DNA of 64,000 nucleotides, taken from the NCBI RefSeq assembly GCF_028553805.1, contig NZ_CP067140.1, positions 3,348,001-3,412,000 on the forward strand, in the 5' to 3' direction. The translations under genes were made by a program, and so were the position numbers. Numbering within the stretch: the stretch's first letter is position 1; each line of letters begins with the position of its first letter. Under the pieces are notes generated by a model that searched no databases, was not told where the DNA came from, and saw nothing but the letters and a program-made list of their open reading frames with translations. Source of the DNA: Paracoccus saliphilus. Lineage in GTDB: Bacteria; Pseudomonadota; Alphaproteobacteria; Rhodobacterales; Rhodobacteraceae. Positions 1 to 64,000 of this stretch are shown piece after piece.

Positions 1-694
1 CGGGGACGGTTGGCAGGACAACGCGGATCTCCGGCACCCGGTCGCGCAGCCGGATCAGCGCCTCGTCGAATCGCCCGGCCAACCGCCCGACCTCGGATTT
101 CCGCGAACCGGGCAGGCACAGCACCACGGGCGCATCGGTGGCAATGCCGTGAGCCGCACGGAACCGCCCGGCCTCCTCCGGACCACCGACCTCGAGTCCC
201 ACGACCGGATGCCCAACGAAGTCGCAGCTCATCCCGGCCCTCTGCATGTAAGGCGGCTCGAAGGGCAACAGGGCCAGCACATGGTCGATCACCTGGGCCA
301 TCTTCTTCGCACGCCCCGACCGCCAGGCCCAGACCGAGGGCGCGACATAATGGATCGTGCGCAGATCGGGATTGATCTCTCGTGCTGCCCGGGCGACCCG
401 AAGGCAGAAATCCGGACTGTCGATCGTGATCAGCGCATCTGGCGCCGCCTCGGCCACCGCCGCCGCCGTTTCGGCGATCCGGCGCTTGAGATGGCGGTAT
501 TGCGGCAGCACCTCCCAGATGCCCATCAGGCTGAGCTCATCCATCGGAAACCGGCTGGCCAGCCCCTCGGATTCCATCCGCGAGCCTCCGATCCCCATGA
601 AACCGACACCGGGCACGAGCTCTTTCAGCCCGGCCATCAGCGCCGCGCCAAGCTGATCACCCGAAGGCTCGCCCGCGATCAGAAAGAACCTCAT
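1..694 (-). CDS. lpxB: Lipid-A-disaccharide synthase (partial, 3' end outside window)
   Basis: LpxB joins UDP-2,3-diacylglucosamine to lipid X to form the tetraacyl disaccharide of lipid A, at the cytoplasmic face of the inner membrane. The open frame starts with ATG at 694-692 (MRFFLIAGEPSGDQLG) and runs off the left edge with no stop, giving about 231 residues of a protein usually near 385. The nucleotide-binding N-terminus (AGEPSGD), the YVAPSVWAW motif and the later LCLPGSRKSE segment are all readable. It is the last gene of the fabZ-lpxA-lpxI-lpxB run and follows lpxI by 73 bp. That gap holds a large inverted repeat that could lower its expression relative to lpxI. Confidence 0.95.
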   Translation of the reverse strand, partial: MRFFLIAGEPSGDQLGAALMAGLKELVPGVGFMGIGGSRMESEGLASRFPMDELSLMGIWEVLPQYRHLKRRIAETAAAVAEAAPDALITIDSPDFCLRVARAAREINPDLRTIHYVAPSVWAWRSGRAKKMAQVIDHVLALLPFEPPYMQRAGMSCDFVGHPVVGLEVGGPEEAGRFRAAHGIATDAPVVLCLPGSRKSEVGRLAGRFDEALIRLRDRVPEIRVVLPTVP

Positions 695-724
695 GTCGTC
701 CTTTCGCTTACTGCACTGCGTTAT

Positions 725-777
725 GGATATTTGAATGAAGAAGAAGACTCCAACCCTTCTTCTTCATCTAAATATCC
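725..777. repeat. Inverted-repeat element between lpxI and lpxB (GGATATTT...GAAGAAGAAG family, palindromic copy)
   Basis: Two 22-nt arms (725-746 and 756-777) match as reverse complements at 20 of 22 positions around a 9-nt loop. Each arm reads GGATATTT, two variable bases, then ATGAAGAAGAAG. The lpxI stop codon (768-770) lies inside one arm. No T-run follows on either strand, so a classical intrinsic terminator is not shown. The hairpin may instead stabilise or separate the lpxI and lpxB parts of the message. Single-arm relatives occur at 17832-17853 and 57829-57850. Confidence 0.8.
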
Positions 778-1577
778 GAATCTTCCCGCGCCCATAAGAA
801 CAGCCCTGCCGCATCGGCGCGACGAATTGCCTCGTCCCGATCGAGCAGGATCACCCCGCCCGCCTGCCATGCAATCCCGGCAAGCCCTGCCGATGCCGCC
901 TGCGTGACACTGTCCGGACCGAGCGTCGGCAGATCGACGCGGCGATCCTGACCGGGTTTCGGGGCCTTGTAGAACACTCCTCGCGCGCCGTTCGGGTTGG
1001 GCCGCAGCCCGGCATGAGCGGCGGCGAATTCCAGCATCGCCCTGGTTCCGGGCAAGGTTTCGATGGCAAGGCACAATCCTTGCGCCACCACGGCGCCCTG
1101 CCCGATATCGAACGGTCCCAGCCCCGACAGGATATTGGCGGCCTGTTCTGCATCCCGGCGATCAGCCTCGGTCGGATTTCCGCTCAGCACCGCTTGCGAG
1201 GGAAGTAGCTCGGGAATGATGTCTTCGATGCCGCAAATCGCAAATCCATGTTCTTCAAAGACATCCAGCACCTCGCGCAGCGCCGCATCGTCCCCGGATT
1301 GCATCGCCGTCAGGATACGGGGCACCAGTTGCGCCGTGCGGGGATCGAAGGCCTCGGGATCCAGCCTCGGGCGGCGGATGGCACCGGCGAAAACCACCTT
1401 CTGCACGCCCCGTTCGAGCAATTCGTCGAGAAAGGGAACCAGCCGTTCCAACCGGAAGGGCGTGGCCGGCATATCGGGAGCGAATCCCTCCAGCGCGAAG
1501 ACCAGCGGTTCATCGAGCGCGGCGATGACGGCGGGGGCGAGCGCTCCCTGCCCGGCGATAACTGCGGTGCGGGTCAT
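768..1577 (-). CDS. lpxI: UDP-2,3-diacylglucosamine diphosphatase LpxI
   Basis: LpxI hydrolyses UDP-2,3-diacylglucosamine to lipid X and UMP, the step before LpxB. It is the alphaproteobacterial replacement for LpxH. The 269-residue product has the family N-terminus (TAVIAGQGALAP) and the C-terminal part with APKPGQDRRVDLPTLGPDTV-like sequence (here GPDSV), typical of the DUF1009 catalytic domain. Its ATG overlaps the lpxA stop by 4 bp, implying translational coupling. The stop codon lies within an inverted repeat. Length and synteny between lpxA and lpxB fit the family well. Confidence 0.95.
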   Translation of the reverse strand: MTRTAVIAGQGALAPAVIAALDEPLVFALEGFAPDMPATPFRLERLVPFLDELLERGVQKVVFAGAIRRPRLDPEAFDPRTAQLVPRILTAMQSGDDAALREVLDVFEEHGFAICGIEDIIPELLPSQAVLSGNPTEADRRDAEQAANILSGLGPFDIGQGAVVAQGLCLAIETLPGTRAMLEFAAAHAGLRPNPNGARGVFYKAPKPGQDRRVDLPTLGPDSVTQAASAGLAGIAWQAGGVILLDRDEAIRRADAAGLFLWAREDSDI

Positions 1578-2359
1578 GATTTCATTGTCAGGAATGAGCG
1601 GTCGGACGGACCGAGGATAAAGTCCAGCACGTCACGCTCCAATGCGGTGGTATCATCCTCGGCTCGGGCGCGGGCGGTGTCGCGGAACGATCCCTGCCCC
1701 AATGCGCCCAGCAGATCGCGAAGCGCGGCGATATCGGCCCGGCTGGCCCCCCGCCGCTTCAGGCCGACAAGGTTCAGCCCGTCCAGGTGACCGCGCGGGC
1801 CCTGGACCAGGCCGTGGGGAATGACATCCGCCGTGACCATCGTCACCGCGCCGATCATCGCCCCACGGCCGATGCGGACGAACTGATGCACACCCGAGAG
1901 CCCGCCGACGATCACGTCATCCTCGAGCATGCAATGCCCGGCGACCGACGCATTGTTGACCAGGATGACCCGGTCGCCGATCCGGCAATCATGGGCAACA
2001 TGCGCGCCCGCCATGAACAACCCGTCATCGCCAATAACAGTCACGCCCCCGCCACCCTCGGTGCCGGGATTCATCGTAACATATTCGCGGATACGGTTCC
2101 GCGCGCCGATCTCCAGCCGCGCGCGCTCGCCCCGGAATTTCAGATCCTGCGGAATCTCACCGATCGAGGCAAAGGGAAACACCACCGTTTCCGCGCCGAT
2201 AGACGTCTCGCCAGTCACCACGACATGGGATTTCAGCACCACCCGATCCGCCAGCCGAACCTCTGGTCCGACCACGCAGAACGGACCGATCTCGACATCC
2301 TCGCCGATCTCGGCACCGGGCTCGATGACCGCGGAGGGGTGGATTTTCGTTTCAGCCAT
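1574..2359 (-). CDS. lpxA: Acyl-ACP--UDP-N-acetylglucosamine O-acyltransferase
   Basis: LpxA adds the first 3-hydroxyacyl chain to UDP-GlcNAc, starting lipid A synthesis in the cytoplasm. The 261-residue protein begins [15 protein letters not shown] and shows hexapeptide-repeat periodicity (left-handed beta-helix) through about residue 190. The catalytic-histidine segment AHVAHDC is present, followed by NNASVAGHC and GVHQFVRIG. The C-terminal part is helical, as in the family. Its start overlaps fabZ by 8 bp and its stop overlaps lpxI by 4 bp, so the three genes are tightly coupled. Confidence 0.97.
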
Positions 2360-2831
2360 CGGCTTTCAGATCCATCATCGCGGTGAATTCGGCCTGTGCG
2401 CAAAGCTGGCCCTCGACCGTTGCGCGGCCTTCGAATTTCCAGATCTTGCCGCCGCCGCGCGTGGCTGTCACCTGCAGTTCCAGAACATCGCCCGGCACCA
2501 CCATGCGACGAAACTTGCATTTGTCGATGGCCATGAAATAGGTCAGCATCGGTTTGTCGATAAGATCCATGCTGACGCCCACAACCACTGCCGAAGTCTG
2601 TGCCATCGCCTCGATGATCGTCACGCCGGGCATGATCGGCTGACTGGGAAAATGCCCCTGGAAATGCGGTTCGTTGCAAGTAACGTTCTTGATACCCACA
2701 CCGCCTTCATGAGGCACGATGTCCCGCACCTTGTCGATGAACAAAAACGGGTAGCGATGCGGAATGATCCGCTTGATTAGGCCGAGATCGGCTTCGGTAT
2801 AGGGTGCGGGGTTGCGCTTTTCATCGACCAT
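2352..2831 (-). CDS. fabZ: 3-hydroxyacyl-ACP dehydratase FabZ
   Basis: FabZ dehydrates 3-hydroxyacyl-ACP in fatty acid elongation and so competes with LpxA for the 3-hydroxyacyl pool. The hot-dog fold landmarks are visible: [11 protein letters not shown], then [15 protein letters not shown] with the catalytic His, and IIEAMAQT with the acidic partner. The start chosen is ATG at 2831 (MVDEKRN), which has AAGGA about 7 nt upstream and gives 159 residues, the usual family length. A longer frame from 2867 has no such support. Unlike the common lpxD-fabZ-lpxA order, lpxD is not upstream; the next gene is a large membrane protein. Confidence 0.96.
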
Positions 2832-2898
2832 GAGCGTTCCTTGCGGCAATTTTTCCCGAGGTATCAACGAGCCCGTGGGATGGCAAGCTTAAGCCGGA

Positions 2899-5013
2899 TC
2901 AGTCACCCGCCCGCCTTTCTGTCAGCGAGCCACTGCCTGCCCGGCCCTCTGTCAGCCATCCCGCGAGGATCAACCCCGAAATCAGTATCAGCCACACCCA
3001 ACCCGGAAGCAACGGAGTTCGTTCCAAGCCGGTGACGGTTGCGGCCTCGCGCGGGGTGATGGCGATCCAGTCGCGGCTGACGCCTCGACCATGCGTGGAA
3101 CGCCCGGGGACGACCGTCCGCAGATCCGGCACGCCATCCGATAGCTGCATCACTGCCCCACCGGTTGCCTCGACCAATGGAGACAGGGCTTCACCGCTGG
3201 CGACCGTCTGCTCGAATTCGCGCGGCGCGGCGGGCCCAAGTGCCAGAACACGGCGCAATTCGCCGTCCCGCAGCCGGTAGAGCCCTGGCGCGGGAGCCGT
3301 CCATTCGGCCGTGAACCGGCCCGGCCCGGCCTCTTCCAGCGCAAGTTCCTCGGTTTCGCCATCAGGGTGGGTGATCCTGACCGGTCCGGCCCGATCCTCC
3401 ATGGTTCGCCGGGTAAAGCGCACATCGAGGCCGGAGACATCGGCCTGCAAGGCTTCTTCTTCCAGTTCCGGCTCCTTCATCGACCAATGCGCGATACGCC
3501 GCAGCATTTCCAACTGCGGCCCGCCGCCCTCAAAACCGCGCCCCCAGAGCCAGACCTGATCCGAGGTCAGCATGGCCACGCGCCCCTCTCCGACCCGGTC
3601 CATGACCAGCAGCGGCAAATCATCGGTGCCGGTCATCACCACCTCGGCCTCCGGGTTCGGCTGCACCTCGGCCATGCGCAGCCAGCGGCCCCAGGTTTCG
3701 CCGCCACCGTCCTCTGGCGCCCCGGGCAGGCCGGAAGTCACGGGATGGCGCCGCCCCGCCTCGGTCAGCGCGGGCGTGAACGGCTGGTCCATCACCCTGC
3801 CCGTCGGACGTGCCGGCAGGACCGATCCCAGGGGCGACAGGTTCAGGCTTTCGACGCTGGCCATTTCCGGCCCCGCCGCCACGAGGATCGCGCCGCCATT
3901 TTCCACGTAGCGAGTGATATTGCGGAAATAATCGGGCGGAAGGATTCCCCGGACGCGGTAGCGGTCGAAGATGATCAGGTCGAAATCGTCGATCCGCTCC
4001 AGGAACAATTCCCGCGTTGGAAAGGCGATCAGCGACAATTCATTTACCGGCACACCGTCGGATTTGTCGGGCGGGCGCAGGATGGTAAAATGGATCAGGT
4101 CGACCGCCGCGTCCGATTTCAGCAGGTTGCGCCAGGTGCGCTCGCCGGCATGGGGTTCTCCGGATACCAGCAAGACACGCAGTCGGTCGCGCACACCGTT
4201 GATGCTGATTGCCGCCGTATTGTTGCGGTCGGTCAACTCGCCGCCCTCGGGCGCGTCGAAACCGACCTGGACGACATTCTGCCCGGCATGTCCAAGCGTC
4301 ACGGGTAGTTCCAGCGAGCGATCCATGGGCACGGCGAAGACCTGTTCATCCTCGCCATCGACGCTGATCCGCAGTCCGACCGATCCGGTCGCGGCTTCGG
4401 GCGGCACCTCGCCCTGATCCTCTACCCTCAAGCGGATCGTCACCTCCTGATCGATCATGCCAAAGGCCGGTGCCTCTTCGATCACGAGGCGGCGGTCCCA
4501 GTCCTGCGGGCGTCCGGTCAACAACGTATGGAACGGCGCCTGCAGATCGGCGGGCAACATGGCGGGGTCATGGATTCGGCCATCGGTGGCGGCGATCACC
4601 CCGGCAAGCCGTCCCTCGGGTTCCGCCGCGACTGCGCGGGTAATCGCGGTGGCCAGCAAGGTGCCGTCGGGATCGTCGCCCACGGTGACCCGCCGTAATT
4701 CCGTATTCGGCAGGGCCGAAATCTGCTGGCTGAGCCGTTCGATTGCGGCATCCGTCTGATCGCCACGCTCAGGCAAATCCTGGCTGGCGCTGCGATCATC
4801 CAGAAGGATCACGATATCCGACAGGCCCGCCCGGCTCCCCATCTCCAGAGCCGGGCCCGCAAGGGCCGCCGCCGCGGCGAGTCCCGCCAATCCTCGCCAT
4901 GCCCATCCACGCAGCCCGCGCCACAGCGCAAAGCCGGCAATCAGCAGCGCGAGCCCGGCCAATGCGGCGATGGCCCACCAAGGCAATGCGGGATCGAAAC
5001 GCAGCGCGGTCAT
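2899..5013 (-). CDS. Large membrane protein with glutamine-amidotransferase-like domain (BatA/DUF4159-associated)
   Basis: This 704-residue protein has two N-terminal membrane helices (about residues 12-32 and 36-56), a long extracytoplasmic part, and a C-terminal helix (GWVWLILISGLILAGWLT). Residues after the second helix resemble a von Willebrand A-like fold (DIVILLDDRSASQ), and a class I glutamine-amidotransferase-like Rossmann region lies mid-protein (RVLLVSGEPHAGERTWRNLL, then ILVAAGPEM). No catalytic Cys-His pair stands out, so enzyme activity is doubtful. Its start overlaps the DUF4159 gene by 4 bp. Such proteins accompany MoxR/DUF58 genes and are thought to act in envelope stress or protein-complex maturation. 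The specific role is not known. Confidence 0.8.
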   Translation of the reverse strand: MTALRFDPALPWWAIAALAGLALLIAGFALWRGLRGWAWRGLAGLAAAAALAGPALEMGSRAGLSDIVILLDDRSASQDLPERGDQTDAAIERLSQQISALPNTELRRVTVGDDPDGTLLATAITRAVAAEPEGRLAGVIAATDGRIHDPAMLPADLQAPFHTLLTGRPQDWDRRLVIEEAPAFGMIDQEVTIRLRVEDQGEVPPEAATGSVGLRISVDGEDEQVFAVPMDRSLELPVTLGHAGQNVVQVGFDAPEGGELTDRNNTAAISINGVRDRLRVLLVSGEPHAGERTWRNLLKSDAAVDLIHFTILRPPDKSDGVPVNELSLIAFPTRELFLERIDDFDLIIFDRYRVRGILPPDYFRNITRYVENGGAILVAAGPEMASVESLNLSPLGSVLPARPTGRVMDQPFTPALTEAGRRHPVTSGLPGAPEDGGGETWGRWLRMAEVQPNPEAEVVMTGTDDLPLLVMDRVGEGRVAMLTSDQVWLWGRGFEGGGPQLEMLRRIAHWSMKEPELEEEALQADVSGLDVRFTRRTMEDRAGPVRITHPDGETEELALEEAGPGRFTAEWTAPAPGLYRLRDGELRRVLALGPAAPREFEQTVASGEALSPLVEATGGAVMQLSDGVPDLRTVVPGRSTHGRGVSRDWIAITPREAATVTGLERTPLLPGWVWLILISGLILAGWLTEGRAGSGSLTERRAGD

Positions 5014-7766
5014 GGGGCAAGCTCCTCTTCCGCGCGCAGGCGATCAAGCAGGGCGGGTACATGCACCTGATCGGATTTGTAGTTCCCCGTAAGCACATAC
5101 ATGATCAGGTTGATGCCGAACCTATAGGCCATTTCGCGCTGACGCTCCCCTTCCCAGCCTCCGCCGATGGGAAAACTGGGATAGCCGTTTTCATCGATCG
5201 CCCAGGCCTCGGCCCAACTGTTGCCGCCGATTACCACCGGGCTGACTCCGTCATTGAGCTGCCGGAACGGCACACCCTCATGTGCCTCTGCCCCGACCGG
5301 AGGCGCCTCAACCCAGACCGGGTGGCCTTGCCAACGACCCGGGAAATCCTCCAGCAGGTAGAAGCTGCGGGACAGGACGTGATCCTCGGGAACCGGCGCG
5401 AGCGGCGGAATCTCGAGCGGCGAAGCCAGCATCTGCAACGATTCCGACATATCCGGGCCACCCACACCGGCAATATCCCCGTCTCTGGTGTCGAACAGGA
5501 TCATGCCACCTGACCGCAGGTAATGGTTCAGCCGTAGGTATGCCTGCGGGGATGGCATCGGCTGGTCCCGGGTCACCGGCCAATAGAGAAGCGTCAGCAC
5601 CGAGAGGTCGTCCTCTCCGAGATCGATACTGATCGGCTCCCCTGGTTCGACCGAGGTCCGTTGCCGCAGTGATTGCGACAATCCGCGCAGCCCCTCGTAA
5701 GAGGTCTGGTCGATTTCCTCGTCCCCGGTCTCGACATAGGCCAGCGCGACCTCATCCGCAGCACGGATCAATTCGGGATCAAGAGCCCGTTCCTGCGCCG
5801 CGGCGCGCTCTCCGGACAGACCGGACAATGCGATCAGCAGGACCGCTGCAAGCCGCCCGCCACGCGCCAAAGCCGCCGAGCCCAACACATCCAGTGCAAG
5901 GATCAGCGCAGCGGCGGCCAGCAGGAAGCCCTTGAGGCTTCGCCCGGATGCCTCACCGTGGCTTTCGAGCATGGCGCCAGGCCAGTCCGCCATGGCGAAA
6001 TCACCGCCCGCATTCAGCGCCACCCGCCGTTCCCCGGCGGCATAGATACCTGCCGGACGATCCGGACCCGTCCCTTTCACCAGATCCTCGGAGGGCACTG
6101 GCGCCAGGTCTTCAGCCGGGCGCGATTGGCCGAAACCGTCCAGCACGGTCTCGGGCGTCCAGAACGGATGTTCGCGGTCGTCCGCCTGCTCCTCCGCCGG
6201 ACTGCTGCGGGCGGTGGCGACCAGGCGTTCCAGCATTCGCACGAACAGGCCCGAGAGCGGCAGGTTCGACCATTCGGCATTGGCGGTGACATGGAACAGC
6301 ACCACCTGCCCCTGCCCCAGACGATCACGCGTGACCAGCGGGGTATTGTCGCTCAGCGAGGCAAGGCTGCGCTCGGACAGTTCGGGAGAGGGCTGCGCCA
6401 TCAGTTGCGCGCGGACGGTGACGTCCTCAGGCGGTGCCAGCCCGGCAAAGGGTCCATCGGTGTCGAAGGGTTTCAGCCCGCGCGGATCGCCCCAGCTCAG
6501 CGCCCCGCCGATATCGCGCCCGCCCTGCCGCAATGTCACGGGCAAGAGCGGTTCGTCCATCAGCCCCTCGTATCCTGCCATGCGCGGCCCGGCGAAACGG
6601 ATCAGCAATCCGCCCGCATCGACCCATTCGGCCAGTTCGCCGACTTCTGCCATATCGACCTGATCGGCTAGGATGATCGCATCGGGCGCGCTGTCCAGCA
6701 CATCGCCCAAGCCCCCCTCGACCAGGTCACTCGTGGGAGCCAACGCGCGGCGCAGGTAGTAAAGCGGCGACAGCAGCCGCTGCCCCTCTGCATGGGCATC
6801 CGCGTCGCCGACCAGCCCGACCTTGCGCCGCTTGACGCGATCATCGGCCAGCACGACGGCCCCGGCATGTGCCTCGCCTTCGAGCTGGAAACGGGTGACG
6901 CGGTTGCGCAGCTCGGGCGGCAGATCGATGGCGGTGGGACGGGTCGTCACCCCTGCCTCGGTCACCGCGTCACCGGGAGTCAGGCGCGCCAGCTCCCGTT
7001 CGATTCCCTGTGGATCGGGTCCGATGGCGAGTATCTCGGGCGCCGCATCGTCCGAAGAGGTCAGCGTCAACGAAGGCGTGTCGCCGCCATGCAAGCCGAG
7101 CGAGCGCACCGGGCCAGCGGGCGGCACCACGGTAACGGTTCCCCGACTGGTCAGCGCCTCCAGCCACTCGGCGCGATTCGGATGATCCAGGCCATCCGCG
7201 AGCCACAGCGTCGAAAGGGAACCATCCGGCAGGTCGGCCAGCAGCGCCTCGGGATCATCGGGCAGCGCCGTCTCCCACGAGACCGGCTGTGCCGCGCGCA
7301 GACTGGCCAGCAATGTATCGGCGGGGGCGAAAATCAGCGGCTCCGAACCATCCTGCCCATCGGCGAGCAGCAGCGCGGCGGGACGACCATCAGAGGCCGC
7401 CTCGGTCAGCGCCCGCTCGGCCCGTGTCTGACGAGCCGCCCACTCGGGCGCAGCTGCCCAACCCGCATCCATCACCACCAGCAGCGGCCCGTCCGTGCTC
7501 GCACGCGGGACCGGCTTCCAGACCGGTCCAGCAAAGGCAAGGATCAGCGCGGCCACCGCCAGCAGCCGCAACAATAGCAGCCACCATGGGGTGCGACGAG
7601 CGACCGGCGTCTTGTCGGCCAATCCAAGCAGCAGGGCGACGCCCGGAAAGGCCACGCGCCGCGGTGCGGGCGGCGTGGCGCGCAGGATCAGCCACAGCAC
7701 CGGCAGCGCGGCCAGCGCCGACAGCACCCAGGGGGTTGCGAAACCGATGGGACCAAGGATCAGCAT
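5010..7766 (-). CDS. DUF4159 domain-containing membrane protein with BatA-like N-terminus
   Basis: The 918-residue product starts at ATG 7766 (MLILGPIGFATPW), whose ATGA overlaps the stop of the upstream DUF58 gene. An upstream extension would run into that gene. The N-terminal about 90 residues are BatA-like, with two membrane helices (TPWVLSALAALPVLWLIL and LLLLRLLAVAALILAFAGP). A further helix lies near residue 630 (LLAAAALILALDVLG). The C-terminal about 220 residues are DUF4159, a glutamine-amidotransferase-like fold ending MYVLTGNYKSDQVH. It belongs to the four-gene MoxR/DUF58 operon. The biochemical role is unknown. Confidence 0.85.
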   Translation of the reverse strand: MLILGPIGFATPWVLSALAALPVLWLILRATPPAPRRVAFPGVALLLGLADKTPVARRTPWWLLLLRLLAVAALILAFAGPVWKPVPRASTDGPLLVVMDAGWAAAPEWAARQTRAERALTEAASDGRPAALLLADGQDGSEPLIFAPADTLLASLRAAQPVSWETALPDDPEALLADLPDGSLSTLWLADGLDHPNRAEWLEALTSRGTVTVVPPAGPVRSLGLHGGDTPSLTLTSSDDAAPEILAIGPDPQGIERELARLTPGDAVTEAGVTTRPTAIDLPPELRNRVTRFQLEGEAHAGAVVLADDRVKRRKVGLVGDADAHAEGQRLLSPLYYLRRALAPTSDLVEGGLGDVLDSAPDAIILADQVDMAEVGELAEWVDAGGLLIRFAGPRMAGYEGLMDEPLLPVTLRQGGRDIGGALSWGDPRGLKPFDTDGPFAGLAPPEDVTVRAQLMAQPSPELSERSLASLSDNTPLVTRDRLGQGQVVLFHVTANAEWSNLPLSGLFVRMLERLVATARSSPAEEQADDREHPFWTPETVLDGFGQSRPAEDLAPVPSEDLVKGTGPDRPAGIYAAGERRVALNAGGDFAMADWPGAMLESHGEASGRSLKGFLLAAAALILALDVLGSAALARGGRLAAVLLIALSGLSGERAAAQERALDPELIRAADEVALAYVETGDEEIDQTSYEGLRGLSQSLRQRTSVEPGEPISIDLGEDDLSVLTLLYWPVTRDQPMPSPQAYLRLNHYLRSGGMILFDTRDGDIAGVGGPDMSESLQMLASPLEIPPLAPVPEDHVLSRSFYLLEDFPGRWQGHPVWVEAPPVGAEAHEGVPFRQLNDGVSPVVIGGNSWAEAWAIDENGYPSFPIGGGWEGERQREMAYRFGINLIMYVLTGNYKSDQVHVPALLDRLRAEEELAP

Positions 7767-8635
7767 CAGCCCTCCAGCACCTGGTAGAGCCAGCTCAGCG
7801 CGAGTGCCGGGGCACGGTCCGTCGTATGATGTCCGAAATGCCAGCCCGCGCTTTCGGCCTGCGCCCGCAACCAATCGCGGCGTTCGGCCAGGCGCGCCTG
7901 ATAGGCGTCGCGCAGTCCCGCAGCATCACGGCTGTCATGGCGGACCGCCCCCGAGAGCGAGCGGAACAGCACCGCGCCGGAATAGGGAAAACTCTCCTCG
8001 TCCGGGTCCAGCACCTGCATCAACACGCCCCGGACGCCCAGCCCCGACGCACGGGTCAGCAGGGCCTCGAGCCATGCCGGATCGGTCAGGAAATCCGAGA
8101 GGATCACCAGGCGCTGGTTCGGTCGCAGCGCCTTTGGCGAGGGGGCGTCTTCATCTCCCTTGGCCGGAACGGCGTTGATCAGCCCTTCGGCCAGCCGCTC
8201 CGCCTGCACCCGCCCCGACCGGGCGGGCTGGCCAAGCAGCCCGACCCGCTCGCCGCCACGCAACAGCACCATGGCCAGCGCCAGCGTCAGCAATTGCGCG
8301 CGCGCGCGCTTGCTTGGCCGGTCCTGCGCGCCGGAATAGGTCATTCCCTGCCCACCCGAGGCCCATAGCACAACGGCCTGCGCCGTCTGCGCCTCGCGAT
8401 CCCTGACGAATTGCGAATCCGAGCGGGCAGAGCGGCGCCAGTCGATACTGCGCGCCGTATCGCCGTGGGTCGCGGGACGGTATTGCCAGAAATCCTCGCC
8501 CGGACCGGCCCGGCGCAGGCCATGCGCACCGGGGGCGACCATCGCCGCCAGGCGCTCGGCCGACAGGATCAGGCCGGGCAGATGGGCGCTGGCGGCCTGC
8601 GCCTGCGCGCGAAGTTCCGTGGTGGTCAGTGCCAA
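7766..8635 (-). CDS. DUF58 domain-containing protein
   Basis: DUF58 proteins are soluble or peripheral partners of MoxR ATPases and carry a vWA-like fold. The 289-residue product has the diagnostic segment TARSIDWRRSARSD and a later NQRLVILSDFLTDP strand-and-acidic motif. The reading frame begins with TTG at 8635, 7 bp after the moxR stop. GAGGCGGC lies just upstream, so a non-ATG start is plausible and no in-frame ATG precedes the conserved region. It is translationally coupled to the DUF4159 gene through a 4-bp overlap. Confidence 0.88.
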   Translation of the reverse strand: MALTTTELRAQAQAASAHLPGLILSAERLAAMVAPGAHGLRRAGPGEDFWQYRPATHGDTARSIDWRRSARSDSQFVRDREAQTAQAVVLWASGGQGMTYSGAQDRPSKRARAQLLTLALAMVLLRGGERVGLLGQPARSGRVQAERLAEGLINAVPAKGDEDAPSPKALRPNQRLVILSDFLTDPAWLEALLTRASGLGVRGVLMQVLDPDEESFPYSGAVLFRSLSGAVRHDSRDAAGLRDAYQARLAERRDWLRAQAESAGWHFGHHTTDRAPALALSWLYQVLEG

Positions 8636-8642
8636 AGCCGCC

Positions 8643-9650
8643 TCACGCCGCCTGACTGGAATTCAGCCGCTGCCCGACCAGCCGGTCGATCACGCCATCG
8701 ATGCTTTCGCCACGGGCACGGGCCGCGAAAGACAGCGCCATGCGGTGACGAAGGACCGGTGGAGCCATCGCTTCGACATCCTCGAGCGTCGGCGCAAAGC
8801 GGCCATTCAGCACCGCCCGCGCCCGTGTCACCAGCATCAGCGCCTGTGCCGCGCGCGGGCCCGCCCCCCAGATCAGCGTGTCCGCAATGCCGCTTTCGGC
8901 TTCCGACGCGCCGGGACGGCTGGCACGGACCAGGTCGAGAATCGCCTCGACCACGGCCTCGCCCACCGGCATCTGGCGAATGAGCCGCTGCGCCGCAATC
9001 AGTCCCTCGGCATCGAAAGCCGCATGTGCGGAGCCCTCATCCGTTCCCGTCGTGGCCAGCAGGATGTCGCGCTCGGTGTCGCGGTCGGGATAATCCACGT
9101 CGATCTGTAGCAGGAACCGGTCGAGTTGCGCCTCGGGTAGCGGATAGGTGCCCTCTTGCTCGATCGGGTTCTGGGTCGCCAGCACGTGGAAAGGTCGCCC
9201 GAGCGGCCGATGCTGACCGCTTACCGTCACTTCGCGCTCCTGCATCGCCTGCAACAGCGCCGATTGCGTGCGGGGCGAGGCGCGGTTGATCTCGTCGGCC
9301 ATCAGAAGCTGGGTGAACACCGGACCTTCGATAAAGCGGAACGCACGACTGCCATCGGTAAGCACGTCCAGCACTTCCGATCCAAGGATATCGGCGGGCA
9401 TCAGGTCGGGGGTGAACTGCACCCGCTGGTTATCCAGCCCCAGCACGGTGGCCAGCGTGTCCACCAGCATCGTCTTGCCCAGCCCCGGCTGACCGACCAA
9501 AAGCGCGTGACCGCCCGACAGAATCGCCGCCAGAACCTGCTCTACCACCGCGTGCTGTCCGACAAAGCGCCGCTCGATACTGCTGCGTGCCTCGGCAAGG
9601 CGCTGCCCGAGCGCCTCGACCTCCTGCACCAGAATTTCATCCGAAGTCAT
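8643..9650 (-). CDS. MoxR family AAA+ ATPase
   Basis: MoxR ATPases act as chaperone-like machines for assembly or metal loading of protein complexes. This 335-residue protein shows Walker A (GQPGLGKTMLVDTL), Walker B (LLMADEINRA), the sensor-1 region (FHVLATQNPIEQEG) and the arginine-finger and sensor region that follow (PEAQLDRFLL). The start is ATG at 9650 (MTSDEILVQE); the extra 16 codons upstream are not family-like. It leads the operon moxR - DUF58 - DUF4159 - amidotransferase-like protein. The gene pair with the divergent DUF1285 gene leaves a 64-bp shared promoter gap. Confidence 0.95.
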   Translation of the reverse strand: MTSDEILVQEVEALGQRLAEARSSIERRFVGQHAVVEQVLAAILSGGHALLVGQPGLGKTMLVDTLATVLGLDNQRVQFTPDLMPADILGSEVLDVLTDGSRAFRFIEGPVFTQLLMADEINRASPRTQSALLQAMQEREVTVSGQHRPLGRPFHVLATQNPIEQEGTYPLPEAQLDRFLLQIDVDYPDRDTERDILLATTGTDEGSAHAAFDAEGLIAAQRLIRQMPVGEAVVEAILDLVRASRPGASEAESGIADTLIWGAGPRAAQALMLVTRARAVLNGRFAPTLEDVEAMAPPVLRHRMALSFAARARGESIDGVIDRLVGQRLNSSQAA

Positions 9651-9714
9651 GACAATGCCCTTCTGCTGCTCTAGACCGGAGCATAGGGAAGTCATCAAGG
9701 GGCGACCATATCGA

Positions 9715-10263
9715 ATGCCGGATCAGATTGACAATAATGTGAGCGCCGACGGAATTGCCGCCGCTGCCAGCAAGGCGGCCAAAAAAGGCGGATTGCCGCC
9801 GGTGCATCTGTGGGACCCGCCATTCTGCGGCGATCTGGACATGGAGATTCGCGCCGACGGGACGTGGTTCTACGAGGGCACGCCGATCGGGCGGCCCGCG
9901 ATGGTGCGGCTGTTCTCGACCGTGCTGAAACGCGAGGATGACAAGTTCTTCCTTGTGACCCCGGTAGAAAAGGTGGGCATCCGCGTCGAGGATGCGCCCT
10001 TTATCGCCATCGATGCCGATATCGCACCGGACCGGATCACCTTCACCACCAATGTCGATGACGAGGTGATCGCCGATACCGATCACCCGATCGTCATTCG
10101 CGGCGACAAGGCCGAGCCGCGGCCCTATGTTCATGTCCGTGCGGGGCTTGAAGCCCTGATAGACCGCAAGACATTCTACCGGCTGGCCGCGGCCGCCGAG
10201 GACGGGCCGGATGGGCGTGCGGGCGTCCGTTCGGGCGGGCAGTTCTTCGCGCTGGAGTTCTGA
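9715..10263 (+). CDS. DUF1285 domain-containing protein
   Basis: The 182-residue product contains the DUF1285 core: PVHLWDPPFCGDLDM, then RADGTWFYEGTPIGR, then RLFSTVLKRE and YFLVTPVEKV-like sequence (here FFLVTPVEKVGI). The start is ATG at 9715 (MPDQIDNN), since the upstream extension overlaps the moxR start region and is not family-like. The protein is cytosolic with no signal. Its function is not established. It is followed 6 bp later by the isomerase-like gene and probably shares its transcript. Confidence 0.9.
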   Translation: MPDQIDNNVSADGIAAAASKAAKKGGLPPVHLWDPPFCGDLDMEIRADGTWFYEGTPIGRPAMVRLFSTVLKREDDKFFLVTPVEKVGIRVEDAPFIAIDADIAPDRITFTTNVDDEVIADTDHPIVIRGDKAEPRPYVHVRAGLEALIDRKTFYRLAAAAEDGPDGRAGVRSGGQFFALEF

Positions 10264-10269
10264 TGCTCG

Positions 10270-11025
10270 ATGCCGCATTTTGCAGCGAATCTCACCAAGC
10301 TTTTCACCGAAATTCCCATGGAGCAACGCTTCGCGGCGGCTGCCGAGGCCGGCTTCACCGGCGTCGAGATCCTGTTTCCCTACGACATTCCCGCCGCCAC
10401 GCTGTCGCGCAAGGCCATCAAGGCGGGGTTGGAGATCGTGCTGATCAACACCCCGCCTCCGAACTGGGCGGGCGGCCCGCGGGGATTCGCTGCGGTTCCG
10501 GGCTTCGAGGAACGCTTTCGCCAGGATTTCGACCGGGCCCTGCGCTTTGCGAGGTCGCTGCAATCGCGGCATATTCATATCATGGCCGGCACGACAAATG
10601 ACCGCGACGCACGGGCTACATTCATCGACAACCTTGCCTGGGCCGCCGAGCGCGCACCGCATGCCAGTCTCACGATCGAGGTCATCAACCGGACAGATAT
10701 GCCCGGCTATTTCCTGGCGGATTTCGATCTGGCGGCGGGAATCATCGCCGAACTCGGCGTGCGGAACCTGGGACTGCAATTCGACGCCTATCACGCCCAA
10801 GCAATCACCGGCGACGCGATAGGGACATGGCGAAAATATGCCCCTGTTATCAGGCACATCCAGATTGCGGGCTATCCCGGCCGCCACGAACCAGCGGGCG
10901 GAGAAATCGACTATCCGGCGTTTTTCGCAGAGCTGGACGCCTCGGGCTATCGCGGTTGGGTAAGCGCGGAATACGACCCCGAACACCTGACCGAAAACGG
11001 GTTGGGCTGGCTGCCGCTTGGGTGA
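10270..11025 (+). CDS. Hydroxypyruvate isomerase-like TIM-barrel protein
   Basis: The family interconverts hydroxypyruvate and tartronate semialdehyde or related 2-carbonyl acids in a divalent-metal TIM barrel. The 251-residue protein starts MPHFAANLTKLFTE, then FAAAAEAGFTGVEILFPY. Likely metal-ligand glutamates lie in LTIEVINRTDMPGY and in the C-terminal GWVSAEYDPEH. A GGAG sits about 12 nt before the ATG, inside the end of the DUF1285 gene. No glyoxylate-carboligase or tartronate-reductase neighbours are present, so the true substrate is open. Confidence 0.88.
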   Translation: MPHFAANLTKLFTEIPMEQRFAAAAEAGFTGVEILFPYDIPAATLSRKAIKAGLEIVLINTPPPNWAGGPRGFAAVPGFEERFRQDFDRALRFARSLQSRHIHIMAGTTNDRDARATFIDNLAWAAERAPHASLTIEVINRTDMPGYFLADFDLAAGIIAELGVRNLGLQFDAYHAQAITGDAIGTWRKYAPVIRHIQIAGYPGRHEPAGGEIDYPAFFAELDASGYRGWVSAEYDPEHLTENGLGWLPLG

Positions 11026-11127
11026 CCGAACCATGCCGCGCAGGGGAACCGGATCGATTTCCACCCGTTACCTCCTGGAGAACGCGGCGAAAGCTGCTAC
11101 TGACAATGGCAACAAAGGAGCCGACAC

Positions 11128-11202
11128 ATGAACTCCATCATCTATATCATCGGTCTCGTGGTCGTGGTGCTGTTCATCCTGTCCTTCCTCGGGCTGCGCT
11201 GA
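11128..11202 (+). CDS. 24-residue single-pass membrane microprotein
   Basis: A 25-codon frame has an excellent ribosome-binding site (AAAGGAG, 7 nt before ATG). It encodes almost nothing but one hydrophobic helix (SIIYIIGLVVVVLFILSFLG) ending in Leu-Arg. A GC-rich hairpin follows within 6 nt of the stop. I recall similar short helices in other Rhodobacteraceae, but no function. It stands alone downstream of the isomerase-like gene. Coding status rests on the Shine-Dalgarno, the clean hydrophobic composition and the terminator-like hairpin. Confidence 0.7.
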   Translation: MNSIIYIIGLVVVVLFILSFLGLR

Positions 11203-11207
11203 ACCGA

Positions 11208-11227
11208 GGCGGCGGGGCTTCGCCGCC
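11208..11227 (+). terminator. GC-rich hairpin after the 24-residue microprotein gene
   Basis: GGCGGCG (11208-11214) pairs with CGCCGCC (11221-11227) around a 6-nt loop. There is no T-run, so it could be a weak terminator or simply 3' end protection. Confidence 0.5.
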
Positions 11228-11265
11228 CCACCCGAGGGACGGCGTGCAACGGCTGCGCACGCCGG

Positions 11266-11389
11266 TCGGATGCAACGCTCGCCGCAACGCACGCGGCTTG
11301 ACCAGCATTTGCTGGGAAATCCATTGCACAATGCGTACACCGCGTGTGCACAACATGTGCACAGGGCGTACACCGCTGTTGCATTGGAC
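11266..11389. repeat. Compound element, copy 1: palindrome plus 11-bp-periodic GTRCAC array
   Basis: The perfect palindrome CCAGCATTTGCTGG occupies 11302-11315. From 11324 six consecutive 11-bp units follow, starting TTGCAC (11324), GTACAC (11335), GTGCAC (11346), GTGCAC (11357), GTACAC (11368) and TTGCAT (11379). The remaining 5 bp of each unit vary. A TCGGATGC motif lies upstream (11266-11273). The same layout recurs at 50789-50910. Codons read across it give an improbable Cys-rich peptide, so it is not coding. The rest of the 11203-11528 gap shows nothing else I can name except a small palindrome (CACGAGTTCGTG). Confidence 0.75.
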
Positions 11390-11528
11390 GCGGAGACATC
11401 ACGAGTTCGTGAGGGCTGATTGGGCGGGTTCCGACTGCGGCGGGAATGTCGGATTTGCGGACGAAGCAGACTTTGAAGTTGACTGCCTAAGTACTAAGCT
11501 TTCGGCAGTGATTTATGGGGGCTAGTAG

Positions 11529-11753
11529 ATGATCAGAAAGATATTTTCCTTGGTTTCTCTCGGGCTCGCATTCGCTTTTGGGTACTTGTACTACGTCGAG
11601 TATTTCAAATGGCGCAGTTGTTTCAATGAACTCGGCCGGTGCTTCGACGACGACGCGGGTGTCGTATATTTCGAGCAATCAGGGGTCGTATGGCTCTTAC
11701 TCGCTGTGTTGGCACTTGGTGTAGGGCTCTACAGTGCTTGGCATCTGAGCTAA
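11529..11753 (+). CDS. Small two-helix membrane protein, hypothetical
   Basis: The 74-residue frame encodes two hydrophobic helices (KIFSLVSLGLAFAFGYLYYV and VVWLLLAVLALGVGLYSAW) joined by a loop with two Cys (RSCFNELGRCFDDD). The Cys pair could form a periplasmic disulfide. The Shine-Dalgarno (GGGGGC) is weak. The surrounding DNA is less GC-rich than its neighbours, which suggests a gene acquired or evolving apart from the core. I do not recognise the family. Confidence 0.55.
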   Translation: MIRKIFSLVSLGLAFAFGYLYYVEYFKWRSCFNELGRCFDDDAGVVYFEQSGVVWLLLAVLALGVGLYSAWHLS

Positions 11754-12001
11754 CCCTAAACGGTAATCTGGGCTCAATCCGGTCGCTATCGCCGACAGTC
11801 ATCTCGCGTTCAACCGGATGACGGCGAAGCGAAACATTGACACACATCATGGCCCCTCATAGAATCTCGACTGTCTGAAACAGGTTAGGTTCGGGACGGT
11901 TGGCCCGGCCCCCGCAAAGCGGGTCCTTCTGTCGCGATGGCGATGGCCCAAGACTATCAGGGTGACCGCATGGTGCGGACACCGATAGAAAGGGCTTGGA
12001 C

Positions 12002-12427
12002 ATGAAACCTCGTATTTCCGTTCTGACACTAGGCGTTGCCGATCTGGAGCAGTCGCTTGCGTTCTATCGTGACGGACTCGGTCTGCCGACCGATGGCATC
12101 GTCGGGCAAGAGTTCGAACATGGTGCCGTTGCTTTTTTCGAACTGTCCGGCGGCCTCAAGCTGGCAATCTGGGCGCAGGCGGATCTTGCCCATGACACCG
12201 GGCTGCCCAGTCTGCCGGTCAGTTCGACCTCGCTCAGCATCGGCCATAATGTTCACAGACGGGAAGAGGTGGACGCGATTCTGGATACGGCGAAGCGGGC
12301 CGGTGCGGATATCATCAAACCCGCACAGGATACGTTCTACGGCGGCTACGCGGGATATTTCCGGGACCCGAACGGGCATCTCTGGGAGATCGTGTGGAAC
12401 CCGGAAATGCTGCCGGCCGAAGAGTGA
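12002..12427 (+). CDS. VOC (glyoxalase/bleomycin-resistance-like) family protein
   Basis: The 141-residue protein has the paired beta-alpha-beta-beta-beta modules of the VOC fold: SVLTLGVADLEQSLAFYRDGLG at the start and GYFRDPNGHLWEIVWNPE at the end, where the metal-binding Glu sits. ATG at 12002 has GAAAGGG 8-10 nt upstream and is preferred over a TTG two codons earlier. No partner enzyme is adjacent, so the substrate cannot be named. Such stand-alone proteins are often annotated glyoxalase without evidence. Confidence 0.88.
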   Translation: MKPRISVLTLGVADLEQSLAFYRDGLGLPTDGIVGQEFEHGAVAFFELSGGLKLAIWAQADLAHDTGLPSLPVSSTSLSIGHNVHRREEVDAILDTAKRAGADIIKPAQDTFYGGYAGYFRDPNGHLWEIVWNPEMLPAEE

Positions 12428-12660
12428 TAATCCTGCGGCTAGCTGGCGACCTGTCAAAGCATGTCCGGCGAGGCGGGGCACCGGGTCTGCGGGTGGCCAG
12501 CCACGGCGGGGGCTTGTCAGGCCATCGACCCCACCGACCGGCCTTGGGCAAGGAGACGCGAAGCGGCCGTTATCGGCACAGCACCCGCCGCGCTATCTCT
12601 CATGCATGCGCATGTGCTATAGTTCCGCCACTGTCACGACATGTGAAAGGAGACAATGCC

Positions 12661-12900
12661 ATGAAACGCCTGAGCCTTGCCCTGGCACTCGCCGCGTTTG
12701 CCGCCAGTCCCGCCCTTGCCTTCCAATGTCCTGCGGATATGAGCCAGATCGACGCCGCGCTGGAAACCGCCTCGCTCTCTGAAGAAGAGCTTGCAAGGGT
12801 GAAGGAATTGCGCGCCCTCGGAGAGACCGAGCACGAGACCGGCGATCACCAGGCCGCGGTCGACGCGCTGGCCGAGGCAAAAGAGATTCTCGGCCTCTGA
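12661..12900 (+). CDS. Small secreted protein, hypothetical
   Basis: The 79-residue frame begins with a clear Sec signal peptide (MKRLSLALALAAFAASPALA, cleavage after ALA). The mature part is an acidic helical domain of about 59 residues with a single Cys (FQCPADMSQID) and a heptad-like LEEAK/EILGL end. A strong AAGGAGA lies upstream of the ATG. It is probably periplasmic. The helical repeat (residues 35-79) resembles half of a TPR-like hairpin, but no family can be named. Confidence 0.75.
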   Translation: MKRLSLALALAAFAASPALAFQCPADMSQIDAALETASLSEEELARVKELRALGETEHETGDHQAAVDALAEAKEILGL

Positions 12901-13243
12901 ACCAGGGGCCGCTGACGAAGGGGAATGTCACGGCAACCGGGATCGAGAACCGCTTGGCGCCGTCCAGTTCCGATGCGGCGTCTCGTATCGCGGCTGCCAT
13001 GATGACGAAACGGTATTTGGCAGCCGGATCTCCGAATATGGCCAAGGGCCTCTGCCCTGGCATTCTTCATCTGCATCATGCCCGGCGGCACTGCATGCCG
13101 TGATTTTGGACGGGCGAATGATCGGTGGCGGACAGCTGCATGGCGCATAGAACCCGTTCCCGTTCTTCGCTCAGGATCACTTTCGGCTGGCTTTTCCTCC
13201 GCCGCTCGGCTAGGGCAGCGGCGCAAACCGGAAGGCTACCCAA
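12901..13243. other. Gene-free 343-bp gap before typA
   Basis: I see no convincing gene, RNA or repeat. Frames on the minus strand are open for part of it but have no recognisable protein sequence and no ribosome-binding site. The last 30 bp hold GGAAGG, which serves the typA start. It probably carries the typA promoter. Confidence 0.4.
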
Positions 13244-15064
13244 ATGGACACCCGCAATATCGCCATCATCGCCCATGTCGACCACGGCAAGACCACGCTG
13301 GTTGACCAGTTGCTCAGGCAATCGGGATCCTTCCGCGAAAACCAGGCCGTGGCCGAGCGCGCCATGGACAGCAACGATATCGAACGCGAGCGCGGCATCA
13401 CCATCCTCGCCAAGGCGACCTCGGTCGAGTGGAAGGGCACGCGGATCAATATCGTCGATACGCCGGGCCATGCCGATTTCGGCGGCGAGGTCGAGCGCAT
13501 CCTGTCGATGGTCGATGGGGTCTGCCTGCTGGTCGATGCCGCAGAAGGCCCGATGCCGCAGACGAAATTCGTCACCTCCAAGGCGCTGGCGCTCGGGCTG
13601 CGCCCGATCGTGGTGTTGAACAAGGTGGACAAGCCCGCCGCAGAGCCCGACGACGCGCTGACCGACGTGTTCGACCTGTTCGCCAATCTGGGCGCCAGCG
13701 ACGAGCAACTGGATTTCCCGCATCTCTATGCATCCGGCATCGGGGGATGGGCGGATGAGGCGCTTGACGGACCGCGTCAGGACATGACCGCACTGTTCGA
13801 CATGATCCTGCGCCATGTCGATGCTCCGAAACAGGTTGGCCGTGCGGATGAGCCGTTCCAGATGCTGGCAACCACGCTGGGCGCCGATCCGTTCCTTGGC
13901 CGGTTGCTGACTGGTCGTGTCGAATCGGGCCGCGCCAAGGCGGGCGACACGCTGAAGGCGCTGAGCCGCGATGGCAAGCGGGTCGAGCAGTTCCGCATTT
14001 CCAAGGTTCTGGCCGCCCGCGGGCTGAACCAGCAACCCATCGACGAGGCCGTGGCGGGCGATATCGTCACGATTTCGGGCATGACCAAGGCGACGGTTTC
14101 GGATACGCTCTGCGCCCCCGAGGTCGAGACCGCCCTGCCCTCGCAGCCCATCGATCCGCCGACGATCAGCGTCACCTTCGGCATCAATGACAGCCCGCTG
14201 GCGGGGCGCGACGGCAAGAAGGTGCAGTCGCGCGTCATCCGCGAGCGGCTGATGAAAGAGGCCGAATCAAACGTCGCCATCCGTGTCGATGACACGCCGG
14301 GGGGCGAGGCATTCGTCGTCTCGGGTCGGGGCGAATTGCAGATGGGCGTGCTGATCGAGAACATGCGCCGCGAAGGCTTCGAGCTGTCGATCAGCCGGCC
14401 GCGGGTGATCTTCCAGGAGGAAGACGGTCAGCGGATGGAGCCCATCGAGGAAGTCATCATCGATGTCGATGACGATTATACCGGCGCGGTGATCGAGAAG
14501 CTGACCGGCGACCGCAAGGGTGAGATGGTGGACATGCGCCCGGCGGGCCACGGCAAAACCCGGATCATCGCCCATGTGCCGTCGCGCGGGCTGATCGGCT
14601 ATCACGGCGAATTCATGACCGATACGCGCGGCAATGGTGTGCTGAACCGGATTTTCCATGGTTGGGCGTCCTACAAGGGTTCGATCCAGGGTCGCCGCCA
14701 GGGCGTGCTGATCTCGATGGAGGACGGGGTCTCGGTTGCCTATGCGCTATGGAACCTGGAAGAGCGCGGCAAGATGTTCATCGGCGCGCAGGAACAGATT
14801 TACCAGGGCATGATCATCGGCGAGCATTCGCGTGACAACGACCTGGAAGTGAACCCGCTGAAGGGCAAGAAGCTGACAAACGTGCGGGCCTCGGGCACCG
14901 ATGACGCGGTTCGGCTGACCCCGCCGATGCGTTTGTCGCTGGAAGAGGCGATTGCCTATATCAACGACGACGAGTTGGTCGAGGTGACTCCCAAGAGCAT
15001 CAGGCTGCGCAAGCGTCATCTCGACCCGCATGAACGCAAGCGGCAGGCCCGCAGCGACGGGTGA
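13244..15064 (+). CDS. typA: Translational GTPase TypA/BipA
   Basis: TypA/BipA is an EF-G-like ribosome-bound GTPase needed for 50S assembly and growth under cold or stress. The 606-residue length is normal. Motifs in order are the P-loop [15 protein letters not shown], switch [30 protein letters not shown], the beta-barrel domain II, and the BipA-specific C-terminal part ([16 protein letters not shown]). GGAAGG precedes the ATG by about 8 nt. It appears monocistronic. Confidence 0.97.
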
Positions 15065-15196
15065 GTCCGGCAGGATCGGCGCTTTACAGCCTTTTCGGGG
15101 ACGATATGTAAACTTGTCGCCAAACGGGCATTCCGCTTCGGCTTGTGATGCGTTATCCCGCTCGCAACCCATGCATGACGAGAAGGCAGGATTCCC

Positions 15197-16585
15197 GTGA
15201 CCGATCACATCATCAAGGATATTTCGCTTGCCGATTACGGCCGCCGCGAACTTGACATCGCCGAGACGGAGATGCCGGGCCTGATGGCGCTTCGTGCGGA
15301 ATATGGCGCGGCGCAGCCGCTGAAGGGCGCGCGGATCGCGGGTTCGTTGCACATGACGATCCAGACGGCGGTGCTGATCGAGACGCTGGTCGCGCTCGGT
15401 GCCGAGGTGCGGTGGGCGTCGTGCAACATCTTCTCGACCCAGGACCACGCCGCGGCCGCGATCGCCGCCGGGGGCACCCCGGTCTTCGCCATCAAGGGCG
15501 AAACGCTGGAGGAATACTGGGATTACTGCGACCGCATCTTCCTGTTCGAGGAGGGCGCCAACCTGATCCTCGACGATGGCGGCGACGCGACGCTCTACAT
15601 CCTCCTGGGCGCGCGGGTGGAGGCCGGCGAGACCGACCTGATCGAAACGCCGACCAGCGAAGAGGAAGAGGCGCTGTTTGCCCAGATCAAGAAGCGGATG
15701 GCGGCAAGCCCCGGCTGGTTCACCAGGCAGCGCGACCAGCTGCAAGGCGTCAGTGAAGAAACCACGACCGGCGTGCACCGCCTCTATGACCTGCACAAGA
15801 AAGGGCTGCTGCCCTTCCCGGCGATCAACGTCAATGACAGCGTCACCAAGTCGAAATTCGACAATAAATACGGCTGCAAGGAATCGCTGGTCGACGGCAT
15901 CCGCCGCGCCACCGACACGATGATGGCCGGCAAGACCGCCCTGGTCTGCGGCTATGGCGATGTCGGCAAGGGTTCGGCGGCAAGCCTGCGCGGCGCCGGT
16001 GCGCGGGTGAAGGTGACCGAAGTCGATCCGATCTGCGCGCTACAGGCGGCGATGGACGGGTTCGAGGTGGTGACGCTGGAAGACGTGGTGGCCTCTGCCG
16101 ATATCTTCATTACCACCACCGGCAATCGCGACGTGATCCGCATCGAGCATATGCGCGAGATGAAGGACATGGCGATCGTCGGCAATATCGGCCATTTCGA
16201 CAACGAGATCCAGGTCGCGGCGCTGAAGAACCACAAATGGACCAATATCAAGGATCAGGTGGACATGATCGAGATGCCTTCGGGCAGCCGGATCATCCTG
16301 CTCTCCGAGGGGCGTCTGCTGAACCTCGGCAACGCGACCGGGCATCCGTCCTTCGTGATGTCGGCCAGCTTCACCAACCAGGTGCTCGCCCAGATCGAGC
16401 TGTGGACCAAGGGCGATGAATACCGGCCCGGCGTCTACATCCTGCCGAAAGCACTGGATGAAAAAGTCGCGAGGCTGCATCTGGACAAGATCGGGGTAAA
16501 GCTGACACAACTGTCCCCGGAGCAGGCCGAATATATCGGTGTGACACCCGAAGGCCCCTTCAAATCAGATCATTACCGGTACTGA
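15197..16585 (+). CDS. ahcY: Adenosylhomocysteinase
   Basis: AhcY hydrolyses S-adenosylhomocysteine to adenosine and homocysteine with tightly bound NAD, relieving product inhibition of methyltransferases. The frame opens with GTG at 15197, preceded by GGCAGGA, and gives 462 residues, as in other alphaproteobacteria. The NAD-binding loop [10 protein letters not shown], the [15 protein letters not shown] segment and the C-terminal DHYRY with the conserved Lys and Tyr are all present. metK follows after 3 bp, so SAM recycling and SAM synthesis are co-transcribed. The 132-bp leader contains no SAM or SAH riboswitch I can recognise. Confidence 0.97.
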
Positions 16586-16588
16586 GCC

Positions 16589-17767
16589 ATGACCGAATAT
16601 TCGCTGTTCACCTCGGAATCCGTCTCCGAGGGCCATCCCGACAAGATTGCCGACCAGATCTCGGACGCGATCCTCGACGCCATCATGGCCGAAGACGCAC
16701 GGGCTCGCGTCGCCTGCGAGACGATGGTGAAAACCGGTGTCGCGATCATCTCGGGAGAGATAACCACCAGCGCTTGGGTGGATCTGGAATCGATCGTGCG
16801 CGAGGTCATCAATGATATCGGCTACGATTCCTCCGAGGTAGGTTTCGATGGGGCGACCTGTTCGGTCATCAATATCATCGGCAAGCAATCGCCCGAGATC
16901 AACCAGGGCGTCGACCGCGAAAAGCTCGAAGAGCAGGGTGCCGGCGACCAGGGGCTGATGTTCGGCTATGCCTCGGACGAGACCGATGTGCTGATGCCCG
17001 CCCCGATCACCTATGCGCATCGCCTGGTCGAGCGGCAGTCCAAGGTTCGCCGCAACGGCATCCTGCCATGGCTGCGCCCGGACGCGAAATCGCAGGTGAC
17101 ATTGCGTTACGGCGCGGATGGCCGGCCCGAGGGCATCGATGCCGTGGTACTATCGACCCAGCATAACCCGGATATCGCGCTGGCCGATCTGCGCGAGGCG
17201 GTGATCGAAGAGATCATCAGGCCGGTCCTGCCCACCGAATGGCTGTCGAGCGAGACGAAATATCTGATCAACCCGACCGGTAAATTCGTCATTGGCGGCC
17301 CGGTGGGCGATTGCGGCCTGACCGGGCGCAAGATCATCGTCGACAGCTATGGCGGCATGGCCCGTCACGGCGGCGGAGCCTTTTCCGGCAAGGATCCCTC
17401 CAAGGTGGACCGCTCGGCCGCCTATGCGGGGCGTTGGGTGGCCAAGAATATCGTGGCGGCGGGGCTGGCCAGCCGGTGCGAGATCCAGGTGAGCTATGCC
17501 ATTGGCGAGGCCCAACCGACCTCGATCTCGCTGAATACCTTCGGAACGGAAACTGTTCCGCATGACAGGATCGTCGCGGCGGTGCGCGAGGTGTTCGACC
17601 TGCGCCCCTTCGCGATCATTCGTGACCTGGACCTGCTGCACCCGATCTATCGCCCCACGGCCAGCTATGGCCATTTCGGGCGCGATCCCTACACGTTGAA
17701 CGGCGCCATCGCGTTCAGCTGGGAAAAGACCGATCGGGCAGAGGCGCTGAAGGCGGCGGTCAGCTGA
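16589..17767 (+). CDS. metK: Methionine adenosyltransferase
   Basis: MetK makes S-adenosylmethionine from methionine and ATP. The 392-residue protein contains [19 protein letters not shown], with the ATP-contacting His and Asp, then [10 protein letters not shown], and the P-loop [19 protein letters not shown]. It is coupled to ahcY with a 3-bp gap. The 3' flank carries the GGATATTT-type repeat and a hairpin rather than another gene. Confidence 0.97.
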
Positions 17768-17831
17768 TTCCACGAAACGGGCGCAGCAGCCTTTCGGGAC
17801 TCTGCCCCGTCGCCGTTCCGGCGACTCCCCG

Positions 17832-17853
17832 GGATATTTGGATGAAGAAGAAG
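17832..17853 (+). repeat. GGATATTT...GAAGAAGAAG repeat, single-arm copy after metK
   Basis: The 22-nt sequence reads GGATATTT, GG, then ATGAAGAAGAAG. It matches the arms of the element at 725-777 with one difference each. It sits 64 bp downstream of the metK stop and follows CCCCG, as the copy at 57829-57850 does in reverse. A degraded second arm (GTTCTTCTTTACTGAAC) lies about 40 bp downstream. Confidence 0.7.
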
Positions 17854-17923
17854 GGTCGCACGGTTTTGAAATCCTCCCAATTCGTGCCGCCTCGTTCTTC
17901 TTTACTGAACCCAGTTTTCCAGT

Positions 17924-17947
17924 CCGAACCTCGGGCGAGAGGTTCGG
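17924..17947. terminator. Perfect 9-bp hairpin between metK and the COQ10 gene
   Basis: CCGAACCTC (17924-17932) pairs with GAGGTTCGG (17939-17947) around a 6-nt loop, in the gap between convergent genes. No T-run follows on either strand. It could serve as a bidirectional terminator. The rest of the 17768-18056 gap holds the repeat above and nothing else I can identify. Confidence 0.5.
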
Positions 17948-18056
17948 GCAGGTCGCGCCATGGGTTGGAAATATGTGCCTGCAATGGGGGGAGAGCCCTT
18001 CCGGCCATCGCAGGCGACGCAATTCGTGAGCGTTTCAGTTGTAAGGGTGGCGCGCC

Positions 18057-18521
18057 CTAGCCGTAAAGCGCACGGGCGCGATCTTCGAAGGCCTTGACGA
18101 TGCGGGACATGGCCTCGTGAAACACCACGCCGATCAAGCGTTGCAGGATGGCGTTGCGGAACTCGAAATCGACGAAGAACTCGACACGGCTGCCACCTTC
18201 GGGGCGGTCGGTGAAGCTCCAGCCGCTGCGCATATACTTGAAAGGCCCTTCCAGATATTCGGTGTCGATCTTCAAGGTCCCGGTCTCGGGATCAGCGGGC
18301 CAGAGCACGACCCTGCTGCCGAAACGTTCCCGGAAGACCTTGAAGCTGATGACCAAGTCGGCTGCGATCTCCTCTGCCCCATCCGGGCGGGTCTGGCGCG
18401 AGCGGATGCGGGCCGCGCTGTTCCAGGGCAGGAATTGAGGGTAGCTTTCCACATCTGCCACGAGGTCGAACATCTGGCAGGCGGTGTAGGGAAGGTCGCG
18501 ATTGTCCTGGTGATGCGGCAA
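18057..18521 (-). CDS. COQ10-type ubiquinone-binding START-domain protein
   Basis: COQ10 proteins bind ubiquinone and help its delivery to respiratory complexes; bacterial relatives are also called RatA-like. The 154-residue product shows the START/SRPBCC fold, with PYTACQMFDLVADVESYPQFLPW at the start and the helix AMSRIVKAFEDRARALYG at the end. The start codon is TTG at 18521, giving the family-typical beginning MPHHQ. No ATG is available upstream in frame near this point, and the Shine-Dalgarno is poor, so translation may be weak. It is convergent with metK. Confidence 0.9.
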   Translation of the reverse strand: MPHHQDNRDLPYTACQMFDLVADVESYPQFLPWNSAARIRSRQTRPDGAEEIAADLVISFKVFRERFGSRVVLWPADPETGTLKIDTEYLEGPFKYMRSGWSFTDRPEGGSRVEFFVDFEFRNAILQRLIGVVFHEAMSRIVKAFEDRARALYG

Positions 18522-18590
18522 GGAGAACTCTTGAGTTTCGGCGGATCGGGTTGTTTGCTAGTCCAACGGCACTAACAGGATATTTAGGCG

Positions 18591-18776
18591 ATGAACAACC
18601 TGGTTTGGCTTATCCGTGCATCGAAATGGGCGCGCCACCCGCCAAGCGCGCGGATGGTCAAGCTGGTTCTGGCCATCATTGCCATCGGCATCGCCATCAT
18701 CGCCTTGGAAAAACTGGGCTGGTGGCCCGAATGGGCGACAATGGAGCGAGGCCGCGGAGGGCGTTTGCCGCGCTGA
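18591..18776 (+). CDS. Small conserved membrane protein, hypothetical
   Basis: The 61-residue frame begins NNLVWLIRASKWARHPPS, a basic amphipathic start, followed by one membrane helix (VKLVLAIIAIGIAIIALEKLG) and a short tail. I recall near-identical layouts in other Rhodobacteraceae next to COQ10 genes, with no assigned role. It is divergent from the COQ10 gene with a 69-bp shared promoter gap. It ends 21 bp before the convergent metallopeptidase stop. Confidence 0.75.
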   Translation: MNNLVWLIRASKWARHPPSARMVKLVLAIIAIGIAIIALEKLGWWPEWATMERGRGGRLPR

Positions 18777-18797
18777 AGCAATTTTTGGCCGCTTGCG

Positions 18798-19649
18798 CTA
18801 CAGCCCGGCCTCCTTGAAACTGTCGCATTGCGCCATCTCGCCTGAACGGAACCCCCGCATCAGCCATGTCTGCCGCTGCTCTGCACTGCCATGGGTGAAA
18901 CTGTCGGGCATCGGCGTACGACCGGCATTGGCCTGGATGACATCATCGCCGACAGCTTCGGCGGCGCCCATGGCCTCGGCCAGATCGCCCTCTTCCAGCG
19001 TGCCGAAACGTTCCTGCGCCTGACGTGCCCAGATGCCGGCATAGCAATCGGCCTGCAACTCGGTCAGCACCGACAGCGCGTTGGAATCCGACTGGCTGGC
19101 GCGGCTGCGCATCGAGTTCACCTGCCCCAGGACTCCGGTCAGGTTCTGGACATGGTGGCCGATCTCATGCGCGATCACATAGGCGGCGGCGAAATCGCCC
19201 CCCGCCCCCATCCGCTGCGCCATCAGGTCGAAGAAATCGGTATCCAGATAGACCTTGCGGTCTCCGGGGCAGTAGAACGGGCCCATCGCAGCCGAGGCCC
19301 CGCCACATGCGGATTGCACCGCGCCGCTGAACAGCACAAGGGTCGGATCGGCGTAATCGATACCTGCCTGGTCTGGCAAGATCGCCCCCCAGACCTCCTC
19401 GGTATCGGCCAGCACGACCGAGACGAATTCGCCATATTCCTGGTCGGCCTCGCTGAGCGGCGCGTCTTGCTGCTGCTGGGGCTGCCCCTGATCCAGCCCC
19501 TGGACGATGGGCGTGATATCGATGCCGAAGAAATAGCCGACCGCCAGAACCGCCAACATGCCCACGACGCCGACACCTCCGGCGCGTGTCCGGCGCATCC
19601 CGCGCCGATCCTCGATATTGCCGCTGCCGCGCCTGCCTCGCCATCTCAT
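18798..19649 (-). CDS. Neutral zinc metallopeptidase (YpfJ family)
   Basis: The 283-residue protein has a cytoplasmic Arg-rich start, one N-terminal membrane helix (VGVVGMLAVLAVGYFFGI), then a periplasmic or extracytoplasmic peptidase domain. The zinc motif HEIGHHVQN is intact, and downstream are LQADCYAGIW and GSAEQRQTWLMRGF, characteristic of the family. ATG at 19649 is preferred, because the 31 upstream codons are not conserved-looking and cross a promoter-like gap. The substrate is unknown. It stands alone, divergent from the YqaA gene. Confidence 0.92.
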   Translation of the reverse strand: MRWRGRRGSGNIEDRRGMRRTRAGGVGVVGMLAVLAVGYFFGIDITPIVQGLDQGQPQQQQDAPLSEADQEYGEFVSVVLADTEEVWGAILPDQAGIDYADPTLVLFSGAVQSACGGASAAMGPFYCPGDRKVYLDTDFFDLMAQRMGAGGDFAAAYVIAHEIGHHVQNLTGVLGQVNSMRSRASQSDSNALSVLTELQADCYAGIWARQAQERFGTLEEGDLAEAMGAAEAVGDDVIQANAGRTPMPDSFTHGSAEQRQTWLMRGFRSGEMAQCDSFKEAGL

Positions 19650-19769
19650 AGCCTTGCCCACCCGGTTTGATCCTGACTCGGGATCATCACAGCAGCGCGA
19701 CGCATTCGCAAGTGACTTGACGACCCGATCCCGTGCCGTCAAGTCAGAGACCGGAACGAAAGGGACCGC

Positions 19770-20348
19770 ATGCTGCGCAAGCTATATGACTGGACCATGG
19801 GGCTTGCCGCGCATCGGCATGCGATGCCGGCCCTGTTCGGGGTCAGTTTCATTGAAAGCTCTATCTTTCCGATCCCGCCGGATGTGCTGATGATTCCCAT
19901 GGTGCTGGCGCGAAAGGCGCGGGCATTCATCATCGCGGCCGTGGCGACGATCGGATCGGTGTTGGGCGGGCTGTTGGGATATTGGATCGGAGCGGCGCTG
20001 ATGGGAAGCGTCGGGCAGTGGGTGCTGACTGTCTATGGCAAGGAGGATGCCTATCACCAGCTTGCCGCCCGTTTCGCCGAATATGGCGGATGGGCAGTGC
20101 TGTTTGCCGCGTTGACGCCCTTTCCCTTCAAGGTCATCACGATCTTTTCAGGCGCCGTGGGTTTCTCTTTGCCGCTATTCGTGCTGACTGCGGTCATCGG
20201 ACGCGCGGGACGGTTCTTCGTCGTCGCCGCGCTTCTGTGGCGGTTCGGACCGCCCATCCGCGACTTTATCGAGCGGCGGTTGGGATTGGTCTTCACCGTC
20301 TTCATGGTCGGCCTCGTCGGAGGCTTTGTCGCGCTGAGGTATCTATGA
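19770..20348 (+). CDS. YqaA family (DedA/SNARE-associated-like) membrane protein
   Basis: The 192-residue protein has four to five membrane helices and the family segment SFIESSIFPIPPDVLM, with the conserved acidic and proline residues. G-rich helices (ATIGSVLGGLLGYWIG) and the motif RAGRFFVVAALL follow. DedA-superfamily proteins are implicated in lipid-carrier or phospholipid flipping; the role of this subgroup is inferred only. Its stop overlaps the dsbB start (ATGA), so the two are coupled. Confidence 0.9.
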   Translation: MLRKLYDWTMGLAAHRHAMPALFGVSFIESSIFPIPPDVLMIPMVLARKARAFIIAAVATIGSVLGGLLGYWIGAALMGSVGQWVLTVYGKEDAYHQLAARFAEYGGWAVLFAALTPFPFKVITIFSGAVGFSLPLFVLTAVIGRAGRFFVVAALLWRFGPPIRDFIERRLGLVFTVFMVGLVGGFVALRYL

Positions 20349-20812
20349 ACGCAACTCGGTTGGCTCTTCTCGCCGGAGGCGGATCGGCGGCACTGCTGCT
20401 GGCCGCATTGGGTTTTCAGGCGGTGGGATACGCGCCCTGCGAATTATGCATCCTGCAACGCTGGCCGCATCTGGCCGCAGTGATCATCGCCGGGTTGATC
20501 CTGCTGACAGGGCGGGTCCGGGCGCTGGCCGTGCTGGGGATGGTCGCGGCCGGAGTGGCGATGGGGCTCGCGATCTATCACAGCGGAGTCGAGATGGCAT
20601 GGTGGCCCGGCCCCTCGCATTGCTCGGGCGGAATCGGTGATATCGCCAACATGTCGACGAAAGACCTGATGTCGAAACTGCAGGAAGCCCCGGTGGTGCG
20701 CTGCGACGAGGTGGCATGGCGCTTTCTCGGCCTGTCCATGGCAAGTTGGAACGCGGTGTTTTCGGCCTGCCTTGCCGTGGTCTGGGGAATGGCGGCGCGC
20801 CGGGAACGCTGA
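20345..20812 (+). CDS. dsbB: Disulfide bond formation protein DsbB
   Basis: DsbB re-oxidises DsbA and passes electrons to quinone in the inner membrane. The 155-residue protein has four predicted helices. The first periplasmic redox pair is CELC (in GYAPCELCILQRW), and the second pair consists of the Cys of PSHCSGG and the Cys of VVRCDEV. Its ATG overlaps the stop of the YqaA gene. No dsbA lies nearby. Confidence 0.93.
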   Translation: MNATRLALLAGGGSAALLLAALGFQAVGYAPCELCILQRWPHLAAVIIAGLILLTGRVRALAVLGMVAAGVAMGLAIYHSGVEMAWWPGPSHCSGGIGDIANMSTKDLMSKLQEAPVVRCDEVAWRFLGLSMASWNAVFSACLAVVWGMAARRER

Positions 20813-20948
20813 AAGCACGGGCAAGTCACTCCGAGCGGGGCAGCCGGGCCAAGTTTATTGGCGAAACCCTGCAAAACCCGGGGTGCAAGATTGCTCCCAC
20901 CGACCGTGTCCGCTATACCGAAACTCAACAAGATGTTGAGGAATTCAC

Positions 20949-23723
20949 GTGGCCGACACTCCTGAAGACGATCTGCCGGAAACCCCGGAAACAGGCGACG
21001 AAAACGGCAGCAGCCCGCGCCAGGTCATGGCACATGACGGGCCGTTGATCGACATCTCTTCCGAGATGCGGACATCCTATCTCGACTATGCGATGTCGGT
21101 GATCGTCAGCCGGGCGATTCCCGATCTGCGCGACGGGCTCAAGCCCGTTCATCGCCGCATTCTCTATGCGATGAACGAGACCGGGAACAGCCATGACAAG
21201 CCCTATCGCAAATCGGCCCGCCCCATCGGCGACGTGATGGGGAAATACCACCCGCATGGCGACAGCGCGATCTATGACGCACTGGTGCGGATGGCGCAGA
21301 ATTTCTCGATGTCGCTGCCGTTGCTGGACGGCCAGGGCAATTTCGGCTCGATGGATGGCGATCCCCCGGCCGCGATGCGTTACACCGAAGTGCGCATGGA
21401 CAAGCCGGCCAATTACCTGCTGATGGATATCGACAAGGACACGGTCGATTTCCAGGACAATTACGATGGCAAGGATCGCGAACCCACGGTTCTGCCCGCG
21501 CGCTTCCCGAACATGCTGGTCAATGGTGCGGGGGGCATCGCCGTCGGCATGGCCACCAATATCCCGCCGCATAACCTGGGCGAGATCGTGGATGCGACGC
21601 TGGCATTGATCGAAAACCCCGACCTGCCGACCGAACGCATCCTCGAGATCGTTCCCGGCCCGGATTTCCCCACTGGCGGGCTGATCCTTGGCCGTTCCGG
21701 CGCGCGCAAGGCCTATCTGGAGGGGCGCGGCAGCGTCATCATCCGTGCGAAAACCCATATCGAGGAACCGCGCAAGGACCGCTACGCCATCGTTCTGGAC
21801 GAGATCCCCTATCAGGTAAACAAATCCAACCTGATCGAGCGTATCGCAGATCTGGCCAAGGAAAAGCGCGTCGAGGGAATTTCCAACGTTCAGGACGAAT
21901 CCGACCGCTCTGGCGTGCGCGTGGTGATCGAGCTGAAACGGGACGCGACGCCCGACGTGGTGCTGAACCAGCTGTTCCGTTTCACGCCCATGCAGACCCA
22001 TTTCGGCTGCAACATGCTGGCCCTGAACGGTGGGCGGCCCGAGCAGTTGGCGCTGCGCGATTTCCTCACCTATTTCATCAGCTTCCGTGAAGAGATTGTT
22101 GCACGGCGGACGGCTTATGAGTTGCGCCGGGCGCGTGAACGCAGCCATATTCTCTGTGGTTTGGCGGTCGCGGTCAGCAATGTCGACGAGGTTGTCGCAA
22201 CCATCCGGTCTTCGGCCGACGCACCCGAGGCGCGGGCGCGGCTGATGGAGCGTCGCTGGCCTGCGCATGACATCGCCGAGTATCTGCGGCTGATCGACGA
22301 TCCACTGCATCCGATCAACGAGGACGGCACCTATAACCTGTCCGAGACGCAGGCACGCGCCATTCTGGACCTGCGGCTGCAGCGGCTGACGCAGATCGGC
22401 GTCAAGGAGGTCACCGACGAGCTGCAGGAACTGGCCGATGCTATCCGCGAATACCTTGCGATTCTCGCTTCACGTGAGCGGATCATGGGTATCATCAGCG
22501 ACGAGTTGCGCGAGGTGAAGGAACTCTTCGCCGTACCGCGGCGAACCGAGATCACCGAATGGTCCGGCGACATGATGGACGAGGACCTGATCGAGCGCGA
22601 GGACATGGTCGTCACCATCACCTCGGGCGGCTATATCAAGCGGACTGCCCTGGCAGAATTCCGCGCGCAGCGCCGCGGCGGCAAGGGCCTGTCGGGAATG
22701 GCAACCAAGGAGGACGACGTGGTGACCACGTTGTTCGTCGCCAACACCCATACCGAATTGCTGTTCTTCACGACCGACGGCATGGTCTACCGGCTCAAGA
22801 CCTGGCGCCTTCCGCTTGGCGGGCGGACCGCCAGAGGCAAGGCGATCGTCAATATTCTGCCCATCGATCCGGGCGTTTCCATCGCCGCACTGATGCCGGT
22901 GAACGCGCCGGAAAGCGAATGGGACAGGTATCAGGTCGTCTTTGCCACCTCGCAGGGCGATGTGCGCCGCAACGCCCTGTCGGATTTCGCCAATGTCCGT
23001 TCGAACGGCAAGATCGCGATGAAATTGCCCGAGGATGTCAGCCTCGTCGCCGCGCGCATGGCGACCGAGGATGACGACGTCATGATGGTGACCGCCGGAG
23101 GCCGGGCAATCCGCTTCTCCACCACCGCGGTACGGGTCTTCAAGGGCCGCGATTCAACCGGGGTGCGCGGCATCAGACTGGCCAAGGGTGACAGCGTCGT
23201 CAGCATGTCGGTCATCCGGCATTTCGAGGCCGATCCAGCCGAACGCGCCGCCTATCTCAAGATGCGCCGCGCGGTGGCCGGTGCGCTGGATGACGGGGCC
23301 GAGGCGGATGAGGACGAGGACACGGTCGAAGAAGGCAGCATCACGCAGGAACGCTATGCCGAGATGTCGGCGGCCGAAGACCTGATCCTGACGATCTCCG
23401 CCAAGGGGGCGGGCAAGATCAGTTCTTCCCATGACTATTCCGTCCGCGGACGCGGCGGTCAGGGCGTGATGGCGATGGACAAGGCGATGCGCGGCGGCCC
23501 CCTGGTCGCCAGCTTCCCGGTGGAGTCGGATGATCAGATCATGCTCGCCACCTCGACCGGCCAGTCGATCCGCGTACCGGTGGAAGGGATCAGCTTCCGT
23601 TCGCGTTCTGCAGGCGGAGTGCGGGTCTTCAACACCGCGAAAGGCGAGGTGGTCGTATCGGTCGCCCGTGTCGCCGAGCAAAGCGACGCCGAAGACGAAG
23701 ACAACGGCGAGGCGGAAGAATAA
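20949..23723 (+). CDS. gyrA: DNA gyrase subunit A
   Basis: GyrA carries the breakage-reunion activity of DNA gyrase. The 924-residue protein opens with GTG at 20949, preceded by GAGG. It contains [30 protein letters not shown], the catalytic tyrosine in [12 protein letters not shown], and six beta-pinwheel repeats at the C-terminus. The GyrA-box [10 protein letters not shown] is also present. In the quinolone-resistance region ([17 protein letters not shown]) the Ser and Asp matching E. coli S83 and D87 are both retained, so no common resistance substitution is visible. The C-terminal tail is strongly acidic. Confidence 0.98.
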
Positions 23724-23728
23724 ACATT

Positions 23729-23750
23729 CGGCGGGGCCACGCCCCCGCCG
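23729..23750 (+). terminator. GC hairpin after gyrA
   Basis: CGGCGGGG (23729-23736) pairs perfectly with CCCCGCCG (23743-23750) around a 6-nt loop, 5 bp after the gyrA stop. No T-run follows. It probably limits read-through into the next gene, 35 bp downstream. Confidence 0.55.
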
Positions 23751-23784
23751 TCACGGTCGATGTCACAAATAACGAGGAAACGGG

Positions 23785-24885
23785 GTGGATCATTCAAGCG
23801 AACGCGTATTGCGGGAACGACTCCAGACAGGTTTCCTGGGGATCATCGCCTTCGGGCTGATCCTCTTCATGCTGGTGCAGGCGCGCTTCATCCTGATCTC
23901 GCTGGCGATTGCCATCATCCTGTTCTCACTGACCACCGACGCTATCTTTGCCATTTGCTCGCGCCTGAAAGTGCCCAACTGGCTGGGCACGATGCTGGCT
24001 TTGATCGGCATCGTTCTGGGGGTGCTCTGGGTTTCGACCACGGTCGTTGCCCAGATCAACCAGGTCGTGCAAACTGCCGTCGTCTATGTCGAACAGGCAC
24101 AGGCCGCATTGCCCACGCTCACGCAATGGCTGGGGCCGGATGTGCAGGATCGTCTGCTGACCGCGATCTCGAATTTCAATATTACCGGCTGGATCCGATC
24201 GCTTGCCGGTCAGGCAACCGGCGTCCTGCAAGGCAGCGTGCTGGTGATCCTGTTCGTGGGTTTCATGTTCGCCGAGCAGGTCTGGTTCCCCCTCAAGGTC
24301 GAACGTCTGACCGGCGATCCCCAAAAGGCTTTGCAGGTCCGGCGGATCATCTCCTCGATCATGCACAGGGTAAACCGTTACCTGGTTGTCAAGACGGCGG
24401 TCAGCGGCGTGACCTCGGTCGCGGTCTGGCTGATATTCACGCTAGCGGATGTAGGCCTCGCCGGTCCGATCGCACTGCTGACCTTCATCCTGAATTTCAT
24501 TCCCTCGGTGGGCTCGATCATCGCCACGGCCATCGCGGCAGTGCTCGCATTCGTTCTCAGTGGCGATACGACCGTGACGATCATCATCGCCGCCGCCTGC
24601 TCCTTGGTGCAGTTTACCATCGGTAACGTGCTGGACCCCATGTTGCTGGGGCAGACATTGCGGCTGTCGAGCTTTGGTATCATCCTCAGCCTCGCCTTCT
24701 GGGGGGCTGTCTGGGGGATTCCCGGAATGTTCCTGGCAGTGCCGATCATGGTTGCACTGATGATCGTCTGCGCGCATATCCCTTGGCTGCGCCCGGTTGC
24801 GGTGCTGCTGTCGCGCGAAGGGCTGCCCGATGACGGCAGCAGCGATGAGGACGACGAGGCCAACCCTCCTACCCTTGCGGCCTGA
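23785..24885 (+). CDS. AI-2E family transporter (PerM-like)
   Basis: The 366-residue polytopic protein has about eight membrane helices and the family C-terminal segments GNVLDPMLLGQTLRLS and FWGAVWGIPGMFLAVP. Members export autoinducer-2 or exchange other solutes; the substrate here is unknown. The frame starts with GTG at 23785 and has GAGGAAA just upstream. It ends in a short acidic tail (GSSDEDDEANPP). It is the last core-type gene before the accessory block. Confidence 0.92.
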   Translation: MDHSSERVLRERLQTGFLGIIAFGLILFMLVQARFILISLAIAIILFSLTTDAIFAICSRLKVPNWLGTMLALIGIVLGVLWVSTTVVAQINQVVQTAVVYVEQAQAALPTLTQWLGPDVQDRLLTAISNFNITGWIRSLAGQATGVLQGSVLVILFVGFMFAEQVWFPLKVERLTGDPQKALQVRRIISSIMHRVNRYLVVKTAVSGVTSVAVWLIFTLADVGLAGPIALLTFILNFIPSVGSIIATAIAAVLAFVLSGDTTVTIIIAAACSLVQFTIGNVLDPMLLGQTLRLSSFGIILSLAFWGAVWGIPGMFLAVPIMVALMIVCAHIPWLRPVAVLLSREGLPDDGSSDEDDEANPPTLAA

Positions 24886-25100
24886 TCGGGCCGATCGCAA
24901 TGACAGCCGCGGGAGATCGGATTCCTGGCCGGGTATCTGTCCATGACTCGGCTCATGATGACCCATCATCCTGCCTGTCGGAGCCAGGCAAAATCCGCGT
25001 CAGTTCAACTTGCCAGGCATATTTGGCTGACGTCGATGTGAGAGCCGCTTTCCGGCTTCGGCATCGACAAGGCACAGGTTTCCAGGTTATCAGATATCGC

Positions 25101-25445
25101 ATGCGGAAGATTGCGTATATCGTCATGGCACTCTTTCTCGCCCTCTATGGGGCGAGCACTGCCGCACAAGCTGCAAGCGCTTCGGCAATGACGATCGAGA
25201 TGGTTACCTCGGCCGAACCCGGCATGAACATGGCCAATTGCCAAGCCTGCGAGATTGACGAAGATACCACGGCAGGCGGGCTTGCCTGCGGCATGGTCTG
25301 CACTCCCCCTCTCGCCGCAACATTCACTGCCTCAATCGGCCCGATCATGGCGCCCCACCTGCCGCAAGAGCGGCCGTCGAGCAAAATTCTGGCAACCGGT
25401 CTGACAGGTTCGCCGGATCCATTCCCTCCCCGAACCCTCATCTGA
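25101..25445 (+). CDS. Small Cys-rich secreted protein of the metal-handling cluster
   Basis: The 114-residue frame has a Sec signal peptide (MRKIAYIVMALFLALYGA, cleavage near AQA). It also has four Cys in two pairs (NCQAC, then CGMVC) and a C-terminal PDPFPPR motif. That tail and the paired Cys resemble small DUF2946-like proteins found next to copper genes. The resemblance is from memory and weak. It leads the run of Tat propeller, DUF411, cytochrome c and Met-rich genes. The 215-bp upstream gap is less GC-rich and probably holds a promoter, but no clear operator was seen. Confidence 0.65.
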   Translation: MRKIAYIVMALFLALYGASTAAQAASASAMTIEMVTSAEPGMNMANCQACEIDEDTTAGGLACGMVCTPPLAATFTASIGPIMAPHLPQERPSSKILATGLTGSPDPFPPRTLI

Positions 25446-25529
25446 GGCGACGCCGTCACGCGATCATGCGTGCCAGCGCGTTATGCTGCGCCTTGACCGG
25501 TCCGAAGGCCGACGGCGCGCATTCCAATC

Positions 25530-25559
25530 CATTGGCGCATGCCGCGCATGCATCCAATG
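25530..25559. repeat. Imperfect inverted repeat upstream of the beta-propeller gene
   Basis: CATTGG...GCATGC (25530-25542) faces GCATGC...CCAATG (25546-25559) around CGC. It lies 28 bp before the next start codon, where an operator or an attenuating hairpin could act. No known regulator consensus is matched. Confidence 0.4.
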
Positions 25560-25587
25560 CCTTTTGGTGATCAGATGAGACAATCAA

Positions 25588-26511
25588 ATGTCAAAAATTG
25601 CCTATCCCGGATTGTCACGCCGGGGATTCCTTGCCGCTGGTGCCGGAGCCTGGCTTACGGTCGCGGCGAAACCGCTGCTCGCACAAGCCACGGCGCCTGA
25701 TCCGGTCCTGGGTTTCGATGGTGACGATCTTCTCGTCGCTTCCGACCGCATCCGGCGATACGCCCTGACCGACGGTACACCGCAAAACCTGTCCGGACCT
25801 GGCATTGTCCAAGCCCTCGCCACGCATCCCGACCGCCCCGGTCTTGTCGTTGCCGGGCTTGCTTCGGGAGGCGTCAGCATCTCGGAGGATGGCGGCCAGA
25901 CCTGGGAAACCCGAGCGACCGGACTGGCTGAGGGCGCGGTTGACGCCATAGCCATTGCGGCGGGGAATCCCGATCTGCTCTATGCGGCGGTGCATGGCGA
26001 CGGGTTATGGAAAAGCGAAAATGCCGGGGGCACGTGGTCCCTGGCGATGGATCGCCCCTGGCTCGAAGAAGCGGAACATGATCTGCTGACGCTCGCCTCG
26101 GTCGATCTGGAGACCGGAATGGGCGGCATCTGGATCTATGCCGGAACCGAGGCCGGATTGACACGCGTGCCGGATTGTTTCTGCCGCTGGCAGGATGTTC
26201 AGCCCGGCAACGCCATGGATGCGCTTGCATCGGGCGAAACCCCGCCCGCCGAATTCCCTCTGCCCAAAGGTGAACCTGTCCGGGCCCTCGCCGCCGCCCC
26301 CTCGGCGCCGGGGATCCTGTACGCCGCCTTGCCCTCAGGCCTGTGGATGTCTGCGGATGGTGGTGTGGTCTGGTCACATCTGGCCGAGGGCTCGGCAAGC
26401 GCGGTCGCGGTTCATCCCGGGAACGCGGACCGGCTGGCCGCAATCATGGATGGACATCTGAAACTCAGCCGCGATGGCGGCGCAAACTGGGTCGCCATCG
26501 CGGCCGCATGA
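25588..26511 (+). CDS. Tat-exported BNR/sialidase-like beta-propeller protein (F510_1955 family)
   Basis: The 307-residue protein begins with a twin-arginine signal (LSRRGFLAAGAGAWLTVAA, cleavage after LLAQA). The mature part contains Asp-box-like repeats typical of sialidase-type propellers: SEDGGQTWE, SENAGGTWS, SADGGVVWS and SRDGGANWV. Catalytic sialidase residues cannot be identified, so a glycosidase role is not supported. Members of this family often lie next to copper-handling genes. Tat export fits a protein folded, perhaps with a cofactor, before transport. A DUF411 gene follows after 11 bp. Confidence 0.82.
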   Translation: MSKIAYPGLSRRGFLAAGAGAWLTVAAKPLLAQATAPDPVLGFDGDDLLVASDRIRRYALTDGTPQNLSGPGIVQALATHPDRPGLVVAGLASGGVSISEDGGQTWETRATGLAEGAVDAIAIAAGNPDLLYAAVHGDGLWKSENAGGTWSLAMDRPWLEEAEHDLLTLASVDLETGMGGIWIYAGTEAGLTRVPDCFCRWQDVQPGNAMDALASGETPPAEFPLPKGEPVRALAAAPSAPGILYAALPSGLWMSADGGVVWSHLAEGSASAVAVHPGNADRLAAIMDGHLKLSRDGGANWVAIAAA

Positions 26512-26522
26512 AGGAGTTGAAC

Positions 26523-27002
26523 ATGAATAAATCGACAATCATTGCCACATTCGTTGCTGTCACAATCGGCGGAACCATCGCCTTTACCTCGCTTGGGCTC
26601 GCGGAAAATGACGACACATCCAAGGTGGGCGAGACCTCGAAAGAGATCACCATCTGGCGTGATCCCGGCTGCGGCTGCTGCGACAGCTATGCCGATTATC
26701 TCGAGACGCATGGCTACAGCGTGACGCGTGTCGATGACGTGAATTTCGACGAGCGTTCGATAGATGCAGGTGTGCCCGCGCAAGGGCTGGGCTGTCACCT
26801 GGCCGAAATCGACGGCTATCATGTCAGCGGGCTGGTGCCGGCGGATATCATCGAGCGGTTGCTGACCGAACGCCCCGACATCACCGGCATCACCCTGCCC
26901 GGTATGCCCGCCAATGCGCCGGGCATGGCGCCCGAGAAAACCGGCACGCTGAAAACCTATGCCTTTGGCGAGGACGGGGTCTCTGTCTATGCCGATGAGT
27001 GA
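26523..27002 (+). CDS. DUF411 domain metal-binding protein, Sec-exported
   Basis: The 159-residue protein has an N-terminal signal or anchor helix (STIIATFVAVTIGGTIAFTS) and a DUF411 domain. The domain starts ITIWRDPGCGCCDSYADYL, with a CGCC site, and continues with GLGCHLAEIDGYHVSGLVP and TLPGMPANAPGM. DUF411 proteins are periplasmic and commonly found in copper or other metal-resistance clusters. AAGGAG precedes the ATG by 7 nt. The next frame begins inside its last codons, so the genes are coupled. A paralogue lies at 41123-41602. Confidence 0.88.
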   Translation: MNKSTIIATFVAVTIGGTIAFTSLGLAENDDTSKVGETSKEITIWRDPGCGCCDSYADYLETHGYSVTRVDDVNFDERSIDAGVPAQGLGCHLAEIDGYHVSGLVPADIIERLLTERPDITGITLPGMPANAPGMAPEKTGTLKTYAFGEDGVSVYADE

Positions 27003-27123
27003 GTGTATGGGCGGCATGATGACCGTGATGATGGCGGGCGGCGGACTGATCCTGCTGCTGGTCATCGCGATACTGGTTCTCGGCGTTCTGGCCTTGGTCA
27101 GATATCTTCGGAGGCCGATATGA
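26995..27123 (+). CDS. 42-residue single-pass membrane protein of the metal cluster
   Basis: The frame overlaps the DUF411 stop by 8 bp and the cytochrome c start by 4 bp (ATGA), filling the gap exactly. The peptide has a Met-rich start (MSECMGGMMTVMM), one hydrophobic helix (LILLLVIAILVLGVLALV) and a basic C-terminus (RYLRRPI). An alternative start at 27007 removes the first four residues. The Met/Cys-rich extracytoplasmic end followed by a helix resembles small proteins seen in copper-resistance operons. It is too short for most gene callers. Confidence 0.7.
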   Translation: MSECMGGMMTVMMAGGGLILLLVIAILVLGVLALVRYLRRPI

Positions 27124-27602
27124 GGCCCGGTTTGGTGGCTGCCGCCGCAGCAGCTACGACGCTGTTCGCCGTGGCTGCGGCGGCATTTGTACAAGCCGAG
27201 GATTCCGCAAGCGATGCGGAGGACCTGACCTTCCTCGGCGCATCCGTGACAAGCGAGGATATCGCGCTCGGCAAACAGCTTTACACCGAGAACTGCGCCT
27301 CCTGCCATGGTGCCGATCTGGAGGGGCAGCCCGATTGGAAGCGGCGCTTGCCCACGGGACGGATGCCCGCCCCACCCCACGATGAGACTGGTCACACATG
27401 GCATCATTCCGATCAGGACCTGTTCACGATGACCAAGCAGGGTGTCGCGGCACTCGTACCGGATTACGACAGCGACATGCCGGGGTTCGAGGACATGCTG
27501 ACCGATGACGAAATCAAGGCGGTGCTGGCCTTCATCAAGAGCACCTGGCCGGAACGCCAACGGGCGTTTCAGGGCAAGCTCAATGGCGAGGGCGGAACGT
27601 GA
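27120..27602 (+). CDS. Cytochrome c family protein (class I, secreted)
   Basis: The 160-residue protein has a Sec signal (ending AAAAFVQA), a linker, then one haem-binding CASCH motif (NCASCHGADLEGQPDWKRR). A likely sixth-ligand Met lies in SDMPGF. The C-terminus LTDDEIKAVLAFIKSTWP is the usual class I closing helix. It is translationally coupled to the 42-residue protein. Its presence suggests the metal-handling cluster includes an electron-transfer step, possibly oxidation or reduction of a periplasmic metal. That is inference. Confidence 0.9.
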   Translation: MRPGLVAAAAAATTLFAVAAAAFVQAEDSASDAEDLTFLGASVTSEDIALGKQLYTENCASCHGADLEGQPDWKRRLPTGRMPAPPHDETGHTWHHSDQDLFTMTKQGVAALVPDYDSDMPGFEDMLTDDEIKAVLAFIKSTWPERQRAFQGKLNGEGGT

Positions 27603-27718
27603 AACACCGGCTTTTCGGCACGAAGCGGCCCGCGCACCGTCAGCCGCAAAAGGATAATGGCCTCAAAGGCCTGTGCGCAACGAGGGATATCACTTTCCAA
27701 TTCCATGAGGAGAAAACC

Positions 27719-27976
27719 ATGAAACGACTGACACAACTTTCCCTTTCAATCGCTCTTGCTGCGATAACCGCCGCATCGTTCAGCCATGCGCAAGAAATGA
27801 AACCGGATGACATGATGCAAGGTCACGGCATGATGGGCGATGAAGGCATGTCGGGAATGATGGGGATGATGCAGATGATGGATCGGATGGGCCCGATGAT
27901 GGAAGCCTGCACCGAGATGATGCAGGCGATGAATGACAAGGCCGACGCAGAGAAACCCACGCAACAAGACGGCTGA
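27719..27976 (+). CDS. Met-rich small periplasmic protein
   Basis: The 85-residue frame starts at ATG 27719, with GAGGAGA upstream. A Sec signal (cleavage after SHA) leads into a mature region very rich in methionine (MMQGHGMMG, MSGMMGMMQMMDRMG) with His and one Cys. Met motifs of this type bind Cu(I) or Ag(I) in the periplasm, so copper buffering is the best guess. It is the last gene on this strand before a hairpin and lies 116 bp after the cytochrome gene. Confidence 0.85.
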   Translation: MKRLTQLSLSIALAAITAASFSHAQEMKPDDMMQGHGMMGDEGMSGMMGMMQMMDRMGPMMEACTEMMQAMNDKADAEKPTQQDG

Positions 27977-27982
27977 GGCATC

Positions 27983-28013
27983 GTCCGCCCGTACAAACCC
28001 TGTTCGGGCGGAC
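27983..28013 (+). terminator. Hairpin ending the metal-handling cluster
   Basis: GTCCGCCCG (27983-27991) pairs perfectly with CGGGCGGAC (28005-28013) around a 13-nt loop, 6 bp after the Met-rich gene stop. There is no T-run. It sits between convergent genes and may act in both directions. Confidence 0.6.
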
Positions 28014-28089
28014 ATTCCAAAGACAACCCGCCCCCTCTCTTCGCGATAGCTTCGATCGGTGGCAAAGTGCGGATTTCTGGCCCGTTACA

Positions 28090-28518
28090 TCAGGCGGGGG
28101 TTTTGTCATGGTCGGCAAGGCATTCGCCATGATCGCGCAGCACTTCCAGCACCCGGCAATCCGCAACGGAACCTCCGGCACAATCGGTGATCATGCGCCT
28201 CAGCTCTGCTCGCAGCGCTTCCAGCCGAACAATACGTGCTTCAACCTGCTTCAACTGCTTCTTCGCGATGGAATCGACATGGGCGCAGGAATGATCGGGC
28301 GTGTCGGACAGGTCCAGCAGCTCTCGGATCGCATCGAGGGCAAATCCCAGTTGCCGTGCGTGACGAATGAAGGCGAGCCGGTCGAGTTCCGCATCGCCAT
28401 AGCGGCGCTGCCCGCCCTCTGTGCGGCCGGGCTCGGGCATCAGGCCGATCTGCTCATAATAGCGGATGGTCTGTACATTGGTGCCGGTGCGTTTCGCCAG
28501 AGTTCCGATTGTCAGCAT
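28090..28518 (-). CDS. MerR family metal-responsive regulator (CadR/PbrR-like)
   Basis: The 142-residue protein starts at ATG 28518 (MLTIGTLAKRTGTNVQTIRYYE), the standard MerR helix-turn-helix; the extra 45 codons upstream are not MerR-like. Cys at positions 78 (DHSC), 113 (TDC) and 121 (ADC) match the spacing used by CadR/PbrR-type sensors for Cd or Pb, as I recall it. The motif is less like CueR. Another Cys lies near the end (GEC). It is divergent from the P-type ATPase gene, which it probably activates. Two matching operators lie in the gap. Confidence 0.92.
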   Translation of the reverse strand: MLTIGTLAKRTGTNVQTIRYYEQIGLMPEPGRTEGGQRRYGDAELDRLAFIRHARQLGFALDAIRELLDLSDTPDHSCAHVDSIAKKQLKQVEARIVRLEALRAELRRMITDCAGGSVADCRVLEVLRDHGECLADHDKTPA

Positions 28519-28531
28519 GGCGCCCCCTAAT

Positions 28532-28548
28532 GCTACAGCTATTGTAGC
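28532..28548 (-). promoter_or_regulatory. Predicted MerR-type operator at the regulator's own 5' end
   Basis: GCTACA and TGTAGC form a perfect inverted repeat around five bases, 14 bp before the merR start codon. Read on the minus strand it matches the ATPase operator (28663-28680) at nearly every position: AAGCTAYARTMGCTGTAG. This suggests autoregulation. Confidence 0.6.
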
Positions 28549-28659
28549 TTTCTGGCGGAGCACCCGCAACCCTCCGCCAACCGCGGAACCTGCTGGCGGC
28601 TCGGGACCAGGGCACTCGGCGCGCATTCGCAAGACCATCAAATTTTTCCGCATCCCCTC

Positions 28660-28690
28660 TTGAAGCTATAGTCGCTGTAGATCCTATCTT
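28660..28690 (+). promoter_or_regulatory. MerR-activated promoter of the P-type ATPase
   Basis: A -35 element TTGAAG (28660-28665) and a -10 element TATCTT (28685-28690) are separated by 19 bp, the over-long spacer typical of MerR-family promoters. The spacer carries the dyad CTATAG-TCG-CTGTAG, which resembles CadR/PbrR-type operators. It lies 35-65 bp before the ATPase start. Confidence 0.75.
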
Positions 28691-28724
28691 CCTTAAATCG
28701 AGAAAGCATCGACGGAATCACGGC

Positions 28725-30968
28725 ATGGAAAATGACGATACGACTCTTGAGGAATGGCGCGTAACAGGCATGGATTGCGGTTCCTGCGCCACCAAGCTGC
28801 GCGGCGCGGTCGAACGGTTGCCCGGCATATCCGAGGTGGATGTGGCCCTGATGGCCGAGCGCCTGCGCCTGCGCCGCGACGGGTCCCGGATATCGCGTGG
28901 CGAGGTCGAGAAAGCCGTGCGTGGAGTGGGATTCGGGCTTTCGCCCAAGGACGGTCCCGCGACGGAAAGTCCCGTGCGCGGGTTTGTCCTGCCCGCCGAT
29001 GCCTATTCCGACAATGCGGATATTCCGCCGCAGAAGGAAACCCGACAGCAGGAAGATCCCGCGTGGTACCAGACCCGCAAGGGCCGGATGCTGATCGGCA
29101 CCGGTCTGCTGTTAGCTGCGGCATGGGTTGTGGAACTCTCCACGGGTGGGCCTGCCGCGCAATGGGCATTTATCCTCGCGACCTTGATCGGCCTTGCCCC
29201 GGTCGCGAAGAAGGCACTGATATTGGCGCGGGCACGGATGCCATTCACCATTGAAATGCTCATGAGTATCGCCGCGCTTGGTGCACTTGTGATAGGCGCG
29301 GCTGGCGAGGCAGCGCTGGTTGTCTTCCTGTTTGCCATGGGCGAGATGCTGGAGGGCCTTGCAGCCGGCAAGGCCCGGGACGGTATTCGCGCGCTCGCCG
29401 AACTGGTGCCCAAATCCGCCCGCCTCGTGGTCGGCAGCCGCATCCGCGAGGTGCCCGCCGCCACCCTCTCTATCGGGCAGGTTGTGCAGGTTCGCCCCGG
29501 CGATCGCGTGCCCGCCGATGGCACCGTGATCTCAGGCACATCCGGTGTCGATGAAAGCCCTGTCACGGGAGAGAGCATCCCACGCCTGAAAGAGGCGGGA
29601 GCGGAGGTCTTCGCCGGATCGGTGAATACCGAGGCGGAGTTGCGGCTGAGTGTCACTCGGGCCGCCGAGGACAACACGATAGCCCGGATCATCCGCCTGG
29701 TGGAAGAAGCCGAAACAGCCCGGGCGCCCACCGAACGCTTTATCGACCGCTTCAGCCGCTGGTACATGCCTGCCGTGGTCGGCATGGCAGTTCTGGTCGC
29801 CGTATTGCCGCCCCTCTTCGCCGATGCAAACTGGGAAACCTGGATCTATCGTGCTCTCGCATTGCTGCTGATCGGTTGTCCTTGCGCATTGGTGATCTCG
29901 GTCCCCGCCTCCATCGCTTCGGCGCTTTCAGCCGGGGCACGGCAGGGATTGCTGATGAAAGGCGGCGCGGTCATCGAGGCTGCGGCAAGGACCGACCTCG
30001 TGGCCTTCGACAAGACCGGCACGCTAACCGAGGGAAGGCCGCAGGTAACTGATACGGTAGCCGTTTCCGGCACGGTAGAAGAATTGCTGCGCATCGCTGC
30101 GGCGGTGGAAACCGGGGCGAGTCACCCGCTCGGTCAGGCGATCCTTGCCCGAGCCGAGGGTATCGGAGTGGACTGGCCCGAAGGCGCAGAGGCCGGTGCG
30201 ATTCCCGGCCAGGGAGCCTTCGCCACGATTGAAGGGGTGCGTTGGACCGTCGGCGCTCCGCGCCTCGCCATCGAGGCGGGAATCCTGACAGGTGAATTGG
30301 CCGAACAGGCTGAAGCGCTTGAGGCAGAGGGCAAGACAGTGGTCGCCGTGTTTGCCTCGGATCGCCTTCTGGGCCTATTGGCGCTGCGGGACGAGCCGCG
30401 CGAAGATGCGGCCCAGACCGTGGCGAACCTGGGCGGAATGGGCGTTTCCGCCGTCATGCTGACTGGAGACAACGCCCGAACCGGAGCCGCTATCGCCAAG
30501 CAGATCGGACTCGACTACCGGGCGGAACTGTTACCCGAAGACAAGGTTGCCGCATTGCGCGAGCTTACCGGTCGGCACCGGGTGATGATGATAGGCGACG
30601 GCATCAACGATGCCCCCGCCCTGGCCACCGCCCATGTCGGCATCGCCATGGGTTCCGGCACCGATGTGGCGCTTGAAACTGCGGATGGCGCGTTGCTCCG
30701 CAATCGGCTGATGGATGTGGTGGCGCAACTACGCCTGGCCCGCGCGACCATGGTCAATATCCGGCAGAACGTGGCCATTGCGCTCGGTCTCAAAGGGGTG
30801 TTTCTCATCACGACCGTGCTGGGCATCACCGGGCTCTGGATCGCGATCCTTGCGGATACGGGAGCAACGGTGCTCGTGACCTTGAATGCGCTGCGTCTTT
30901 TGGGCTTTGGCCCGAAACAGAGGCCCCGTGCCCCGAAAGGTCCTTTGCGCGCCGCGCCGGCTGAATAA
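28725..30968 (+). CDS. Zn/Cd/Pb-exporting P1B-type ATPase
   Basis: The 747-residue pump exports divalent soft metals across the inner membrane. Seen in order: an N-terminal HMA domain with GMDCGSC (Cys18, Cys21), and the CPC site of membrane helix 6 (385-387). Then come the phosphorylation site DKTGTLT (Asp429), the hinge MLTGDN, and GDGINDAP. Lys690 in helix 7 and Asp711 in helix 8 (LADTGATVL) match the residues that define ZntA-type specificity, which argues against a copper pump. It has a dedicated MerR-type promoter and the divergent regulator gene. Confidence 0.95.
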   Translation: MENDDTTLEEWRVTGMDCGSCATKLRGAVERLPGISEVDVALMAERLRLRRDGSRISRGEVEKAVRGVGFGLSPKDGPATESPVRGFVLPADAYSDNADIPPQKETRQQEDPAWYQTRKGRMLIGTGLLLAAAWVVELSTGGPAAQWAFILATLIGLAPVAKKALILARARMPFTIEMLMSIAALGALVIGAAGEAALVVFLFAMGEMLEGLAAGKARDGIRALAELVPKSARLVVGSRIREVPAATLSIGQVVQVRPGDRVPADGTVISGTSGVDESPVTGESIPRLKEAGAEVFAGSVNTEAELRLSVTRAAEDNTIARIIRLVEEAETARAPTERFIDRFSRWYMPAVVGMAVLVAVLPPLFADANWETWIYRALALLLIGCPCALVISVPASIASALSAGARQGLLMKGGAVIEAAARTDLVAFDKTGTLTEGRPQVTDTVAVSGTVEELLRIAAAVETGASHPLGQAILARAEGIGVDWPEGAEAGAIPGQGAFATIEGVRWTVGAPRLAIEAGILTGELAEQAEALEAEGKTVVAVFASDRLLGLLALRDEPREDAAQTVANLGGMGVSAVMLTGDNARTGAAIAKQIGLDYRAELLPEDKVAALRELTGRHRVMMIGDGINDAPALATAHVGIAMGSGTDVALETADGALLRNRLMDVVAQLRLARATMVNIRQNVAIALGLKGVFLITTVLGITGLWIAILADTGATVLVTLNALRLLGFGPKQRPRAPKGPLRAAPAE

Positions 30969-31103
30969 CCCCCTTGCCGGAGCGGGGCGGATCATGCGTT
31001 AATCGAGGTCTATCAAGACTTTCTTTGATCTTGGGTAGCCATCACGAATCGCCTCCCGTTCAGTTCTTTGAAACCGGAATCCACTCACAACAAAGGAAAG
31101 AAC

Positions 31104-31577
31104 GTGACGAATATCGACAAGAATCCTGCCGTGACCCGCTGGTTTGAAGATTTCACCCTGGGTGAGGTTTTCCACAACCCGTCGCGGACCATGACCGACG
31201 GCATCTTCGCGATGTTTCAGGCGGCTTCCGGCGACAACGACCCGATTCATTACAATCTCGAATATTGCCAGGATCGCGGACATCGCGACATGCTCGCCCA
31301 CGGGATGCAGACATTCATCCAGACGGCAGCCGGAGCAGGAACCTTCCCATCGCAAGTTGCGGATTCGCTTGTTGGATTGATCGAGTTCGGAGGCAATATC
31401 CTCAAACCGGTTTATCGAAATGACACGCTTTATGCCAAGCTCGAAATTACTGACCTGATAGAGCAGAACACGACCGGTATTATCGTGATGACCGCCTCGG
31501 TCGAAAATCACCAGGGTATCGAGGTGCTGTCCGGATTCCACAAATACCTGATCCGCAAACGTCCGGATCAGGCATAA
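31104..31577 (+). CDS. MaoC-like hot-dog dehydratase
   Basis: The 157-residue protein is a single hot-dog domain with the hydratase-2 signature ASGDNDPIHYN and the AHGM turn that places the catalytic Asp and His. The start is GTG at 31104, with AAGGAAAG 7 nt upstream; an ATG 12 codons earlier lacks a ribosome-binding site. Such proteins hydrate enoyl-CoAs or related mesaconyl-type substrates. No CoA-linked genes are adjacent, so its pathway is open. It is convergent with the LysR gene. Confidence 0.85.
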   Translation: MTNIDKNPAVTRWFEDFTLGEVFHNPSRTMTDGIFAMFQAASGDNDPIHYNLEYCQDRGHRDMLAHGMQTFIQTAAGAGTFPSQVADSLVGLIEFGGNILKPVYRNDTLYAKLEITDLIEQNTTGIIVMTASVENHQGIEVLSGFHKYLIRKRPDQA

Positions 31578-31674
31578 CAACATCGCGGCACGTCCAGGCA
31601 CGAGGAATGCCGTTGTCGCTGACATCTACGGCTCCGAAACCCAAGGGGACGATCACTCTGCGGATTTCCTGCGC

Positions 31675-32601
31675 TTAGACATTCCGCACGATCAGGTCAT
31701 CATATATGCGCTGCTCGGCCAGAATGGCGCAGGATTCGAGCACCATGTCGACCATTTGCGTCCGCCTTGCGTATTTCTTGTAGGCCAATCCGAAATTGGA
31801 GGTAGGCACACTCCCGGAAATCGGCATGACTGCATAGCCGTTCAAGGGATCGCGGTCGGATTTCCCGCACAGCATCAAGACCGAGAACCCGAAACCGGCC
31901 GCCACCATACCGCGCAGCACGCTGGATGACTTTGTAGAATGGACAACATTCACGTCGATACCATGAGACGCAAAAAGGTTTCCAAAGAAACTGTGTGATT
32001 CTGGAAGATCGAGCATGATCATCGGCAGATCGGCCAGCTCGTCGAGCGAGACGCTGTCCTGTTCGGACAACTCCCATGCATTGGGAATAAGCGCGTAGGG
32101 ATATGTTGTGAACACCCGCAGAAAGGGCATGTCCACGGGTAGGGATATATCATATGTAAGGGCCATATCGATTGCCCCGTCGGCCAGTTGTTCCTTGATG
32201 AATTTCATGTCGCCTTCGACGATTTCAATCCGTATGGAAGGATATTCGGCCGCGATGCGCTGAAGCAGGCGCGGTATGACCAAGGGCGCTGCCGGCTCGA
32301 AACAGCCAATTCGCAAAGACCCTACGGGCGCTCCGGCAATCGATAGAAGATCGGATTCTAGAAGCCGCACTTCTTCGAGAAACAGGTGAAGGCGCTTGCC
32401 GACAATCTCTCCCGCGTCAGTCGGCACGATGCCCTTGGCTGGCATGCGCCTGAACAGATCAACACCGATAGTTCCCTCGATAAGATCAATCGCGGCCGAG
32501 ATCGACGACTGAGAGATATTCATTTCTTCCGCGGCCTGAACGATTGAACCAGTTCGCAGGGCCGCATCGAAATAGCGCATCTGTTTCAGCGTGATATTCA
32601 C
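31675..32601 (-). CDS. LysR family transcriptional regulator
   Basis: The 308-residue protein has the N-terminal winged helix-turn-helix (LKQMRYFDAALRTGSIVQAAEEMNISQSS) followed by a LysR effector-binding domain. GTG at 32601 is the likely start, with GGAG 6-7 nt upstream; a TTG ten codons earlier has none. It follows the ABC transporter genes by 92 bp on the same strand. It may be transcribed with them and is a good candidate to control the transporter and the divergent amidohydrolase. The ligand is unknown. Confidence 0.92.
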   Translation of the reverse strand: MNITLKQMRYFDAALRTGSIVQAAEEMNISQSSISAAIDLIEGTIGVDLFRRMPAKGIVPTDAGEIVGKRLHLFLEEVRLLESDLLSIAGAPVGSLRIGCFEPAAPLVIPRLLQRIAAEYPSIRIEIVEGDMKFIKEQLADGAIDMALTYDISLPVDMPFLRVFTTYPYALIPNAWELSEQDSVSLDELADLPMIMLDLPESHSFFGNLFASHGIDVNVVHSTKSSSVLRGMVAAGFGFSVLMLCGKSDRDPLNGYAVMPISGSVPTSNFGLAYKKYARRTQMVDMVLESCAILAEQRIYDDLIVRNV

Positions 32602-32693
32602 TGAATACTCCAAGGAATAGGGTCTCCTCAACTATAAAGCGCATTTTTCCGATAAACAGTCCGTGGTTGTGATCGCTCTGATCTACCTTGCCC

Positions 32694-33680
32694 TCAAAGA
32701 TTGTCGATTGGGCCGGCAAAATGACAAGCGACCCGCGTGCCCCCCTGCTGTTCGAGTTCCGGCGGCGTATCACGGCAGATCGCTTGCGCCCTTGGACAAC
32801 GTTCGGCAAAAGCGCAGCCCTTCGGCGGGTTGATCGGAGAAGGCGGGTCTCCCGAAACCTTGAGCGGGCGCACATAGCCGCGGGATTTGCGCCGCTCCAG
32901 CGATGGTGCCGCCGAGATCAGTGCCTGCGTATAGGGATGCTGCGGCGCCTCGAACAACGCGGCGCGCGGGGCCATTTCGACGATTTTCCCCAGATACATC
33001 ACCGCCACATCGTCGCAGACATGGCGCACCACCCCCAGATCATGAGAGATGAACAGATAGGCCAGTTGGAATTCTTCCTTGAGTTCCGCCAACAGGTTCA
33101 GGATCTGTGCCTGGATCGCCACGTCCAGCGCCGAGACGGCTTCGTCACAGACCAGCAGCTTGGGGTTCGTGGTCAGCGCCCGCGCGATCGAGATCCGCTG
33201 TCGTTGCCCTCCCGAGAATTGATGCGGGAAGAGATTGAGCTGATCCTCGCGCAGTCCGACGCGGGTAAACAGTTCCACAACCCTTTCCCGGCGTTCCGCC
33301 ATGGTTCCGATCTGCAACAGGTCCATCGGTTCGCGGACGATATCGGACACCCTTGCCCGCGGATTGAGCGAGCTATACGGATCCTGAAAGATCAATTGCA
33401 CATCGCGCCGGCGCATGCGCATGTCTTCGGCGCCGAGGGTCAGCAAATCCTCGCCCTCGAACAGGACCTGCCCGCCAGACGCCTCGGTCAGCCGGATCGT
33501 GGCCATGGCAGCAGTGGTCTTGCCAGAGCCGCTTTCCCCGACGATCCCGAGCGCGCGACCACGCTGCATCGAAAACGAGATCTTGCGCACCGCTTCCAGC
33601 ACCGGACGCGGACCAAAGAAGCCCTGTTTCGGCAAGGTGAACTGCACGGATAGATCGCGCACATCCAGCAGGTTAGTCAT
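32694..33680 (-). CDS. Peptide-type ABC transporter ATP-binding protein (DppF/OppF-like)
   Basis: The 328-residue ATPase has Walker A GESGSGKTTAAMATI, the Q-loop FQDPYSSLNP, the signature LSGGQRQRISIARAL-like segment (here FSGGQRQRIS) and Walker B LLVCDEAVSALDV. The Cys-containing C-terminal tail of peptide-importer ATPases (GCAFAERCPRAQAIC) is present. Its start overlaps the DppD-like gene by 4 bp. It is the last transporter gene of the five-gene set. Confidence 0.94.
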   Translation of the reverse strand: MTNLLDVRDLSVQFTLPKQGFFGPRPVLEAVRKISFSMQRGRALGIVGESGSGKTTAAMATIRLTEASGGQVLFEGEDLLTLGAEDMRMRRRDVQLIFQDPYSSLNPRARVSDIVREPMDLLQIGTMAERRERVVELFTRVGLREDQLNLFPHQFSGGQRQRISIARALTTNPKLLVCDEAVSALDVAIQAQILNLLAELKEEFQLAYLFISHDLGVVRHVCDDVAVMYLGKIVEMAPRAALFEAPQHPYTQALISAAPSLERRKSRGYVRPLKVSGDPPSPINPPKGCAFAERCPRAQAICRDTPPELEQQGGTRVACHFAGPIDNL

Positions 33681-34654
33681 AGCTTGCCCTCCTCGATGCC
33701 GTGGCAGGCGGCCGGGTGATGGCCACGGTCGACCAGCAGGGGTTTTTCATTGGTGCAGCGAGAGAAACTATGCGCGCAGCGATCGGAAAAGGCGCAGCCC
33801 GCCCCCAGCAAATGCAGGGGAGGCACCACGCCGGGGATTTCCTTGAGCGCGTCGGGTTCCCCCTTGCCGAGCGTCGGGATGCACGAAATCAAACCACGCG
33901 AATAAGGATGCAGAGGATGATCGAGCACCTCATCGGCATGCGCCTCTTCGATGACCCGCCCCGCATACATCACCGCGACCCGATCCGCCATTTCCGAGAT
34001 GGCCCCCATGTCATGGGTGATCATGATGATCGCCACGCCGAACTCGCGCTGGATCTCGTTGAGCAGATCGAAGATCTGTGCCTGCACCGTCACGTCCAGC
34101 GCTGTTGTCGGCTCGTCGGCGATCAGCAATTTGGGACGACAACTTACCGCCATGGCGATCATCACCCGTTGGCGCATCCCGCCTGACAATTGGTGTGGAT
34201 AGTCATGCGCGCGCGCTGCGGGCGACGGAATGCCCACCCGATCCAGAAGCGCGACCGCATCCTTGAAGGCCTGATCGTGACTGACCTTCTGGTGCAGCGT
34301 GATCGCCTCGGCAATCTGGTCGCCGACCTTGAACACCGGGTTCAGCGATGTCATCGGCTCCTGAAAGATCATCGCCGCCTCTGCCCCGCGCAAACGTTGC
34401 AGACGGGACTCCTTGGCCTTGGTCAGATCCTCTCCGTTCAGCCGGATCGCTCCGCCCGCGATCCGCCCCGGCGGCTGCGGGATCAGCCCCATGACCGACA
34501 GGGCGGTGATCGACTTGCCGCAGCCGGATTCGCCGACCACACCCAGGGTTTCTCCGGCATCCACATGCAGGGACACGGAATCAAGCGCCGTCACCGCGCC
34601 GTGGCGGGTATTGAAGGTGACGCGCAGGTCCTCGATTTCCAGAAGATGGCTCAT
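33677..34654 (-). CDS. Peptide-type ABC transporter ATP-binding protein (DppD/OppD-like)
   Basis: This 325-residue partner ATPase has Walker A GESGCGKSITALSVM, signature LSGGMRQRVMIAMA, Walker B LLIADEPTTALDV and the family C-terminal Cys motif (GCAFSDRCAHSFSRC). It overlaps both neighbours by 4 bp, so the two ATPases and permeases are made in step. It works with the DppF-like protein at the cytoplasmic face of the permease dimer. Confidence 0.94.
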   Translation of the reverse strand: MSHLLEIEDLRVTFNTRHGAVTALDSVSLHVDAGETLGVVGESGCGKSITALSVMGLIPQPPGRIAGGAIRLNGEDLTKAKESRLQRLRGAEAAMIFQEPMTSLNPVFKVGDQIAEAITLHQKVSHDQAFKDAVALLDRVGIPSPAARAHDYPHQLSGGMRQRVMIAMAVSCRPKLLIADEPTTALDVTVQAQIFDLLNEIQREFGVAIIMITHDMGAISEMADRVAVMYAGRVIEEAHADEVLDHPLHPYSRGLISCIPTLGKGEPDALKEIPGVVPPLHLLGAGCAFSDRCAHSFSRCTNEKPLLVDRGHHPAACHGIEEGKL

Positions 34655-35541
34655 CGTTCCCTCAGCTTTGGATTAAACGCATCATTCAGTCCGTCCCCGA
34701 TCAGGCTGACCGCGAGAACCGTCAGGAAGATCGCCAGCCCCGGAAAGGTCACTGGCCACCAGGCGTCCAGAATGAAATCGCGATTGGCCCCGATCATCAG
34801 CCCCCAGCTCATGACATTGGGATCGCCAAGGCCCAGGAAAGACAGCCCGGCCTCGAACAGGATCGCGACCCCGATGGTCAATGTCGCCGAGACGATCAAG
34901 GGCGGCGCGGCATTGGGCAGGATCACCTTCCAGATGATCCGCCCGTTCCTGGCACCGATGGCACGGGCCGCAGTGACATATTCCAGCTCCTTGATCTTGA
35001 GGAACTCGGCACGGGTCAGACGCGCGGTCTGCGGCCAGCTGACCACGCCGATCGCCATTGCGATCGTCAACATCGAGGGGCTGAACAGGGTCACCAGTAT
35101 CATTGCGAAAAGCAATGCAGGAAGGACCTGGAAAAACTCTGTGAACCGCATCAGCAGATTGTCCATCCAACCGCCGTAATAGCCCGCCAGCGCCCCAAGG
35201 CTGACGCCGATGAACATGGTGATCGCCGCCGCCACCGCTCCCACGGTGAGGGTCGGTCCACCGCCCGTCAGCATCCCGGCCACGATATCGCGGCCCAGAT
35301 AATCCGTGCCGAGCGGGAATTCCGGTGCGATCATGGGCGCCTCGTGCGGAGCCCAGACAATCTCGAACGGATCACCAGCATAGAGAAAGTGACCGTAAAG
35401 CGTGGCGAGAACGATCATGATCAAGATCGCCAACCCCACCAGTGCCGGTACATTGCGGCGAAACATCCGCCAGGCTTCACGCATCGGGCTTTCGGCCTTG
35501 TAGCGCGCCTCAAGCTCCGTGATTGCTCCTTGCGTGCTCAT
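34651..35541 (-). CDS. Peptide-type ABC transporter permease (DppC/OppC-like)
   Basis: The 296-residue inner-membrane protein has about six helices, an N-terminal OppC-type helix (LVGLAILIMIVLATLYGHFL) and the periplasmic GTDYLGRDI motif. The cytoplasmic coupling loop (EYVTAARAIGARNGRIIWKVILPNA) contacts the ATPases. It overlaps the DppB-like gene by 4 bp. Confidence 0.93.
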   Translation of the reverse strand: MSTQGAITELEARYKAESPMREAWRMFRRNVPALVGLAILIMIVLATLYGHFLYAGDPFEIVWAPHEAPMIAPEFPLGTDYLGRDIVAGMLTGGGPTLTVGAVAAAITMFIGVSLGALAGYYGGWMDNLLMRFTEFFQVLPALLFAMILVTLFSPSMLTIAMAIGVVSWPQTARLTRAEFLKIKELEYVTAARAIGARNGRIIWKVILPNAAPPLIVSATLTIGVAILFEAGLSFLGLGDPNVMSWGLMIGANRDFILDAWWPVTFPGLAIFLTVLAVSLIGDGLNDAFNPKLRER

Positions 35542-36515
35542 GATTTGCCCCGCAATCTCGGATCGGCAAGGCGATAGCTCATATCGGTCAAGATATTGGC
35601 GATCACCACGATGGCCGAGGCGAAGAACAGCACTCCCATGATCGTGGGATAATCCCGGCGCAGAATGGAATCAAAGGCCAGCCGCCCCATGCCGGGCCAG
35701 TTGAACACCGTCTCGACCAGCAGCGCGCCAGAGATCAGGTGGCTGAACTGCATCCCGGCCACGGTAAGGATCGGCAGCGCCGCGTTGCGCAGGGCGTGGC
35801 GGAACAGAACCGCACGCTGCGAGGCCCCCTTGGCACGGGCGGTACGGATATAATCCGAACCCAGCACCTCGAGCATCGAAGCCCGGCTGAGCCGCGCATA
35901 TTGGGCCAGATAGATCACTGCGAGGGTAAAGGCCGGCAAGACGAGATGATGCGCCACATCCAGCGCTTTCATCAGCAGCGAGGCATCGCGCAGGCGTATC
36001 GATTGCATTCCCTCGACCGGAAAGATCGGGAACGTGCTGGCAAAGAGAATAATCAGCATGATCCCCGTCCAGAACACCGGCACGGCATAACCGATGGTGG
36101 CAAAGACGGTGACAAAACCGGACATCACCCCGTTTGGCTTGCGCGCGGCGATCACCCCCAGGAACACGCCGATGATGATCGACATGATCTGTGCGACCAC
36201 GACCAGCAGCACCGTCGGCCCGATTCGTTCGGCGATCAGCGAGGTGACTTGCTGGTTGAAAAAGAAGCTCTCACCCAGATCGCCCTGCGCGATATTGGTG
36301 ATATAGATCCAGAGCTGGGTCAGGATGGGCTTGTCCAACCCGTAATCCTGCCGGATGCTGGCGAGCACTTCCTCGCTGGCGCCACCCATATCGCCGGCAA
36401 TCACCATGGCCGGGTCGCCGGGGGCGAGGCGGATGAGCAGAAAGTTCAGAATGACGACGCCGAGCATGAGGATGAGCCCATAGCCGATCCGTCTCATGAG
36501 ATAGGTAGCGTTCAT
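35538..36515 (-). CDS. Peptide-type ABC transporter permease (DppB/OppB-like)
   Basis: This 325-residue partner permease shows the OppB-type start (RRIGYGLILMLGVVILNFLLIRLAPGDP), the coupling loop DYIRTARAKGASQRAVLFRHALRNA and the C-terminal helices. It lies 54 bp downstream of the substrate-binding protein gene, with a small hairpin between. Together with DppC-like it forms the import channel. Confidence 0.94.
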   Translation of the reverse strand: MNATYLMRRIGYGLILMLGVVILNFLLIRLAPGDPAMVIAGDMGGASEEVLASIRQDYGLDKPILTQLWIYITNIAQGDLGESFFFNQQVTSLIAERIGPTVLLVVVAQIMSIIIGVFLGVIAARKPNGVMSGFVTVFATIGYAVPVFWTGIMLIILFASTFPIFPVEGMQSIRLRDASLLMKALDVAHHLVLPAFTLAVIYLAQYARLSRASMLEVLGSDYIRTARAKGASQRAVLFRHALRNAALPILTVAGMQFSHLISGALLVETVFNWPGMGRLAFDSILRRDYPTIMGVLFFASAIVVIANILTDMSYRLADPRLRGKS

Positions 36516-36534
36516 AGCGTGCCTGTCTTGTGCT

Positions 36535-36555
36535 GGCGGGACCCATGGCCCCGCC
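36535..36555 (-). terminator. Small hairpin between the binding-protein and permease genes
   Basis: GGCGGG (36535-36540) pairs with CCCGCC (36550-36555). Such intercistronic hairpins often let the binding-protein message outlast the downstream part. The stem is short and no T-run follows. Confidence 0.35.
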
Positions 36556-36569
36556 GTGTCAACAAAGGA

Positions 36570-38126
36570 TCATTCGGACCAATCGATCTGATCGAGCGGA
36601 TGCATCGCGCCCCAGATACCCACCGGCGGATTGATCAGCGTCTTGTCGTATGCCGTGTGATAGGGCACCGCGTTGATCCAGTAGACGGGCAGGTCCTGCG
36701 CCACGATCTGCTGGAACTCGGCATAGAGCTGCTTGCGCTTGTCGACATCGTTCTCGACTGCGGCCGCGTTCAGCAATTCGTCCACTTTCGGATTGCTGTA
36801 TTGCTGCGTGTTGGACCAGATCACGCCTTTGCGGATATTGTCGCTCAGATAGGTGCGATGCACCCCGATCACCGGATCACCCCAGTTGAACACGATATCC
36901 ATGGTCAGCTCGAAATCGTAATTGCTGACCCTTTGCGCCCATGTCGGGAAATCCGGAGCAGTGCGGACGGCCACATTGATCCCGATCTTGCCGAGCTGGG
37001 ACTTGAGATATTCGGCCACGGTTTGCTGCTGATCCTTTTCGCCGGGAAGGAAATCCACTGTGAGATCCATCCCATCGCCGAATCCGGCCTCTTCCATCAG
37101 AGCCTTGGCCTTTTCCAGATCGACCGCATATGGTGGGATCTCGGGGTCAAACAAGGGCGAGCTTTCGATGATCGGCCCTCGCTGCGGCTGAGAGACACCG
37201 CGATGCAGCGCTTTGGTGATGAATTCACGATCAACCGCATAGGCTATCGCCTGCCGCACCCGCACATCCGACAGTTTCGGGGATTGTGTGTTGAATGCGA
37301 GCCAGTTGATCGGCCCGATACCGGCATAGCCCTCGCTGGTCACTTCCAGATGCTCTACTTCCTGCAAGCGGCGGATACTTTGCGAAGAGGATGCGAATGG
37401 GTACATATCCGCTTCGCCATTCTCCATGGCGATCAGAAGCGATGAGGAATCCTGAATGGTACGGATGATGATCTCATCCATCTTCGGCCGCCCCTCAATG
37501 AAGAACTCCGGATATTTCTTCAGGATGATCGCTTCGCCCGCAGTGAACTCCTCCAGCATGTACGGCCCCGATCCAACCACGTCCTCTGTATTGCGTGGAT
37601 GCGATTTCACGTCCTCGCCATCCCCATAGATATGCTTCGGGATGATCGGGGCCAAAGCCGGCGACAGCGCCAGCAGAAGCGCCGGGTGCGGTTTGCTCAG
37701 CTGGATCACGGCGGTATGCTTATCCGGCGTGTCGATCCCGGTCACGGGTTCGAACATGCTGGTGAAAGGATGGTTTTCCTTGGTTGTCATGATCGAGAAG
37801 GCGACATCTTCGGATGTAATCGGCTCACCGTCATGAAACGTGGCGCCTTCGACCAGGTTGAGCGTGACGCTAAGCCCATCCTCGCTTATCTCCCAGCTTT
37901 CGGCCAGGTATGGCTGCGGCTCCCAGCCTTCATCGTAGCGCAAGGGCGATGCGAAAAGCTGCGTTGACGGCACCGCCGTGGCGATCCCGGACTGGACAGC
38001 GCCATTCAAATGCCGGGGAACCTGTGTCGAGGCAATGACCAATGTCTTGTCTTGGGCCTGTGCCGTCGGAGCAAGTAGCATCGCGGCCCCGACAGCCACC
38101 CCCAAGAACCGAGTCGAGAATTTCAT
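36570..38126 (-). CDS. Peptide-type ABC transporter substrate-binding protein (SBP family 5)
   Basis: The 518-residue periplasmic receptor starts at ATG 38126 (MKFSTRFLGVAVGAAMLLAP) with a Sec signal ending AQA; the 15 codons before it lack support. Family 5 features include the start TLVIASTQVPRHLNGAVQSG, AESWEISEDGLSVTLNLVEGATFHDGEPITSEDV and later VRQAIAYAVDREF. SBP5 receptors bind peptides but also nickel, opines or other amides. The neighbouring amidohydrolase hints at an amide-containing ligand. It is the first gene of the operon, and its promoter faces the amidohydrolase promoter. Confidence 0.94.
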   Translation of the reverse strand: MKFSTRFLGVAVGAAMLLAPTAQAQDKTLVIASTQVPRHLNGAVQSGIATAVPSTQLFASPLRYDEGWEPQPYLAESWEISEDGLSVTLNLVEGATFHDGEPITSEDVAFSIMTTKENHPFTSMFEPVTGIDTPDKHTAVIQLSKPHPALLLALSPALAPIIPKHIYGDGEDVKSHPRNTEDVVGSGPYMLEEFTAGEAIILKKYPEFFIEGRPKMDEIIIRTIQDSSSLLIAMENGEADMYPFASSSQSIRRLQEVEHLEVTSEGYAGIGPINWLAFNTQSPKLSDVRVRQAIAYAVDREFITKALHRGVSQPQRGPIIESSPLFDPEIPPYAVDLEKAKALMEEAGFGDGMDLTVDFLPGEKDQQQTVAEYLKSQLGKIGINVAVRTAPDFPTWAQRVSNYDFELTMDIVFNWGDPVIGVHRTYLSDNIRKGVIWSNTQQYSNPKVDELLNAAAVENDVDKRKQLYAEFQQIVAQDLPVYWINAVPYHTAYDKTLINPPVGIWGAMHPLDQIDWSE

Positions 38127-38178
38127 GCTGGCCTCCCTGAGTTTATTTGAGGTTACGCTACGCAATCCCATATCCCCT

Positions 38179-38195
38179 CAAAAACATTGTTTTTG
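38179..38195. promoter_or_regulatory. AT-rich divergent promoter region with CAAAAA/TTTTTG dyad
   Basis: In the 258-bp gap between the binding-protein and amidohydrolase genes a perfect dyad CAAAAA-cattg-TTTTTG (38179-38195) is followed by AT-rich sequence. A TATAAT box stands at 38323-38328 on the plus strand. The dyad could be a LysR-type site for the linked regulator, but no experiment-based consensus is matched. Confidence 0.4.
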
Positions 38196-38384
38196 GGTAG
38201 TAAAAATATATTTTATAGTTCTTTTGGCCGGATGCGCGCATTCCGGGATCTTCAGGACAGACGCCCCGGTTTCACAGCATAGCCACCAAAAAACCGATGA
38301 AATTTCTGTATTAAAAGCATTTTATAATGCCGCTTCCCCGCGCTACCCAAAGGTCAATTGTCGCAGAGGAAGAGAAGGTGGACG

Positions 38385-40019
38385 ATGTCACAGATCACCG
38401 TATATCAAGCAAAAAAAATCATAACGATGGATGTGAACCGTCCTGAAGCGACGCATGTCGCCGTGAAGGACGGCCATATTCTGGCGGTTGGCGATGCAGA
38501 CTCGATGACCCAATGGGGCAAGGTAGAAGTCGATGACCGTTTCGCAGATAAGGTGCTCATGCCTGGACTGGTCGAAGGTCATGCACATATGATGGCCGGG
38601 GCGATGTGGGATTTCGCCTATGCCGGGTTCCATGATCGGATCGACCCGGACGGAAAGCTTTGGCGCGGCAAGAAAGATATCGAGACCGTGATCCGTGACC
38701 TGCGGGACTATGTCACAGATCTTGCCCCTGATGCGCCGCTATTCGCTTGGGGGTTCGATCCGATCTTCCTGCCAGGTGAACGCCTCAACCGCCGGCATTT
38801 GGACGAGATCTGCCCCGATCGCCCCATCGCCATCATGTTTTCCAGTTTCCACCTCATGTGCGTGAACTCCAAGGCTTTGGAACTGACCGGGTATACGCGC
38901 GAAACCAATGCCGAAGGTGTGGTCAAGGATGCTGCGGGTGAGCCGACCGGCGAATTGCAGGAAATGGCCGCCATGTTCCCGGTGATGCGGCGCCTCGGGA
39001 TCGATTTTCGCGGCTTGGCCCAGAAGGAACCGGCTGTCCGGGCATATGGCAAGGTGGCGATGCGCGCCGGGGTGACCACGATCACCGATCTTTTCGCTGT
39101 CATGCAGGATGCGGATGTGGAGCAATTGCTCGAGATTACCTCCGAACCGGACTACCCTGTCCGGCTCGTGCCCGCGCTGTCGGCCACGGGTGCAAGCCCT
39201 GCGGAACTGGCGGCACGGGCACTGAAGCTTCGCGGCAAAAGCACTGACAAGCTGCGCCTCGGCGCGGTGAAGCTGATGACCGATGGTTCGATCCAGGGCT
39301 GGAGTGCGCGGGTGAAATGGCCCGGCTATGTGGGCGGGCAGCCGAATGGCATCTGGAATACTGCGCCTGATCAGATTTTCGAACTTGCCGAGGCAATGCA
39401 GGAATCGGGCGTGCAGATGCATATCCATGTCAACGGTGACGAAGCCTCGGAAGTCGCAATCGACGCGATCGAGGAAGCGCAGCGCAAACATCCGTGGCTA
39501 GGAGCACGGCACGTGTTGCAACATTGCCAGATGATGGGGGCCGATCAATTCCGCCGCTGCGCCGAGCTGGGAATTTGCACCAATATCTTCTCCAATCACA
39601 TCTGGTATTTCGGAGATCAGCACGCACGAGCGACCATTGGCGAAGATCGGGCGCAGCGCATGGATGCGGCGCGCTCGGCTCTTGACGAGGGCGTGCGCAT
39701 GACCGTGCATTCCGATGCGCCGGTCACGCCCCTCGGTCCGCTCTTCACAGCCTGGGCGGCGGTAAATCGGCAGACCATGTCCGGGCGCGTCCTTGGCGAA
39801 GCGCAGCGGATCACCGTGATGGAGGCGCTGGAAGCTATCACCCTGGGCGCGGCCTATACGCTCAAGATGGATGGGGAGATCGGCAGCATAGAATGTGGCA
39901 AACGCGCCGATTTCGCGATATTGGCCGATGATCCCTTGGCAGTAGCGCCAGAGGCGCTCAAGGATATAGACATCCTCGGTACGATTACCGGCGGGCGTGT
40001 GAACCTGCTACCAGCATGA
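38385..40019 (+). CDS. YtcJ-like amidohydrolase
   Basis: The 544-residue metal-dependent hydrolase has the N-terminal beta-sandwich and the HxH metal site in EGHAHMMAG. Further metal ligands lie in MHIHVNGDEA and HVLQHCQMM, with a C-terminal Asp in TVHSDAPVTPLGP. It resembles the YtcJ group, which includes N-substituted formamide deformylase, so an amide or formamide substrate is plausible. ATG at 38385 has GAAGGTGG upstream; the TTG nine codons earlier is not needed. It is coupled (ATGA) to a COG0523 GTPase that could load its metal. Confidence 0.9.
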   Translation: MSQITVYQAKKIITMDVNRPEATHVAVKDGHILAVGDADSMTQWGKVEVDDRFADKVLMPGLVEGHAHMMAGAMWDFAYAGFHDRIDPDGKLWRGKKDIETVIRDLRDYVTDLAPDAPLFAWGFDPIFLPGERLNRRHLDEICPDRPIAIMFSSFHLMCVNSKALELTGYTRETNAEGVVKDAAGEPTGELQEMAAMFPVMRRLGIDFRGLAQKEPAVRAYGKVAMRAGVTTITDLFAVMQDADVEQLLEITSEPDYPVRLVPALSATGASPAELAARALKLRGKSTDKLRLGAVKLMTDGSIQGWSARVKWPGYVGGQPNGIWNTAPDQIFELAEAMQESGVQMHIHVNGDEASEVAIDAIEEAQRKHPWLGARHVLQHCQMMGADQFRRCAELGICTNIFSNHIWYFGDQHARATIGEDRAQRMDAARSALDEGVRMTVHSDAPVTPLGPLFTAWAAVNRQTMSGRVLGEAQRITVMEALEAITLGAAYTLKMDGEIGSIECGKRADFAILADDPLAVAPEALKDIDILGTITGGRVNLLPA

Positions 40020-40903
40020 AACGCCTCCCCCTGACCGTGATCGGCGGCTATCTTGGCGCCGGCAAGACCACCTTGATCAACCGGCTGCTCCGGAAGCCGC
40101 ATGGCAAGAGGATCATGGTGCTGGTCAACGATTTCGGAGCGATCAATATCGATGCCTCGCTGCTGGAAAGCCGCGACGAGGACACGATCACCCTGAATAA
40201 CGGTTGTGTCTGCTGCACCATGGGGGCGGATCTGTTCATGGCGCTTGGTGATGCGCTGGACCGGCAGCCGCGCCCGGATCACCTGATCATAGAGGCCAGC
40301 GGGATTGGCGATCCCGCCCGCATTGCCGAAGCGGCGCGTAGCGAACCGGAACTGAGCTATGCCGGAATTGTCACGATGGTGGATGCGCTCAATTTCCCTT
40401 CCTTGTCACAGGATACGAAAATCGGCCCGCAGGTAACCGCACAGGTTCGTGTTGCCGATCTGGTGCTGATTACCAAGGCAGGCCTCGGGGCGGCAGACCT
40501 GATCCCCGCATTATCGCTCGCCGGGGCGCGCCGGGCGCAGATCCTGAAGGCGGATGCACAAATGGCGGGGCTGATCCTGGGTGATCTCGAGCCAAGTTTT
40601 CCTCAGGTTCGATCGGCGCCACACCCCTCTTATGCGCGCTGGCACTATGATGATCTTCGCACATTCAGCCGCGCAGAGCTCGAGGATCGCCTTGCGGCAC
40701 TGCCAGAGGGGCTTTACCGGCTCAAGGGCTACCTTCGCGGTCAGGACGATCAGGGATGGCTACTGCAGATCGCAGGCAAGAATCGCGAGATCACCAGGAC
40801 CGCACAGCCTCCACGCAGCCAATTGGTCGCCATCGGCCCCGCCGGGTATTTCGACCCAGAAACAGCGCAGCAATGGTGGCAGCCAAGTGGCACCGCTTGC
40901 TGA
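40016..40903 (+). CDS. CobW/COG0523 family GTPase (putative metallochaperone)
   Basis: The 295-residue protein has the P-loop GGYLGAGKTTLIN (residues 10-22) and the family CXCC metal site GCVCC (63-67). EASGIGDP (switch II) and TKAGL in place of the usual NKxD motif follow. COG0523 proteins move Zn, Co or Fe into client proteins using GTP. A 4-bp overlap with the amidohydrolase makes that enzyme the obvious client. The C-terminal domain is shorter than in many CobW proteins and lacks a His-rich stretch. Confidence 0.92.
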   Translation: MKRLPLTVIGGYLGAGKTTLINRLLRKPHGKRIMVLVNDFGAINIDASLLESRDEDTITLNNGCVCCTMGADLFMALGDALDRQPRPDHLIIEASGIGDPARIAEAARSEPELSYAGIVTMVDALNFPSLSQDTKIGPQVTAQVRVADLVLITKAGLGAADLIPALSLAGARRAQILKADAQMAGLILGDLEPSFPQVRSAPHPSYARWHYDDLRTFSRAELEDRLAALPEGLYRLKGYLRGQDDQGWLLQIAGKNREITRTAQPPRSQLVAIGPAGYFDPETAQQWWQPSGTAC

Positions 40904-40994
40904 GATGGGCTGAGACGCGCCGAAAAAAACGGGCTGGCGAGGATATTCACCTAGTATCGCAATAGAGACCTGCTCGCTTCAACACGGATTAATG

Positions 40995-41029
40995 CCCTGT
41001 CATCATCGTTACCAACAGTGATGGCAGGG
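40995..41029. terminator. 11-bp hairpin after the amidohydrolase/GTPase pair
   Basis: CCCTGTCATCA (40995-41005) pairs with TGATGGCAGGG (41019-41029), with one G-U pair, around a 13-nt loop. It lies 92 bp after the GTPase stop, and no T-run follows. It could end the transcript or lie in the leader of the next gene. Confidence 0.45.
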
Positions 41030-41122
41030 TATCCGCTTTGATCATCGCCACCAGCCCGCGCCTCGGATATACTTGTCGTTGACCCGAGGCATGTTTCAGA
41101 ATGATCAGAAAACGGAGACGGA

Positions 41123-41602
41123 ATGGCGTATCATATATTGTCTCGCCGCAATCTTCTGCTCGGCGGAGCGGCAATAGCGACCATATCGGCATCGCCTGCA
41201 TTGCCCCAGGATACCGCGCCTGCAATTCACGTGCTGAAGGATCCGAATTGCGGCTGCTGCACTGCATGGATGCAAGTTCTGGAGAAAGAAGGGTTCAGGG
41301 TAACGTCCGAGTCAAGCGTGGGAACCGCCCTGGTGCAACACAAACTTGAGAACGGAATTCCTCAGGACATGATGGCGTGCCATACGGGCCGCATCGATGG
41401 ATATATGATCGAGGGACATGTTCCCGTCGCCGACATTCGCCGCCTTCTGGAAGAACGACCGAATGCCGTCGGCCTTGCCGTTCCCGGCATGCCATATGGC
41501 TCTCCCGGAATGGGCCCCGAAACGGAACGCGAAACGTATGACGTGTATCTCGTCCTGCATGACGGCAGTTCCAGTATTTTCACACATTACGATGCCGCTT
41601 AA
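41123..41602 (+). CDS. DUF411 domain metal-binding protein with Tat-type signal
   Basis: The 159-residue protein has an N-terminus like a twin-arginine signal (LSRRNLLLGGAAIATISA), and then a DUF411 domain. The domain shows LKDPNCGCCTAWMQVLE, MACHTGRIDGYMIEGHVP and AVPGMPYGSPGMG. It shares the CGCC site and the HxGxxDGY-like region with the Sec-type paralogue at 26523-27002. It stands apart from the metal cluster and is followed by a lipoprotein gene. A role in periplasmic metal binding is inferred from the family only. Confidence 0.85.
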   Translation: MAYHILSRRNLLLGGAAIATISASPALPQDTAPAIHVLKDPNCGCCTAWMQVLEKEGFRVTSESSVGTALVQHKLENGIPQDMMACHTGRIDGYMIEGHVPVADIRRLLEERPNAVGLAVPGMPYGSPGMGPETERETYDVYLVLHDGSSSIFTHYDAA

Positions 41603-41701
41603 CGAAGCAGCGCCGACAATATTCAAAGCAGGGCCTGACCGATCCCGGCGGGTTAGGCCCACTCGCTCCCTGGAAGTCGGGTTTAGAATGAAAGTGCCGT
41701 A

Positions 41702-42004
41702 ATGAAAAAACAGTTTTCAGTAATAGTAATCATGGCGCAATTGCTTGGCGCATGCACCACTCAGGTCGGCATGCTCGGCGACGCAGATGACAAGAACGGT
41801 GAAGCAGAAATACCCGAAGCCGTGATCCAACTGGCGGCATCGAACCAGAACGTGCATTCTGCGCGCATGCAGCCAGATGGTTGCTATTGGTACGAATATT
41901 CCGGGCCGGTCGAAACGACGTTATTGCCGTTACTTACCGCCGATGGGAAACGGATCTGCGGCCAGGCAGGAGCCGGAGAGACAACGCCGGGCTACAGCAC
42001 ATAA
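41702..42004 (+). CDS. Small lipoprotein, hypothetical
   Basis: The 100-residue frame has a lipoprotein signal with the lipobox LLGAC (lipidated Cys about residue 18). A short acidic linker and a C-terminal domain with two further Cys (DGCYWYEY and GKRICGQ) follow. It is probably an outer-membrane or periplasmic lipoprotein. No family is recognised. It lies 99 bp after the DUF411 gene on the same strand. Confidence 0.7.
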   Translation: MKKQFSVIVIMAQLLGACTTQVGMLGDADDKNGEAEIPEAVIQLAASNQNVHSARMQPDGCYWYEYSGPVETTLLPLLTADGKRICGQAGAGETTPGYST

Positions 42005-42118
42005 GACATGTCGCCTTTGATCTGGGGGCAGGAAGTGCCGTTTTCGCAGGGAATGGGCGTCCCTGTCCCCGATCATGGACATCACGCGTCATGGAAACCG
42101 GCCGGACCGCCCGCAATA

Positions 42119-42784
42119 TCAACTGACGGCGCTGACCGTATCTTCGGCCGGATAAAGGATCGCCGTCGATTCCAGTTCGACTTGATCGTAAAGCCCATTG
42201 ATATGCGGCATCACCATGCGTACGCAGCCGGAACTGGCCCGTGTGCCGATCGAACGCGGATACGGGGTGCCATGTATCCGAAGATAGGTGTCGCGGTCAC
42301 CGACATAGAGATACAGGGCGCGCGAACCGAGAGCATTCGTTGGGCCTGGCTCCATTCCATTCGCATATTGCGCATATACCTCTGGCTCACGATCAATCAT
42401 GTTCTGGGTCGGAGTCCAATGAGGCCATCGGACCTTGCGCCGGATCGTATAAGTTCCCGGCTCGTACAGATCGCCCCTGCCGATGGCCACGCCGTAGCGC
42501 ATCGCCAAGCCGTTATCCCTGATATGATAAAGATAGCGGGCAATCGCATCCACATGGATGTCGCCGGGTACCAGCCCGTCATTCGCTTCCACCAGAACCG
42601 GAAGAAAACGCTGATGAAGACCCCAGGGATTGGATGTTGCCGGGTCGAAGAAAGGCGGCGTAACTTCAGCGTCCCAAGCCGTCTTTTGTGCCTCACTTGG
42701 CCACTCACTCGCAAAAAGAGGGGAAGAAATCGGTGCCGAAAAAAGCGCTGCGGCGGTTGAAATAAAATGGCGTCGTGTCAGCAT
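42119..42784 (-). CDS. L,D-transpeptidase (YkuD family)
   Basis: L,D-transpeptidases cross-link peptidoglycan stems or attach proteins to them in the periplasm. The 221-residue product starts at ATG 42784 (MLTRRHFISTAAALFSAP), a Tat-like signal. The YkuD catalytic motif is intact: HGTPYPRSIGTRASSGCVRM, with nucleophile Cys in SSGC. An N-terminal domain of about 90 residues precedes it. The gene is isolated. Export by Tat is seen in several alphaproteobacterial members. Confidence 0.93.
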   Translation of the reverse strand: MLTRRHFISTAAALFSAPISSPLFASEWPSEAQKTAWDAEVTPPFFDPATSNPWGLHQRFLPVLVEANDGLVPGDIHVDAIARYLYHIRDNGLAMRYGVAIGRGDLYEPGTYTIRRKVRWPHWTPTQNMIDREPEVYAQYANGMEPGPTNALGSRALYLYVGDRDTYLRIHGTPYPRSIGTRASSGCVRMVMPHINGLYDQVELESTAILYPAEDTVSAVS

Positions 42785-43008
42785 CAACTGTCCTTTGTCA
42801 CTCAAAGCTTTGTCAGCATTTACATCTTCCGCGCCCAAGCCAAAGTATTGGGCGTCTTACTTGCTGATCCCGCATGTTCTGCAACGGTTTGCCGGGTTCA
42901 TTTTCGGCCATGAATTCCATGGCAGACTGAACATACCACACCATAAATTCGAGGCATCAAAACTAACTGTGAGGCTGGGGCGGCAATGCACCCCAGCCAG
43001 TCAGAATA

Positions 43009-43209
43009 TCAGGATTTGTCGCGGAAAAGATCATCGATATGGCGTTCGGCATCTTCCTTTGCCCAGCCATATTTTTCTTGCAGCTTTCCGGACAGCTTTT
43101 CGCGGTCACCGTCGATCTGGTCGATCTCATCGTCGGTCAAATCGCCCCATTTCTCCTTCACGGTTCCCTTGAACTGCTGCCATTTACCCTGAATTATATC
43201 CCAATTCAT
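43009..43209 (-). CDS. CsbD family stress protein
   Basis: CsbD-like proteins are short, acidic, helical stress proteins of unknown mechanism. The 66-residue product begins MNWDIIQGKWQQFKGTVKEKWG and has the usual LTDDEIDQIDGDREKL middle. A strong AAAGGAGCAG precedes the ATG. Expression is probably under general stress control, but I could not define a promoter. Confidence 0.93.
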   Translation of the reverse strand: MNWDIIQGKWQQFKGTVKEKWGDLTDDEIDQIDGDREKLSGKLQEKYGWAKEDAERHIDDLFRDKS

Positions 43210-43569
43210 CTCGCACTGCTCCTTTCAGAAAGCGTATGAACATACATTGGGCGCGCCCAAGAAAACTACAATTGCGACAGGACAACGCCTCGCAACCCAC
43301 GAGGTTCCAATTGGGGCGAAATGGCGCATTTTCCTGCGGTACTCCGCCTTGTATATCCCCATGAAGAACGGCTTTCCGCGATAGAGCGGGATCGAGACTG
43401 GTGCCCGGCAATCGAAAGCAGACGGGTATTGCAGCTTGACGAAGCCCCAAAGCGGATCGGACCAGCCCTTCCACAGTTCAGACCTTCGGTTACAGTTTGT
43501 ACAAGACAGATTGACCCACAGCCATATGCGCCGCAAAATCGGCCACCCTCAACTGCCGGGATCAAGCTG
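43210..43569. other. 360-bp gap between CsbD and ribbon-helix-helix genes
   Basis: Several frames are open on the minus strand, but none has a ribosome-binding site, recognisable domain or normal composition. I see no RNA or repeat. It presumably holds the divergent promoters. Confidence 0.4.
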
Positions 43570-43866
43570 ATGTGCCAGATCTTCGCCGGGCAGAACCCGG
43601 AACGCTACGAAACCGTCACCCGTCGGCTGCGCCTGAACGGGCAAAGCACATCGATCCGGCTGGAACGCACGTTCTGGCGGATCCTCGATCAGATCGCCAC
43701 ACGCGAGGGAATGTCCACCCCGGCCTTCATCTCCAAGCTGCATTCCGAGGTGCTGGAACTGCATGGCGAGGCGCGCAATTTCACCTCGCTCTTACGCTGC
43801 GCTTGCACGATCCACTTGGACAAAGATCAGGCGGCAGACAGCCTCCCGATGGTTGCGGCCGAGTAA
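43570..43866 (+). CDS. Ribbon-helix-helix domain protein
   Basis: The 98-residue protein has a ribbon-helix-helix core: the strand STSIRLERTFWRIL, then helices DQIATREGMSTPAFISKLHSEV. These form DNA-binding dimers in Arc/MetJ-like repressors. The start MCQIFAGQNPERYE is typical of the alphaproteobacterial members. The C-terminal Cys pair (LLRCACTIH) is unusual. No toxin gene is adjacent, so an antitoxin role is unlikely. Confidence 0.85.
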   Translation: MCQIFAGQNPERYETVTRRLRLNGQSTSIRLERTFWRILDQIATREGMSTPAFISKLHSEVLELHGEARNFTSLLRCACTIHLDKDQAADSLPMVAAE

Positions 43867-44073
43867 AGCATTTCCATAAAAACGGATTCCGGCTTTGGCT
43901 CCGAAAAGCTGTGACCGCGCACGCTCCCCCCCCTGCAAGGCGGGTCCGTTATGGCGCTGCGCAGGAAATGACCTTCCCACTGCTCGTTCATCCAGCCGCT
44001 GCCGGAGCCCTGCCCCCTTCAGAAATCCTCCTGGGGAAGAACCGCGGCGGCTGCAGCCATTGAGAAACAGCAC

Positions 44074-44811
44074 TCAATCAAACAGGCCCTGACCATGTTT
44101 CTCGACATAGGTGGCCAAGCCTAGCGTATGATCTCGGCAGAGTTTTTCCGCTCGTTCGACCTGGCGCTTTTCAAGTGCGTCTATGATTGCGAGGTGATCG
44201 CGGATCGACTGCTTCGCGCGGTCGTGATATCCAATGGTTATCTTGCGGATACCCCGCACATGCAGGACGATATCCTCGGTCATTTCCTGAAAGGTCGGAG
44301 ACCCGGTCATCTGTATCAGCGTTTGGTGAAACAGCAGATTGGCCTCGGAATATTCGCTCAAGTAATCCTTTGGCGCGTGACCATGATGGAATTTCTCGAA
44401 GATCTTTCGTAAGCGACCGATATCGCGCTTGCTGGCATTCAGCATGATTATCCGGGCAGCCATGCTTTCAATCGCCGCCCAGATATGGATCATGTCCATC
44501 ACTTCACGCTTCGTCTTGCGCAGAACGATGATCCCCCGACGCGGGACGGACTTCACGAAGCCCTGCTGCTCCAGCATGGCCAATGCCTCGCGGATCGGGG
44601 TGCGGCTGACACCCAAGCGTTCGGCCAGTTGCTGCTCGTCAAGCCAAGTATCCTCTGAGACCCCGTAGATATCCATCCCGATGATGGCCTGCTTCAACAT
44701 CCCGTAGATACGGGTTTTATAGTTCGGCTCTTCGGTAAAGGACTTGAGGATAAGCTCGGGTTCCGACTCGTCCAGGGCTGGGGGCCAACGTGTCTTGGGT
44801 TTCGACCTCAT
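44074..44811 (-). CDS. GntR family regulator (FCD-type)
   Basis: The 245-residue protein starts at ATG 44811 (MRSKPKTRWPP) with a near-perfect AGGAGGC 6-7 nt upstream, so the 19 extra codons are dropped. The winged helix is QQLAERLGVSRTPIREALAMLEQQG, followed by a C-terminal FCD helical ligand domain with His residues for a bound metal. It lies 94 bp after tctA on the same strand and is the obvious candidate regulator of the TctABC genes. The effector is probably an organic acid. Confidence 0.92.
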   Translation of the reverse strand: MRSKPKTRWPPALDESEPELILKSFTEEPNYKTRIYGMLKQAIIGMDIYGVSEDTWLDEQQLAERLGVSRTPIREALAMLEQQGFVKSVPRRGIIVLRKTKREVMDMIHIWAAIESMAARIIMLNASKRDIGRLRKIFEKFHHGHAPKDYLSEYSEANLLFHQTLIQMTGSPTFQEMTEDIVLHVRGIRKITIGYHDRAKQSIRDHLAIIDALEKRQVERAEKLCRDHTLGLATYVEKHGQGLFD

Positions 44812-44905
44812 GATTGCCTCCTGTAACACCGACCGAAGCGAGTTCATGACGAGGCCTTGCTGCATCAATCAGAGTTGATGCAACAAGGTTTTTGGTCACG
44901 TCCCG

Positions 44906-46423
44906 TCACTCGAGGATTGCTTCCCGCTTGCGCTTTTTGCGCATGTTGGAAATCACCGGATAGAGGATAAGGCCCAACGCGATGAGCAAGCAGGTTGCCG
45001 AGATCGGCCGTTCGACGAAGGTCATCGGATCGCCCTGGCTCGATATAAGTGACTGGCGCAGTGATCGTTCAGCCAGCGGACCAAGCACGATCGCCAGAAC
45101 TGCCGGGGCTACCGGATAGTTCAGCTTGCGCATGAGATAGCCCCCGCAACCCAGCATGAACATCAGCCAGACGTCGAACATCCGATCCGTGGTCGCGAAA
45201 ACACCGACGACGCACAGGATGAAGATGATCGGCGCCAGGATCGTGAAGGGCATCGCCAGCACCCGGATGAAGACGGGGATCAGCGCGATATTCAGTACGA
45301 CTGTCATGAAGTTTGCGACATACATCGACCCGATGAGCCCCCAAACGAAATCCGGGCTCTCTGTGAAGAGCAGCGGGCCGGGGCGCAACCCCCAGATGAT
45401 CATCCCTCCAAGAAGGATCGCCGTGGTCGGCGAGCCGGGAATGCCCAATGTGATCATCGGCAACATCGACCCCGTCGAGGCAGCATTATTGGCTGCCTCG
45501 GGCGCGGCAACGCCGGCAACATTGCCCTTGCCGAAAGTATCGCCATCCTTCGAGAAGGTCTTGGCCATTCCATAGGACATCAGCGAGGCGGGCGTCGCGC
45601 CGGCCGCCGGCAAGGTTCCAACAAAGAAGCCGAGAACCGAGCTGACGGCAGATGTCGGCAGGTATTTCTTTATCTGCGACAGGTTGCCAATCAGCTTTCT
45701 GAAACCGGCATTCACCTTGTGGATCTGGACTGCCCCCTTGGTATGCTCCAGCGTCCACAGCATCTCGCCGATGCCGTAAATGCCGATGGCAAGCACAAGG
45801 AATTCGATACCGCGCTGGAACTCTACCATGTCGAAAAAGATCAGTCGCGGATTGCCGGAGATAATGTCGAAACCGACGGCCGCCAGCACCAGCCCGACCA
45901 GGATCGAGAAGATTGTCTTCGGGATATCGTCTCCGCCAAGCCCGATGAACGTCGCGAAGGCGACGACCATTAGCGCGAACTCTTCCTGCGGACCGAATTT
46001 CAGCGCGAAGGCGGCGAGCGGCGGCGCAAAGCCGGTGAACAGGATGACGGAAATGGTGCCGCCGATAAAGGACGCGATGGCCGCAGCCATCAATGCCTGG
46101 TCGGCCTTGCCCTGTTGGGCCATGGGCCTTCCGTCGAACACGGTTGCCACGGCTGTCGATGACCCCGGAATGCCCAGGGTGATCGAACTGACCGCACCGC
46201 CATACATTGCACCATAGTAAAGCGCCGCAAGAAAGATGATTGCCGCAGTGGGCGGCACCAGAAAGGTGACCGGCAGAAGGATTGCCACCCCGTTGACCGA
46301 TCCAAGGCCCGGCATGGCGCCGATGAACAGGCCGGCCAGACAGCCGATGAAGATCATCGCCAGGTTGAGAGGCTCGAAGGATTGCAGCAATCCGCCGGCC
46401 AATGATGTCATGATGGTGTCCAT
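44906..46423 (-). CDS. tctA: Tripartite tricarboxylate transporter, large permease TctA
   Basis: The 505-residue polytopic protein has about twelve helices and the TctA signatures GAMPGLGSVNGVAILLP near the N-terminus and GIPGSSTAVATVFDGRPMAQQG. A later repeat (TLGIPGSPTTAILLGGM) is also present. It works with TctB and the TctC receptor to import an organic acid using the membrane gradient. The gene order C-B-A is the usual one. The substrate is not predictable from sequence. Confidence 0.95.
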   Translation of the reverse strand: MDTIMTSLAGGLLQSFEPLNLAMIFIGCLAGLFIGAMPGLGSVNGVAILLPVTFLVPPTAAIIFLAALYYGAMYGGAVSSITLGIPGSSTAVATVFDGRPMAQQGKADQALMAAAIASFIGGTISVILFTGFAPPLAAFALKFGPQEEFALMVVAFATFIGLGGDDIPKTIFSILVGLVLAAVGFDIISGNPRLIFFDMVEFQRGIEFLVLAIGIYGIGEMLWTLEHTKGAVQIHKVNAGFRKLIGNLSQIKKYLPTSAVSSVLGFFVGTLPAAGATPASLMSYGMAKTFSKDGDTFGKGNVAGVAAPEAANNAASTGSMLPMITLGIPGSPTTAILLGGMIIWGLRPGPLLFTESPDFVWGLIGSMYVANFMTVVLNIALIPVFIRVLAMPFTILAPIIFILCVVGVFATTDRMFDVWLMFMLGCGGYLMRKLNYPVAPAVLAIVLGPLAERSLRQSLISSQGDPMTFVERPISATCLLIALGLILYPVISNMRKKRKREAILE

Positions 46424-46451
46424 TTTCGGAATTCCTATCGAGTTGACTGGA

Positions 46452-46976
46452 TCACATCAGCGAGTAGCGGAAATCATCCACGATCATCATGATGTTCTCG
46501 AAGAACGGCAGGCCACGCGGCAGGTATTTCGCCAACGCCACTTCGAAAAGAACGTAGATCGCAACAGGCACTGCTATGGTCACGATAATCGTCAGCGGCC
46601 ATTTATGCCGCCCGATCACCTTCAGGTAGAGGATCAGAAACAGCATCATCGAGAAATAGAGACCGATGATGCTGGTCATGACGAGAAGGGCGAGGATCGA
46701 ACCCGCCGTTACCCCGACAAGAAAGATGGTATCCGGATCGATATAGGGTGCCTTGTTGCGGGATTCCGGCGTTACTCCCTGCTTCCATCGCAGGAGCGTC
46801 CAGATCGACGCCAGAGCCATTCCAAGCGACAGCCAGAACGGCCACATCCCCGAACCGGGCCCCCGATCGGGAATCCAGCCAATCGCCAGGCCATCGTTGA
46901 AGATCTTGTACATGAGGCCGAGAGAAGCGAGCAACGTCAACAAGCCCATTAAAAGTTCAGCCGTACGAACAGACAT
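46452..46976 (-). CDS. tctB: Tripartite tricarboxylate transporter, small permease TctB
   Basis: The 174-residue protein starts at ATG 46976 (MSVRTAELLMGLLTLLASLG), with TGGAGGA upstream, and not at the frame's first codon. It has four membrane helices with a cytoplasmic loop, as expected for TctB. It lies 28 bp before tctA and 145 bp after tctC, with a strong hairpin in the latter gap. Confidence 0.92.
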   Translation of the reverse strand: MSVRTAELLMGLLTLLASLGLMYKIFNDGLAIGWIPDRGPGSGMWPFWLSLGMALASIWTLLRWKQGVTPESRNKAPYIDPDTIFLVGVTAGSILALLVMTSIIGLYFSMMLFLILYLKVIGRHKWPLTIIVTIAVPVAIYVLFEVALAKYLPRGLPFFENIMMIVDDFRYSLM

Positions 46977-47085
46977 GAAGTCCTCCAGTCCCGCAGAGCT
47001 AGGGATTGCGGGTCGGTACATGTTTCAAGCGGATTTGCAGCACAGCCGTCATGATCGCATGCCCGACCCGAATGTCATTCGGGAA

Positions 47086-47110
47086 CCGGGCGGGACGAAT
47101 TCCCGCCCGG
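47086..47110 (-). terminator. Attenuator hairpin between tctC and tctB
   Basis: CCGGGCGGGA (47086-47095) and TCCCGCCCGG (47101-47110) form a perfect 10-bp stem with a 5-nt loop, 11 bp after the tctC stop. It would let tctC message accumulate over tctBA, as is common when a receptor is needed in excess. No T-run is present. Confidence 0.6.
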
Positions 47111-47121
47111 GGCGGCATGTC

Positions 47122-48108
47122 TTACTCGGACATGATGGCTTTGGCGCCGACTTTCTCGATCAGCTGCTTGTGACGCTCCAGCTGATCCTTGTGGAAGGCC
47201 ACGAGATCCTCGCCGCTCATCCACTCATCGCAGGTCAGCCCGTCAGATTCGCAATAGGCCTGCCACTCTTCGGACTCGAAGAGCGTCTTGAACAGATCCT
47301 GGTACCAGGCCACTGCTTCTGGATCCATGCCAGCCGTCCCGCTGATGGATCGCTGCATGAAGTAGGTGATGTCGAGTCCCGCCTCTTGCGCCGTGGGCAC
47401 ATCTTCGAATGGCGCCATGCGCTTGTCGTTGAACTGGACGAGCGGCTTGGTGTTTTTCGCCCTCCAGAACTCGATCTGCTCGGCAGGGTTATTCACGGTC
47501 GAGTCGACCTGGTTGCCGACAAGGTTCTTGGCGACGGTGCCGCCCCCCTGGAACGGAATATAGGTGACATCGACCCCTAACTCAGCCTCCATCATCGCGG
47601 TCAGGATCGAGTCTTCCTGCCCGGTGCCGGTACCGCCAACGCGCCAGCCATCCGTCCCCTTCACCTCGGAGACGAAACTGTCGAGATCGGTGATATTCTC
47701 CCGCTCGGTATTTACCCATAAAAGGAATGTGTCGAGCGCCATGCGACCGACCGGCGCAAACTCGGTGACATCGACGTCCAAGCCATCCTGGATAAGTGGC
47801 GTGGTATAGAAACTGTTCAGCGCAACCAGCAGCGTATGGTTATCGCCTTCCTTCCCCCGCATGTAGTCAAGCGCCTCAGCGCCAGAGCCTCCGGGCTTGT
47901 TGATCGGAATGAAGGGCCGCGGGCTGAGATCGTGCTTCTGAATCAGACCTTGAAGCAAACGAGCGATCTGATCCGCTCCTCCACCTGTTCCTGCCATGAT
48001 GATGAGTTCGACGGGCTTGCGGGGTTGCCATTCGGCGGCGGCCATGCCGGGCGTGACCGCCAGCATCGCCACAGAGCCCAAAAGCCCCATAGTTTTCAGA
48101 TTAATCAT
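47122..48108 (-). CDS. tctC: Tripartite tricarboxylate transporter receptor TctC (Bug family)
   Basis: The 328-residue periplasmic receptor has a Sec signal (LGSVAMLAVTPGMAAA) and the Bug-fold strands: PVELIIMAGTGGGADQIARLLQG near the start and VDVTYIPFQGGGTVAKNLVGNQVD mid-protein. Bug receptors bind carboxylates such as citrate, tartrate or aromatic acids. GGGAGG precedes the ATG by a few bases. It leads the transporter operon. Confidence 0.94.
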   Translation of the reverse strand: MINLKTMGLLGSVAMLAVTPGMAAAEWQPRKPVELIIMAGTGGGADQIARLLQGLIQKHDLSPRPFIPINKPGGSGAEALDYMRGKEGDNHTLLVALNSFYTTPLIQDGLDVDVTEFAPVGRMALDTFLLWVNTERENITDLDSFVSEVKGTDGWRVGGTGTGQEDSILTAMMEAELGVDVTYIPFQGGGTVAKNLVGNQVDSTVNNPAEQIEFWRAKNTKPLVQFNDKRMAPFEDVPTAQEAGLDITYFMQRSISGTAGMDPEAVAWYQDLFKTLFESEEWQAYCESDGLTCDEWMSGEDLVAFHKDQLERHKQLIEKVGAKAIMSE

Positions 48109-48250
48109 GTCTTTCCTCCCTGAGTTTCAACCTTGGGTAGTCACCGGACCGCACCCTCCTCCTCTGGTGTTGGCCTGGCGCTTCGCGGGCAATTTCATTG
48201 CCTCTTGTTGCGGCGATCTGTTCGCCGTTAGTCCAATGGCAGCCGGTAGC

Positions 48251-49108
48251 TCAGTGAACCATGAGAACCGGGATTTCTGCCGTCTCAACAACGGATTGGG
48301 TATTTCCTCCAAAGAGCGTCTCGCGCTCGTGGCTGTCGCCATAGGCTCCCATGATCATGAGATCGGCGCCCTGTGCGACTGTGGCCTTCAAAAGTCCCTT
48401 GCCGACACCGTGGCTGGAGTCGAATTTCAACGCCTTGGCATCGACGCCCCGAATGCCGAGATAGCCCAAGAGGTCTTCCGTCTTCGCTCCTGCATAAGCC
48501 GAGTTTTCTCCGCACAGGATCGTTGTCCGGTTCGCGGCTTCGATGATCGACATTGTCATGGTCACGGCGCGCGACGCCTCTAGCGAACCGTTCCAGGCTA
48601 TGGTGACGTGGCTGCCAAGCTCTTTGGAAACCTCTTCGGTGGGCGGGCACATCAGGACAGGACTTCCCGTATGGAACAGCGCCGATTTCAGGGTATTGAA
48701 CCCAAGATGTGCCTGCCGATCCGGCTGTGCCACGGCGACGAGATCGGCAAGCCGTCCATATCGACGGATCACATCCGCCATCTTGCCCGCCGCCTCGACG
48801 AACTGGACGGTCGCCGCACCGGCAATCGGTGTGTCACTCGAAGTCAAGCCAAGCGCCTCGGCGAGGATACGCAATTCATCGCGCAGATTCGCCTCTTCCG
48901 CGTTGGCTAATTCCGCTGACTGCTTGAGCAGGCGGTCACGCGCGAATTGCGGCATGGGGATGCCATAGGGCAACAAATCCTCTGGGCGCGGTCGGCAATG
49001 CACCACGACAATATGTGCCGTGTGACGCCTCGCGAATGCAGCCGCGTGAGCAAGCACATTATCGCCCTTGCCATCTCCGCGAACCGGAACCACTATTTTA
49101 CGTATCAC
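48251..49108 (-). CDS. Tandem-domain universal stress protein
   Basis: The 285-residue protein contains two Usp domains; the first begins RKIVVPVRGDGKGDNVLAHA and the second HVTIAWNGSLEASRAV. The C-terminal domain has a possible nucleotide-binding segment (LMIMGAYGDSHERETLFGGNT). The start is GTG at 49108, with GGGGGAGG upstream; an overlapping ATG is out of frame. It is encoded 142 bp before tctC on the same strand and could be transcribed with the transporter. Confidence 0.92.
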   Translation of the reverse strand: MIRKIVVPVRGDGKGDNVLAHAAAFARRHTAHIVVVHCRPRPEDLLPYGIPMPQFARDRLLKQSAELANAEEANLRDELRILAEALGLTSSDTPIAGAATVQFVEAAGKMADVIRRYGRLADLVAVAQPDRQAHLGFNTLKSALFHTGSPVLMCPPTEEVSKELGSHVTIAWNGSLEASRAVTMTMSIIEAANRTTILCGENSAYAGAKTEDLLGYLGIRGVDAKALKFDSSHGVGKGLLKATVAQGADLMIMGAYGDSHERETLFGGNTQSVVETAEIPVLMVH

Positions 49109-49585
49109 ATTATACCTCCCCCAGAACGGCCTCTTACGAAGCCTCGACGTTCAGTATGATGGTTTCAGCAAGAGGGTTTGCGAGGCAGGCTTGTCACGTC
49201 CGTGACCCCGTCTCAAATCGCAGACACCGCCGAAGATAGGCAATTTCAGATGTCAGGCGTGTTGCAGATCGCACCTGCGCCGTTCAGCTTCTGTGCAGTG
49301 ATCACCTGATGAAAATCATCGATTGGCGCAAGCTAACCCGCATTCATTACCAGTATACCGCTTCAAGCATTCCGGATTTCATCATCATACTCCCCGTCTT
49401 TCACCACCGCATCAGCCTTGTTTACGAACGAAAATAAGGCACGCCACAGGTCATTTTTGCCATCTCCGGTTTTGACGTTGTTGTCGTTCACGTCTTTTCA
49501 GAGTGAGCCGTATCCATAGAACCTGTTTCACCAGTTACGCCTGCAGAATCATAGCAATAGGATGACACCTCTATTGCGGACATTC

Positions 49586-49605
49586 CTATTGAGAATAGTT
49601 TCTCA
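49586..49605. repeat. Nested palindromes (CTATT-gag-AATAG within TGAGAA-tagt-TTCTCA)
   Basis: Two overlapping perfect dyads share bases: CTATTGAGAATAG and TGAGAATAGTTTCTCA. They lie in non-coding DNA without a nearby start codon. No known operator consensus is matched. Confidence 0.35.
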
Positions 49606-49924
49606 CAGCATCTCGAATGGTTGCTGAACCATTTACCGATTAATCAATAGTAACTTGATTCTGCCTTGCTGTTTGCATCCCTGTTGCGCCTCCCTGCGCT
49701 CCATTCGTTTCAACACGATTCGATGTTTCTGGTATAACGTATCATAGATTACTTATTCCGAAAAGAATTTGTTACACTGCATCTTGAATGGGCATCGTTG
49801 GTGAACAATTCATGAGGTGAATACAATAATTTCAGAGATAGAATTACGAAATCATCAGCCGCTCGATACAGCACGAATTGTCCTGCATTAACGCCTTTCT
49901 ACAAATCAGCTCGAGCCTTTAATG

Positions 49925-50121
49925 CGGTAGAAAGAGTGTTATCTCGCCGTTGCTGCTGTGCTGCGGGAAGTCGCAGTCAGAGTGACGGAGACGGTGAAAA
50001 GACAGGCGCGACATCTGACCGCAGGCCACGCCATTGATGAACGCAGGCCAGCCTCCCATCTCTGAACTACTCCCTGCACTGGCCCGCGCCGGCTTCCAAC
50101 AAGCCGTGGCGCGGGCTTTTT
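49925..50121 (+). ncRNA. Possible small RNA ending in a strong intrinsic terminator
   Basis: A compact, GC-rich, non-coding segment precedes the terminator at 50082-50121. Just before it, GGCCAG (50046-50051) can pair with CTGGCC (50079-50084). This exposes a loop containing two CTCCC motifs (50053-50057 and 50070-50074), which could bind Shine-Dalgarno sequences. CU-rich loops of this type occur in small regulatory RNAs of alphaproteobacteria. The GGCCAG pairing competes with the terminator stem. The 5' end is not defined; the start given is a guess. Confidence 0.35.
50082..50121 (+). terminator. Strong intrinsic terminator 1
   Basis: GCCCGCGCC (50082-50090) pairs with GGCGCGGGC (50108-50116), extended inside by GGCTT/AAGCC, and is followed by five T. 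This is a textbook rho-independent terminator on the plus strand, with no gene upstream to explain it. Confidence 0.85.
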
Positions 50122-50234
50122 CATGAGTAATAATACCTAGGTAACTGCACGCATGGATCACATGCCGTAAACGCGTGTATGCTCCACTCATTGGCGATCA
50201 ACTTGTTAGGGTGAGCAAGTTATTTAAACATTAT

Positions 50235-50263
50235 GCCCGCGCCTTACACCGGCGCGGGCTTTT
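50235..50263 (+). terminator. Strong intrinsic terminator 2, same stem sequence as terminator 1
   Basis: GCCCGCGCC (50235-50243) pairs with GGCGCGGGC (50251-50259) around a 7-nt loop and is followed by TTTT. The 9-bp stem is identical to terminator 1, 153 bp upstream. The sequence between them is not coding, so a second short transcript is possible. Confidence 0.85.
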
Positions 50264-50577
50264 CTTGTCCAGAACACGGACAGGCAGAAAGAAGAAGAGA
50301 AGCCGCACGCCCCCCCCTTGCTCCCTATAGCGCTTCGACTTTTTCGTTGAACCCCAACAGCCATGTAATCTGTTGTTATTGCTTACTTCTGAAAAATCTC
50401 CATATCCCTTTTTGTTGGAAATGCTCCAGGGACGTCAAACATCGGGGCGGGATATGGATTGGATCAATGAAAACCTGATCCTGCCTCTATCGTGTTCCGG
50501 AAACTGGATGCAGGGGCGGGCTGAAATCAGCCACAGCCAGCCGACAACCTGCAAACTGTTTATTTTCCTGAATAAAC

Positions 50578-50653
50578 TGGTGCCGGTGATAGGACTCGAA
50601 CCTACGACCCCATCATTACGAATGACGTGCTCTACCAGCTGAGCTACACCGGC
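50578..50653 (-). tRNA. tRNA-Thr (anticodon CGT)
   Basis: Read on the minus strand, the 76-nt cloverleaf starts GCCGGTG and ends CACCGGC-A-CCA, so the acceptor stem is perfect and CCA is encoded. The D arm (GCTCAGCTGGTAGAGC), the anticodon arm CGTCA-TTCGTAA-TGATG and the T arm (GTTCGAGTCC) are normal. Anticodon CGT reads threonine ACG. Its 3' end faces the gene-poor stretch and the accessory block. Confidence 0.97.
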
Positions 50654-50788
50654 GTCCAGTTATGGCGGGCCGAATAGCAGGTTCCGGCAGAAGGGGGAAG
50701 AGGGACAAGCACAATAATCGCTCTCGACCCGCATTTTCCCACGCTTCAGGACAGAGCCATAGGGCGCGCAACAGCAGTGAGCGTTGCA

Positions 50789-50910
50789 TCGGATGCCACT
50801 CACAACACTCGGCCCGATTCCGCCAGCAAATGCTGGGAATCCGGCGGCACACCCCGTACACCACGCGTGCACGGGGCGTACACAGCCCGTACACAGGCGG
50901 CGAACGGTGC
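50789..50910. repeat. Compound element, copy 2: palindrome plus 11-bp-periodic GTRCAC array
   Basis: CCAGCAAATGCTGG lies at 50823-50836, followed by 11-bp units starting GTACAC (50856), GTGCAC (50867), GTACAC (50878), GTACAC (50889) and GCGAAC (50900). A degenerate unit precedes at 50845. TCGGATGC lies upstream at 50789. The palindrome-to-array distance equals copy 1. The rest of the 50654-51004 gap shows nothing further. Confidence 0.75.
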
Positions 50911-51004
50911 GCAGGATTTCGTTGCAACAGAAAGGCGAAGCCCGAACCATGGAATGTCCGGGCTTCGCAGATCGATCATCCTCGTTCAAGCGGCTGGAAC
51001 CGGT

Positions 51005-52729
51005 CTAGCCCTTCGAAGCGGATTGCCCCTGCTGCGGACTTTCCGGAGGCTCGACATCCGGACGAACCGGGGTGAACTCGGCCTCTTCTGGGGCCTTGCC
51101 ATTCGGTGCCGCATTGTCGGCTTTTTCCGCCCGGGACGCCGCCGAATCCTCTGGGGCACTTTCGGACGTGGTCACCGTCGTTGCCGGCTCGATTTCGACG
51201 TAATCCTCTTCGCGCGGAACCATTCCCGGCGCGACATCGGGGATCTCGGTCTTGGCCGCCGGTTTCGGCGCAGCCTCATCCGCAGCGATTGAATCGACAT
51301 CCGAGGAGGTGGCAGGCGACGGCCCGTCCGCCCCTGCCTTCGCCTTGCCCGAGACACCAACCAGCAGCGGCAACATCTCGGCGCCGGGGGCGACCGTGGT
51401 GGTCCCCTTTTCGGCGGGTTCGCGCCATGTCAGCGTATCGAAGCCGCCGCAGCTGTCGCAGACGGGCGCCCAGCTGGCCATGACGTTGTGACATTTGTCG
51501 CAGACCCATTGCGGTCCGCGCGACGCTGTCAGAGCACGCGCCAGCCATCCCCGGACAACATGGTCATCGGCGCCCTCGCCACGCTCGACCGCCGCCATGA
51601 TCGACAGGGTGCGGACGGTCGGATGAGTTTCGGCCAGATCGCCAAGCGCCCGCCGGGCGCCGGGGAAATCCTCGGCGGCAAGCAGCAGCTCGGCCTTCAG
51701 CAGGCGCGATTCCTCGTGATCCGGTTTCTTGCGCAGCAGGGCCTCGAAACGGCGCAGGCGCGCATTCGGGGTCTCGTCCGGAACGATCTCGGCATAGGTC
51801 GCGGCAATGTCGGGATGCGGGCGAACCGACCATGTCTTTTCCAGCACGCGAGTCGCATTGCGCGGATCCTTCTGCGCGATATAGCCGCGTGCGGCCAGAA
51901 CCGAAGCCGGGATCAGGTCGGGCGAGGCTTTCGCGGCAGAGATCGCCGCCTCGCGGGCGCTGATCGAATTGCCTTGCGCCAGCACTTCGCTGGCCTCTTG
52001 CAAGGCCAGAACCGCATCGCGGCGGATGGCGACATCCTTGGGCAATTCCCCCTGACGGCGCTTGTCCTTGAGGATGGCGCGCGCGCCCTTCCAGTCATGT
52101 TCACGCGTTTGCAGGTCCAGCAGCGTATTCTGGATTTCCTTGTGGCGCGGCTTGATCGCATAGGCCTTTTGCGCCAAGAGCATCGCGGCCTTGGTATCGC
52201 CATCTTCCAGCTTTTGCCGCATCAACCCGCGAATGCCCACGAAGCGTGTGCGATCATCCTCCAGCAGCTTGCGATAGGTCGCGTTGGCCCGAGCCGAATC
52301 GCCCGCCACCTCGGCGGCCTGCGCGGTCAGCAGATCGGTGATATGCGGCCGGTCCAGGAATTTCTCGGCCTTGGTGGCCTTGGCCAGAGCCAGCTTGCCC
52401 TCGCCCGAGGCGACGGCAAGCATCCCCTCGCCAAGCGCCTCGTATCCCTTGCGTTCGCGCGAACGGGCGAAATAGCGGTTGATCGCGGTCTCGTCTCCGG
52501 CAATGAAGCGGATGAAGGCCAATGCGAGGCCCAGCAGCTTGAACACCAGCCATGCCAGCACCATCAGCAGCAGAAGCGCCACGATGGCCTTGATCGGCGT
52601 CAGCACGATCTCGGTGCCGGCATATTCAAGGCGCAGCGCCTGGCCGGTTTCCGAAAGCTGCATCGCCCCCAGGGCAATCGCCAGGACCACGGCAAAGAAG
52701 AACAGTATTTTCAGCAAGGACAGAAACAT
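51005..52729 (-). CDS. hemY: HemY-type membrane TPR protein with C-terminal zinc ribbon
   Basis: The 574-residue protein has two N-terminal membrane helices (about 3-24 and 46-74) and the HemY N-terminal domain, with FIRFIAGDETAINRYFARSR. TPR-like helices span about 90-405. Four Cys at 410, 413, 424 and 427 follow as Cx2C-x10-Cx2C, then an acidic, disordered tail. HemY of this type is thought to assist late haem synthesis at the membrane, distinct from protoporphyrinogen oxidase. The start is ATG at 52729 (MFLSLLKIL). It lies 11 bp downstream of the Mic60-like gene. Confidence 0.88.
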   Translation of the reverse strand: MFLSLLKILFFFAVVLAIALGAMQLSETGQALRLEYAGTEIVLTPIKAIVALLLLMVLAWLVFKLLGLALAFIRFIAGDETAINRYFARSRERKGYEALGEGMLAVASGEGKLALAKATKAEKFLDRPHITDLLTAQAAEVAGDSARANATYRKLLEDDRTRFVGIRGLMRQKLEDGDTKAAMLLAQKAYAIKPRHKEIQNTLLDLQTREHDWKGARAILKDKRRQGELPKDVAIRRDAVLALQEASEVLAQGNSISAREAAISAAKASPDLIPASVLAARGYIAQKDPRNATRVLEKTWSVRPHPDIAATYAEIVPDETPNARLRRFEALLRKKPDHEESRLLKAELLLAAEDFPGARRALGDLAETHPTVRTLSIMAAVERGEGADDHVVRGWLARALTASRGPQWVCDKCHNVMASWAPVCDSCGGFDTLTWREPAEKGTTTVAPGAEMLPLLVGVSGKAKAGADGPSPATSSDVDSIAADEAAPKPAAKTEIPDVAPGMVPREEDYVEIEPATTVTTSESAPEDSAASRAEKADNAAPNGKAPEEAEFTPVRPDVEPPESPQQGQSASKG

Positions 52730-52740
52730 GGGCCGGGTCC

Positions 52741-54294
52741 TCAATTCGTGGTGGCAGACAGGTCGGACAATGCCGCCTGCGCTTCGCGATAGGCTGAAGC
52801 GCCGGTCAGCCATTCGGCCATTGCCGGAGCCTCTTTCGCCGCTCCGGGCAATGCCTCCATCTCGTCCAGGGCGGCGCCGATATCGCCAGCCTCGACCTTG
52901 GCATTGGCACGCGACAGCACCGCGTCGGGATCGTCCCCTTCACGCGGAGCGACCGAGCGGGCGCCGGTCTGGGCCTTCAGGAAATTCGTCAGCATGTTGC
53001 CGCCCTGAGCGCCGTTGCCGGACATGGTTGCCCGTAGCGCCGCCCGCGAGGCATCGCCAAAGCCTTCCTGCAGGGACTCGATGCTGGGAATGTCCTGCTG
53101 GAGCGCCTCGGGCGCGTCCATTCCGGCATCCGCGAAGGCCTGCTGCGCATCCTGTGCCGTCACGCCCTTGTCGAGCGCGGCCTGCAGGGATGCGACCGCC
53201 GCCACGGCCTGCGCACGCCTGGTGCTGTCGGCAGCGGCTTCCTGCAGCTTGCCGGCCTCTGCCTGCACGGCGCTGATCTGCGCCTGAGCCTCTTCGGCGG
53301 CGGTGCTGATCTGCTGCTGCAGGGTATCGGCCTGTTCGGCCAGCGCCTGGATTTTCTCGGCCGCCTCGGGATCGAGGCTCGGGCGGGATTCCAGCTCGGC
53401 GATTTTCGCGGCCTGCTGCTCCAGTTGCTGCTGCAACTGCGTCAGTTCTTCGGAGGGGGGCGACGCCGCGCTCTCTCCGCTTGCCGGGCCCGTTTCCGCC
53501 GCGGCGTCATTCACGGGTTCGGAGGGGGCTGCCCCTGTTTCTTCCAACGCGGCGATCCGTTCGCCCTGCTCTTCCAGCATGGCCTGGATATCGGGGGCTT
53601 CCCCGGTATCGGCGGGAGTCGCCTCGGCCACGACCTGGCGCGCCGCCTCTTCGGCGGCGGCCACCGCATCGGCCTTGATCGCCTCGGCATCGATCGTGGA
53701 TTCCTGCTCGGGCAGCCAGCCCGCAGGCAGGTTCGGCAGCGCCCAGATCGTCGCGGCTGCACCCAGGCCGGCAGCCACGATACCGCCGAAAGCCACGGGC
53801 CAGAAGCCGGTCTTGCGCACAGTCGTTTGCGGCTGTGGCGCAGTTTCCCGGGACTTGTCGGCTTGTGTTTCCTTGGACCCGGATTTCTCCGTGGACTCAG
53901 ATGCGGCCTTGCCTCGCGAGTCGACGGGCGGCACGCTGGATTTGGCATCCTTGCCCGCGCCGTCTTTCGATGCGGAGGCTGTATTCGATGCCGCAGCCTT
54001 TGACGAAGCAGAGGCCGAAGCCGCTGCGGCAGCACCCTTTTCCGCCTGTTTCGGCGCAGGTTTGGGCTGTGCTGCAGGGCGTCCGGAATCGGATTTTCCG
54101 ACCAGCGACGAATCGACCGTGCTGGTCTTGCCCCCACGCGCCGAGGCGGAATCGCCCTTGCCTTCACCGGTATCGGTGGTTGCGATCACGCCCGGCTCCG
54201 CCGCCTCTTTCTTGAGTTTCAGCGTCTCTTTCGGCTGTCCGGCCGATGAGGCCGCGGGTTTGTTCGAGGGTTTACTCTTGCTCGGCTTTGTCAC
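52741..54294 (-). CDS. Mitofilin/Mic60-like membrane protein (COG4223)
   Basis: The 517-residue protein has a long disordered, Ala/Ser/Lys-rich cytoplasmic N-terminus. One membrane helix lies near 160-185 (TGFWPVAFGGIVAAGLGAAATIWAL), followed by a predicted coiled coil (LTQLQQQLEQQAAKIAELE, QADTLQQQISTAAEEAQAQ) and a mitofilin-like C-terminus. Alphaproteobacterial Mic60 is known to sit in the haem-gene cluster and to bend the inner membrane. The start is GTG at 54294, with GGAG upstream. Genes on either side (hemD, hemY) support the call. Confidence 0.88.
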   Translation of the reverse strand: MTKPSKSKPSNKPAASSAGQPKETLKLKKEAAEPGVIATTDTGEGKGDSASARGGKTSTVDSSLVGKSDSGRPAAQPKPAPKQAEKGAAAAASASASSKAAASNTASASKDGAGKDAKSSVPPVDSRGKAASESTEKSGSKETQADKSRETAPQPQTTVRKTGFWPVAFGGIVAAGLGAAATIWALPNLPAGWLPEQESTIDAEAIKADAVAAAEEAARQVVAEATPADTGEAPDIQAMLEEQGERIAALEETGAAPSEPVNDAAAETGPASGESAASPPSEELTQLQQQLEQQAAKIAELESRPSLDPEAAEKIQALAEQADTLQQQISTAAEEAQAQISAVQAEAGKLQEAAADSTRRAQAVAAVASLQAALDKGVTAQDAQQAFADAGMDAPEALQQDIPSIESLQEGFGDASRAALRATMSGNGAQGGNMLTNFLKAQTGARSVAPREGDDPDAVLSRANAKVEAGDIGAALDEMEALPGAAKEAPAMAEWLTGASAYREAQAALSDLSATTN

Positions 54295-54391
54295 GTTTAC
54301 TCCCCGTCATCGCGCGCCACGGTGGCATCGCGGCCGCCGGGTCTTCCGGCTTAGCCTACTCAGGCGCGGCTGCAGTCTCAACCCGCTGTGA

Positions 54392-55063
54392 TCAGCTTTG
54401 TTCCCTTTCCGCAAGTCGGCGAATCGTCGCGGCCATCGCTTCGGCAGACAGATTCGCGGCAATTGCACTGCAAGCAGCGGGCGCCCGCCACTGGTCCATC
54501 ACAGCCGGACTGATCGCCGCGATCCATGCCTCGGCGCGGAAATGCCGGAACGCCGCCGACAGCAGCCGGGCAGAGCGCGGAGAGAACAGCGGCACGATCA
54601 CCGGACCGGGCTCGGCCAGCAATGTCCGGGCCGCGTCGTTCAGGGGTTGGGCGATCTGGTCATAGACCACCACCCCCTCGACCGGCAATTCGCGCGCGAG
54701 GTGACGGCCATGCGGATGGAGCAGCGGAACCTCTGCCGCCTCGATCAGCGGCAGCAGGCCTTCGGCGAACCCGTTGCCCTCGCGTATATCGAACCCGGCC
54801 TCGCGCGCCGACTCTGCCGTCCGCCGCCCCACGCAGAACGCCAGCCGCCCCCGCCCCGCCCCGGCGGCGGGCACCGCATGGGCCGAGGTAAAAACCAGCC
54901 CCCGCGCCGCATGCAGCCGGGCCGTGTCATGCGCGACCGGCTCTATCCTCAGGATCGGCGAAATCACCGCCTCCCATTCCGGCAGCATCGCCGCGAAGCG
55001 CCGCGAGTCCGCTTCGGGGCGGGTCAGCAGAAGGCGGGGCTGCGGCTTTGCTGGCATTGGCAT
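54392..55063 (-). CDS. hemD: Uroporphyrinogen-III synthase
   Basis: HemD closes and inverts ring D of hydroxymethylbilane to form uroporphyrinogen III. The family is poorly conserved. Here the 223-residue protein has [18 protein letters not shown] at the start, a [12 protein letters not shown] strand-turn, and [16 protein letters not shown] in the second half, all typical. It heads the hemD-mic60-hemY run and is divergent from tsaD, with a 60-bp shared promoter gap. No hemC is in view. Confidence 0.9.
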
Positions 55064-55123
55064 TTCCCACTCGGCGGTGCTACGTCATCAGGGGTAAGCG
55101 GCATTCCTCCGCCCGGCAAGAGC

Positions 55124-56191
55124 ATGGACGACAGCATTTTCCTTGGCATCGAAAGCAGTTGCGACGACACCGCCGCCGCTATTGTCACCGGCGACCGCCG
55201 CATCCTGTCTTCGGTCGTGGCGGGCCAGACCGAGATGCATGCCGATTTCGGCGGCGTCGTGCCCGAGATCGCCGCCCGCGCCCATGCCGAGCGGCTGGAT
55301 ATCTGCGCCGAACAGGCGCTGGCCGAATCGGGGCTGACACTGTGCGATCTGACCGCCGTTGCCGTGACCGCCGGGCCGGGGCTGATCGGCGGGGTGATGG
55401 CCGGGGTCATGATGGCCAAGGGCATCGCCGCCGGGGCCGGTCTACCGCTGGTCGGCGTGAACCACCTGGCCGGGCACGCACTGACCCCGCGCCTGACAGA
55501 CGGAATCGACTTTCCCTACCTGATGCTGCTGGTCTCGGGCGGACATTGCCAGTTTCTGCGCGTCGATGGCCCGCAGGAATTCTCGCGCCTCGGCGGCACC
55601 ATCGACGACGCGCCCGGAGAGGCGTTCGACAAGCTGGCCAAGCTGCTGGCCCTGCCCCAGCCCGGCGGTCCCTCGGTCGAGGCCGAGGCGGCGCTTGGGC
55701 GTGCCGACCGCTTCGAGCTGCCGCGCCCGCTTCTGGACCGGCCCGGCTGCGACATGTCCTTTTCGGGCCTCAAGACGGCGGCGCTGCGCCTACGCGACCA
55801 GTTGATCGCGGAACAGGGCGGGTTGCGGCAATCCGACCGGCAGGATCTCTGCGCCGCCTTCCAGACCGCCGTGGCCGAGGTTCTGGCCGAGAAATCCCGC
55901 CGCGCGCTGGCCCTGTCTCCCGCCCCGTTTCTGGCCGTGGCGGGCGGGGTCGCGGCCAACAAGACCATCCGGGCCGCGCTGGAGCAGGTCGCGTGGGACG
56001 CGGGCGCGTGCTTCCTCGCCCCGCCCTTGCGGCTTTGCACCGACAATGCCGCGATGATCGCATGGGCGGGAATCGAACGGTTCCAGACGGGCGCGCGCGA
56101 CGGCATGGACCTTGCCGCCCGCCCGCGCTGGCCACTGGACAGCCGCGCCGCGCCGATGCTGGGTAGCGGCAAGAAGGGGGCGAAGGCATGA
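55124..56191 (+). CDS. tsaD: tRNA N6-adenosine threonylcarbamoyltransferase TsaD
   Basis: TsaD transfers threonylcarbamoyl to A37 of ANN-decoding tRNAs and works with TsaB. The 355-residue protein begins [19 protein letters not shown] and has the metal-binding histidine pair in NHLAGHAL. The ASKH-fold motifs [10 protein letters not shown] and [12 protein letters not shown] are present, as is [12 protein letters not shown] near the end. The ATG at 55124 is preceded by GGCAAGAGC. The tsaB gene lies separately at the right edge. Confidence 0.96.
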
Positions 56192-57129
56192 GCATTACGG
56201 TTCTGGGCGCAGGCGCATTCGGCACCGCTCTGGCAGTAGCACTGGCGACACGCGGGCCGGTCACGCTCTGGGGGCGGAATGCGGGTTGGGGACGCGAGAA
56301 CCCGCGCCTGCCCGGCGTTACCCTGCCCGATGCGGTCACCGTCACCGGCGATCTGCCGCAGGCGGCCCGCGCCGATACGCTGCTGCTGGCCCTTCCGGCG
56401 CAGAAGCTGGGCGTATTTCTGGCCGATCACGCCGCGCTTCTCGACGGCAAGACGCTGGTCAGCACGGCCAAGGGGATCGACCTCGACCGGCTGACAGGGC
56501 CCTCGCGGCTGATTGCAACAGCTTGCCCCGCCGCCACGGTCGCCGTGCTGACCGGCCCGTCATTCGCTGCCGATATCGCCCGCGGCCTGCCCACCGCCCT
56601 GACGCTGGCCTGCACCGATCCCATCCGCAGCAAGGCGCTGCAGCAGGCCCTGTCCACGCCTGTTCTGCGACTGTATCGCAGCAGTGACGTGACCGGTGCC
56701 GAACTGGGCGGTGCATTGAAAAACGTCATCGCCATCGCCGCCGGAACCGTTATCGGCGCGGGGCTGGGCGACAGCGCCCGAGCGGCGATTATCACGAGGG
56801 GCTTTGCCGAGATGACCCGCCTCAGCGCCCGGCTTGGCGCACAGCCCGAGACGCTGGCCGGGCTGTCGGGGCTGGGCGACCTGATGCTGACCTGCTCTTC
56901 GGTGCAGTCGCGCAATTTCCGCTTCGGCCATGCCATCGGTTCGGGCACGGATTTCGACGCCTCGACGACAGTCGAGGGAGCCGCTACCGCCCGCGCCGTG
57001 ACCCGCCTGGCTGCAGATCTGGGCGAGGATCTGCCCATTGCCGCCATGGTCGCGAGTCTTGCGCAAGGCGAAGTTTCCGTGGAAAACGCCATGGAGCACC
57101 TGATGAACCGCCCGCTCAAGGAGGAATGA
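56188..57129 (+). CDS. gpsA: Glycerol-3-phosphate dehydrogenase [NAD(P)+]
   Basis: GpsA reduces dihydroxyacetone phosphate to sn-glycerol-3-phosphate for phospholipid synthesis. The 313-residue protein has the Rossmann start [29 protein letters not shown], and the catalytic Lys in [34 protein letters not shown] follows. Its ATG overlaps the tsaD stop by 4 bp. The length is slightly shorter than E. coli GpsA, mainly at the C-terminus. Confidence 0.95.
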
Positions 57130-57401
57130 TGCCGCTATTCGCCGTCATCTGCCGGGACAAGCCCGGCGCGCTGCAGACCCGGCTGGACACGCGCGAGGCG
57201 CATCTGGCCCATATCCGGAACAGCGGCATCGTCGCCATGGCCGGCCCGCTGATCGAGAACGAGGAGATGCGCGGCTCGCTGGTCATTCTCGACGCCCCCG
57301 ATCTGGCCGCGGCCGAGGACTGGGCGGCGAATGATCCCTACAAATCCGCCGGGCTGTTCGACAGCGTGCAGGTGACCGAATGGAAGAAGGTGATCGGCTG
57401 A
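57129..57401 (+). CDS. YciI family protein
   Basis: The 90-residue ferredoxin-like protein begins [19 protein letters not shown] and has RAHL-like and GPLIENEEMRGSLVILDA segments, with the family His and Asp. ATG at 57129 is preferred to 57126, since AAGGAGG would be only 1 nt from the earlier one. It overlaps both gpsA and the next gene by a base or more. Its function is not known. Confidence 0.88.
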   Translation: MPLFAVICRDKPGALQTRLDTREAHLAHIRNSGIVAMAGPLIENEEMRGSLVILDAPDLAAAEDWAANDPYKSAGLFDSVQVTEWKKVIG

Positions 57402-57814
57402 TGGCATACTGGCTTTTCAAATCCGAACCCGACGTCTTTGGCTGGGACGACCTGGTCGCCAAGGGCGATCGGGGCGAGGAATGGGACGGGGTGCGCAACT
57501 ACCAGGCCCGCAACAACATGCGGGCGATGAAAAAGGGCGACCTCGGGCTGTTCTACCACTCGAACCAGGGCAAGGAAGCCGTCGGCATTTGCGAGGTTTC
57601 CGCCGAGATCCATCCCGACAGCACCACCGACGACCCCAGGTGGGAATGCGTGGATGTGAAGGCAGTCAAACCCCTGCCGCGTTTCGTCTCGCTGGAGCAG
57701 GCCAAGGCGGAACCACGGCTGAAGGACATGGCACTGGTCAAGAACACACGCCTTTCAGTGCAGCCGGTAAGCGACGAAGAATGGGCGGTGGTGATGGAGC
57801 TGGCCGGTCTCTAG
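57401..57814 (+). CDS. EVE domain-containing protein
   Basis: EVE domains are PUA-like folds that bind modified bases in DNA or RNA. The 137-residue protein begins MAYWLFKSEPDVFGWDDL and has GVRNYQARNNMRAMKKGDLG, with the aromatic-rich pocket residues, and FYHSNQGKEAVGI. It overlaps the YciI stop by one base (TGATG). In bacteria such genes often accompany tRNA-modification genes, as with tsaD here. Confidence 0.92.
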   Translation: MAYWLFKSEPDVFGWDDLVAKGDRGEEWDGVRNYQARNNMRAMKKGDLGLFYHSNQGKEAVGICEVSAEIHPDSTTDDPRWECVDVKAVKPLPRFVSLEQAKAEPRLKDMALVKNTRLSVQPVSDEEWAVVMELAGL

Positions 57815-57828
57815 ACGACAGCATTGTC

Positions 57829-57850
57829 CTTCTTCTTCATGACAATATCC
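57829..57850 (-). repeat. GGATATTT-type repeat, copy after the EVE gene
   Basis: On the minus strand it reads GGATATTG, TC, ATGAAGAAGAAG, like the copies at 725-777 and 17832-17853. It begins 15 bp after the EVE stop and adjoins a GC-rich duplicated segment. Confidence 0.65.
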
Positions 57851-57901
57851 CCGGGGGGTGCGGGATCCCCGGGGGGTGCGGGGGGCAGGCAGCCCCCCGC
57901 A
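57847..57901. repeat. 18-bp perfect tandem duplication followed by a 10-bp GC hairpin
   Basis: ATCCCCGGGGGGTGCGGG occurs twice in direct succession (57847-57864, 57865-57882). TGCGGGGGGC (57877-57886) then pairs with GCCCCCCGCA (57892-57901) around a 5-nt loop. The hairpin may end the tsaD-EVE transcript; there is no T-run. Confidence 0.7.
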
Positions 57902-58014
57902 GGTCGCGGGACGCAAATCGGGATATACATCGCTTACCCTGTTAGCCGAAGCCGCTTCATCTTCCCCACGCTCCGCGTTAGGTTCGGCCATATTCCGAAG
58001 CTCAAGGAGATCAC

Positions 58015-58260
58015 ATGAGCCAGCGACTTCACCTCGTCTTCGGCGGCGAGCTCATCGACCCGCAGCGGACCGAGTTCCGCAATACCGATGATATCCATTT
58101 CGTCGGTATCTTCCCGGATTACGAGAAAGCCTACAACGCCTGGAAGGCCGAGGCGCAACGAACCGTGGACAGCGCCCATACGCGCTATTTCATCGCTCAT
58201 CTGCATCGCCTGCGGGACGAAGAGACTCCGGCCAGCCCGACCGAGGAACTCGGCAACTGA
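58015..58260 (+). CDS. DUF4170 domain-containing protein
   Basis: The 81-residue protein begins MSQRLHLVFGGELIDPQ and has FVGIFPDYEKAYNAWKAEAQRTVD, the family core. DUF4170 genes regularly precede waaA and lpxK in this group, which suggests a lipid A or core-related role. The mechanism is unknown. AAGGAGATC precedes the ATG. Its stop overlaps the next start by one base (TGATG). Confidence 0.92.
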   Translation: MSQRLHLVFGGELIDPQRTEFRNTDDIHFVGIFPDYEKAYNAWKAEAQRTVDSAHTRYFIAHLHRLRDEETPASPTEELGN

Positions 58261-59435
58261 TGCGGGCGGCGGGGCTGGGACGGCTTGGCCTGTGGCTGCA
58301 ATTGCGCCACGAGAAACCGGCCCGGCCCGACAGCGCGCTTCCCGCAGGCACGGGGCCGTTGCTGATTCTCTGCACCTCGCGATCCAGCCATGCGGCCCGG
58401 GGCCAGATCCGGGCGATGCTGGAAACCCGCCGCCCCGATCTGCGCATTCTCGACGCGACCGCCGAGGGCATGCCGGATCCAGAGACTGACCTAGCGGCAA
58501 TGCGACGCCTTTTCGAGCGGGCAGAACCCTTCGCGGTGCTGCTTCTGGGGACAGAACTTCCGGCCGCGCTGATCGTCTGTGCGGCCGAGATGAGGCGTCC
58601 CGTGATCATGGGCGAGGCGCGTTTCGACAAGCGCGAAACCCGCTGGAGCCTGCGCGCCGGAATGCGCCGCGAATTGCTGGCCAGGATCAAGACGATCTTT
58701 GTCACCGACACGGCCAGCCATCACGTCGCCCGTCGCGTCGGGATTCCTCCTGGAAAGGTCAGCATGACCGGGCCGGTGGCGGAAATCCTCGACCCATTGC
58801 CCTGCAACGAGGCCGAACGCTCGACCCTCGCCGAACTTTTGGGCGGTCGCCACTCCTGGCTGGCCGCCTGCGTCCCTCCCTCGGAGGAAGACTCGGTGCT
58901 AACGGCGCATCTTTCCGCACTGCATCAATCGCATCGCGCGCTGCTGTTCCTGGTGCCCACCGATCCCGACCGGATCGCCCCACTCACCGAACGGTTCGAA
59001 CAGAACGGCCTGATCGTCGCTCGCCGCGACCTGGAAGAAGAGCCGAATGAGGAAGTGCAGGTCATGATCGCGGATACGAATGCCGAGCTGGGGCTTTGGT
59101 ATCGGCTCGCCCCGGTCACCTATCTGGGCGGCACCTTGAGTGGCGATGACGAATTGACCCGCCATCCTTTCGAGCCCGCCGCCCTCGGATCAGCAGTCAT
59201 TCATGGCCCTTTCACGGGGCGTTTCCCGACCGAATGGCAGCAACTGGATGGCGGAAACGCGTCACGGCTGGTGCCGGGGGCCGAGGCGCTTGCCGATAGC
59301 GTCGCCGAATTGACCCAACCTGATCTCGTTGCCGATCTTGCCAGCAACGCATGGACGGTCAGCACCGGAGGTGCGGGAGTCGCGATGCGTATCACCTCGG
59401 CCGTGCTGAATACACTGGAGGAGGCCGAACAATGA
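58260..59435 (+). CDS. Divergent 3-deoxy-D-manno-octulosonic acid (KDO) transferase-like protein
   Basis: The 391-residue protein fits the WaaA glycosyltransferase fold by position and by partial motifs: [13 protein letters not shown] (compare the TEL-W-P stretch of WaaA), [28 protein letters not shown] and later [10 protein letters not shown]. The N-terminal membrane anchor is absent. The usual HAxSxGE catalytic-glutamate segment is replaced by [14 protein letters not shown]. It may therefore be a second, altered or inactive transferase. It lies between DUF4170 and lpxK with overlapping ends. Confidence 0.8.
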
Positions 59436-60412
59436 GGCGTGCCCCCGCTTCCTGGTATATCCGCCCGCCGACCCTGCGGGCCAGGCTGCTTTCGCCGCTC
59501 GGTGCGATCTATGCCCGCGCGACGGCACGGCGGTTGGCGCGAGGGGCAAGGCTGCGGGTTGGCGTTCCGGTCATCTGTGTCGGCAACCTGAACGCGGGCG
59601 GCACCGGCAAGACCCCGACGGTGATCCACCTGCAACAAGAGATGCAGGCACGCGGAATCGCCGCCCATATCGTCTCCCGCGGTTACGGAGGCAGCGCCAA
59701 GGGCTGCCTGAGGGTGAACGAGCGCGATCATGACGCGGAACTGACCGGGGACGAACCCTTGCTGATGGCCGCCTTCGGACCGGTCTGGGTCTCGGACGAC
59801 CGGGCGGAGGGCGCGCGGGCGGCGGTGGCCGCGGGCGCAGAGGCGGTGATTCTGGATGACGGTTTCCAGGACCCGGCGCTGGCGCATGATTTGTCATTGG
59901 TGGTTGTCGATGCGGCGAAGGGCTTTGGCAACGGGTTATGCCTGCCTGCCGGACCGCTGCGCGAACCCGTGACCGAAGGGCTTGCCCGCGCCGACCTGCT
60001 GTTGTCGATAGGTGAAGCAGCGGCGCAGGCGCGGTTCGATTCGCCCCGCAACATCCCGCATCTGCGGGGCGAACTGTCCCCCCTGCAAACCGGCATCGAC
60101 TGGAAGGGGCACCGGGTCCTGGCCTTCGCGGGTATCGGTCATCCCGAAAAGTTCTTTGCCACGCTGACAGGGCTGGGGGCCGAACTGGTGCGGGGCGAGG
60201 CGCTGGACGATCACCAGCCCTTCACCCCCGCCCTTCTGACCCGGCTCGAGACCGAGGCGAAGATGCGGGGCGCACAGCTCGTCACGACCGAAAAGGACGC
60301 GGTGCGCCTGCCCCGCAATTTCCGTTCCAAGGTGCTGGCCCTGCCCGTGCGGCTGTCTATCCCTGACGCGGCGCCGTTGACGCGGGCTCTGGATCGATTG
60401 TTTCACGGCTGA
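59432..60412 (+). CDS. lpxK: Tetraacyldisaccharide 4'-kinase
   Basis: LpxK phosphorylates the 4' position of the lipid A disaccharide at the inner membrane. The 326-residue protein starts at ATG 59432 ([20 protein letters not shown]). It has the P-loop [27 protein letters not shown] and [12 protein letters not shown], with the catalytic Asp. It is coupled by 4 bp to the transferase-like gene. With fabZ-lpxA-lpxI-lpxB at the left end, much of the lipid A pathway is in this window, although lpxC and lpxD are not. Confidence 0.95.
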
Positions 60413-60507
60413 GGACCGTTCCCGCGCATCCGCTTTGCAATTCACCGGATCGTGCCGATATATATTGCGGGAAACCGGCCCCAAGCCGCATTGAAGGAAT
60501 GGATTTC

Positions 60508-60591
60508 ATGTCACGCAAGGCGATGCAAAGGCTGAGCTTTTATCTGCTGGTGCTGCTGGCGCTTTATGCGTCGCTGGCCGGTGCGGCGTAA
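60508..60591 (+). CDS. 27-residue membrane microprotein
   Basis: A 28-codon frame has AAGGA about 9 nt before the ATG at 60508; an in-frame ATG at 60499 is also possible. The peptide is a short basic start (MSRKAMQRLS) then one hydrophobic helix (FYLLVLLALYASLAGAA). It ends 9 bp before the XpaC-like gene, whose Shine-Dalgarno (TAAGGAG) overlaps its stop. Close spacing to the next gene supports a real coding unit. The function is unknown. Confidence 0.65.
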   Translation: MSRKAMQRLSFYLLVLLALYASLAGAA

Positions 60592-60600
60592 GGAGTAGGG

Positions 60601-61560
60601 ATGGCACAGCGTTTCGGTGGGCGTTTCTCGCCCGACAGGACTGCCGACGACTCGGGCCGGATGCCCGTGACCGAGACCCGGCACCGGCTGCAGGGGCGGC
60701 CGAAATGGGTCACCATCGCCGCGTCGCCATTCCTTCTGAGCGCATTCTTCCAGGAACCGACCGGGATGGTGATGAACCTGGCGGGTTTCGGCCTGATCGC
60801 GGCGGGAATGTGGCTGACCGGCGAAGGGCTTGTCGCCGAGGCCGCCTATGACCGCCGCCGCGTCGCACGCCGCCCGGCCATCCCGCGCAAGCTGTTCGGC
60901 GGCGTGATCGCCGCATTGGGGCTTGGCATCGGCGCCGCCGAGCCGGGTGCCTTCGCCGAGGCCGGGCTGATCGGCGTGGCAGGACTCGCGCTGCACTGGC
61001 TGGCCTTCGGGGCCGACCCGATGCGCGACAAGGGAATGGAAGGCGTCGACAGCTTCCAGCAGGACCGCGCCGCAAAGATGATCGAGGAGGGGCAGGCCCA
61101 TCTGGACCAGATGAAGGACGCGATCCGGCGCAGCGGCGAAAGACGGCTGGAGGCCCGCGTGGCGATGTTCGAGGCCACGGTTCACGAACTGTTCGACCAG
61201 GTCCGGGAAGACCCCACCGAACTGGGCGCGGTCCGGCGCTACATGGGCGTCTACCTGATGGGTGCTCGCGATGCGACGGTCAAGTTCGCCGACCTCTATG
61301 CCCGCTCTCAGGATGCGCAGGCCCGCGCCGCCTATGAGGAATTCCTGAACGATCTGGAAAATGATTTCACTGCACGCAGCCGGCAATTGCTGGAGGGAGA
61401 CCGCAGCGATCTGGATATCGAGATGACCGTATTGCGCGAGCGTCTGGCCCGCGAAGGGGTGCGCCCCGCCGATAGCGGTGGGCGCCCTGCATTGCGTTCG
61501 GACGACGCGCAGACCATGGAGGATCTGCTATCCGTCCCGGAGCGGCAGAAGACCCGCTGA
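60601..61560 (+). CDS. XpaC-like (5-bromo-4-chloroindolyl phosphate hydrolysis family) membrane protein
   Basis: The 319-residue protein has two hydrophobic segments (about 40-80 and 100-135) and then a helical cytoplasmic domain (EEGQAHLDQMKDAIRRSGE, ATVHELFDQVRED, RYMGVYLMGARDATVKFADLY). This is the XpaC arrangement. XpaC proteins are named for a colony phenotype; their biochemical role is unproven. They usually sit beside TelA (toxic-anion resistance), but here truA follows after 3 bp. Confidence 0.88.
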   Translation: MAQRFGGRFSPDRTADDSGRMPVTETRHRLQGRPKWVTIAASPFLLSAFFQEPTGMVMNLAGFGLIAAGMWLTGEGLVAEAAYDRRRVARRPAIPRKLFGGVIAALGLGIGAAEPGAFAEAGLIGVAGLALHWLAFGADPMRDKGMEGVDSFQQDRAAKMIEEGQAHLDQMKDAIRRSGERRLEARVAMFEATVHELFDQVREDPTELGAVRRYMGVYLMGARDATVKFADLYARSQDAQARAAYEEFLNDLENDFTARSRQLLEGDRSDLDIEMTVLRERLAREGVRPADSGGRPALRSDDAQTMEDLLSVPERQKTR

Positions 61561-61563
61561 ATC

Positions 61564-62343
61564 ATGCCCCGATATGCCCTCTTGATCGAATATGATGGCG
61601 GCCCCTTCTCGGGCTGGCAGGCGCAGGCTGACCAGCCCTCGGTCCAGCAGGCGATCGAGACTGCCCTGGGGCGGCTCGATCCCGGTTTCGCAGCGGGTGC
61701 GCGGATCGGCGCGGCAGGCCGGACGGATGCGGGGGTTCATGCCACCGGACAGGTCGTCCATGCCGATCTGGAGCGCGATTGGGAGCCGTTCCGGTTGACC
61801 GAGGCGCTGAATTATCACCTGAAGCCCGCCCCTGTCGCGATCCTGGCCGCAGCCCGCGTGATGGATGATTTCCATGCGCGGTTCTCGGCAATCGAGCGGC
61901 GTTATTGTTTCAGGCTCATTGCGCGACGGGCTCCCCTGACGCATGAGAGGGGTTCTGTCTGGCGGGTGCGAAACCCGTTGGATGCAGATGCCATGCGCGA
62001 AGGTGCCTCGCATCTGATCGGCAACCATGATTTCACCACCTTTCGATCCTCGATCTGCCAGGCCAGGAGCCCGGTGAAAACGCTTGACCAGATCGAGATC
62101 GAGGAACGCGAGATCCCCTTTGGCCGGGAATACCTGTTCCGGCTTCGGGCGCGGTCATTCCTGCATAACCAGGTCCGTTCGATCGTCGGCACGCTGGAAC
62201 GGGTCGGGGCCGGATCTTGGCACCCCGAGCAGGTCGCCGACGCGTTGGCCGCCCGCGACCGCGCTGTCTGCGGCCCGGTTTGTCCGCCATATGGGTTATA
62301 TCTTACCGGTGTCGGCTATCCGGCCGATCCGTTCTGTCCCTGA
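61564..62343 (+). CDS. truA: tRNA pseudouridine(38-40) synthase TruA
   Basis: TruA makes pseudouridine at positions 38-40 of the anticodon stem. The 259-residue protein has [20 protein letters not shown], the catalytic Asp in [29 protein letters not shown] and [17 protein letters not shown]. Length is typical. It is separated from the XpaC-like gene by 3 bp and probably co-transcribed. Confidence 0.97.
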
Positions 62344-62444
62344 TCGGATGATGGCAACGCGGTTCTTCGTCATACCGCGCTTGCTTAATTCTGACGCATG
62401 CTCCACTGTGACGCCAATCTTCGAGGCAAAAACGCGATACCAGG

Positions 62445-62900
62445 ATGCGCAAATTTCTCGTTTTACTGGACGACAGTCACGAATGTCTTAACGCGATGAG
62501 ATTTGCGGCAATGCGTGCAGCAAGCACCGGCGGTGGAGTTGTCGTGCTGTCGGTAATTCCAACCGCCGAGATCCAGCACGGATTTGGCGTGGCGGATGTC
62601 ATGCGCGCCGAATCCTATGAACGGATCGAGGCGCATTTCGAAGTCTTCGCGAAATGGATGCGCTCACGGCCCAAGGTCGAGCCCGAACTGGTCGTGCGCG
62701 AAGGCGATCCTGCGGATGAGTTGATCGCACAGATCACCGAGGACGACGAAATCGGCGTGGTGGTTCTGGGACTGAACAGCGACAAATCCGCGGCAAATCC
62801 AGTCTTGAACCGGCTTCTACGCGAGGCAGGCAACCTGTCCTGCCCGATCACGGTCGTTCCGGGCGATCTGTCGAAGGAACGTCTGGAAGCGATCACCTGA
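62445..62900 (+). CDS. Universal stress protein (single domain)
   Basis: The 151-residue protein is one Usp domain: RKFLVLLDDSHECLNAMRFAAMRA at the start, LVVREGDPADEL in the middle and VVLGLNSDKSAANPVL near the end. The last resembles an altered nucleotide-binding loop. Start and length are standard. It stands alone between truA and the NifU-domain gene. Confidence 0.92.
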   Translation: MRKFLVLLDDSHECLNAMRFAAMRAASTGGGVVVLSVIPTAEIQHGFGVADVMRAESYERIEAHFEVFAKWMRSRPKVEPELVVREGDPADELIAQITEDDEIGVVVLGLNSDKSAANPVLNRLLREAGNLSCPITVVPGDLSKERLEAIT

Positions 62901-62970
62901 GACGCGCACAGCCTGTACCGCTTGACCCGGCACGCTGCCGTCGCCATATCGGAACTAAAGGAGCGCCCCC

Positions 62971-63531
62971 ATGTTCATCCAGACCGAAACCACGCCGAAC
63001 CCCGCCACGTTGAAATTCCTGCCCGGAGAAACCGTTCTCGCCAGCGGCACCGCCGATTTTCCGAATGCCGAAACAGGCGGAAAGTCACCTCTCGCCCAAC
63101 GGATTTTTGCCGTCGAGGGCGTGACCGGGGTGTTCCTGGGCCGGGATTTCGTCACCGTGACGAAGACCGAAGACGCACCATGGGATCATCTGAAACCCTC
63201 GATCCTTGGCGCGATCATGGAGCATTTCCAATCCGGTGCCCCGGCAATCGAAGGTGACGCGCAGGAAGGCGCCGGACATGCCGCCCATGACGGCCCGGAT
63301 TCCGAGATCGTCGGCCAGATCAAGGAGCTGCTGGATACGCGCGTGCGCCCGGCAGTGGCCCAGGACGGTGGCGACATCACCTTCCACGGCTTCGATCGCG
63401 GCATCGTCTATCTGCATATGCAGGGTGCCTGCGCAGGCTGCCCCTCTTCGACCCTGACGCTGAAAATGGGAATCGAGAACCTGCTGCGGCATTATATCCC
63501 CGAGGTGGTCGAGGTCCGGCCCGTTGCCTGA
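62971..63531 (+). CDS. NifU-domain (Nfu-type) iron-sulfur carrier
   Basis: Nfu proteins carry Fe-S clusters to client enzymes. The 186-residue protein has the Nfu N-terminal domain (FIQTETTPNPATLKFLPGE, GVFLGRDFVTVT) and a C-terminal NifU domain with the cluster-binding CAGC motif (MQGACAGCPSSTLTLK). AAAGGAGC precedes the ATG. Its stop overlaps the tsaB start region by 8 bp. Confidence 0.96.
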   Translation: MFIQTETTPNPATLKFLPGETVLASGTADFPNAETGGKSPLAQRIFAVEGVTGVFLGRDFVTVTKTEDAPWDHLKPSILGAIMEHFQSGAPAIEGDAQEGAGHAAHDGPDSEIVGQIKELLDTRVRPAVAQDGGDITFHGFDRGIVYLHMQGACAGCPSSTLTLKMGIENLLRHYIPEVVEVRPVA

Positions 63532-64000
63532 ACCGGTTGCTCTTGGTTTCGACACGTCGGCCGCGCATTGCGCGGCCGCTTTGCTGTGCGGTGACAGGAT
63601 CCTGGCCTCGCGGCACGAAGAGATGGCCAAGGGCCAGGCCGAGAGGCTGTTCCCGCTGTTGGAAGACATGCTCGCCGAGGCCGGGATCGGCTGGAACGAC
63701 CTGGATGTGATCGGCGTGGGGATCGGCCCGGGAAATTTCACGGGCATCCGCGTCGCGGTGGCGGCGGCACGGGGACTGGCCCTGTCACTGAACATTCCCG
63801 CCATTGGCATCAGCGTGACCGAAGCCGCGGCTTTCGGGCTGCCCCGCCCCTGCCGGGTTGTGCTGCCATCGCGCCGCGAACAGGTGATCTGGCAGGATTT
63901 CGGCACAAACGAGAAGGGTGACGAAGGGCAAAGCCGGCCACAGCAAGCCGTGGCCGATGCGCTGCCGCCCGGCCCCGCACCGGCAAGCTCGGCGATCCCC
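63524..64000 (+). CDS. tsaB: tRNA threonylcarbamoyladenosine biosynthesis protein TsaB (partial)
   Basis: TsaB is the inactive ASKH partner that stabilises TsaD in t6A synthesis. The frame most likely starts with TTG at 63524, overlapping the nfu stop, and runs off the right edge after 159 codons without a stop. The conserved EPVALGFDTSAAHCAAALL, MLAEAGIGWNDLDVIGVGIGPGNFTGIRVAVAAARGLA and IPAIGISVTEA segments are clear. No ATG lies upstream in frame close to this point. Confidence 0.93.
   Translation, partial: MPEPVALGFDTSAAHCAAALLCGDRILASRHEEMAKGQAERLFPLLEDMLAEAGIGWNDLDVIGVGIGPGNFTGIRVAVAAARGLALSLNIPAIGISVTEAAAFGLPRPCRVVLPSRREQVIWQDFGTNEKGDEGQSRPQQAVADALPPGPAPASSAIP

Follow-up and report, generated by a model that had tools for sequence, protein, structure and literature searches.

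The window, a stretch of 64,000 nucleotides of the Paracoccus saliphilus genome (C1:3348001-3412000; 4.62 Mb in two contigs, all of which was searched), contains two copies of a composite element in which a palindrome is followed by GTRCAC units at 11-bp steps. Both are oriented along the + strand. Copy 1 extends over positions 11245-11385, approximate ends taken from the consensus of 70 copies; the original prediction had bounded it at 11266-11389 and so left out the 5' part, which begins near 11245. This part carries GCAAC motifs at 11246, 11272, and 11284 (spanning 11246-11288 on the + strand, alignment A1), with no exact GTTGC arm in that span. Next come the unstranded palindrome CCAGCATTTGCTGG (11302-11315), a degenerate first unit TTGCAC (11324-11329, +), and the four GTRCAC units (11335-11373, +), which read GTACAC at 11335, GTGCAC at 11346 and 11357, and GTACAC at 11368. 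Every position previously given for the palindrome and these four units was verified, and the weak unit suggested at 11324 proved to sit on the degenerate first unit across the family alignment. A second weak unit had been suggested at 11379: The letters there read GTTGCA (11378-11383, +), and in alignment A1 they are those of the family's end module, albeit 7 bp nearer to the array than in the consensus; they may represent either a displaced end module or a weak sixth unit. Copy 1 is preceded by a 24-aa hydrophobic open reading frame (11128-11202, +), possibly a small membrane protein, and the 42 nt between its stop codon and the element contain a GC-rich inverted repeat, as judged by eye.

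Copy 2 lies at 50767-50911 (+ strand, approximate ends). It comprises a 5' module with GCAAC at 50768 and GTTGC at 50783 (50768-50787, +), the unstranded palindrome CCAGCAAATGCTGG (50823-50836), and four GTRCAC units at 50856, 50867, 50878, and 50889 (50856-50894, +). The start of the palindrome is separated from the first unit by 33 bp in both copies, which bears out the earlier claim of a second copy in the same register. A tRNA gene (50581-50653, −; Rfam RF00005) has its 5' end 113 bp before copy 2. Both copies are matched by R1, a sequence model made from 31 in-register copies of this genome and favoring this genome, with 83.6 bits for copy 1 (G000:C1:3359238-3359389, window 11238-11389) and 106.5 bits for copy 2 (G000:C1:3398761-3398915, window 50761-50915).

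Copy Number and Anatomy in Paracoccus saliphilus

The palindrome pattern occurs at 34 sites of the genome, versus none for a reversed-letter control, and at 31 of the 34 the array follows in register (the three sites without an array are L023, L031, and L041). The strict three-unit pattern gave 121 matches (51 forward, 70 reverse), and its control gave none in 125 Paracoccus genomes; chance, which would have refuted the original prediction, is thus excluded genome-wide for the periodicity of GTRCAC at 11 bp. A two-unit pattern allowing up to two mismatches, applied to the window only, gave a less striking result, with 20 matches versus a shuffle mean of 9.6, with three shuffles reaching 20.

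Using R1, we found 70 strong copies, which are spread along most of the larger contig and confined to it. The lowest of them scores 66.6 bits and the next match 18.5 bits, with no intermediates among the candidates scored; these were 150 of 1857 from a first look, a depth at which degenerate copies could be missed. The last three, weak rows are the opposite strand of elements already listed.

The 70-copy consensus describes a sharply bounded unit, about 145 bp in length. It runs from CGCAACnGCAGCGTGCGTTGCAT through CGCGCAACA to the palindrome CCAGCAAATGCTGG, and from there through a 19-bp stretch to four GTRCAC units, each 11 bp from the next, and finally GGCAGCGCGCGTTGCGCG; the closing part is a GTTGC module, and GCAAC/GTTGC modules are also present at the 5' end. 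The 19-bp stretch contains the degenerate first unit, and a TGTGACA variant form is seen in 26 of 150 copies. Lengths are 143-147 bp in 61 of the 70 copies, 151 bp in two, and 121-135 bp in seven, each of the short copies having two or three exact units with the 11-bp step kept; the palindrome CCAGCAWWTGCTGG is exact in 31/70.

The commonest letter reaches a frequency of 99.1% at the fixed GT.CAC letters and 88% in the palindrome across the 70 copies, and 57% at the two free spacer letters and 40% in the flanks. Such a pattern favors DNA read by a putative protein over RNA, and register and unit conservation together support the original prediction of a compound DNA element to which a cooperative protein may bind.

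Subsets of copies have a common sequence past their 3' ends. We distinguish class A, whose module AGTAYGNNNNNCRTACT has 15 copies in the genome, all 67-71 bp 3' of an element, and, sorted by eye, class B (TGACGYNACGTCA) and class C (ATTCCATT with ATGGAATAA). That these modules are common to subsets of copies indicates past copying of units longer than the element. A further stretch, similar to GGATATTTGCATGAAGAAGAAGG and seen in the window at 17806-17854, recurs near the 3' ends of genes, several times facing an element. The downstream modules and the GCAAC/GTTGC end modules go beyond the original prediction, as do the placement after stop codons, the distribution in the genus, and the decay in P. 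methylarcula described below.

Position Relative to Genes

To describe the surroundings we used a home-made gene caller, which is blind to RNA genes, and took the beginning of each R1 match as the reference point for distances. The element is extragenic except for three of the 70 copies, which overlap a called gene. The upstream gene points into the element in 51/70 copies, and in 39 of those 51 (39/70 overall) the element begins within 30 nt of the stop codon, leaving little space between the two for a hairpin terminator; the other 19/70 have no gene directed into their 5' end. Among eighty copies chosen from a list of places by score in eleven other Paracoccus genomes, the upstream gene is directed into the element in 48/80, and 37 of those 48 begin no more than 30 nt past the stop codon.

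Gaps between convergent genes hold 32 of the 67 intergenic copies, whereas among 77 other gaps in the same loci and the window, none shorter than 150 bp, only 12 are convergent (odds ratio 5, p = 5e-5), and in 28 of the 32 the 5' end of the element is the end nearer to a gene. Orientation in tandem gaps splits 19 versus 9 in P. saliphilus and 17 versus 20 in the other species; with no clear rule there, a strand-specific stop is not supported.

Distribution of the Element

A search for further copies in this genome and in its relatives had been proposed, and R1 matches at E <= 1e-6 were obtained in 48 of 125 Paracoccus genomes, with at most 23 candidates scored per genome. The remaining 77/125 gave no match, indicating that the function is dispensable in the genus. 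The strict three-unit array was detected in 40/125 genomes and not in 85/125, and an exact scan of a collection of species genomes for the palindrome, a 19-bp gap, and two units returned 29 stretches, all of them from Paracoccus. In P. albicereus, where the copies resemble each other by eye, some are on a record titled as a plasmid.

Outside the genus, seven of 394 Rhodobacteraceae genomes besides our own match R1 with seven candidates scored per genome, mostly in the array part only. Nineteen array-only loci in other genera show similar units and spacers; an upstream gene points in at 12/19, two of these overlapping a called gene. The array may predate the composite element. An origin from phages or plasmids was rejected, the plasmid-titled record of P. 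albicereus notwithstanding: blastn with one copy as query gave no match in PLSDB and INPHARED, from which near relatives may be absent, a search of IMG/VR for the palindrome together with the first unit gave 0 exact matches, and the GTRCAC arrays with an 11-bp step in 22 viral stretches (L351-L372) have different surroundings by eye and appear to be other iterons.

The neighborhoods of 70 own copies, 80 foreign copies, and seven low-copy sites were also compared. This gave 64 cross-species pairs with at least two common genes: 27 have the same gap and orientation, 10 show an inversion, and the other 27 are mixed. A site beside odhB and lpd (read by eye) is common to four species in one orientation, with one gene of seven misfitting in one of six comparisons. 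No recurrent neighbor emerged as a cognate factor, the widest gene families being found in 3 species and the others listed in 2. Eight neighborhoods from genomes with few matches (L343-L350) contain mostly housekeeping-like genes, as judged by eye from the protein starts; in G008, which has a single R1 match, the gene beside the element (L345:9661-10735) begins like an XRE-type regulator by eye.

Decay in Paracoccus methylarcula

A comparison of gene ends across 125 genomes gives P. methylarcula as the closest relative (G052; 93-94%); around C3:173814 the sequence of G052 is identical over 1100 bases to L096, a record named for that species. Its genome has 9 R1 matches at E <= 0.001, versus 70 strong copies in P. 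saliphilus; two are strong (93.8 and 73.1 bits) and the rest do not exceed 55.1 bits. Every second of the 45 gene ends with an element within 60 nt was checked, 23 in total, of which 21 were matched in P. methylarcula and 18 had loci. A filter-free search of these 18 sites with R1, a model that leans towards P. saliphilus, revealed one near-intact copy (93.8 bits), in which the left arm of the palindrome has altered letters, and five remnants at E < 0.01. All six sit where the gene ends, in the orientation expected, and a seventh match at E = 0.031 is likewise in place; the other eleven sites gave no clear trace in this search. Some sites retain, by eye, the 5' GCAAC..GTTGC module minus the palindrome and array, and L096 of P. 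methylarcula has two units versus four at the matching site of P. saliphilus. In addition, the site e2663825 of P. saliphilus carries a class C module and its counterpart L249 a class A module.

Remnants at matching sites indicate that the element is older than the split of the two species, after which one lineage retained it and the other let it decay. It should be noted that an ancestral copy is suggested for the remnant sites only, as 12/18 sites have no remnant at E < 0.01. The pattern is what the loss of a trans-acting factor might leave behind.

A Candidate Barrier or Insulator at Gene Ends

The explanation that we put forward, tentatively and as somewhat short of probable, is a nucleoprotein site maintained by selection at the ends of genes, whose likeliest role is that of a transcription barrier or insulator. 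A putative DNA-binding protein would read the GTRCAC units, which are in phase with the helix, one beside another, and would also contact the central palindrome and the GCAAC/GTTGC ends, perhaps through partners. Bound to the array, it would form a rigid complex behind the stop codon, at which transcription could be blocked or insulated, above all between convergent genes. Selection would maintain the sites while the factor is present, and they would decay once it is lost. Several observations count against a barrier: Neutral insertion, too, is least harmful in convergent gaps, tandem gaps show no clear orientation rule, 19/70 copies have no gene directed into their 5' end, the palindrome is exact in only 31/70, and upstream of copy 1 there is space enough for a hairpin. 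The fuller version, in which a dedicated Paracoccus protein marks about seventy sites, mostly gene ends, to stop or insulate transcription, with the system gained and lost between species and an array-only form in other Rhodobacteraceae, is possible and less secure. The data agree best with a barrier or insulator where convergent transcripts meet, and almost as well with a REPIN-like population or a supercoiling site.

A REPIN- or BIME-like, nonautonomous mobile population, slowly copied by a putative enzyme that multiplies intact copies only, so that the motifs are kept, and decaying after that enzyme is lost, seems to us a rather doubtful but serious alternative. The copies are dispersed, extragenic, and patchy between species, as such a population would be, and the likeness among the P. 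albicereus copies with their partly plasmid-titled record, the past copying implied by the downstream modules, the decay in P. methylarcula, and the 10 inverted and 27 mixed neighborhood pairs out of 64 are all in line with it, whereas the 27/64 pairs that keep gap and orientation are not. Pairwise identity among the 70 copies averages 66% and reaches only 85% in the best pair, which marks the copies as old and speaks against recent copying, and decayed copies were not found among the scored candidates of P. saliphilus. No signal of target-site duplication was seen either (z reached 2.9 at best when about 850 pairings of length and offset were tried). Recent transposition, for which neither duplications nor near-identical copies were found, was accordingly rejected. 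The Y1_Tnp domain of RAYT enzymes (PF01797) is encoded in 11/125 Paracoccus genomes (6/48 of those positive for R1, versus 5/77 of the R1-negative ones); it has three partial matches in P. saliphilus and is absent from the high-copy genomes G007 and G022. A link to RAYT was rejected on these counts.

Alternatively, the array could hold a nucleoid protein or topoisomerase where positive supercoils collect, that is, downstream of genes and between convergent ones. The position at gene ends and in convergent gaps, the spread along most of the larger contig, and the exact 11-bp phasing would all suit such a site; we consider it a serious but rather unlikely alternative, with the 77/125 Paracoccus genomes without an R1 match counting against it.

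A transcribed 3'-UTR RNA element, or an intrinsic terminator built on the CCAGCA/TGCTGG hairpin, is very improbable. Placement after stop codons would agree with it, and some copies read like AAAACCCAGCAAATGCTGGGTTTT. Among the copies with the GCANNTGC core, to which this count was restricted (21 own and 20 foreign copies without the core were excluded), a U-tract-like run of at least four T in the 8 nt past the stem is present in 29/60 foreign and 15/49 own copies, which speaks partly for a terminator, although most own copies with the core lack it. None of the nine pairs predicted by RNAalifold from 31 copies shows compensatory change. Of the 60 strongest couplings by mutual information in 150 copies, 55 are within 9 columns; among the five longer ones, columns 122 and 134, which are 12 apart in successive spacers, are 70% complementary, in partial agreement with an RNA helix, and the others 37-57%; complementary pairs nowhere form a nested run. 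For five folds of single-strand DNA, z ranged from −1.2 to −2.5, Rfam has no match at the element, and a fixed 11-bp register has no evident reason in RNA. The check for covariation that had been proposed thus favors DNA: The register is exact, the unit letters are near-invariant while the spacers drift, and no helix covaries.

If the sites are protein-bound barriers, they would constitute a bacterial gene-end system that uses neither Rho nor an intrinsic hairpin. Even if the element is mobile in origin, the contrast between its 70 intact sites in one species and its decay at part of these sites in the neighboring species provides a natural experiment for finding a trans-acting factor by comparison of gene content.

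Comparison with Known Systems

The iteron arrays of replication origins and the 11-bp direct repeats of the OmpR/PhoB type are repeats one helical turn apart. The Paracoccus element has direct repeats with the same property; unlike them, it is scattered over 70 sites, many of which are at the ends of genes. No named element with this layout had been known for the original prediction, and this still stands after the Rfam search and limited searches of the literature on the motif, the genus, and repeat families, in which we found no description of it; 11-bp periodic patterns are the subject of one paper (PMC1242344).

REP, BIME, and REPIN sequences are dispersed, extragenic, composite, and patchy between species, and roles in termination and chromosome organization have been suggested for them (PMC2817692, PMC8049555); in all of this our element is alike, the roles proposed for it included. 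REPs usually exceed 100 copies per genome (PMC2817692) and feature a palindrome tagged with GTAG or CGTC (PMC3733652). Here, in contrast, the copies number 70, measure about 145 bp, and carry an 11-bp array in which unit letters are fixed and spacers drift, and the Y1 transposase family shows no clear connection with them.

The stoperators of mycobacteriophages are intergenic sites recognized by a protein and proposed to halt elongation; they are asymmetric 13-mers, predicted to bind a phage repressor monomer, with an orientation that follows transcription (PMC9283540). Unlike these, the Paracoccus element is composite with phased units, resides in cellular genomes, and failed the test of orientation in tandem gaps (19 vs. 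9 own, 17 vs. 20 foreign). A likeness in placement is possible: The element begins within 30 nt past the stop codon in 39/70 own and 37/80 foreign copies, but the gaps hold the 145-bp element, and 19/70 own copies have no gene pointing in. Both are many DNA sites between genes, and by analogy with the described stoperators the Paracoccus element, bound by its putative protein, may work in a similar way.
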